A stretch of DNA of 38,762 bases. Origin: an uncultured Pelagibacteraceae bacterium. Lineage in GTDB: Bacteria; Pseudomonadota; Alphaproteobacteria; Pelagibacterales; Pelagibacteraceae. The position numbers and the translations under genes were made by a program. Below the pieces are notes generated by a model. That model was not told the DNA's origin, ran no database searches, and worked only from the letters and a program-made list of their open reading frames with translations. This document shows positions 1-38,762 of this stretch, piece after piece (the stretch's first letter is position 1; every line of letters begins with the position of its first letter). Location: NCBI GenBank assembly GCA_902589155.1, contig CACIRV010000005.1, forward strand, positions 1-38,762. The letters are read 5' to 3'.

Positions 1-284
1 CGATGGTAGTTCCTGGATCTGGATTAGTTAAATCTCAAGCAGAGGAAGAAGGAATTGATAAAATATTTATCGAAGCAGGCTTCGAATGGAGAGAACCTGG
101 CTGTTCAATGTGTTTAGGAATGAACCCAGATCAATTAAAGCCAAAAGAAAGATGTGCTTCTACATCAAACAGAAATTTTGAGGGAAGACAAGGAAGAGGC
201 GGTAGAACACATCTAGTGAGCCCTGGCATGGCAGTTGCAGCAGCGATTAAAGGTTATCTTTCAGATGTTAGGGAAATAAAATAA
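1..284 (+). CDS. leuC: 3-isopropylmalate dehydratase large subunit, C-terminal part (partial)
   Basis: This is the 3' end of leuC, cut by the left edge of the window, so the ATG at base 3 is internal and not a start. LeuC and LeuD together isomerise 2-isopropylmalate to 3-isopropylmalate in cytosolic leucine synthesis. The visible part carries CSMCLGMN, the last two cysteines of the aconitase-type [4Fe-4S] cluster. It is followed by the conserved [19 protein letters not shown] segment and the usual [12 protein letters not shown] ending. Its stop codon overlaps the leuD start by one base (TAATG), which indicates translational coupling. The upstream part and promoter are not visible. Identity is secure from the motif and the neighbour. 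Confidence 0.95.
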
Positions 285-892
285 TGGAAAAGTTTAATAA
301 ATTAAAAAGCATACCTTCGTACTTATCATTACAAAATATCGACACTGATATGATAATCCCTAAACAATTTTTAAAAACAATTAAAAGAACAGGTTTAGGA
401 AAAAGTTTATTTTATGAGATGCGCTATGATGAAAATGGAAAAATAATAAAAGACTTTGTGTTAAATAAAGAACCGTATAATAAATCTAAAATTTTATTAG
501 CAGGTAAAAATTTTGGTTGTGGATCTTCAAGAGAACATGCACCTTGGGCATTATCTGATTTTGGAATCAGGTGTGTTATTAGTTCTAGTTTTGCAGATAT
601 ATTTTATAATAATTGTTTTAAAAACGGTATTTTGCCAATAAAAATTAGTGAAGAAAAAGTTTTAGAACTGTCAGACTATTCAAAAAGAAAAGAAGAAATT
701 GAAGTAAGCTTAGAAAAGCAAGAAATATTTTTTGGTAATAAAGTTATTAAATTTGAGATAGACGAATTTAAAAAGAAATGTTTGATTGAAGGATTAGATG
801 ATATTGATTTATCAATGGAAAAAATAAAACAAATAGATAGTTACGAGAAAATGATTACTTTAAACAAACCTTGGATTTTAAGAAATGACTAA
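284..892 (+). CDS. leuD: 3-isopropylmalate dehydratase small subunit
   Basis: LeuD is the swivel-domain partner of LeuC in isopropylmalate isomerase. At 202 residues it has the normal bacterial length. The hallmark [17 protein letters not shown] lies at residues 74-90, and the N-terminal [14 protein letters not shown] segment is typical of the family. The start is fixed by the 1-base overlap with leuC. The 3' end overlaps leuB by 8 bases, so leuC, leuD and leuB form one translationally linked unit. Nothing odd was seen. Confidence 0.97.
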
Positions 893-1991
893 AGCTAAAA
901 ATAGAAAAATTTTATTGTTACCAGGTGATGGCATTGGACCAGAAGTTGTTAAAGAAGTAAAAAAAATAATAGAATGGTTTAACAAGAATAAATCTTTAGA
1001 TTTTAGTTTTGAAGAGGAACTAATAGGCGGAGCATCAATAGATGCTAATAAAATTCCAATAACTGATGAAGTTTTTTATAAATCTCTGGACTCAGAAGCC
1101 GTAATTTTGGGAGCTTGTGGAGGTCCAAAATGGGACAATTTAGAATTTTCTAAAAAACCTGAAAGAGCTCTTTTAAAACTTAGAAAAGAATTAAAATTAT
1201 TTGCAAATCTTAGACCAGCTATTTGCTTTAAACAGTTAGTTGATTCTTCAACCTTAAAACCCGAAATAGTATCTGGGTTAGATATTATGATTGTAAGAGA
1301 GTTAACAGGAGGTATATATTTTGGTGAACCAAGAGGAATCGAACCAATAGAAAATAATGAACGAAAAGGTGTAAATACTCATTCTTATACAACAAGTGAA
1401 ATACAAAGAATTGCTAAAGTAGCTTTTGACTTAGCTAAAAAAAGAAAAAATAAAGTAACTTCTTGTGAAAAATCTAATGTTATGGAAGCAGGAGTTTTAT
1501 GGAGAGAAGAAGTACAAGCCTTAAAAGATAAAGAATATAAAAAAATAGAATTAAATCATATGTTGGCTGACAATTGTGCTATGCAGCTTTTAAGAAATCC
1601 AAAACAATTTGATGTTATACTTGCTGACAACTTATTTGGCGACATGTTATCAGATGAAGCAGCAATGTTAACAGGCTCTTTAGGGTTGTTGCCTTCTGCT
1701 TCTCTTGGATCAAGAGATAAAAATGGAAAAATCAGATCTCTTTATGAGCCAGTCCACGGTTCTGCTCCAGATATCGCTGGAAAAAATATTGCTAATCCAA
1801 TTGCTGCAATATTAAGCTTATCTATGGCTTTGAAATATTCTTTAGATCTTGATAAAGAAGCTAATTTATTAGATGCAGCTGTTCAAAAGGTTTTAGACGA
1901 TGGTTTAAGGACGAAAGATATTATGTCGAAGGGCAAAAAAGAAGTCACCACCACTGATATGGGTGATGCAATTATCTCAAAATTGAAATAA
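885..1991 (+). CDS. leuB: 3-isopropylmalate dehydrogenase
   Basis: LeuB oxidises and decarboxylates 3-isopropylmalate with NAD+ to 2-ketoisocaproate, the third step of leucine synthesis. At 368 residues it has the family's usual length. The N-terminal [12 protein letters not shown], the [13 protein letters not shown] substrate loop and the metal-binding [14 protein letters not shown] segment (about 248-261) are all present. Asp229, Asp253 and Asp257 are at the expected Mg/Mn ligand positions. The C-terminal [18 protein letters not shown] forms the adenine-binding region. The start codon lies inside the end of leuD (8-base overlap). asd follows after 13 bases. Confidence 0.97.
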
Positions 1992-2004
1992 AATAATAGA
2001 GAAT

Positions 2005-2997
2005 ATGAATTTCGCAATAATCGGTGCCACGGGCAACGTAGGCAGAAAAACAATTGAAGTCCTAGAGAAGTCAAGACTAGAAATCGACAATCTGTTTCTA
2101 GTTGCTTCAGAAAAAAGTGCTGGGAAAAAATTGATTTTTAATAAAAAAGAAATAGTTGTTGAGCGATTAGAAAAATATGATTTTTCAAAGGCAGAGATTA
2201 CTATCTTTGCTGCAGGCAGTGAAATCGCAAAAAATTGGGCACCTAAAGCTGCAAAAAAAACTATTGTTATCGACAATTCAAAATATTTTAGAATGGATCA
2301 AGATGTTCCTTTGGTAGTAGCAGAAGTTAATCCTAATGCTCTAAGGACCCATAAAAACATTATTGCTAATCCAAATTGTTCTACTATACAATTGATGCTG
2401 CCTTTAAAACCTCTACATGAAAAATACAAAATAAAAAGAGTAGTTGTCTCTACTTATCAAGCTGTCTCAGGAGCGGGCAAAGCATCAGTAGATGAATTAT
2501 TTGATCAAACCAAAGACTACTTAGAAGGTAAAAAAATTGAATCTAAAAATTTTACAAAACAAATAGCATTTAATCTTATTCCACACATAGATTCTTTCGT
2601 TGAAGATGGATATACAAAAGAAGAATGGAAAATGGAGAATGAAACAAAAAAAATCTTAGATAAAAAAATAGGGTTAACAGCGACTTGTGTAAGAGTTCCA
2701 GTAAAGACGTCTCATTCTGAATCAGCAAATATTGAGTTTGAAAATGAATATGATTTGGAAACAGTTAGAGATATACTAAGAAAGGCTCCTGGTTGTAAAG
2801 TTGTAGATGAAAATAAAGACGGAGGATATATTTCACCCTTGGAGGCCGAGGGAGATTATTTGACTTTTATCTCAAGAATCAGAAAAGATCACTCTAATAA
2901 AAAAGCTTTAAATATGTGGATAGTTTCAGATAATTTATTAAAAGGAGCAGCTTTAAATACTGTTCAAATCGCTGAGTGTTTAATAAAGAAAAAGTAA
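2005..2997 (+). CDS. asd: aspartate-semialdehyde dehydrogenase
   Basis: Asd reduces aspartyl phosphate to aspartate semialdehyde with NADPH, at the branch to lysine, threonine, methionine and diaminopimelate. The protein (330 residues) opens with the nucleotide-binding GATGNVGR loop. It carries the catalytic cysteine in NPNCST (Cys125) and the later RVPVKTSHSE segment with the active-site histidine. It is 13 bases downstream of leuB in the same direction, so it probably shares the leu transcript. The placement of asd after leuB is common in alphaproteobacteria as I recall. The 29 bases to sdhC hold no obvious terminator. Confidence 0.96.
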   Translation: MNFAIIGATGNVGRKTIEVLEKSRLEIDNLFLVASEKSAGKKLIFNKKEIVVERLEKYDFSKAEITIFAAGSEIAKNWAPKAAKKTIVIDNSKYFRMDQDVPLVVAEVNPNALRTHKNIIANPNCSTIQLMLPLKPLHEKYKIKRVVVSTYQAVSGAGKASVDELFDQTKDYLEGKKIESKNFTKQIAFNLIPHIDSFVEDGYTKEEWKMENETKKILDKKIGLTATCVRVPVKTSHSESANIEFENEYDLETVRDILRKAPGCKVVDENKDGGYISPLEAEGDYLTFISRIRKDHSNKKALNMWIVSDNLLKGAALNTVQIAECLIKKK

Positions 2998-3026
2998 AGC
3001 GTTTGGTTTATAAATAATTACAAGTT

Positions 3027-3413
3027 ATGCAAAATAAAAATAATCCTTTAAGTCCACATCTGCAAATTTATAAGTGGCAGATTTCATCTCTCCTTTCTAT
3101 AACTCACAGAATCGTCGGCGTGATTAATATTTTGGCTATTACATTAATTTGTATTTGGATACTATCTTTACTTTTAGGAGAGAGTAACTACGAAATAACT
3201 CAAGTATTTTTAAAATCTTTTTTTGGTAAATTTATAATAGTTTTTTTATGTTGGACTTTCAGTTTTCATATTTTAAATGAAATACGACATTTAGTCTGGG
3301 ACATGGGTTATGGTTTTGATTTAAAAGTTACAAAAATTACAGGAGTCTTAGCTTTCGTTGGATCTTTTGTTTTTACAATTTTGTTTTATTTAATAGGAAA
3401 AAATACATTTTAA
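3027..3413 (+). CDS. sdhC: succinate dehydrogenase cytochrome b556 subunit
   Basis: SdhC is one of the two membrane anchors of complex II and passes electrons from SdhB to quinone. The 128-residue protein has three hydrophobic segments (about 29-50, 66-83 and 105-123). The SLLSITHRIVGV stretch contains Ser24 and Arg28, matching the quinone-site Ser and Arg of the family. His81, in FHILNEIRHLVWDMG, is the expected heme b ligand. It is the first gene of sdhCDAB; sdhD follows after one base. I saw no convincing promoter in the 29-base gap after asd. Confidence 0.93.
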   Translation: MQNKNNPLSPHLQIYKWQISSLLSITHRIVGVINILAITLICIWILSLLLGESNYEITQVFLKSFFGKFIIVFLCWTFSFHILNEIRHLVWDMGYGFDLKVTKITGVLAFVGSFVFTILFYLIGKNTF

Positions 3414-3414
3414 T

Positions 3415-3741
3415 ATGCACCCATCTACAAAAAAATGGTTATTTCTAAAATATAGTTCAATTATATTAATTCCATTAATGATTTGGTTTATAATTAATCT
3501 AGCGTCTATTTATGACGCAGATTATGCTGAGGTTGTTAATTTTTTTATTAAACAACCATCCAAAATTTTATTCTCTATTTTTATTGTTATTTCTTACTTT
3601 TTTTCAGCTTTAACGATAAGTGAGATTTTTGAAGACTATATTCACGACGAAAAAATAAAAAATGTCGCAAACAAAATGCTCAATATTTTTGCTATAATAA
3701 TCCCATTATTAACTATAATAGGAATATTTAATTTATCGTAA
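3415..3741 (+). CDS. sdhD: succinate dehydrogenase membrane anchor subunit, divergent
   Basis: The position between sdhC and sdhA, the 108-residue length and three hydrophobic segments (about 14-32, 51-68 and 85-106) identify the second membrane anchor of complex II. The EDYIH motif near residues 73-77 contains the Asp-Tyr pair (Asp74, Tyr75) of the quinone site. The residue 11 positions before that Asp, normally the second heme-axial histidine (for example YHAMLG...IEDY in Rickettsia, from memory), is Phe63 here. The following Gly is also missing, and no other histidine lies in a membrane segment. The usual HW..QR start is replaced by KKWLFLKY. Its stop overlaps the sdhA start by one base. 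Identity by context is strong although the sequence is divergent. Confidence 0.85.
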
Positions 3742-5516
3742 TGAGTACTTATAAAATAATAGATCACGAATATGATGTTGTAGTTCTAGGAGCAGGTGGT
3801 TCAGGGTTAAGAGCCGCGGTAGGATTATCTGAAGCAGGATTAAAGACAGCATGTATTTCAAAAGTTTTTCCAACTAGAAGCCACACTTCGGCGGCGCAAG
3901 GAGGAATCTCTGCTGCACTTGGGAATATGGGTGAAGATGATTGGAGATGGCACATGTATGATACCGTCAAAGGATCTGATTGGTTAGGTGATCAAGATGC
4001 CATCGAATATTTATGTAAAGAGGCGCCAAAGGCAGTAATAGAGCTAGAAAGATATGGAGTTCCTTTTAGCAGAACTAAAGAAGGGAAAATTTATCAAAGA
4101 GCTTTTGGAGGAATGACTAAAGATTATGGAAATGAATCTGTTCAGAGAACTTGTGCTGCAGCAGACAGAACTGGTCATGCGATACTTCACACATTGTATG
4201 GACAAGCTTTGAAACATAACACTGAATTTTTTATAGAGTACTTTGCGTTAGATTTGTTAATGAAAAATGGAGAATGCAAAGGTTTGATTGCCTGGAATTT
4301 AAATGATGGAACTATTCATAGATTCAGATCTCACATAACTATATTGGCTACGGGTGGCTATGGTAAGATTTACTACACTGCAACTTCTGCACATACTTGT
4401 ACGGGAGATGGTAATGGAATGGTTTTACGTGCAGGATTACCTCTTCAAGACATGGAATTTGTTCAGTTTCATCCGACAGGAATATATGGGGTTGGCACTT
4501 TGATATCTGAAGGAGTTCGAGGAGAAGGTGGTTTTCTTTTAAATTCTAAAGGAGAGAGATTTATGGAAAAATATGCTCCTAAGGCTAAAGACTTAGCTTC
4601 TAGAGATGTTGTTAGTAGGTCAATTGCCATTGAAGTTAATGAAGGAAGAGGTGTAGGAAAAAATAAAGATCATGTAAACTTGCATTTAGATCATATTGAT
4701 CCGAAAATTATAGAAAAAAGGTTACCTGGTATTGCAGAGTCCGCAAAGACCTTTTGTGAAGTTGATGTCACAAAAGAACCAATCCCAGTTGTTCCTACAG
4801 TTCACTATAATATGGGCGGAATTCCTACAAACTACAAAGCTGAAGTATTAACTTCAAATGGAAAAGATACGACTGTACCAGGACTTATGGCTATAGGCGA
4901 AGCTGCATGTGTTTCCGTTCATGGAGCAAATAGATTAGGATCAAATTCTCTAATTGATCTAGTAGTATTTGGTAAATCTGCAGCAACTAGAGCAGCTGAA
5001 ATTGTAAAACCTGGAACCCCTCATGAAGAACTTTCTCAAAGTGAGACTGATAAGTGTTTAGATCGTTTTGATAAACTACGTAACTCTAGCGGGTCTACAA
5101 AAACATCAGAACTCAGGTTACAAATGCAAAAAACGATGCAATCAAAGTGTGCAGTTTTTAGAACAGAAAAAACTTTGAAAGAAGGAATGAACGAGATTAG
5201 AAAACCTTTTGAAGGTATGGAAGATATTTCTGTTAAGGATAAATCACTATTATTTAATACTGATTTAGTGGAGACTTTAGAGTTTGACAATCTTATAAGA
5301 CAAGCGATGACAACCATAGATTCTGCTTACCATAGAAAAGAAAGTCGAGGAGCCCACGCAAGAGAAGATTTTAAAAAGAGAGATGACAAAACTTATATGA
5401 CCCACACACTAGCTTGGCAAAAAGGAAATGAGGTTAAAGTAGGCTATAGACCAGTTCATGCCAAAACTTTAACAAATGATGTTCAATATTTTCCTCCTAA
5501 AGAAAGAGTTTATTAA
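3741..5516 (+). CDS. sdhA: succinate dehydrogenase flavoprotein subunit
   Basis: SdhA oxidises succinate to fumarate on the cytoplasmic face of the inner membrane and passes electrons to SdhB. The 591-residue length is standard. The FAD-binding [10 protein letters not shown] loop is at about 17-26. His48 in SHTSAAQGG is the covalent FAD attachment site. Later motifs include HPTGIYGVG and the C-terminal [18 protein letters not shown]. The ending [17 protein letters not shown] is typical of SdhA rather than fumarate reductase. It overlaps sdhD and sdhB by one base each, so the operon is tightly coupled. Confidence 0.98.
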
Positions 5517-6292
5517 TGGCACAATTTAGCTTGCCTCAAAATTCAAAAATTTTAAAAGGCAAACACTATAAAGATGAAACTGGTTCAAATAATACAAAGA
5601 AAGTTAATGTATACAGATGGGATCCATCAAAAAGTGAAAATCCTAGGATTGATACTTTTGAAGTTGATATGAATGAGTGTGGACCAAAAGTATTAGATAT
5701 ACTCTTCAAAATTAAGAATGAGATAGATCCCTCTTTAACTTTTAGAAGATCTTGTGCCCACGGAGTATGTGGTTCCTGTGCAATGAATGTAGATGGTGTA
5801 AATACTTTGTCCTGCATCAAATCTCACTCAGACATTAAAGGAGAATTGAATGTTTATCCTTTGCCGCATTTAAAAGTCGTTAAAGATTTGGTTGGAGACT
5901 TAACAACTCTTTATAAACAATATGAGTCCGTCGAACCATGGTTAAAGACGAAAGTTGGAGAAAAAACAACTCAAGAAATAAAACAGTCCCAAGAAGATAG
6001 AGAAAAATTGGACGGCTATTACGAATGTATTTTATGTGCATGTTGCTCAACTGCTTGTCCAAGTTATTGGTGGAATGGTGATAAGTATTTAGGGCCAGCT
6101 GTTTTATTACAAGCTTATAGATGGATAAATGATAGCAGAGATGAAGATAAAAAAGAAAGATTAAAAAAAGTTGCTGACGAGTTAAAATTGTATAGATGTC
6201 ATACTATTATGAATTGTACTAATTCTTGTCCAAAAGGTCTAAATCCAGCAAAAGCCATTGGATCAATAAAAAAAATGCTTGCAACAAGCTAA
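5516..6292 (+). CDS. sdhB: succinate dehydrogenase iron-sulfur subunit
   Basis: SdhB carries electrons from FAD to the quinone site through three iron-sulfur clusters. In 258 residues all three cysteine groups are visible: Cys80, 85, 88 and 100 for [2Fe-2S]; C171-x2-C-x2-C-x3-C with the CPSYWW sequence for [4Fe-4S]; and Cys228, 234 and 238 ([12 protein letters not shown]) for the remaining cluster ligands. It is the last gene of sdhCDAB. A 24-base gap to mmsA, with only a tiny AAGCT/AGCTT inverted repeat at the stop codon, suggests continued transcription. Confidence 0.98.
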
Positions 6293-6316
6293 AAGCTTAT
6301 TTAATCAATTAGCATC

Positions 6317-7810
6317 ATGAAATTAATAGAACACTTTATTGAGGGTAAAAGTTATTCTGGGAATTCCAAGAGAAAAAGCAAAGTTTTTAATCCTGCTACA
6401 GGTGAACAAAGTGCAGAAGTTAAATTAGGAACAAAAGAAGATGTTAATAAAGCAGTAGAAAATGCAAAAAATTCATTTGAAAAATGGTCAAACACTCCTC
6501 CTCTACAAAGAGCAAGAGTTATGTTTAAATTTAAGGAGCTAATAGAAAAAAACTCCGATGAACTTACCAAGATTATTGTTTCAGAACATGGAAAAGTATA
6601 CGAAGATGCTAAGGGGTCTTTAATTAGAGGGTTAGAAGTTGTTGAGTATGCTTGTGGAATACCTCAAATGCTTAAAGGTGAATTTACAGAAAATGTTGGA
6701 ACAGGTGTTGATAGTTGGTCTACTAGACAGCCCTTAGGAGTTTGTGCAGGTATTACACCCTTTAATTTCCCAGCAATGGTGCCCATGTGGATGTTTCCAA
6801 TGGCAATAGCATGCGGTAATACCTTTGTTCTCAAGCCATCTGAAAAAGATCCATCTTGTTCTATAAGATTAGCAGAGCTTTTGAAGGAAGCTGGACTGCC
6901 AGATGGAGTGTTTAATATTGTTAATGGAGATAAAGAAGCAGTTGACGCATTAATAAATAACAAAGATGTAGTGGCAATGAGTTTTGTTGGATCTACTCCA
7001 ATAGCAAAATACATTTACGAAAACTGTGCCAAAAATGAAAAAAGAGTTCAAGCATTAGGAGGAGCAAAAAATCATTGTGTGGTGATGCCAGATTGTGACT
7101 TAGATCAAGCTGTAAATGGTTTAATGGGAGCGGCATATGGTTCAGCTGGAGAAAGATGTATGGCACAATCAGTTGCTGTCGCAGTAGGCAATGTTGGAGA
7201 CAAACTAGTTAGCAATTTAGCAAAAAAAGTTGAAGCATTAAAAGTTGGGCCAGGAATGGATAAGAAATCAGAAATGGGGCCATTGGTTACAAAAGAACAC
7301 TTAGACAAAGTAAAAGGTTATGTTGATATAGGAGAGAAAGAAGGAGCTAAGTTAGTCGTTGATGGAAGAAATCTTAAACTCCAAGGTTATGAGAACGGCT
7401 ACTATATTGGAGGATGTCTATTTGACCATGTAACAAAAGACATGAGAATTTATAAAGAAGAAATTTTTGGTCCAGTTCTTTCAGTTGTTAGAGTTAAAGA
7501 TTTTGACCAGGCCTTACAACTAGTTAATGATCATGAATTTGGTAATGGAGTAAGCATATTCACTAGAGATGGTGACTCTGGGAGAACGTTTTCTAATAAA
7601 GTTAAAATAGGTATGGTGGGTATAAACATTCCAATTCCAGTCCCAATGGCTTTTCATAGTTTTGGAGGCTGGAAAAGATCTTTGTTTGGAGACCAACATA
7701 TGCATGGCCCTGAAGGAGTAAGATTTTATACTAAGTTAAAAACAATAACATCAAGATGGCCCTCTGGATTAAGATCTGACCCAGAGTTTGTAATGCCAAC
7801 CATGAAATAA
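6317..7810 (+). CDS. mmsA: methylmalonate-semialdehyde dehydrogenase (CoA-acylating)
   Basis: MmsA converts methylmalonate semialdehyde, and usually malonate semialdehyde, with CoA and NAD+ to propionyl-CoA or acetyl-CoA plus CO2. It serves valine, thymine and beta-alanine breakdown. The 497-residue length fits the family. The protein is an aldehyde dehydrogenase with [31 protein letters not shown], the [11 protein letters not shown] region and the catalytic cysteine in [11 protein letters not shown] (Cys281). The ending [19 protein letters not shown] is characteristic of MmsA among aldehyde dehydrogenases. It lies between sdhB and mdh, so propionyl-CoA or acetyl-CoA supply is placed with TCA genes. 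Confidence 0.95.
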
Positions 7811-7813
7811 AAA

Positions 7814-7827
7814 AAGGGGAAAAATTG
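7814..7827 (+). promoter_or_regulatory. Shine-Dalgarno-like AAGGGGA before a TTG start (mdh)
   Basis: The 14 bases between mmsA and mdh contain AAGGGGA ending 4 bases before a TTG. There is no ATG in frame upstream. The first residues after the TTG ([14 protein letters not shown]) are the conserved N-terminus of the malate dehydrogenase fold. The start is therefore very probably TTG at 7825. Confidence 0.6.
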
Positions 7828-8784
7828 AGAAAAAAAATTACATTAATAGGAGCTGGGCAAATAGGTGGAACATTAGCACATTTAATTGCCCTTAAAGAAT
7901 TAGGCGATGTAGTATTATTTGATGTTGCTACTGGCATTGCAAAAGGCAAAGCTCTAGATATAGCGCAATCATCGCCAGTGAGTGGATTTAATATAAATCT
8001 ATCAGGAACAGATAACTATGAAGATACAAAAGATTCTGATGTAATTATTATTACCGCTGGAGTACCAAGAAAACCAGGCATGAGCAGAGATGATCTATTA
8101 GGTATTAATCTTAAAATTATTAAACAAGTTGCTGATGGAATAAAAAAAACATCACCAAATTCATTTGTAATATGTATAACTAATCCTCTTGATGTAATAG
8201 TAATGGCTCTTCAAAAATATTCCAATTTACCTAAAAATAAAGTGGTTGGCATGGCTGGAATTTTAGATTCATCGAGGTTTATTTATTTTTTATCTCAAGA
8301 ATTAAAAGTTTCTGTTCAAAAAATTAAATCTTTAGTCTTAGGAGGTCATGGAGATAGCATGGTAGCAATGTTAGATCACACATTTATTGATGGAAAAAAA
8401 ATTAATGAATTAGTGGATAAAGGAAAAATTTCTAAAGAAAAATTAGAGGAAATAGTAGATAGAACCAAAAAAGGAGGCGCAGAAATAGTTAAATATTTAG
8501 AGAAAGGTTCAGCATTTTATGCACCAGCTGCTTCGGGGGTAGAAATGGCTGAGAGTTATTTAAAGGACTTAAAAAAAGAATTGCCATGTGCTGCATACTT
8601 AGATGGTGAATATGGTGTTAAAGATTTATATGCTGGAGTACCAGTCAAAATTGGTAAAAATGGTGTAGAAAAAGTCATAGAAATTAATTTATCTAGCGAA
8701 GAAAAGAAAATGTTTGATAATTCAATTAATGCAGTTAAAGATCTTTTTGATGCAGCAAAAAAAATTGATCCAGAACTTAAATAA
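7825..8784 (+). CDS. mdh: malate dehydrogenase (LDH-like type)
   Basis: This enzyme oxidises malate to oxaloacetate with NAD+, the last TCA step. The 319-residue protein opens with the dinucleotide loop GAGQIGG. It carries [13 protein letters not shown], where Arg82 occupies the position that is Gln in lactate dehydrogenases and so marks malate specificity; Arg88 is the second substrate arginine. The catalytic histidine is in GGHGDSMV. The start is TTG, supported by a purine-rich ribosome site. In related genomes I would expect sucCDAB to follow directly. Here an unrelated membrane-protein gene begins in or just after the end of mdh. Confidence 0.96.
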
Positions 8785-10324
8785 ATTAAAAGATAAAAAA
8801 TTTTTTTTTTACATATTTATTTTTTTTAATTCATTAATATTTACTTTGTATTATGGATATCGAGGAATATTTCCTATAGATAGTTTTGTAATCTTCAATT
8901 CTGGATACAACGTATTAAACAACTTTCATCCGTTTAAAGATTATTGGTCAATAACAGGACCCTTATTAGATTATTTACAATTTGCTTTATTTTTAATGTT
9001 TGATGTTAGTTGGCTAAGCTATGTTATGCATGCTGCTTTCATTAATACCATTTTAGCAATTTTTATTTTCTATTTTTTTAATAAAATTAAATTAAATCCA
9101 AATTTTTCATTTATTTATGCAATAGCTATTTCAATATTAGCCTATCCATCAACAGGAACACCTTTTGTGGATCATCATGCTGTAATATTTTGTTTAGTTT
9201 CTACTTGTTGTTTTATTATAGGGATAAATCGAGAGAGAAAAAAATATTGGTTTTTAAGTTCTCTTTTTATTGTTTTTTCTTTCTTTTCAAAACAAATTCC
9301 TTCTGCATATTTAATCTTTTTATTATCTATATCTATAATTTTTTATAAAATTTATTTTAAAGAGAAGCATTTCATTGATTTATTATTTTTTATTTTGGGC
9401 GGAATATTAGGTATCTCAATTTTTTTAATAATTTTTTTTTTAAACGATGTTCCGATTAAAAACTTTTTAATACAATACATTTTTTATCCAATGTCTCTTG
9501 GTGACAATAGATTAGATAAATTAAATTTTGATTTTAAAAATACAATTTCACAATTTAAATTCATTTATTTTGCCTTAATGCCTTTAATATTAGTATTTTT
9601 CTCAATAATAAAAAATAAAAGAAATGCTACTGAACAAAAAAAAGATTTATTTGTAATAGTATTTGTATTAACCACACCGTTAATATTTATATACGGTCAA
9701 TTGCTTACGAAAAATCAAGTTTTAATATTTTTTTTAATACCTTTTTATCTTGGAATTGGTAATCTTTATGTAAGTAAATATTATAAAAAAAAATATTTAA
9801 TTTTTTTTATAATATTCATTTTTTGCATATCCTTAACGAAATATCATATTAGATTTAATCACAATAAAAAATTTATGGAACTTGTAAACGTAGATTTTAA
9901 TCTTGCTGTTGACGCAAAAATAATTGATGATAAATTTTCTAATTTAAAATGGATTACTCCTGAATATCCAGAAACGCCGCTTCAAGAAATTAATTATCTG
10001 AATGAAGCAAAAAATATTTTAATAAAAGATAAAACCCCAAAGATATTAATTACAGATTATCAATTTTTATCAGTAATTATTAAAAATAAAAATGTTAGCC
10101 CAAATAAATGGTATGATGATTTAAGTGTTCCACCGAAAGAAAGTAAATTTTTTGAACAGTACAAAGATTTTTATCTATCTAAAATTAAATCACAAAAAAT
10201 AAAGAATATTTATACAGTGGGATTAGATAAAGAAAAATATATCAAAGTTGTATTTGATAAAAATTGTTATGATTTAAAGAAAATGAATAAAATTCTTACC
10301 AAACTAAGTCTAAAAACATGTTAA
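8750..10324 (+). CDS. multi-pass membrane protein, GT-C glycosyltransferase-like, start uncertain
   Basis: This is a roughly 520-residue integral membrane protein with about nine to ten very hydrophobic segments, followed by a soluble C-terminal region of about 150 residues. After the first membrane segment (about 18-34 from this start) comes an outer-face loop with acidic residues, GIFPIDSF (Asp44) and [12 protein letters not shown]. This arrangement resembles GT-C enzymes that use polyprenyl-phosphate sugars. I do not recognise a named family, so the role is an inference. No ATG lies between the mdh stop and the first membrane segment. The start must therefore be inside mdh (TTG 8714, ATG 8729, ATG 8750, TTG 8765) or be a non-standard codon; ATG 8750 was chosen. 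A run of ten T at 8801-8810 lies in the early codons. Codon use is even more AT-rich than in neighbouring TCA genes. Confidence 0.7.
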
Positions 10325-10352
10325 GATTTTTAATATAATTTATTTTAAATAA

Positions 10353-11024
10353 TTATTTTTTAAAAAAATTTAAAAAGGTTAATTTAATCAAGTTTATAAA
10401 TGTTGGGACAACATTAATCTTATCATATTCAAGGTATTCTTTTTTTCTACTACTTTCTATAAGATTTAGGCTTTCAATTAAAAAGTCAAAATTCTTGATA
10501 TAGATAAAGAAAATATCTGTAGCTTTACAATTCTCTTCTAATAAAATTTTTTTTTCATTAACAATTTTTCCAACATCAAATTTTTCACTAATTTCATGAA
10601 AAGTCAAAGTAACAGAGTTCCAATCTTTTATAAATTTATAGAAAAATATAAAAGAACCTCTTTGAGACTGTAAATTGCCGAGGTGAAAATTGTAAATTTT
10701 AAAATCTTGTAGTTTAATTTTACTTGTGCAGTAAACACTTAACCCATATTCATATTTCTGATTAACACCGTCTATAATTTTGCAATTTTTGTTCTTTTTT
10801 ACGATATCTTTAATTGAAACTTTTGATCTTAAATTGAGGAATAAATCTTTTAATGATCCAAAAAATAAGAAGACAAACATAATTTTTATTTTTCTAATAA
10901 AGTTTGCTTTAGTAATAAGAATGTCAATCTTAAAATTTTTATAAATATCGTTTGAAATAATTTTATCTACTAGTTTTAGAGATAAGAATTCATCGTTAGT
11001 CGTATAAATAATAATTCTTCTCAT
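10353..11024 (-). CDS. formyltransferase-fold protein, possibly sugar N-formyltransferase
   Basis: This 223-residue soluble protein has the core of the formyltransferase fold shared by PurN, Fmt and sugar formyltransferases. The segment YNFHLGNLQSQRG supplies Asn112 and His114. About 36 residues later FDVGKIV supplies Asp150, giving the Asn-His-Asp catalytic triad in family order, with LTFHEIS between. The N-terminal half lacks a clear folate-binding signature and is divergent, and the length is shorter than Fmt. It follows a GT39-like membrane glycosyltransferase on the same strand, so formylation of an amino-sugar in a surface glycan is a reasonable guess. The substrate is unknown. It ends 28 bases from the convergent upstream gene. 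Confidence 0.6.
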   Translation of the reverse strand: MRRIIIYTTNDEFLSLKLVDKIISNDIYKNFKIDILITKANFIRKIKIMFVFLFFGSLKDLFLNLRSKVSIKDIVKKNKNCKIIDGVNQKYEYGLSVYCTSKIKLQDFKIYNFHLGNLQSQRGSFIFFYKFIKDWNSVTLTFHEISEKFDVGKIVNEKKILLEENCKATDIFFIYIKNFDFLIESLNLIESSRKKEYLEYDKINVVPTFINLIKLTFLNFFKK

Positions 11025-11091
11025 TAATAAATTTTAAATTTTTTTGATGAATTTAGTAAATCCAAAATAACTATTAGGTTTGTTAAAGATA

Positions 11092-11119
11092 AATATAATA
11101 AAAAAGTGTAATTTTTCAA
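11092..11119 (-). promoter_or_regulatory. candidate promoter for the formyltransferase-like gene
   Basis: In the 105-base gap on the minus strand, TTGAAA (11114-11119) and TATATT (11092-11097) are separated by 16 bases, which fits a sigma-70 promoter. It would give a leader of about 60 bases before the ATG at 11024. The region is extremely AT-rich, so chance matches are likely. Confidence 0.35.
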
Positions 11120-11129
11120 TTTAAAATAT

Positions 11130-11393
11130 TTAATTTTGATTATTTAAGTCTTTTTGTATTTTTTTGATAAATTGATTAATTAATATAGCATCATCTTTTT
11201 TGATATACTCTTCTTTAGAGACAGCAACTTTCATTTCATCTTTAATTTTTTGTTTTATATATTCCAGATTTTCTTTTGACGATAAGCTATATATTTTATT
11301 TTCAACATATTTAACTGTTGAACCTATTGTAATTTTAAAGGTTATAAAAAAAACAAATGCCACAAATATTGTCTTATAAAAAAATAGTTTCAT
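11130..11393 (-). CDS. small membrane-anchored protein of unknown function
   Basis: This 87-residue protein has one hydrophobic N-terminal segment (about 4-24) that could be a signal anchor, followed by a charged, lysine- and glutamate-rich helical tail with no cysteine or known motif. Its ATG overlaps the stop codon of the upstream glycosyltransferase gene by one base (TAATG), so it is probably translated by coupling and may act with that enzyme. I do not recognise the family. The overlap and membrane anchor support a real gene, but no homology is claimed. Confidence 0.6.
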   Translation of the reverse strand: MKLFFYKTIFVAFVFFITFKITIGSTVKYVENKIYSLSSKENLEYIKQKIKDEMKVAVSKEEYIKKDDAILINQFIKKIQKDLNNQN

Positions 11394-13072
11394 TATTTTG
11401 ATTTTTTATAAATTTCGTAAATTATTGTATTATCAACTTTATGTTCTTTAATTTTTTTAAATCTTGATGGCATATCATACTTTTTGTAGTATCGTTTATC
11501 AATATTATAAACTCTGTTTGAATAAACATAGTCCGCATTAGCCTTTTCATCATTTACTATTATTTTTATTCTCTTTTTTTCATTTGCATCAAGCAGATCA
11601 TGCATAAACCATAATGGATACCAGGAATTTGTACTTACTATAATCTCATGATTTCCTTTTTCATTTTTAATTACTTCTCTCAAAAATTCTATTGCTGATA
11701 ACCCTGTATAATCTACATCAAGATTGTTTTTAATTTTTTCTGTAGTTAAAAAGTTGAAGTAAAAGGATTGATATGGATGATAAATATAAATTCTTAAAAT
11801 TATAGAAGTAGCAAGAATAATAAAACAAAGTATTAGTGAAATATTGATAAATTTTTTATTTTTATATTTTTTGAAATAAAAATAGATACTTAAAGTTGAG
11901 AAGTAAATTATGAAAATATATAAAAAATATGCAAGTCTCCAACTATTATACAAACTAATATTTAATAGCGATAATCCTGTAAAAAAAAATACTAAATTTA
12001 TAAAAATAAAAAAATCTTTTTTTTCTTCTTTAGCGCGCCATAAATCATTATAAATGCTGTCTTTTTTTATTTTAAAAAAACGTCCAATGACTCTTAGGGA
12101 ATAAGCTGAAAATCCGTGGAAAAACAATAATAGGTGCAATATGGGTGTTGAAACTAAAATCCAAAATCCAAGATAATAATAAGGCAGCTTGTTACTATGA
12201 TAGTATTCTCCTAAAAAATTAACTTTACCGCTCCATGCCATATCCAAATTTAGTGAGCCAATTATACCAGTAAAAGTATTATCCCATAGATGAGGCCAAA
12301 AAATAAAAAGAAAGAAAAAATAACTAATTAAATGCTTTAAAACTAACAAAAAATTTAAATCTTTTTTATTTGAAATAAAATTAATTAACCAAAATAATAT
12401 TAAACTTATGGGAATAAAAAAACCTGCTAATCTTATTGTAGTTGATATTCCTGAAAATAAACTAAGAAGTATAATATTTTTATTTGATGGATTGTCTATA
12501 ACTTTAAAATAATAATAAATTGAAATTATATATAAACTTAAGAAAATTATATCTTTATTATTCCAAAAACTATCTCCAAATATTCTTGGAGTAATAATTA
12601 ATAGAAATAATCCTAATAAACTAATTATTTTATTTTTATATCTATTTAATAAAATTTTATAAAAAAAAATTGAACCAATAAAAAAATAAATAAAGATTAA
12701 TATATGCCTTAATTGATAATATTTTAGGGGTTCATCTAATTCCAGTAAAATTTCTAAATAAGCCGCTGGCAAATCGAATATAATTCCATACTTATTCCAC
12801 AATTCAATATCAGGTAATGTAAATCCCTGGATTTCACTCATTTTAATAGCTGAAGATAATTTTAGCTTCTCTAATCCAAAAAAATCAGCAATGTAAGTGA
12901 GCCAAAAAAAACCATTAGATCTGTGAAATTTTTCATCAGTATAAAATCCATAATCTTTGTATATTAAAAAACCTAAAATAAAGTAGGCGATAAAAACTAA
13001 AAATATTATAGATTTATTAAAATTGATAAAATTACTTATTTTTTTTATCATATTGAAATTTATATAATGCAT
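11393..13072 (-). CDS. membrane glycosyltransferase, GT39/PMT-like
   Basis: This 559-residue polytopic protein resembles bacterial and archaeal GT39-like enzymes that move a sugar from polyprenyl phosphate to an acceptor on the outer face of the membrane. After the first membrane segment (about 21-38) the loop YGFYTDEKFHRSNG contains the acidic pair Asp46-Glu47 expected for GT-C catalysis. ITPRIFGDSFWNNKDI and GEYYHSNKLPYYYLGFWIL are patterns I associate with this family. The last 100 or so residues form a soluble domain. A second ATG at codon 8 (MIKKIS) may be the true start. It diverges from sucC across only 39 bases. The acceptor is unknown; lipid or surface glycan is likely. Confidence 0.75.
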   Translation of the reverse strand: MHYINFNMIKKISNFINFNKSIIFLVFIAYFILGFLIYKDYGFYTDEKFHRSNGFFWLTYIADFFGLEKLKLSSAIKMSEIQGFTLPDIELWNKYGIIFDLPAAYLEILLELDEPLKYYQLRHILIFIYFFIGSIFFYKILLNRYKNKIISLLGLFLLIITPRIFGDSFWNNKDIIFLSLYIISIYYYFKVIDNPSNKNIILLSLFSGISTTIRLAGFFIPISLILFWLINFISNKKDLNFLLVLKHLISYFFFLFIFWPHLWDNTFTGIIGSLNLDMAWSGKVNFLGEYYHSNKLPYYYLGFWILVSTPILHLLLFFHGFSAYSLRVIGRFFKIKKDSIYNDLWRAKEEKKDFFIFINLVFFFTGLSLLNISLYNSWRLAYFLYIFIIYFSTLSIYFYFKKYKNKKFINISLILCFIILATSIILRIYIYHPYQSFYFNFLTTEKIKNNLDVDYTGLSAIEFLREVIKNEKGNHEIIVSTNSWYPLWFMHDLLDANEKKRIKIIVNDEKANADYVYSNRVYNIDKRYYKKYDMPSRFKKIKEHKVDNTIIYEIYKKSK

Positions 13073-13111
13073 TAGAAATTAAATATATATATAATTAAAA
13101 TATTTATTTCT
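13073..13111. promoter_or_regulatory. short AT-only divergent promoter region
   Basis: These 39 bases are nearly all A and T and separate the divergent glycosyltransferase and sucC genes. A TATAAT at 13090-13095 on the plus strand could be the -10 box for sucC, with a leader of about 10 bases. No good -35 is seen at the usual distance. The other strand has TATATT-like boxes. The sites are weakly supported, but some promoter for the suc genes is required here or inside the divergent gene. Confidence 0.35.
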
Positions 13112-14272
13112 ATGAATATTCACGAACATCAGGCAAAAGATCTATTAAGAAGTTTTGGGGCGCCCGTTTCAAAAGGTGTAGTAATTTATAATTTAGAAGA
13201 AATAGAAAAAAAAATTCAATATTTAAATTCAAAGGAGTTTGTGCTTAAAGCACAAATTCATGCTGGGGGAAGAGGAAAAGCAGGAGGAGTTAAGCTAGTA
13301 AAAAGTATTGATGAACTTAAAAAGGAAGCCCAAGAAATGTTAGGAAAAGTATTAGTTACTCATCAAACTGGTCCTGAGGGTAAAGAAGTAAAAAGACTTT
13401 ATATAGAAGAGGCTTCAGAAATAGAGAAAGAGTTTTACCTTTCGTGTCTTATAGACAGGGAAAGTTCTAAGATTGTTTTTATTAGTAGTACAGAAGGTGG
13501 AATGGATATTGAAAAAGTGGCAATTCAGCAACCAAATAAAATTATTACAACTAAGATTGAGCTCAGTAAAGATATTGCAAATCAAGAGATAGAAAAAATA
13601 ATTTCCCCTTTTAAATTTGATGATAATCAAAAAAAAGAATTTGAAAAATTAATACGGGCATTGTACAAAATTTTAATTCAAAAAGATGTAAGTTTAATTG
13701 AAATCAATCCTCTTATCATTACAAAAAATAAAAAACTATTATGTCTAGATGCAAAAATGAATTTTGATGATAATGCAATCTTTAGACAACCAGAAATTTT
13801 AAAGTTAAGAGATCTAAATGAAGAAGATCCGACTGAGATAGAAGCAAAAAAATACGACCTTTCTTATATCAAACTTAATGGATCTATAGGTTGTATGGTT
13901 AACGGAGCTGGCTTAGCAATGGCTACGATGGACATAATAAAACTTTATGGAAAAGAACCAGCAAACTTTTTGGATGTAGGTGGAGGAGCATCTAAAGAAA
14001 AAGTCTCTGCAGCTTTTAAACTTATTTTGTCAGATAAGAATGTTAAAGGTATTTTGATAAATATCTTCGGAGGTATAATGAGATGTGATGTTTTAGCCCA
14101 AGGAGTTGTAGATGCAGCAAAAGAAGTTAATTTATCAGTTCCAATAGTAGTAAGATTGGCAGGAACAAATTTTAAAAAAGGAAAAGAAATTTTAGATAAA
14201 TCAAATTTAACAATCTTATCAGCATCAGACTTAAATGATGCTGCAGAAAAAATTGTTCAAGCTGTAAAATAA
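13112..14272 (+). CDS. sucC: succinyl-CoA synthetase beta subunit
   Basis: SucC binds the nucleotide and, with SucD, makes ATP or GTP from succinyl-CoA. The 386-residue length is standard. The N-terminal MNIHEHQAKDLLRSFG and KAQIHAGGRGKAGGVKL are family signatures of the ATP-grasp domain. The C-terminal half has the succinate/CoA-ligase GGGASKEKVSAAF and NIFGGIMRCDVLAQGV segments. sucD follows with no spacer. It is the first of five consecutive TCA genes (sucC, sucD, sucA, sucB, lpd). Confidence 0.98.
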   Translation: MNIHEHQAKDLLRSFGAPVSKGVVIYNLEEIEKKIQYLNSKEFVLKAQIHAGGRGKAGGVKLVKSIDELKKEAQEMLGKVLVTHQTGPEGKEVKRLYIEEASEIEKEFYLSCLIDRESSKIVFISSTEGGMDIEKVAIQQPNKIITTKIELSKDIANQEIEKIISPFKFDDNQKKEFEKLIRALYKILIQKDVSLIEINPLIITKNKKLLCLDAKMNFDDNAIFRQPEILKLRDLNEEDPTEIEAKKYDLSYIKLNGSIGCMVNGAGLAMATMDIIKLYGKEPANFLDVGGGASKEKVSAAFKLILSDKNVKGILINIFGGIMRCDVLAQGVVDAAKEVNLSVPIVVRLAGTNFKKGKEILDKSNLTILSASDLNDAAEKIVQAVK

Positions 14273-15148
14273 ATGTCAGTATTAATAAACAAAAATACAA
14301 AAGTTATTTGCCAAGGTTTCACTGGAAAACATGGAACTTTTCACTCCGAACAAGCACTTAAATATGGAACAAAACTTGTAGGAGGGGTAACTCCGAAAAA
14401 AGGTGGTCAAAAACATTTGAGTCTTCCGGTTTTTAATACAGTTCAGGAAGCTAAAGACGAAACAAATGCAAATGCCACTATGATATATGTCCCTCCTAAA
14501 TTTGCTGCTGAAGCAATTATAGAAGCTATAAATGCAAAAGTTGAATTAATAGTTTGCATAACTGAAGGGATACCTATTTTAGATATGATTAAAGTAAAAA
14601 AAGAATTAAAAAACAGTAGATCAAGATTAATTGGCCCTAACTGTCCAGGTATAATTACTCCAGACGAATGTAAAATAGGAATTATGCCTGGGAACATTCA
14701 TAAAAAGGGAACTGTTGGTATTGTTTCAAGATCTGGGACGTTAACATATGAAGCTGTTGCGCAGACTTCAACAAATGGAATGGGCCAGTCTACTTGCATA
14801 GGAATAGGAGGAGATCCAATCAATGGCACTAATTTTATAGATTGTTTACAACTTTTTTTAAAAGACAAAGAAACCAAATCAATTGTTATGATTGGAGAAA
14901 TAGGTGGTTTAGCTGAAGAGGAGGCAGCTGAATTCTTAAAAAGGGAAAAGATAAAAAAACCTATGGTTGGTTTTATAGCTGGCTTAACAGCCCCGGCAGG
15001 AAAACGTATGGGTCATGCAGGTGCCATAATATCAGGAGGAAAAGGTGGAGCTGAAGATAAAATAGAAGTTATGAAATCTGCTGGAATCACTATCTCAAAG
15101 TCCCCTGCAGATATTGGTAAGACACTTTTGCAAAAACTTAATGGTTGA
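14273..15148 (+). CDS. sucD: succinyl-CoA synthetase alpha subunit
   Basis: SucD carries the phosphohistidine intermediate of succinyl-CoA synthetase. It is 291 residues long. The N-terminal [18 protein letters not shown] binds Co[15 protein letters not shown] is conserved, and [17 protein letters not shown] contains the phosphorylated histidine (His248, equivalent to E. coli His246). It starts directly after the sucC stop codon. A 33-base gap leads to sucA, without an evident terminator. Confidence 0.98.
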
Positions 15149-15181
15149 ATTTCCACAATTCATGTTAAAATAAACGAATAA

Positions 15182-18064
15182 ATGTCATCATCAAAAAACA
15201 ATACTACCTACAAAAAGACTTCTTTTTTAGTTGGCAATAATTCAGAGTTTATCAATGAATTTTACGCAGACTATCTTTCTGATCCAAAATCAGTACCAGA
15301 AAGTTGGAGACAATTTTTTGAAGGATTAAGTGAAGAACAAAAATTGATTTATGATGATTTACAAGGTCCTAGTTGGTCACCAGAAAGAAAAAATAAGAAA
15401 ATTAGATTTAATACAGAAGATCTTAAAGAAGAAGAAAAAGAATTTGAAATTGATTTAAAATCAATCAATGAATCTGTAAAAGCCATAGCCTTAATTAGAG
15501 CATATAGGATAAGAGGTCATCTGATAGCTAATTTAGATCCACTTGAAATGATGGAAAGAAAATATCTTGAAGATCTCAACCCGGCAGACCATGGATTTAA
15601 AAAAGAAGACTATAATAAAAAAATTTATGTAGGGGAATATATGAGAGGAGGATATTCTACTATTAAAGAAATTCTTAGTTTCTTTAAAAAAATATATTGT
15701 TCAAAAATTGGTGTCGAATATATGCACATCTCTGATCCTATAGAAAAAAAATGGTTTAGAGAAAGAATGGAAAAAGAAGAAAACCAATTAAAATTTACTA
15801 TTAACGGAAAAAAAGCAATTTTAAATAAGCTGATACAAGCAGAAGGATTTGAAAAATTTCTAGCTGTTAAATTTGTAGGAACTAAAAGGTTTGGACTTGA
15901 TGGAGGGGAAGCTTTGATACCTGCATTGGAACAAATCATAAAAAGAGGAGGTCATCTAGGTTTTAAGGAAGTTAAAATTGGTCAACCTCATAGAGGAAGA
16001 CTAAACATTTTAGCTAATGTTTTGCAAAAGTCTTATAAAAGAATGTTTAATGAGTTTGCAGGAGAATATGCATCTTTTAGCTCTGACTCTACAGGTGATG
16101 TAAAATATCATTTAGGAGCTTCTTCAAATCGAGAATTTGATGGTAATTTAGTTCACGTATCTTTAACCGACAATCCATCACATCTTGAGGCAGTTAATCC
16201 AGTAGTGTTAGGACAAACAAGAGCAAAACAATTTTTTCATAAAGATGAAAAAAGAAGACAGGTTATTCCAGTTTTAATTCATGGAGACGCATCTTTTGCA
16301 GGACAAGGCGTAGTTGCTGAATGTTTTGCAATGTCTGGGGTACCAGGGCATAATACTGGAGGTACAATACATATAATTGTTAATAATCAAATAGGATTTA
16401 CAACAAGCCCTAAATTTGCCCGTTCTTCCCCATATCCTTCTGATTTGGCAAAAATGGTTGATGCACCAATTTTACACGTTAACGGAGACGATCCCGAGGC
16501 AGTTACTCATTGTGCAAAAATTGCAACTGACTATAGGCAAAAGTTTAATAGAGACGTTGTTATAGATATGATTTGCTACAGACGATTTGGTCATAACGAA
16601 GGAGACGAACCATCCTTTACTCAACCCACTATGTATAGGAAAATAAAAAAACATCCTACAACACTTAACATTTATGCAAAAAAACTAATCGATGAAGGTG
16701 TTATTACCAATGAAGAGTTTAATAGTATGAAGACAAAATTTAAAAGTCTTCTAGAGGAACAATTTAAAACAGCTAAAGAGTATAAACCCAAATTAGAGTG
16801 GTACGAAGGAGTATGGTCAAGATTTAAACCAGAAAAAGGAAAAGATAAAAGAGGAGTAACAGGAGTTCCTTTAGATAAAATAATAAAAATTGGTAAAAAA
16901 ATAACTTTAATACCAGAAGACTTAAATCTTCATCCAACTTTAAGAAAAATATTTGAAAATAAGAAAAAAATGCTTCTAAGTGGAAAAGGTTTTGACTGGG
17001 CGACAGCGGAACATTTAGCATTTGCAACATTATTAGAAGAAGGTTATCCAGTCAGACTTTCTGGACAAGATTCTGCAAGAGGAACTTTTAGCCAACGCCA
17101 TTCTGTATTGAAAGATCAATTGAATGGAAAAAAATATATTCCTCTTAATAATATTTCAAAAAATCAAAAAAATTTTGAGATAATAGATAGTTTACTTTCT
17201 GAAATGGCTGTTCTTGGTTTTGAATATGGTTATGCTTTATCTGAACCTAGCACTCTTGTAATTTGGGAGGCACAATTTGGGGATTTTGCTAATGGAGCTC
17301 AAGTAATTATAGATCAATTTATTGCTTCTGCAGAAAGAAAGTGGGCTAGAGCTAATGGTCTAGTGATGTTATTACCTCATGGCTATGAAGGACAGGGCCC
17401 TGAACATTCATCAGCAAGACTTGAAAGATTTTTACAATTGTGCGCTCAAGAAAATATACAGGTTGTGAACTGCACAACACCAGCAAACTATTTTCATGCT
17501 TTACGTAGACAAATTCACAGGGATTTTAGAAAGCCTTTAATAATTATGACCCCAAAATCTTTGTTAAGAAATAAAATGTGTACTTCTAACATCGAAGATT
17601 TCACTAAAAAGAATACTTTTCATAGAGTTCTAATGGATCATGCAGACTCTAAAAAAAATAATTTAATTAAACTTGTAGAAGATAAAAAAATAAAGAAGGT
17701 AGTTATGTGTTCTGGAAAAATTTATTTTGATCTTCTTCAAGCAAGAGAAAAAAATAAAAATAAAAATGTATTTATTATAAGAATAGAACAATTATACCCA
17801 TTTCCTGTAAAAACACTTGCTAAAGAGTTAAAACGATTTAGCAAAAAAGCTGAATTTTTTTGGTGCCAAGAGGAACCTAAAAATATGGGCGCATGGAACA
17901 CAGTAAGAAATTATATTCAGTGGAGCTTGAATTATATAAAAGCTGCGAACAAAGAAGTTAATTATATTGGTAGAAATCCTGCTGCATCTCCTGCTAGTGG
18001 ATATCTTAAAAAACACCTTGCAGAGCAAAATGAAATATTAGAAAAGGTGATAGGAAAATTTTAA
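15182..18064 (+). CDS. sucA: 2-oxoglutarate dehydrogenase E1 component
   Basis: SucA is the thiamine-diphosphate enzyme that decarboxylates 2-oxoglutarate and transfers the succinyl group to the lipoyl arm of SucB. At 960 residues it has the family length. The N-terminal FINEFYADYLSDPKSVPESW is the E2/E3-interaction motif region. The ThDP-Mg segment starts at GDASFAGQG (Asp369) and ends in VNNQIGFTTS. GQPHRGRLN and RGTFSQRHSVL are substrate-site motifs. sucB follows 3 bases after the stop codon. Nothing unusual was seen. Confidence 0.98.
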   Translation: MSSSKNNTTYKKTSFLVGNNSEFINEFYADYLSDPKSVPESWRQFFEGLSEEQKLIYDDLQGPSWSPERKNKKIRFNTEDLKEEEKEFEIDLKSINESVKAIALIRAYRIRGHLIANLDPLEMMERKYLEDLNPADHGFKKEDYNKKIYVGEYMRGGYSTIKEILSFFKKIYCSKIGVEYMHISDPIEKKWFRERMEKEENQLKFTINGKKAILNKLIQAEGFEKFLAVKFVGTKRFGLDGGEALIPALEQIIKRGGHLGFKEVKIGQPHRGRLNILANVLQKSYKRMFNEFAGEYASFSSDSTGDVKYHLGASSNREFDGNLVHVSLTDNPSHLEAVNPVVLGQTRAKQFFHKDEKRRQVIPVLIHGDASFAGQGVVAECFAMSGVPGHNTGGTIHIIVNNQIGFTTSPKFARSSPYPSDLAKMVDAPILHVNGDDPEAVTHCAKIATDYRQKFNRDVVIDMICYRRFGHNEGDEPSFTQPTMYRKIKKHPTTLNIYAKKLIDEGVITNEEFNSMKTKFKSLLEEQFKTAKEYKPKLEWYEGVWSRFKPEKGKDKRGVTGVPLDKIIKIGKKITLIPEDLNLHPTLRKIFENKKKMLLSGKGFDWATAEHLAFATLLEEGYPVRLSGQDSARGTFSQRHSVLKDQLNGKKYIPLNNISKNQKNFEIIDSLLSEMAVLGFEYGYALSEPSTLVIWEAQFGDFANGAQVIIDQFIASAERKWARANGLVMLLPHGYEGQGPEHSSARLERFLQLCAQENIQVVNCTTPANYFHALRRQIHRDFRKPLIIMTPKSLLRNKMCTSNIEDFTKKNTFHRVLMDHADSKKNNLIKLVEDKKIKKVVMCSGKIYFDLLQAREKNKNKNVFIIRIEQLYPFPVKTLAKELKRFSKKAEFFWCQEEPKNMGAWNTVRNYIQWSLNYIKAANKEVNYIGRNPAASPASGYLKKHLAEQNEILEKVIGKF

Positions 18065-18067
18065 TTC

Positions 18068-19438
18068 ATGTCCGAAAAAATATTAGTACCAACTTTAGGC
18101 GAGTCTGTAACAGAAGCAACGGTTTCAAAATGGTTAAAAAATCAAGGTGAAAAAGTCTCTGTGGACGAACCTATTGTAGAATTAGAGACAGATAAAGTAA
18201 ATGTAGAAGTTCCTGCTCCATCTAATGGTGTTTTAGAAAGCATATCAGTAAGAGAAGGTGAAACTGTAAATGTAGGCGCTTTACTTGGTATGATAAATGG
18301 ATCTGGCAAGAAAATAAATGAAGAAGTTAAGGAGGTAAAAGATTATTCTCCACCAAAGAAAAAAACTTCAATCTTAAAAAAACCTAAGGAAGCAGCTGAA
18401 CCATTAAAACTTGAGCAAGAAGAAGCTGAACCATTAAAACTTGAGCAAGAAGAAGCTGAACCATTAAAACTTGAGCAGGAAGATATTGCACCATCTCAAA
18501 TTAAACAACAAGAACCATTAATATTAGATAATTTTCATGAAAAGCAAGAAGTAAAAGAAAAACAAAAAGTAAAAAGTTCCAAGCCATCCATCTCTCCTGC
18601 TGCAAGAAAAATGGCAAGAGAAGCTAAAGTAGATCTAAATAAAATTCAAGGTTCAGGAAAACATGGTGTTATTTTAAAAGAAGACATTATGAGCCTAATG
18701 GGATCAAAACCATCTCCTTCAGATAGAAAAATTAAACATGGTCCTGAAGAAAGAGTTAAAATGACAAGATTAAGACTAACAATCGCAAAAAGATTAAAAG
18801 AAGCCCAAGAAAACGCAGCTATGTTAACAACCTTTAATGAAGTAGATATGAGCGAAGTGATATCTATGAGAAATGAATATAAAGAAGAATTTCAAAATAA
18901 GTATTCAGTAAAACTTGGTTTTATGTCGTTTTTTGTAAAATCTTGCGTTATAGGATTAAAAAACTTTCCAGTGGTGAACGCAGAAATTCAAGGCGATGAA
19001 ATAGTTTATAAAAATTATTATAATATAAGTATAGCTGTTGGAACAGACAGAGGCTTAGTAGTGCCCGTTCTTAGAGAGACTGATGAAATGTCGTTTGCAG
19101 ATATCGAAAAGAGTATTAGTAAGTTGGGAGAAAAAGCTCGTGATGGGAAAATCACGATAGATGATCTTCAAGGAGGAACCTTTACTATTACAAATGGAGG
19201 AATTTATGGCTCTATGTTATCTACGCCAATATTAAACCCGCCTCAATCAGCTGTTTTGGGAATGCATAATATAGTTCAAAGACCAATTGTTGTTAATGGA
19301 AATGTTGAGGTAAGACCTATTATGTATTTGGCTTTATCATATGATCACAGAATAATAGACGGGAAGGAAGCAGTTTCTTTTTTAAAGATAGTTAAGGAAT
19401 CCTTAGAACAACCTAAAAGACTCTTTTTAAATATTTAA
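18068..19438 (+). CDS. sucB: dihydrolipoamide succinyltransferase (E2 of 2-oxoglutarate dehydrogenase)
   Basis: SucB forms the core of the complex and transfers the succinyl group to CoA. Domain order in 456 residues: one lipoyl domain (1-77) with the lipoylated Lys43 in [10 protein letters not shown]; a flexible linker; a peripheral-subunit-binding domain (about 175-215, [31 protein letters not shown]); and the catalytic domain with [12 protein letters not shown] near the end (His427, Asp431). The linker contains three tandem copies of a 10-residue unit ([10 protein letters not shown], residues 110-139), an unusual linker made from a 30-bp DNA repeat. lpd follows after 2 bases. Confidence 0.97.
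18395..18484 (+). repeat. 30-bp tandem repeat, three copies, inside sucB linker
   Basis: Three consecutive 30-bp units start at 18395, 18425 and 18455. Copies 1 and 2 are identical, and copy 3 differs at two positions (CAA to CAG and a final GAA to GAT). The unit is in frame and encodes [10 protein letters not shown], so copy-number change would lengthen or shorten the linker without a frameshift. The near identity points to recent duplication. Confidence 0.95.
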
Positions 19439-19440
19439 CC

Positions 19441-20841
19441 ATGGATAATTTTGATTTAGTAGTAATTGGTGGAGGCCCAGGAGGCTATGTTTGTGCTATA
19501 CGAGCTGCTCAACTTGGTTTAAAGACAGCTTGCGTAGAGTCCAGAGGAGCTTTAGGCGGAACTTGCTTAAACGTTGGTTGTATTCCTTCAAAAAGTTTAC
19601 TAAATTTGTCTGAGAACTTTCACAAAGCTAAAAAAGATTTCAACCAACAAGGAATTGAGATTGAGGGCATTAAGCTTAATATCGAAAAGATGATGTCGAA
19701 TAAGAATAAATCAATTCAAGTTCTTACCAAAGGAGTGGAATTTTTATTTAAAAAGAACAAGGTAACTTATTTAAAAGGAAAAGGAGTAATATTTTCAAAA
19801 AATGATGTTGTAGTTTACGATAATAATAAAAAAACTAACTATAAGACAAAAAATATTGTTATTGCTACCGGTTCTGAAGTAGCTTCTTTACCAGGTATAA
19901 AAATAGATGAAAAAAATATAATTTCTTCAACTGGTGCTTTATCACTTAACAAAGTGCCAAAAAAATTAGCAGTGATTGGTGGTGGCTACATCGGTCTAGA
20001 AATGGGTTCTGTGTGGTCCAGACTAGGATCGGAAGTGACTGTGATTGAATATCTTGATTTCATAACTCCTGGAATGGACAAAGAAATTTCTAATGAATTC
20101 AAAAAGATTTTAATTAAACAAGGCATAAAATTTAAGATGGGATCAAAAGTTAATTCAGTTAAAAATGTTAACTCAAAGGTATTAATAAATTATACAGATA
20201 TTAAAAACTCAAAAGATGAAACTTTAGAAGTTGATAAGGTGTTAGTTTCTGTTGGACGAAAGCCATATACTGAAGGACTTAATCTAACAAAAGTAGGTGT
20301 TAAAAAAGACAATAAAGGAAGAATAGAAATTAATGAAAAATTACAAACATCAATTCAAAATATTTATGCTATTGGAGATGTTATAAAAGGACCAATGCTA
20401 GCACATAAAGCAGAGGAGGAAGGAATAGCGGTAGCAGAAATTTTAGCAGGACAAGCAGGGCACGTTAATTATGATGTTATACCGGGAGTAATTTATACCT
20501 CTCCTGAAGTAGCCGCAGTAGGTAAAACTGAGGAACAACTAAAAAAGGAAAATAAAGATTATAAAGTCGGAAAATTTCCTTTCTTAGCTAACTCAAGAGC
20601 AAAAGTTAATAATGAAACTGACGGTTTTGTTAAGATTTTAGCTGATAGTAAATCAGATAAAGTTTTAGGTGTACATATTATTGGCCCTCATTGCGGAGAT
20701 ATGATTGCGGAGATGGCTTTAGCAATGGAATTTGGGGCAAGTGCGGAAGATATAGCCAGAACCTGTCACGCTCACCCAACTCACACGGAAGCAATAAAAG
20801 AAGCTGCATTAGCTGTTGATAAAAGACCAATTCATTTTTAA
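19441..20841 (+). CDS. lpd: dihydrolipoamide dehydrogenase
   Basis: Lpd (E3) reoxidises dihydrolipoyl groups and makes NADH, and serves 2-oxo acid dehydrogenase complexes and usually glycine cleavage. The 466-residue protein starts with the FAD loop VIGGGPGGYVCAI. The redox disulfide is Cys42/Cys47 in GGTCLNVGCIPSK. A second dinucleotide loop VIGGGYIGLEMGS binds NAD. The C-terminal HAHPTHTE supplies the His445-Glu450 pair. It directly follows sucB, so it is probably the E3 of this complex. The 28 bases to priA show no terminator. Confidence 0.97.
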   Translation: MDNFDLVVIGGGPGGYVCAIRAAQLGLKTACVESRGALGGTCLNVGCIPSKSLLNLSENFHKAKKDFNQQGIEIEGIKLNIEKMMSNKNKSIQVLTKGVEFLFKKNKVTYLKGKGVIFSKNDVVVYDNNKKTNYKTKNIVIATGSEVASLPGIKIDEKNIISSTGALSLNKVPKKLAVIGGGYIGLEMGSVWSRLGSEVTVIEYLDFITPGMDKEISNEFKKILIKQGIKFKMGSKVNSVKNVNSKVLINYTDIKNSKDETLEVDKVLVSVGRKPYTEGLNLTKVGVKKDNKGRIEINEKLQTSIQNIYAIGDVIKGPMLAHKAEEEGIAVAEILAGQAGHVNYDVIPGVIYTSPEVAAVGKTEEQLKKENKDYKVGKFPFLANSRAKVNNETDGFVKILADSKSDKVLGVHIIGPHCGDMIAEMALAMEFGASAEDIARTCHAHPTHTEAIKEAALAVDKRPIHF

Positions 20842-20869
20842 TTAAAATTAATTCTAATACTATTATTCT

Positions 20870-22813
20870 ATGAAAGCACAAGTTTTGTTGCCAAAAGTTT
20901 TTAATTTTCCTTTTACTTATAATTCTAAGGTTAAATGTAAAATTGGAAATTTAGTAGAAGTTCCATTTGGTGCAAAAAAAGAAATAGGCGTAATTTGGAA
21001 AAATAATTATACCGTACCAAAAAATATTAAAATAAAAGATATTAGCAATAAAACTGAATACTCAATTGATAAAAAGCTAGTTGACTATATAGAATGGTTC
21101 TCCTCCTATAATATGGTTCCTGTAGGTCTCGTTTTGAAAATGGCAATAGGAAGTACAAATCAATTTATAAGAATAAAAGATAATTCAATTGTAGTAAAAA
21201 AAACTAAAATAAATAATTTTAATTTGAATGAAGAGCAGTTATCAGCACTTAAATTTCTTGAAAAGGTAAATAATAAATTTGATGTGTCAGTTTTGCAAGG
21301 AACAACTGGTTCAGGAAAAACTCTAGTTTATTTTGAACGAATTAAAAAAATTGTGGAAAAAAATAATCAGGCCTTAGTTTTATTGCCAGAGATATTTTTA
21401 ACTAATGATTTTAAATCTAGGTTTGAAGATTTTTTTGGTTTTGAGCCAGCAATTTGGCATTCCAAAATAACACCTAAACAAAGAAGACTGATTTGGAAAG
21501 GAGTTTTAAAAAATAAAATAAAAATACTAGTTGGAGCTAGATCGGCTTTACTTTTGCCTTTTAAAAAACTTGGAATCATAATTGTAGATGAAGAACATGA
21601 CACGTCTTACAAACAGGACGAAAGAGTAATTTATAATGCTAGAGATATGGCAATTTCAAGAGCAAGCTTTGAGAAAATTCCTATACATCTTGTTACTTCT
21701 GTTCCCTCGATAGAAACATATAACAACATCCAAAATAAAAAATATAGACATATAAAAATTTTTAAAAGATTTGAAGATTATCCTTTACCCAAGGCAAAGA
21801 TAATTAATTTAAATTTAAATAAAATAAAAGATAAATTTATTGCTAATGAGACAATAGATTTAGTTAAAAATTTCTTAGATAGGGGTGATCAAATACTTTT
21901 CTTTATCAACAGAAGAGGTTTTGCTCCATATTTAATTTGTAAAAAGTGTGGCTTTAAACATGTTTGCTCTAACTGTTCATTATATTTAACATTTCATAAA
22001 ATAAAAGACAAAGCAATTTGTCACCATTGTTCTTTTGAAAAAAAAATAAAAACAAAATGCAAATCAACAGGCAACTGTGAATTTATTATGTATGGTCCTG
22101 GTGTAGAAAAAATATTTGAGGAAATTAAAGAAATATTTCCTAACAAAAAAATTAACATATTTTCAAGTGATTATTTAAAAACAAATGATGAAACAAAAAA
22201 TTTATTTAGAAAGATAAATGAAAATGAAGTAGACATTTTAATTGGAACCCAAATGATCTCAAAAGGGTTCAATTTTCCAAAGCTTAATTGTATTGTAGTC
22301 ATTGATGCTGACTTTTCTGGTAGAGGCTATGATTTAAGGACAACAGAAAAAAATATTCAGCTGTATCATCAGTTAAGTGGTAGAGCTGGAAGATTTAGCT
22401 CAGAATCATTAATAATTTATCAGACATTAACTCCTTATAATTCGACTCTTAATGAATTAATTAAAAATAAATCAGAACAGCTTCTTCAAAATGAACTCCA
22501 ACTAAGAGAAAAAAATAAATTACCTCCATTTACAAGATTGATTGCTATCATTGTGTCTTCAAAAGATCGCAGCTTAAGTTTGCAGGGAGCTAGAGAAATT
22601 AAAGTTAGATTAAACCAAATCCATGATCTTGAGGTTTTGGGACCAGTGGACTCTCCGTTATTAAAAATTAAAAAAAATTTTCGATCTAGGTTATTAATTA
22701 AGTTTAATAATCAAATTTTTATGCAAAAAAAAATAACAAAAGTACTAAATGGGCTTAAAATCTCACAAAAAATTAAACTTACGGTTGATGTAGATCCGAT
22801 CAACTTCAGTTAA
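20870..22813 (+). CDS. priA: primosomal replication restart helicase
   Basis: PriA recognises stalled forks and reloads the replisome. At 647 residues it is shorter than E. coli PriA (about 730). The Walker A loop GTTGSGKT is at 144-151 and the DEEH box at 240-243. The later helicase motifs GTQMISKGFNFP and QLSGRAGR are present. The zinc region has CKKCG, CSNC and CHHC, but the fourth pair is altered: Cys397-Lys-Ser-Thr400 where CxxC is usual, with a nearby Cys403 that may substitute. It sits just ahead of the atp genes, as in many alphaproteobacteria. Confidence 0.95.
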   Translation: MKAQVLLPKVFNFPFTYNSKVKCKIGNLVEVPFGAKKEIGVIWKNNYTVPKNIKIKDISNKTEYSIDKKLVDYIEWFSSYNMVPVGLVLKMAIGSTNQFIRIKDNSIVVKKTKINNFNLNEEQLSALKFLEKVNNKFDVSVLQGTTGSGKTLVYFERIKKIVEKNNQALVLLPEIFLTNDFKSRFEDFFGFEPAIWHSKITPKQRRLIWKGVLKNKIKILVGARSALLLPFKKLGIIIVDEEHDTSYKQDERVIYNARDMAISRASFEKIPIHLVTSVPSIETYNNIQNKKYRHIKIFKRFEDYPLPKAKIINLNLNKIKDKFIANETIDLVKNFLDRGDQILFFINRRGFAPYLICKKCGFKHVCSNCSLYLTFHKIKDKAICHHCSFEKKIKTKCKSTGNCEFIMYGPGVEKIFEEIKEIFPNKKINIFSSDYLKTNDETKNLFRKINENEVDILIGTQMISKGFNFPKLNCIVVIDADFSGRGYDLRTTEKNIQLYHQLSGRAGRFSSESLIIYQTLTPYNSTLNELIKNKSEQLLQNELQLREKNKLPPFTRLIAIIVSSKDRSLSLQGAREIKVRLNQIHDLEVLGPVDSPLLKIKKNFRSRLLIKFNNQIFMQKKITKVLNGLKISQKIKLTVDVDPINFS

Positions 22814-22826
22814 ATTCAAAATTGGC

Positions 22827-22840
22827 AACTTGATCAAGTT
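22827..22840. promoter_or_regulatory. perfect 14-bp palindrome ahead of atpH, possible operator
   Basis: AACTTGATCAAGTT reads the same on both strands. It lies in the 82-base gap between priA and atpH, 55 bases before the atpH start. A weak sigma-70-like pair, TTGATC at 22830-22835 and TAACAC at 22853-22858 (17-base spacing), would put the palindrome over the -35 box. The palindrome itself is directly seen; any regulator is inference. Confidence 0.4.
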
Positions 22841-22895
22841 ATTCTCTTATGGTAACACCACAACAATATTTCACGATCAAATCTAACAATTAAAA

Positions 22896-23453
22896 ATGAG
22901 TACAAATAAATCTTTCTCATCCGAAACATCAGAAAGGTATTCTCGTGCTTTATTTGAAGTAGCAAATGAGACTAAAGAACTAGATAAAATTGAGAATGAT
23001 GTTAGAAATTTTCAACTACTTTTTGACTCTAGCCTTGAGGTAAAAAATTTTATACAAAATCCCACTCAAAGTAAAAATACTCAAAATAGCGTAATTAATC
23101 TATTATCAGAGAAATTGGATTTTTCTAAAAATTTAAAAAATTTCTTTTTGTTATTAATTGAAAAAAGAAGAATATTCTTTGTAAAAAAAATTTCTGAAAG
23201 TTTTTTAAAATTATGTTCTAAAAAAAGAGGTGAAATCAAAGCATCATTAATTTCATCAAAAGAATTATCTTCAGTTGAACTTGATGAAATAAGTAAAGAT
23301 TTATCTAGTTCAATGAGATCAACAATAAAATTTGACTATAAAGTTGATAAAGAATTAATCGGAGGTTTAAAACTACAGCTAGGTAGTTTTATGATTGATA
23401 CCTCTATCAAAAATAAATTAAAAAAATATAAACAAGCAATGTTAGAAGACTAA
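22896..23453 (+). CDS. atpH: ATP synthase F1 delta subunit
   Basis: The delta subunit links the F1 head to the peripheral stalk. The protein is 185 residues. The N-terminal [11 protein letters not shown] is the usual helix-1 signature, and the C-terminal [21 protein letters not shown] is the conserved family motif. It is the first gene of atpHAGDC, 82 bases after priA; atpA follows after 1 base. The Fo genes are not in this window, in keeping with the split F1/Fo operons of alphaproteobacteria. Confidence 0.95.
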
Positions 23454-23454
23454 A

Positions 23455-24983
23455 ATGACAATTAATCCATCAGAAGTTACAAAATTATTAAAAGATCAAA
23501 TTAAAAATTTTGGAGAAAAAGCTGAAGTTTCAGAAATTGGAAAAGTTCTTTCAGTCGGTGACGGAATTGCGCGTGTTTTTGGTTTAGATAATGTTCAAGC
23601 CGGTGAAATGGTAGAGTTTGAAGATGGATCAAAAGGAATGGCTCTAAATTTAGAAAGTGATAATGTTGGTGTTGTTATTTTCGGCGACGATAGAAAAATA
23701 AAAGAAGGAGATACGGTTAAAAGAACAAATGCAATTGTAGATGTTCCAGTAGGCAAAGAACTTTTAGGAAGAGTAGTTGATGGACTAGGAAATCCTATAG
23801 ATGGAAAAGGAGGACTTTCTGTTAAAAATAGAAAACGTGTTGAAGTAAAAGCTCCAGGTATTATTCCGAGACAATCTGTAAGTGAACCTATGCAAACAGG
23901 TTTAAAATCAATAGACTCTCTTATACCTATTGGAAGAGGACAGCGTGAATTGATTATAGGTGACAGACAAACTGGAAAAACAGCTGTAGCAATTGATGCA
24001 ATTATAAATCAAAAAAAAATAAATGAATCTTCGGACGAAAAGAAAAAATTATACTGTGTGTATGTTGCGATTGGTCAAAAGCGTTCTACTGTAGCTCAAA
24101 TTACAAAAACTTTAGAAGAGGCGGGCGCACTAAAATACACAACTATAGTTGCGGCTACTGCATCGGACTCTGCTCCGTTACAATTTTTAGCACCTTATAC
24201 AGGATGTACCATAGGTGAATATTTTAGAGACAATGGTATGCATGCTTTAATTGTTTATGATGATTTATCAAAACAAGCCGTTGCTTATAGACAAATGTCT
24301 TTATTACTAAGAAGACCACCAGGAAGAGAAGCGTATCCAGGCGATGTATTTTATTTACATAGCAGATTGTTAGAACGTGCATCAAAATTAAGCGATAAAA
24401 GTGGTGGAGGTTCTTTAACGGCTTTACCAATTATTGAGACACAGGCGGGAGATGTTTCAGCATATATTCCTACCAACGTTATTTCTATAACAGACGGACA
24501 AATATTTTTAGAAACTGAACTATTTAACCAAGGAATTCGACCAGCTGTTAACGTTGGATTGTCCGTATCGCGAGTAGGTTCTGCCGCTCAAACTAAAGCG
24601 ATGAAAAAAGTAGCAGGTTCAATCAAGTTAGAATTAGCTCAATATAGAGAAATGGCTGCTTTTGCACAGTTTGGTTCAGATTTGGATGCTTCAACTCAAA
24701 AATTATTGAATCGAGGAGCAAAATTAACTGAACTTTTAAAACAAGATCAATACTCTCCAATGACTGTAGCTGAGCAAGTAATTTCAGTATTTACAGGAGT
24801 AAAAGGTTATCTTGATGATATTGAGTTGAATAAAATAAAAAAATTCGAAAAAGATATTATTGAGAAGATTAAATCTGAAAGGCCTGAAATAATCAACTCT
24901 ATCGAGTCCACAGGAAAACTTGAAGAAAATACTGACAAACTTCTTTCCCAAATAATTGATGAATACAAAGCAGGAAATAAATA

Positions 24984-24984
<1 letters not shown>
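23455..24984 (+). CDS. atpA: ATP synthase F1 alpha subunit
   Basis: The alpha subunit forms the non-catalytic nucleotide sites of the F1 hexamer. It has 509 residues. The P-loop GDRQTGKTA starts at 169, with Lys175 as in E. coli. [15 protein letters not shown] and the arginine-finger region around [18 protein letters not shown] are intact. The stop overlaps the atpG start by one base. Nothing unusual was seen. Confidence 0.99.
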
Positions 24985-27283
<2,299 letters not shown>

Positions 27284-27285
27284 TA

Positions 27286-27678
27286 ATGTCAGAGAATTTT
27301 ACAGTAGAAATTATAAGTCCAGATAAATCAATTTTAAAATCAGAAGCTACAGAAGTGACAATTCCTTCATATGAAGGGCAAATGGGAATTTTGAAAGATC
27401 ACATACCTTTAATTACGTTTTTAAGACCTGGTTTAATAATAATCAAAGAAAATAGTGTGGAAAAAAAATTTTTTATAGAAGATGGGACAGTAGAATTCTC
27501 AAATAATAATTTATTAATACTTACTACAACAGCTAAAAATTTAGATAATTTAGATAAAAATTCTATAGATATAATTATAAAAAATTCTGAAGAAAAAATA
27601 AATAAAGATGAAATAAGTGACAAAGAACGATACTTATTGTCTTATAAGATTGATATACTTAAGGATATTAGTAGATAA
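27286..27678 (+). CDS. atpC: ATP synthase F1 epsilon subunit
   Basis: Epsilon binds the gamma foot and can inhibit ATP hydrolysis. The 130-residue protein starts with the beta-sandwich pattern FTVEIISPDKSIL, with EGQMGILKDHIPLITFLRPG, followed by a short helical C-terminus rich in Lys, Asp and Asn. It closes the F1 operon. Its last 11 bases overlap the end of the convergent rppH gene, so there is no room for a terminator between them. Confidence 0.93.
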   Translation: MSENFTVEIISPDKSILKSEATEVTIPSYEGQMGILKDHIPLITFLRPGLIIIKENSVEKKFFIEDGTVEFSNNNLLILTTTAKNLDNLDKNSIDIIIKNSEEKINKDEISDKERYLLSYKIDILKDISR

Positions 27679-28138
27679 ATTTTTTTAGTTCTATCAGTAA
27701 TTTTTCATAAACATCTTTTTTAAAATCAACAATTACGCTAGGCAGTTCATTCATTTCTATCCATTTCCATTCAATGAATTCAGGATGTTTTGTTTTTAAA
27801 TTGATTTCACTTTCCTCTCCGTTAAATCTAACTACAAACCATTTTTGTTTTTGTCCTCTGAATTTACCCTTCCAAATAATTCCTAGAAGATTTTTAGGCA
27901 ATTCGTAATGGAACCATCCGTCTAATTCTTTTATAATTTCAATATTTTTTATACTTGTCTCTTCATGCAATTCTCTTTTCATTGCTGTTAAAAAATTTTC
28001 ATTTTTATCCACTCCACCTTGAGGCATTTGCCATTTATCGACAGGATTATCTTTACGTTTTCCTACAAAGATTTTATTTTTCTGATTTAGAACAATTGCA
28101 CCTACACCAATTCTTAAAGGAAGTGTTTTTTTGACCAT
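27668..28138 (-). CDS. rppH: RNA pyrophosphohydrolase (Nudix)
   Basis: RppH removes pyrophosphate from the 5' end of transcripts and so starts mRNA decay. The 156-residue protein starts LPLRIGVGAIVLN and has WQMPQGGVDKNE followed by the Nudix box at 41-63 (G-x5-E-x7-RELHEETSI). The acidic metal ligands are intact (Glu56, 59 and 60), although the usual Gly near the end is Ser62. It is the last gene of the leftward run, 4 bases after ctpA, and overlaps atpC tail to tail. Confidence 0.93.
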   Translation of the reverse strand: MVKKTLPLRIGVGAIVLNQKNKIFVGKRKDNPVDKWQMPQGGVDKNENFLTAMKRELHEETSIKNIEIIKELDGWFHYELPKNLLGIIWKGKFRGQKQKWFVVRFNGEESEINLKTKHPEFIEWKWIEMNELPSVIVDFKKDVYEKLLIELKKFIY

Positions 28139-28142
28139 ATTT

Positions 28143-29279
28143 TTAAGAGTTAAATAATTTTAGAGCGTAGTTTAACTGATTGTCGCTTTTTGAATTTATT
28201 TTAAAATCGTCACCTTTTTCCTCAACTATAATGTCAGGAGTAACTCCTACTTCCGATATAGAGTCACCTGAAGGCAGATAATATTTAGAAATTGTAAGTC
28301 TCATACCTCCACCGTTACGCAAAGGAATGATTGACTGGACAGAACCTTTGCCATAAGAATTTTCTCCTAAAATAATTGCTCTTTTATGATCTTTAAGTGC
28401 TCCAGCAAATATTTCAGAAGCTGACGCAGAACCATTGTTAATTAAGACTATTATAGGCTTGCCTTTAACTTGATCACCTTTTCTAGCAAAAAACTTTCTA
28501 GTTTCAGACGCTTTTCGTCCTTTAGTAGAGACTATTTCACCATCATTTAAAAAAAAGTCTGTAATATTGATAGCCTGTGTTAATAATCCTCCAGGATTAT
28601 TTCTTAAATCTAATATGTAACCATTTATTTTCGAATCTTTTTCTAATTTTTTTACAATATCAAGAAATTGTTTATCGCTGTTTTCATTAAATGACTTGAG
28701 TCTTATGTAGCCCAAATTTTTTCTCTTTCCAACGATTTCAGAATTTACTGATTTGATTTCTATTATTTTTCGAGTAACTTTAAACTTTAACGGTTTTTTT
28801 ACATTTTTTCTTCTAATAGTTAGCTCTATAGAAGTCCCTACAGGTCCTCTCATTAGTTTAACAGCTTCCATTAAAGATTTTCCCTGAACTTGTTCATTAC
28901 CTATCTTCACTATGTAATCCCCTGCTTTTATTCCAGCTTTTGCTGCAGGCGTGTCATCTATTGGAGATATAACTTTTACTACTCCAGACTCCATACCTAT
29001 TTCTATACCCAATCCTCCAAATTCACCTCGAGTATCAGTTTGCATTTCACTAAATAATTCAGGGGACATATATGCCGAATAAGGATCAAGAGATTGAAGA
29101 ACCCCATTAATTGCCGAGTCCATCATTGTAGACTCATTAACATCATCTACATAATCTTTTTTGATTTTTTCAATAACTTCTCCAAAAAGATCAATTTTTT
29201 CGTAAAGCTTATTATTGGAATAAGAATATGTAAAAGTTAAATTTAAAAATAATATTATATAAAGTGTAATTTTTTTCAT
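28143..29279 (-). CDS. ctpA: carboxy-terminal processing protease (S41)
   Basis: This is a periplasmic serine protease that trims or degrades envelope proteins. It has 378 residues. An N-terminal signal sequence (1-21) is followed by a helical segment, a PDZ domain (about 85-165, with EFGGLGIEIG and GIKAGDYIVKIG) and the S41 core. The nucleophile serine is in NNGSASASEIFAGAL and the catalytic lysine is in NSYGKGSVQS. It is shorter at the C-terminus than many CtpA proteins. It overlaps rsfS by 4 bases (ATGA). In relatives rlmH and a murein hydrolase activator gene often lie between rsfS and ctpA; here they do not. Confidence 0.94.
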   Translation of the reverse strand: MKKITLYIILFLNLTFTYSYSNNKLYEKIDLFGEVIEKIKKDYVDDVNESTMMDSAINGVLQSLDPYSAYMSPELFSEMQTDTRGEFGGLGIEIGMESGVVKVISPIDDTPAAKAGIKAGDYIVKIGNEQVQGKSLMEAVKLMRGPVGTSIELTIRRKNVKKPLKFKVTRKIIEIKSVNSEIVGKRKNLGYIRLKSFNENSDKQFLDIVKKLEKDSKINGYILDLRNNPGGLLTQAINITDFFLNDGEIVSTKGRKASETRKFFARKGDQVKGKPIIVLINNGSASASEIFAGALKDHKRAIILGENSYGKGSVQSIIPLRNGGGMRLTISKYYLPSGDSISEVGVTPDIIVEEKGDDFKINSKSDNQLNYALKLFNS

Positions 29280-29623
29280 ATCATTGCCTTTTCTTTAGGT
29301 ATTTCTTCTGACCACATTTTTTCTAAATCGTAAAATTCTCTTTTTTCAGGATGAAAAATATGGACTATAATGTCATTTGTATCAACTAATTTCCAGTCAC
29401 TGCTTTGTCTTCCTTCAATACGACATTCTTCTAATCCTATTTTCTTTAGTTCAGTTACAAGAATTTCTGAAAGAGCTTGCAGGTGTCTAGATGAAGTACC
29501 TGAAGCTATAATCATATAATCAGCTATATAAGATTTATTTTTTAAATTTATAGTGGTGATATTTGTAGCTTTATTTCTATCTAAAATTTTTTCAATATTT
29601 CTTTTTATGTCTATTATTTTCAT
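29276..29623 (-). CDS. rsfS: ribosomal silencing factor
   Basis: RsfS binds ribosomal protein L14 and blocks subunit joining under nutrient limitation. The 115-residue protein matches the family (DUF143): ADYMIIASGTSSRHLQALSE, GRQSSDWKLVDTNDIIVHIF and a FYDLEKMWSE ending. Its start overlaps the nadD stop by 1 base, and nadD-rsfS is a widely conserved pair. Confidence 0.94.
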   Translation of the reverse strand: MKIIDIKRNIEKILDRNKATNITTINLKNKSYIADYMIIASGTSSRHLQALSEILVTELKKIGLEECRIEGRQSSDWKLVDTNDIIVHIFHPEKREFYDLEKMWSEEIPKEKAMI

Positions 29624-30165
29624 TAAAAATATTTTAAATAATTTTTTTTAATATTTGATGAGGAAACATCAATTAATTTGTTATTTATATAGATAATGTT
29701 TCTTTTATTTAGATATTTCACTACAATAGATTCTTTGCTCTTTTTATCATATCCCCTCCTAGAAAAAACAACTAATTTTGTCAATTTAACAATCTTTTTC
29801 CAACTTGTCCACTTGTGAAAACCCAATAAGTTATCTGAACCTAAAATTAAACATAAATTTTTTTGTTTTTTAATCTTTATAAAATAATTAATTACGTTAA
29901 TTGTATTAGAGGATTTGATTTTATCATCTAAATATAAAACTTTAATTTTTTTATATTTTTTGACAGCTTTTTTGGATCTTGATAATCTTTGTTTTAATGA
30001 AAAAAAAGGTCTTTTTTTAAAAGGATTTTTTTTTGTAACAACCCAATAGATTTTTTTAAGCTTTATTTTTTTTAGACTAATTTTAGAAATTTCAACGTGT
30101 CCTTTATGTGGAGGATCAAAACTTCCACCAAAAATACCTATTGCTTTTTTATTGTGGATTAACAT
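29623..30165 (-). CDS. nadD: nicotinate-nucleotide adenylyltransferase
   Basis: NadD joins ATP and nicotinate mononucleotide to form deamido-NAD. The 180-residue protein has the nucleotidyltransferase start GIFGGSFDPPHKGH with the HxGH motif (His20, His23). It has LILGSDNLLGFHKWTSWKKI and the C-terminal signature, here seen as DVSSSNIKK. It is very lysine-rich and slightly short for the family. It lies 3 bases after proA on the same strand. Confidence 0.94.
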   Translation of the reverse strand: MLIHNKKAIGIFGGSFDPPHKGHVEISKISLKKIKLKKIYWVVTKKNPFKKRPFFSLKQRLSRSKKAVKKYKKIKVLYLDDKIKSSNTINVINYFIKIKKQKNLCLILGSDNLLGFHKWTSWKKIVKLTKLVVFSRRGYDKKSKESIVVKYLNKRNIIYINNKLIDVSSSNIKKNYLKYF

Positions 30166-30168
30166 TAA

Positions 30169-31410
30169 CTAAGATCTAATAATTCCCTTCCCAGAAACAA
30201 TATATTTATATGAAGTTAGCTGATTAATTCCAACGGGACCTCTAGGAGGAAGCTTATTGGTGGAAATTCCGATTTCTCCCCCAAATCCAAATTCACCTCC
30301 GTCTGCAAACTGAGTTGAAACATTATGCATTGCTATAGAACTATTGACGCCATTTAAGAATATTTTTGCATCTTTAGAACTGTTTGTGATGATGCTATCA
30401 GTATGCATAGTTCCATACTTCAAAATATGATTAACTGCATCCTTAACATTTCTAACGGTTTTTATAGATATTTTTGCGTCTAAATATTCTGTTTTCCAAT
30501 CAATTTCTTTTGCATTTTTTAATTTATTTTTAAAAAGTTTATTAATTTTTCTGTCTACACGTACTTCACAGCCTGATGAGATCAATGAATTTATTATCGT
30601 TTTCCCATGGGAATTTAATGCTTTTTCCTCAATTAACAAAGTTTCTAGTGCACCACAAATGCTTGTTCTTCGCATTTTTGCATTAATAATAATTTTTTTG
30701 GCCATGGATAAATTTGCACTTTTATCTAAGTAGATATGACACAATCCCTCAAGGTGACCAATCACATGAATTTTTGAAAACTTTTGAACTTTTTCTACCA
30801 GTCCTTTTCCTCCTCTCGGCACAATTACATCAATATAATTGTTCATTTTTGAGAGAAGTGAATCAACAATTTTTCTTCCCTTTTTTTCTATAAACTGGAC
30901 ACAATTCTTATCAATGTTATTTCTACTTAATGAGTCACGAAATAGATTTGCAAGTAATTTATTTGAATTATACGCCTCTGACCCACCTCTTAAGATAGAA
31001 CAATTTCCAGATTTTAAACACAAGGCCGCAACATCTGCTGTAACATTAGGTCTACTCTCGTAAACTACACCTATAACTCCTATTGGAGTAGCAACTTTTT
31101 TAATTTTAAGTTTATTTGGTCTTTGCCATTCTTCTAATACATTACCAATTGGATTTTTAAATTTTGCTATTTCATTTATTGAGTGTCTAATTTGATCAAT
31201 TCTTCTATTATTTAAAATTAATCTATCTATTAAATGTTTTCTTTTTACATTTTTAACATCTTTTAAATTTTCTTTTATTATCTTTTTTTTGTTTTTTAAA
31301 ATTACTGTATTGTAATTGTTTAAAACTAATTTAATTTTATTATGTTTAATATCTTTTAGTTTTTCAAAAGCTTTTCTTGCATTTAAACCTATTTTTTCTA
31401 AATATTTCAT
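30169..31410 (-). CDS. proA: gamma-glutamyl phosphate reductase
   Basis: ProA reduces glutamyl-5-phosphate to glutamate semialdehyde with NADPH in proline synthesis. The 413-residue length is normal. Motifs: GVIGVVYESRPNVTADVAAL, LRGGSEAYNSN, VIVPRGGKGLV, the catalytic cysteine in MRRTSICGALETLL, and FGFGGEIGISTNKLPPRGP near the end. It directly follows proB (1-base gap), so ProB and ProA are made together, which suits the unstable intermediate. Confidence 0.97.
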   Translation of the reverse strand: MKYLEKIGLNARKAFEKLKDIKHNKIKLVLNNYNTVILKNKKKIIKENLKDVKNVKRKHLIDRLILNNRRIDQIRHSINEIAKFKNPIGNVLEEWQRPNKLKIKKVATPIGVIGVVYESRPNVTADVAALCLKSGNCSILRGGSEAYNSNKLLANLFRDSLSRNNIDKNCVQFIEKKGRKIVDSLLSKMNNYIDVIVPRGGKGLVEKVQKFSKIHVIGHLEGLCHIYLDKSANLSMAKKIIINAKMRRTSICGALETLLIEEKALNSHGKTIINSLISSGCEVRVDRKINKLFKNKLKNAKEIDWKTEYLDAKISIKTVRNVKDAVNHILKYGTMHTDSIITNSSKDAKIFLNGVNSSIAMHNVSTQFADGGEFGFGGEIGISTNKLPPRGPVGINQLTSYKYIVSGKGIIRS

Positions 31411-31411
31411 T

Positions 31412-33506
<2,095 letters not shown>

Positions 33507-33514
33507 TTATAAAT

Positions 33515-33769
33515 TTAATTGGGGATTACAGAAACAAAAGTCCTGTTTAATTTAGATTTTTTAAATTTTACTTTTCCCTTAATGAGAGAGAAAATAGAGT
33601 GGTCTTTTCCCATACCTACATTATTGCCAGGATGAATTTTCGTTCCTCTTTGTCTAACAATTATATTTCCTGGAATAACTAATTGATCTCCATATCTTTT
33701 AACCCCAAGACGTCTACCTTTACTATCTCGTCCGTTTTTTGATGATCCACCAGCTTTTTTTGTTGCCAT
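33515..33769 (-). CDS. rpmA: large ribosomal subunit protein bL27
   Basis: L27 sits near the peptidyl-transferase centre with its N-terminal tail. It has 84 residues. The start [20 protein letters not shown] and the following [21 protein letters not shown] are diagnostic. No cleavable N-terminal extension is present. It lies 9 bases after rplU, in the conserved rplU-rpmA-obgE order. Confidence 0.97.
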
Positions 33770-33778
33770 AAATAATCT

Positions 33779-34204
33779 CTATTTTTTTAAAACCTTTTTA
33801 GTGATAGTTTTTTCTTTATTCTTAGTTTTATCCGTTGCTACTTTAGTTTTAGCAATATTACTTTCAGCACTTGAAATAATTTTTCCATCTTTAGATAAAA
33901 TTTTTGTTATTTGTATTTTAGAATGCCTCTGTCTATGCCCATTTTTTTTTCTTGAGTGTTTTCTTCTTCTTTTATGAAAAACTAAAACTGTTCTGTCCTT
34001 AACATTTTCTAATAGCTTCGCTTCAACATATGCACCTTGAATGTTAGGATTACCTACTTCAGTATTTTTGTCATCGTTTAAAAGTAAGACATTTTTAAAT
34101 TTTATGGTTTTTCCAACTTCAGCATTAACCTTTTCAATTTCTAAAATTTTACTTGCAGAAACTTTGTATTGTTTTCCACCTGTTTCAATTATTGCAAATG
34201 ACAT
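33779..34204 (-). CDS. rplU: large ribosomal subunit protein bL21 with lysine-rich tail
   Basis: L21 binds 23S rRNA. The first 105 or so residues are a standard L21 (FAIIETGGKQYKVS, KRRRKHSRKKNGHRQRHS, IQITKI). A charged tail of about 35 residues rich in Lys, Thr and Ser follows (KTKVATDKTKNKEKTITKK), giving 141 residues against about 103 in E. coli; tails like this occur in other alphaproteobacteria. It is the first gene of a nine-gene leftward run, directly behind a good promoter. Confidence 0.96.
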   Translation of the reverse strand: MSFAIIETGGKQYKVSASKILEIEKVNAEVGKTIKFKNVLLLNDDKNTEVGNPNIQGAYVEAKLLENVKDRTVLVFHKRRRKHSRKKNGHRQRHSKIQITKILSKDGKIISSAESNIAKTKVATDKTKNKEKTITKKVLKK

Positions 34205-34230
34205 AAATTATCTTTCTTTAAATTTACGGC

Positions 34231-34258
34231 AATATATCTCGCAGAACTAGCAAGTCAA
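34231..34258 (-). promoter_or_regulatory. sigma-70-type promoter of the rplU operon
   Basis: On the minus strand, TTGACT (34253-34258) and TATATT (34231-34236) are separated by 16 bases. They lie in the 65-base gap between gloB and rplU. Transcription would start about 20 to 25 bases before the rplU ATG. It is one of the two clearest promoters in the window and fits a housekeeping ribosomal-protein operon. Confidence 0.6.
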
Positions 34259-34269
34259 GATGAATGAGA

Positions 34270-35034
34270 TTAAAAACTATCTTTTAAATCACGTAATTTG
34301 GAGAAAATTTCTTGCTCTGATGCACTATTTAAATTTAAGGCATTTTTAATTGAAGGTTCATTACATCTTAGAAATATATTAGTTTTTTTCTCTTCTTCAA
34401 GAGAGATTGGAATAGTAGGTAAGTTAGAATCAGTATTTGATTTAATCCAATTAACCTTTTTTTTTAATGATTCATTATTAAAATCATATTTTAGGCAAAA
34501 TTCTAAATTTTTTTTTGTGTATTCGTGTCCACAATATATTTTTGTCTCATCAGGTAAATTTTTTAATTTATTTAAAGAGTTAAACATTTGTTCGTAAGTA
34601 CCCTCGAAAATTCTACCGCACCCTAAAGAAAATAGTGTATCTCCGGTAAAAACTATTTTTTCATCTTTAAAGTAAAATGCTATATGCCCTTTTGTATGAC
34701 CAGGAATAAAAATGACCTCAAAAGAAGCTTTGCCAATTTTAAAATTTTGTTTTTCTTTAAGATTTATATCTATACCTGGTATACGATCTTTATCTATTTC
34801 AGATCCTAAAATTTTTGATTTATATTTTTCTTTAAGTTTTTGATTTCCACCTACATGATCAAGGTGATGATGTGTATTTAAAATATAATCTAGTTTATTA
34901 TATCTTTTTTTTATTATTTGATTACATTGATCAAAATCTGAAGGATCAATTATTGCAACTACATTTGTATCTTTGTCGTGGAGTAGATAACTATAATTGT
35001 CATTTAAACATGAGATAATTTCTATATTTAACAT
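34270..35034 (-). CDS. gloB: hydroxyacylglutathione hydrolase (glyoxalase II)
   Basis: GloB hydrolyses S-lactoylglutathione to lactate and glutathione in methylglyoxal detoxification. The 254-residue protein is a metallo-beta-lactamase-fold enzyme with THHHLDHVGG (His55, His57, Asp59, His60), a later FIPGHTKGH, FTGDTLFSLGCGRIFEG, and YCGHEYT. The C-terminal substrate domain includes LRCNEP. It starts in a TAATG overlap with metW, so it is co-translated with the methionine genes. Confidence 0.94.
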   Translation of the reverse strand: MLNIEIISCLNDNYSYLLHDKDTNVVAIIDPSDFDQCNQIIKKRYNKLDYILNTHHHLDHVGGNQKLKEKYKSKILGSEIDKDRIPGIDINLKEKQNFKIGKASFEVIFIPGHTKGHIAFYFKDEKIVFTGDTLFSLGCGRIFEGTYEQMFNSLNKLKNLPDETKIYCGHEYTKKNLEFCLKYDFNNESLKKKVNWIKSNTDSNLPTIPISLEEEKKTNIFLRCNEPSIKNALNLNSASEQEIFSKLRDLKDSF

Positions 35035-35627
35035 TATCCTATTAAAAATATTCCGAGTTTAGAAAAAAAGTTTTTGATTTCAAGGTTTCCTTTTTTAATT
35101 TCAGAAGTTTTATTTTCATTAATTCCTATAGCTCTTTTAATTTCAATATTTTTTTCTGCACAAAAGTGAAATAAATCTTTAATTGAGCACATATGTAGAT
35201 TAGGAGTGTTATACCAAGAATTTGGTAAAGTTTTTGTAATAGGCATTTTCCCAAAAAATAACAAACTGGTTCTAACCTTCCAATATCCAAAATTAGGTAT
35301 TGATATAATTACCGATTTACCAATTCTTAAAAGATCTTTTAAAACCTTTTCAGGATTATAAAACGCTTGAAGTGTTTGACTTAATATAACAAAATCGAAA
35401 GACTGATTTGGAAATTGATGAAGCTCAGTTTCTGCATTTCCTTCAATAACTGGAAGACCTTTATAAATACATTTAGTGACGTTATCTTTTTTTAGCTCTA
35501 AACCACGTGCCTCTATACTTTTTTCTTCAATTAGATGACTCATTAAAGAGCCGTCTCCGCAGCCAACGTCTAGAACTCTTACATTATTAGGTAATAAATC
35601 TGCAATTACTTTAAATTCTTTTTTCAT
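35034..35627 (-). CDS. metW: methionine biosynthesis protein MetW
   Basis: MetW is a SAM-methyltransferase-fold protein that accompanies MetX and is thought to support its acyltransferase function. The 197-residue length matches the family. Motif I is VLDVGCGDGSLM (18-29). Further family segments are GLPVIEGNAETEL, SQTLQAFYNPEKVL and FGYWKVRTSLLFFGKMPIT. It overlaps the end of metX by 17 bases and gloB by 1 base. Regulation would come from the SAM-II switch ahead of metX. Confidence 0.95.
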   Translation of the reverse strand: MKKEFKVIADLLPNNVRVLDVGCGDGSLMSHLIEEKSIEARGLELKKDNVTKCIYKGLPVIEGNAETELHQFPNQSFDFVILSQTLQAFYNPEKVLKDLLRIGKSVIISIPNFGYWKVRTSLLFFGKMPITKTLPNSWYNTPNLHMCSIKDLFHFCAEKNIEIKRAIGINENKTSEIKKGNLEIKNFFSKLGIFLIG

Positions 35628-36750
35628 TTTTAAATTTTATATACATTGAGTCAATAAATCCTTTTAAAGTTTTGAGAAATTCTGGCTCATTAAGAAGAAA
35701 AGAGTCATGACCTTTATCAGTTTTAATTTCAGAAAAAGAAACATCAGCTCCTGAAGCATTAAGAGCAATGACTATATCTTTATTTTCTTTTGTTGTGTAA
35801 AGCCAATCTGATGAGAAAGAGATGACTAAAAATTTTGTTTTTTGATTTTTGAAAGCTTCAAGAAGGCCACCTTTAAAATGTTTAGATAAATCAAAATAAT
35901 CCATCGCTCTAGTAATGTATAAGATAGAGTTTGCATCAAATCTTTCTACAAAGGCACTACCCTGATGTCTTAAATAACTCTCAACTTGAAAATCAGCATC
36001 AAAACTAAATTCATAATCAGCTTTTTCTTGTAGCTTTCTTCCAAACTTTTCTTGCATTCCTTTCTCAGATAAATAACTAATGTGACCCACCATTCTTGCT
36101 ACAGCTAATCCATTTTTAGGTTGTACATTTTTTAGTAAGTATCTTCCTTTTTCCCATACTGGATCTGCCATAATAGCTTGTCTGGCTAATTCATTAAGAG
36201 CAATGTTTTGAGCGCTATGACTTGTGCTACAAGCAATAGGAATTGCAGAAAATGTTTTATTTGGAAATATTGTACAAAATTCAAGTGACTGCATTCCACC
36301 CATAGATCCACCAGTGGCACAAAGAAGTTTTTCTATTCCTAAATAATCTAAAAGAGCTACTTGAGCTTTAACCATATCTCTTATCGTTATTACTGGAAAA
36401 TTTAATCCATATGGTTCATTTTTCTTTTTATCTATTTCTTTTGGACCCCATGAACCCATACAACCTCCAATAACATTTGCACAAATTACGAAGTATTTGT
36501 TAGTATCAATTGCTTTTCCTGGCCCAACGGCAGTTACCCACCACCCTTCTTTTTTTGTTACTGGATTTATTCCGCTAACAAATTGATCACCTGTAAGAGC
36601 ATGAAAAACTAATATAGCATTATCCTTAGACTTATTTAGTTTTCCATAAGTTTCATATGCTAAAGGAAAATCTTTAATAGTTTGACCACAATCTAATCTA
36701 AGTGGTTGAGAGACATTAATTGTCTTAATATTTTCAGTTTTATAGTTCAT
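35611..36750 (-). CDS. metX: homoserine O-acyltransferase (MetX)
   Basis: MetX acylates homoserine, usually with acetyl-CoA, to open methionine synthesis. It has 379 residues in an alpha/beta-hydrolase fold. The nucleophile is Ser149 in GGSMGG, with the aspartate in SSDWLY and the histidine in TDKGHDSFLL. Conserved NVIGGCMGSWGP and FHALTGDQF segments are present. Acetyl versus succinyl preference cannot be read from the sequence with confidence. The ATG lies only two bases after a terminator T-run, without a normal Shine-Dalgarno site. A SAM-II riboswitch stands directly upstream. Confidence 0.95.
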   Translation of the reverse strand: MNYKTENIKTINVSQPLRLDCGQTIKDFPLAYETYGKLNKSKDNAILVFHALTGDQFVSGINPVTKKEGWWVTAVGPGKAIDTNKYFVICANVIGGCMGSWGPKEIDKKKNEPYGLNFPVITIRDMVKAQVALLDYLGIEKLLCATGGSMGGMQSLEFCTIFPNKTFSAIPIACSTSHSAQNIALNELARQAIMADPVWEKGRYLLKNVQPKNGLAVARMVGHISYLSEKGMQEKFGRKLQEKADYEFSFDADFQVESYLRHQGSAFVERFDANSILYITRAMDYFDLSKHFKGGLLEAFKNQKTKFLVISFSSDWLYTTKENKDIVIALNASGADVSFSEIKTDKGHDSFLLNEPEFLKTLKGFIDSMYIKFKNEKRI

Positions 36751-36752
36751 CC

Positions 36753-36778
36753 AAAAAAAAAGCCCAGCTAAACTGGGC
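36753..36778 (-). terminator. intrinsic terminator between SAM-II aptamer and metX
   Basis: On the minus strand, GCCCAG (36778-36773), loop TTTAG, and CTGGGC (36767-36762) form a 6-bp GC-rich stem followed by nine T (36761-36753). It is the strongest terminator in the window. It ends two bases before the metX ATG, so it must act as an attenuator for metX and not as the end of an upstream gene. Confidence 0.85.
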
Positions 36779-36794
36779 GAACCCCTTTTTAGCT
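36766..36794 (-). promoter_or_regulatory. predicted antiterminator fold of the metX leader
   Basis: On the minus strand, AGCTAAA (36794-36788) is exactly complementary to TTTAGCT (36772-36766). The enclosed GGG (84-82) can pair with CCC (77-75) around a TTCG loop (last two digits of positions). This fold takes up the 3' strand of the SAM-II aptamer and both arms of the terminator stem, so it is exclusive with both. The pairing is seen in the sequence; the switching is inferred. Confidence 0.55.
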
Positions 36795-36836
36795 AAATTT
36801 ATTATGCGCTTGCAATATGGTTAAATCAGCGCCCTT
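36782..36836 (-). promoter_or_regulatory. SAM-II riboswitch aptamer
   Basis: The minus strand reads GGGCGCTGATTTAACC, then TATTGCAAGCGC, then ATAATAAATTTAGCT and AAAAAGGGG. This matches the SAM-II (metA-type) consensus, including the P1 stem GCGCT/AGCGC (36832-36828 with 36810-36806), the invariant TTTAACC and TTGCA segments, and the 3' strand AGCTAAAAAGGG that forms the pseudoknot. SAM-II is known mainly from alphaproteobacteria and marine metagenomes, ahead of methionine genes. High SAM should lower metX-metW-gloB expression. Confidence 0.93.
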
Positions 36837-36838
36837 AA

Positions 36839-36867
36839 TGTTTACTAAATCGTCTTAAACTTGTCAA
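36839..36867 (-). promoter_or_regulatory. promoter of metX-metW-gloB
   Basis: On the minus strand a consensus -35 TTGACA (36867-36862) is followed after 17 bases by TAAACA (36844-36839), a weaker -10. Transcription would start within a few bases of the first nucleotide of the SAM-II aptamer, so almost the whole leader is riboswitch. Confidence 0.6.
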
Positions 36868-36911
36868 TTTTATATGAGATGAAAGTTTTATAGAAATCAT
36901 CGAGCATTTTA

Positions 36912-36917
36912 TATAAT
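36912..36917 (+). promoter_or_regulatory. candidate -10 box of hisC
   Basis: A perfect TATAAT stands 13 bases before the hisC ATG. Only a weak -35 (TATAGA at 36889-36894, 17-base spacing) is seen. If it is used, the transcript would begin about 6 or 7 bases before the ATG and be nearly leaderless. It is divergent from the metX promoter in the same 180-base gap. Confidence 0.4.
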
Positions 36918-36930
36918 ACATTGAATTAAT

Positions 36931-38013
36931 ATGAGATTACCTAAACCAAAAAAGATTATAGCCCAAAAGTATGTGACAGGCCTAAGTCTATTCAAGCGAA
37001 AAAAGGTCAAAATTAAATTATCTGCAAACGAGTCTGCTCTTGGCCCTAGTCCTAAAGCCATTAGGGAATACAACAAGGTTTCTAAGAACTTTAAAAGGTA
37101 TCCTGATACCAATGGCACTTCCTTGAGAAGAATTATAGCCAATAAATTTAATTTAGATGAAAATAAAATAATACTTGGGTCTGGCTCAGATCAGATATTT
37201 GAATTTGTTTGTAACGCCTTTATAAAAAAAAATGATGAAGTTATTGTTCCTAAATACAGTTTTATAATTTATAGGATTTACAGTAAGATTAATGGTGCAA
37301 AAATTATTTTTGCTAATGAAAAAAATTTTACTATATCTGTTAAAAACATACTCTCTAAAGTAACTAGAAAGACTAAAGTAGTTTTTTTAGCTAATCCTAA
37401 TAATCCTACAGGTACATACATCAATAAAACAGAACTAATGTATTTAAGAAAAAAACTTAGAAGCGATATTCTTCTTGTAGTAGATGATGCGTATTTTGAA
37501 TATTTAAAACAAAAAGATTATCTATCCGGTCTAAAATTATTTTCCAAACACAAGAATGTTTTAGTTACAAGAACATTTTCTAAAGTTTACGGATTAGCAG
37601 GATTAAGGATAGGCTGGGGATATGCTTCTAAAGAGATTATTAATACTTTAAATCTTATTAAACCTCCCTTTAATGTAAATAGACCAGCTTTGTTCGCAGC
37701 TTCTGCAGCAGTAAAAGATACTAATTGGCTTAAAAAGGAAGTTAATCATATCCGTAAATGGAATAAGTTATTATTTAAAAGATTTAAAGAAATGAAAATT
37801 GCAACAAATGAGAGTAAAACAAATTTTTTACTGTTAAATTTTGATAGAGTTAATATAAGTTCAAAGAAAGTATTTCAAAAATTAGCAAACGCAGGTATTT
37901 TAGTTAGAACTATGCATGTTTATGGAATAAAAAATTCTTTAAGAATAACCATTGGAAAGAGTAAAGAAAATAGAAAGTTAATTTCTATTTTAAGGAAAAT
38001 TGTAAATGTTTGA
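36931..38013 (+). CDS. hisC: histidinol-phosphate / aromatic aminotransferase
   Basis: This is a PLP-dependent class I/II aminotransferase of 360 residues of the HisC type. It has LSANESALGPSPKAI at the N-terminus, GSGSDQIFEF, LANPNNPTGTYI, VDDAYFEYL, and the PLP lysine Lys218 in TFSKVYGLAGLRIGW. The C-terminal LRITIGKSKEN holds the substrate-carboxylate arginine. HisC transaminates imidazole-acetol phosphate in histidine synthesis. The 8-base overlap with tyrA suggests that this copy may also, or mainly, serve tyrosine or phenylalanine synthesis. The start is near a TATAAT box and has no clear ribosome site. Confidence 0.9.
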   Translation: MRLPKPKKIIAQKYVTGLSLFKRKKVKIKLSANESALGPSPKAIREYNKVSKNFKRYPDTNGTSLRRIIANKFNLDENKIILGSGSDQIFEFVCNAFIKKNDEVIVPKYSFIIYRIYSKINGAKIIFANEKNFTISVKNILSKVTRKTKVVFLANPNNPTGTYINKTELMYLRKKLRSDILLVVDDAYFEYLKQKDYLSGLKLFSKHKNVLVTRTFSKVYGLAGLRIGWGYASKEIINTLNLIKPPFNVNRPALFAASAAVKDTNWLKKEVNHIRKWNKLLFKRFKEMKIATNESKTNFLLLNFDRVNISSKKVFQKLANAGILVRTMHVYGIKNSLRITIGKSKENRKLISILRKIVNV

Positions 38014-38762
38014 TCAAATAACAATTATTGGATGTGGATTAATTGGCTCTTCCCTTTTAAGAGTAATCGACAAAAAAAAATTATCTAAAAAAGTAAATGT
38101 TTTTGATAAATCAAAAGAAACACAATCATTTGTAAAAGATAATCTTCCGGGCAAGGTATTTGATGATATCAATGAGTCAGTAAAAGATTCAGACTTAGTT
38201 ATAATATCTACTCCTCTTAGTAGTTATAAAGAAATTTTATTATCTATTAAATCAGGCTTAAAGAAAAATGTAATTTTAACAGACACAGGTTCAACAAAAA
38301 AAGAAGTGAACAAAGTTATTAGTAATCTTAATTTGAAAGATGTTTTTTGGATAGCATCTCACCCTATAGCAGGTACGGAATATAGTGGCCCAGAGGCAGG
38401 TTTTGCAGAATTATTTGAAAACAGGTGGTGTATTTTATCTGGGGAGGATCAGCAACAAAAAGAAACATTGGAAATATTAAAAAAGTTTTGGGAAAAAACT
38501 GGAAGTAAAGTAAAATTTATGACCTTTGAAGAACACGATCATGTTCTCTCATTAACTAGCCACTTACCTCATGCGATTGCGTATAGCATTGTAAGAACAG
38601 TCATTAACAAAGAAGATAAGCTGAAAGATCAAATTATTCAATATAGTGCTAGTGGACTAAGAGATTTTACTCGTATTGCCGCCTCAGACCCTGTTATGTG
38701 GAGAGATATATTTATTGATAATAGTGAAAATATTTTAAAAGTTTTAGATAGTTTTTCGGAAA
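38006..38762 (+). CDS. tyrA: prephenate dehydrogenase (partial, runs off the window)
   Basis: The reading frame is open from ATG 38006 to the right edge (252 codons) and has no stop. TyrA oxidises prephenate (or arogenate) to hydroxyphenylpyruvate (or tyrosine). The N-terminal IIGCGLIGSSLLR loop binds NAD(P). STPLSSY, TDTGSTKKEV and SHPIAGTEYSGPEAG (with the catalytic histidine) follow. EEHDHVLSLTSHLPHAIAY and GLRDFTRIAASDPVMWRDI are typical. It overlaps hisC by 8 bases. Cofactor and substrate preference are not decided here. Confidence 0.94.
   Translation, partial: MFDQITIIGCGLIGSSLLRVIDKKKLSKKVNVFDKSKETQSFVKDNLPGKVFDDINESVKDSDLVIISTPLSSYKEILLSIKSGLKKNVILTDTGSTKKEVNKVISNLNLKDVFWIASHPIAGTEYSGPEAGFAELFENRWCILSGEDQQQKETLEILKKFWEKTGSKVKFMTFEEHDHVLSLTSHLPHAIAYSIVRTVINKEDKLKDQIIQYSASGLRDFTRIAASDPVMWRDIFIDNSENILKVLDSFSE

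Follow-up and report, generated by a model that had tools for sequence, protein, structure and literature searches.

The DNA analysed here is a stretch of 38,762 nucleotides (the window) from an uncultured SAR11 (Pelagibacteraceae) bacterium, in which a putative riboswitch on the minus strand precedes metX, the gene it would regulate (Table 1). Read 5' to 3' from the sequence, the metX leader consists of a TTGACA/TAAACA promoter, a SAM-II aptamer, a 4-nt spacer, a GC hairpin, nine T, GG and the ATG (36750). The metW gene overlaps the end of metX, and the two probably share one transcript. The neighboring hisC gene on the other side is divergent and there is no convergent gene, therefore the terminator does not serve a convergent gene; assignment of the terminator to hisC was ruled out on the same ground.

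Table 1. Features of the metX locus (positions in the window) and the terminator used as a control (positions in locus L200).
Feature	Position	Strand	Description
Likely sigma-70 promoter of metX	36839..36867	-	TTGACA 36867-36862, 17 nt, TAAACA 36844-36839
SAM-II aptamer	36783..36836	-	P1, L1 GAUUUAACC, UUGC, linker, ligand/P2 strand; 5' end presumed
Aptamer P1	36832-36828 with 36810-36806	-	GCGCU with AGCGC; sequence reading
Aptamer ligand/P2 strand	36794-36783	-	AGCUAAAAAGGG; sequence reading
Predicted antiterminator	36766..36794	-	AGCUAAA 36794-36788 with UUUAGCU 36772-36766; GGG 36785-36783 with CCC 36777-36775
Spacer, aptamer to hairpin	36782-36779	-	GUUC; sequence reading
Intrinsic terminator hairpin	36762..36778	-	GCCCAGUUUAGCUGGGC; GCCCAG-UUUAG-CUGGGC
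U-tract of nine	36753..36761	-	ends 2 nt 5' of metX ATG
metX (homoserine O-acetyltransferase), regulated gene	35611..36750	-	379 aa; NCBIfam NF001209 MetX, 504.9 bits, cut-off 331
metW	35034..35627	-	NCBIfam TIGR02081 MetW, 229.3 bits, cut-off 189.5; overlaps metX end
hisC (histidinol-phosphate transaminase), divergent	36931..38013	+	NCBIfam TIGR01141 HisC, 323.8 bits, cut-off 276.55
Control terminator	L200 1711-1732; orthologues L213-L232		GGGCNNNNGCCCA-T9; invariant stem, drifting loop

The metX promoter was absent from the output of our consensus scan because its -10 element is poor; TTGAC is nonetheless found 39-44 nt 5' of aptamer L1 in all 108 of the related leaders that have a terminator (described below). 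With this promoter the metX transcription start would fall just upstream of P1. We sought in-frame ATG, GTG and TTG codons from the preceding stop to 36750 and found none, which rules out an upstream in-frame metX start in the window.

An initial annotation, made from the sequence, had described a SAM-II switch abutting metX, and this assignment holds: the gene matches the MetX profile, and the aptamer is identical at 46 of 52 bases to the SAM-II model RNA SAM-II-WT-RS, a 52-mer printed in PMC8494917 (articles with PMC numbers are cited here for their accessible portions). Relative to the model RNA, the segments GATTTAACC, TTGC and AGCTAAAAAGGG are intact, as are GATTTAAC, TTGC and GCTAAA. The marks of the class occur in SAM-II order (the P1 hairpin with GAUUUAAC, then UUGC, then GCUAAA), and all three conserved marks are present in 104 of the 108 related leaders, the other four lacking an exact GATTTAAC. 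No Rfam family matched anywhere in the window at gathering score; at permissive settings the best match was SAM_alpha (RF00521), with 20.8 bits against a cut-off of 36. This score is not evidence against membership, because the two leaders identical to the model RNA, which served as positive control, scored 34.1 bits and also miss the cut-off. An RF00521 search of the window's own genome gave no match, and neither did its controls. On its sequence we classify the element as a SAM-II riboswitch, this copy of which is predicted to bind SAM.

The terminator had been annotated as a 6-bp GC stem followed by nine T; hairpin and T9 are indeed there, but from the fold the stem can also be counted as 7 pairs closed by a UUA triloop. 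It sits between the aptamer and the metX reading frame, the arrangement of a transcriptional riboswitch. A consensus scan of 4.8 kb returned two terminator-like sites, compared with 1.4 in shuffles; the metX site has five G-C pairs and a clean T9, and the second site has three G-C pairs. A stricter scan covered the window and L191-L210, in all 365,325 bases of the window's own genome on both strands, and found seven terminators including that of metX. Strong intrinsic terminators are rare in this examined part of the SAR11 genome, and simple arithmetic from their density puts the chance that a 60-nt slot on one particular strand holds a terminator at about 6 in 10,000. The TTTAGC at the metX loop and 3' arm is not unique, being found also in two of the other six terminators (L194 and L200).

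The antiterminator proposed in the initial annotation was borne out, as AGCUAAA and UUUAGCU are exact 7-base complements, GGG and CCC add three further pairs, and the structure is the best fold of the growing RNA. Using an energy model that ignores the pseudoknot, magnesium and polymerase speed, we computed for the isolated segment (AGCUAAA to hairpin end, 37 C) -12.6 kcal/mol for the antiterminator versus -11.1 kcal/mol for the terminator; when the aptamer strand was blocked, as a proxy for SAM binding, the segment folded as the terminator. In the growing RNA the antiterminator appears at 36768 and remains the best fold to 36752 (-21.6 kcal/mol), and when that strand of the aptamer is blocked, the full terminator has formed by 36762, from then on at -19.3 kcal/mol. 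Folding of the growing RNA was repeated at 20 C, which is nearer to seawater, and the order was unchanged at the lengths tested (antiterminator -30.5, blocked terminator -25.5 kcal/mol); for the isolated segment with U9 at this temperature, the terminator extended into the U-tract was favored (-18.6 versus -17.2). The best fold of the finished RNA is neither of the two structures, but a terminator extended by pairing of AAAAAGG with the U-tract. This extended hairpin becomes best in the whole leader once the second G past the U-tract is exposed, and in the finished 124-nt RNA it has -27.0 versus -23.5. Since the finished RNA favors the extended terminator, the choice made by the switch would be confined to the time of transcription, a trait shared with other attenuators. 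The fold of the 101-nt leader as a whole barely beats shuffles (z -1.41, 16 of 200 shuffles as good).

metX is present in 256 of 297 family genomes. We read 130 metX leaders from 129 genomes, made up of 30 loci and 100 others chosen among the matches listed. The terminator and U-tract were found in 108 of 108 leaders from five genera (g1, 64; g2, 27; g3, 12; g6, 4; g8, 1), one of which (L033, g2) has a single broken pair in the stem, and the terminator was absent from all 22 leaders of four other genera (g4, g9, g12 and g5). A strong terminator was sought and not found in 12 of 12 g4, 4 of 4 g9 and 3 of 3 g12 leaders, and in the three g5 leaders SAM-II itself was not found before metX. Among 107 leaders whose U-tract was counted, 94 have T9, 11 have T8, and T7 and T10 occur once each. 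A broader pattern search, with ligand strand and hairpin specified and the loop left free, matched 125 of 169 genus genomes, many genomes being incomplete. In the family as a whole it matched 169 of 397 genomes, at least five of them only through sites that by eye look unrelated (G056:C15, G370, G192, G069, G088 and G252 among the matches listed, the sole match in five genomes). The loops of the 125 genus matches, read by eye, are TTTAG in 121, with TATAG, TCTAG, ATTAG and TTTTAG once each.

The 108 leaders with a terminator comprise 54 distinct segments, of which 53 were aligned, leaving aside L022 with its six-base loop. Terminator stem cells are 99.7% paired over the 53 segments, and one pair is altered on both sides in five segments. 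The complement AGCTAAA/TTTAGCT pointed out initially is kept across relatives in its core, AGCUA/UAGCU, where the G-C, C-G and inner A-U pairs are present in all 53 segments, the U-A pair in 52 (with one U-G) and the outer A-U pair in 49; outside this core, antiterminator pairs are often broken: the next two A-U pairs fail in 15 and 7 segments, as do the three inner GGG/CCC pairs in 15, 1 and 10 segments, respectively. Overall 86.4% of antiterminator cells are paired in the 53 segments, as against 54.4% when one strand is slid by one column and at most 32% for other slides. No antiterminator pair changed on both sides in these segments, and there was no excess of covariation over shuffles; strict covariation is not expected here because GCUAAA is invariant in 53 of 53, presumably owing to ligand binding. 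On the partner side, loop U9 and G11 and arm C12 and U13 are invariant in the 108 leaders, and A10 is replaced once by G, which keeps a U-G pair; by contrast, A and G alternate (96:12) at the 5' arm position facing U13, and there is variation at loop positions one (100:7:1) and two (79:18:10:1). Among the 125 genus matches the sole change of U13 noticed was in G328, which has CCGGG in the 3' arm.

Folding of these relatives gave terminators in 54 of 54 distinct segments when the aptamer strand was blocked. With the strand free, the antiterminator was the best fold in 34 of the 38 distinct segments assigned to g1 and g2, but in only 3 of 16 (3 of 17 leaders) in g3, g6 and g8, where the terminator was favored by medians of 3.2, 1.4 and 2.2 kcal/mol, respectively. 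The competition of three structures described in the initial annotation is well supported for the window and the nearest genera, where (in the window and those 34 segments) the antiterminator excludes both the ligand-bound aptamer and the terminator, while in the remaining 14 of the 17 g3, g6 and g8 leaders the antiterminator does not come out as the best fold. For these three genera, the switch either depends on kinetics or has less strength.

How often such a complement might arise by chance was gauged with artificial hairpins. In the window, 7 of the 1024 possible 5-nt loops favor the alternative fold more than the native loop does, 22 of 4000 stems of equal GC content with random loops do at least as well, and so do 7 of 4000 shuffled stems and loops. 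The loop and random-stem tests gave 4 (of 1024) and 6 (of 4000) for the model-RNA leader; a common g2 leader gave 5 and 6, and a common g3 leader, in which the terminator wins, gave 57 and 44. We also compared the metX loop with that of an ordinary terminator. Terminator copies with the same stem elsewhere in the genus were rejected as a loop control, numbering at most one per genome (71 of 101 genomes); because of this scarcity we used an ordinary orthologous terminator 5' of a conserved MLNRGLDK reading frame, in 21 same-genus genomes. These are the window's own genome and 20 of 22 others, taken by eye among the matches listed with both terminators; G235 and G303 were excluded, and their ordinary loops add no kind beyond those counted. 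All 21 genomes have TTTAG as the metX loop, and the control terminator has nine different loops on an invariant stem. This contrast between a fixed metX loop and a drifting control loop is the best evidence that the metX loop pairs with a partner. Against such a partner stand the folds of g3, g6 and g8 described above and the TTTAGC in two other terminators of the genome, one of them the L200 control terminator, whose loop drifts and which lies 14 nt before the next ORF.

We consider it very likely that the locus is a transcriptional OFF riboswitch for metX(W); the analysis shows its anatomy, fold energies and conservation in relatives, and SAM binding by this copy, termination, its dependence on SAM and the start site are inferred. 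RNA polymerase would start just upstream of P1. When SAM binds the nascent aptamer, AGCUAAAAAGGG would be held in the pseudoknot, leaving the GCCCAG/CUGGGC hairpin to form, and transcription would end within the U9 tract, which lies 2 nt short of the start codon. When SAM is scarce, AGCUAAAAAGGG would instead pair with the loop of the terminator and the upper part of the 3' arm (AGCUAAA/UUUAGCU, GGG/CCC); this antiterminator would be complete 4 nt ahead of the earliest possible terminator, and metX would be transcribed. The OFF logic proposed in the initial annotation agrees with the computed folds and with the relatives, in which a blocked strand is predicted to yield the terminator throughout and a free strand, in most g1 and g2 segments, the antiterminator.

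A different mechanism has been attributed to the metX model RNA, which the literature labels a 'rare translational' SAM-II and reads as having its Shine-Dalgarno sequence in P2 (PMC6061858, PMC10907184, PMC5780412). Applied to the window, AAAAAGGGG would be the Shine-Dalgarno sequence, SAM would hide it in the pseudoknot, and the hairpin would be secondary. In keeping with this, the interval from ligand strand to hairpin holds an in-frame ATG in 40 of the 108 leaders, including both that are identical to the model RNA (L035 and L042). Direct occlusion is nevertheless improbable for the window, where no in-frame start precedes 36750 and the hairpin intervenes between the ATG and the GGGG, which at 31 nt is not at a working distance; moreover, hairpin and T run persist in 108 of 108 leaders although 66 have no ATG in that interval and two (L008 and L081, the latter with T10) have one out of frame. 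Use of the in-frame ATG would extend MetX through the terminator, reading MPSLAGLFFWM by hand translation in L035 and L042. We give more weight, though still well short of even, to a dual platform in which SAM-dependent termination is joined by an effect on translation of the read-through RNA, exerted for example through the distant GGGG or the start-adjacent hairpin. The extended hairpin of the finished RNA does reach the start codon, and S. meliloti metA reportedly uses a Shine-Dalgarno sequence 74 nt upstream, across a terminator (PMC9373788). The window hairpin ends 11 nt before the ATG, just outside the dual class of Barrick and Breaker, with terminators at up to 10 nt. The distance from T run to first ATG, however, varies from 0 to 14 nt in the relatives (2 nt in 81 of 108), therefore a fixed bridge is not conserved.

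It could also be objected that the terminator acts constitutively, whether or not SAM is present, that the aptamer acts elsewhere, and that the complement is a chance product of the AGCU palindrome common to aptamer and hairpin. The ligand-free terminator is mostly the better fold in three genera, TTTAGC recurs in two other terminators of the same genome, and the authors of the S. meliloti metA study could predict no antiterminator driven by SAM-II (accessible portion of PMC9373788). We think this explanation unlikely all the same: the metX loop is constrained relative to the control terminator of the same genome, the window hairpin ranks near the top of random hairpins, and the mutual exclusion runs through the ligand strand itself.

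A SAM-dependent terminator, our preferred reading of the window, bears on the model RNA as well. An exact search with 51 of the 52 model-RNA bases found AG-914-J05 (CACIWZ010000003.1) and AG-918-M15 (CACMHW010000001.1), both Pelagibacteraceae, whose leaders L035 and L042 are identical to the model RNA at 52 of 52 bases. L042 reads on as GATGCCCAGTTTAGCTGGGCTTTTTTTTTGGATG, and L035 likewise; in both, a terminator of the window type begins 3 nt 3' of the model RNA. We take the printed 52-mer to be the metX SAM-II RNA of PDB 2QWY, from the Sargasso Sea metagenome, and presumably the best-studied SAM-II RNA. We found no publication showing the 52-mer together with PDB 2QWY; the sole fit noted is that C43, named for SAM-II in the accessible portion of PMC5352136, is a C in the 52-mer. 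The original Sargasso clone would be expected to carry the terminator too. On balance we favor the view that the metX RNA of PDB 2QWY from the Sargasso Sea, which is the most studied SAM-II RNA and the textbook example of occlusion of a ribosome site, acts in nature as a transcription attenuator; that its SAM-contacting strand GCUAAAAAGGG doubles as the antiterminator 5' strand, with the loop of the abutting terminator as partner, making the exchange at the ligand site itself; and that within one family at least one replacement of the platform has taken place (terminator; AU hairpin; U-tract with anti-aptamer strand). The wider interest lies in this reassignment. If this RNA natively works through a terminator whose loop is the partner of the antiterminator, the decisive period would be the brief time until polymerase has passed the hairpin, and kinetic, not equilibrium, binding would matter. 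This view also provides a clear case of one aptamer and one gene served by different expression platforms in close relatives.

The initial annotation doubted that the principle was new, and with reason: this kind of system is already known, because SAM-II riboswitches with terminators have been predicted since 2005. Terminators behind SAM-II together with OFF logic appear in Corbino 2005 (PMC1273637), and such terminators also in Barrick and Breaker 2007. SAM-II before metX is reported for P. ubique (PMC2704228) and described there as affecting transcription (PMC5069961), S. meliloti metZ has SAM-II with an intrinsic terminator (PMC9373788), and tandem SAM-II/SAM-V arrangements with terminators are described (PMC9481103, PMC11508383). 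The accessible portions of PMC4239095, PMC5352136, PMC2211319 and PMC12434664 make no mention of SAR11 metX terminators. In the search listings and the accessible portions of articles, a scope without most subscription papers and the original structure paper, we found no literature in which the metX model RNA is said to be followed by a terminator or an antiterminator.

Among known systems, the metX model RNA (SAM_alpha, RF00521) shares with the window the same gene and, at 46 of 52 bases, the aptamer; the literature calls it translational, whereas the two SAR11 genomes that carry it have an intrinsic terminator behind it. The alpha-proteobacterial SAM-II systems (Corbino 2005; Barrick and Breaker 2007; S. 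meliloti metZ) are alike in aptamer, terminator, ORF and predicted OFF logic, but in their accessible portions we did not find an explicit SAR11 metX antiterminator, whose partner in the window is the terminator loop and 3' arm. The Pelagibacter bhmT tandem SAM-II/SAM-V also has SAM-II before a terminator, with a hairpin predicted before U9; the window differs in having no SAM-V between SAM-II and the gene, which is metX. SAM-I (S-box) transcriptional riboswitches have the same antiterminator/terminator OFF logic with a different aptamer. In SAM-I the exchange usually involves a strand of P1 and not the ligand strand.

The genera without the strong terminator show other arrangements downstream of SAM-II. 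In g4 the metX aptamer has no hairpin terminator; GCTAAANNNG leads directly into T5-8 in all 30 leaders (27 distinct; L233-L250 (18), L104, L108-L110, L113, L115, L117, L119-L121, L124 and L129), and CTCACAATTC or CTCTCAATTC comes next in 29 of the 30, L129 differing. This stretch complements the aptamer GAATTGCGAG at 9 of 10 positions, with a standing mismatch and a duplex energy of about -8 kcal/mol, and has the look of an anti-aptamer strand or else of a platform made up of pseudoknot and U-tract. In g9, g12 and g5 we see by eye the SAM-II 3' strand (AGG, GGG or GAGG) followed by AU-rich hairpins of differing sequence before the ATG, mostly with a short T run (L101-L103, L118, L122, L123, L128, L251, L252); these are perhaps weak terminators or bridges from Shine-Dalgarno to AUG. 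In the two g5 loci L251 (G005) and L252 (G037), SAM-II precedes another gene, and the downstream sequence, read by hand, is MKLESKIVIDFIKPF.
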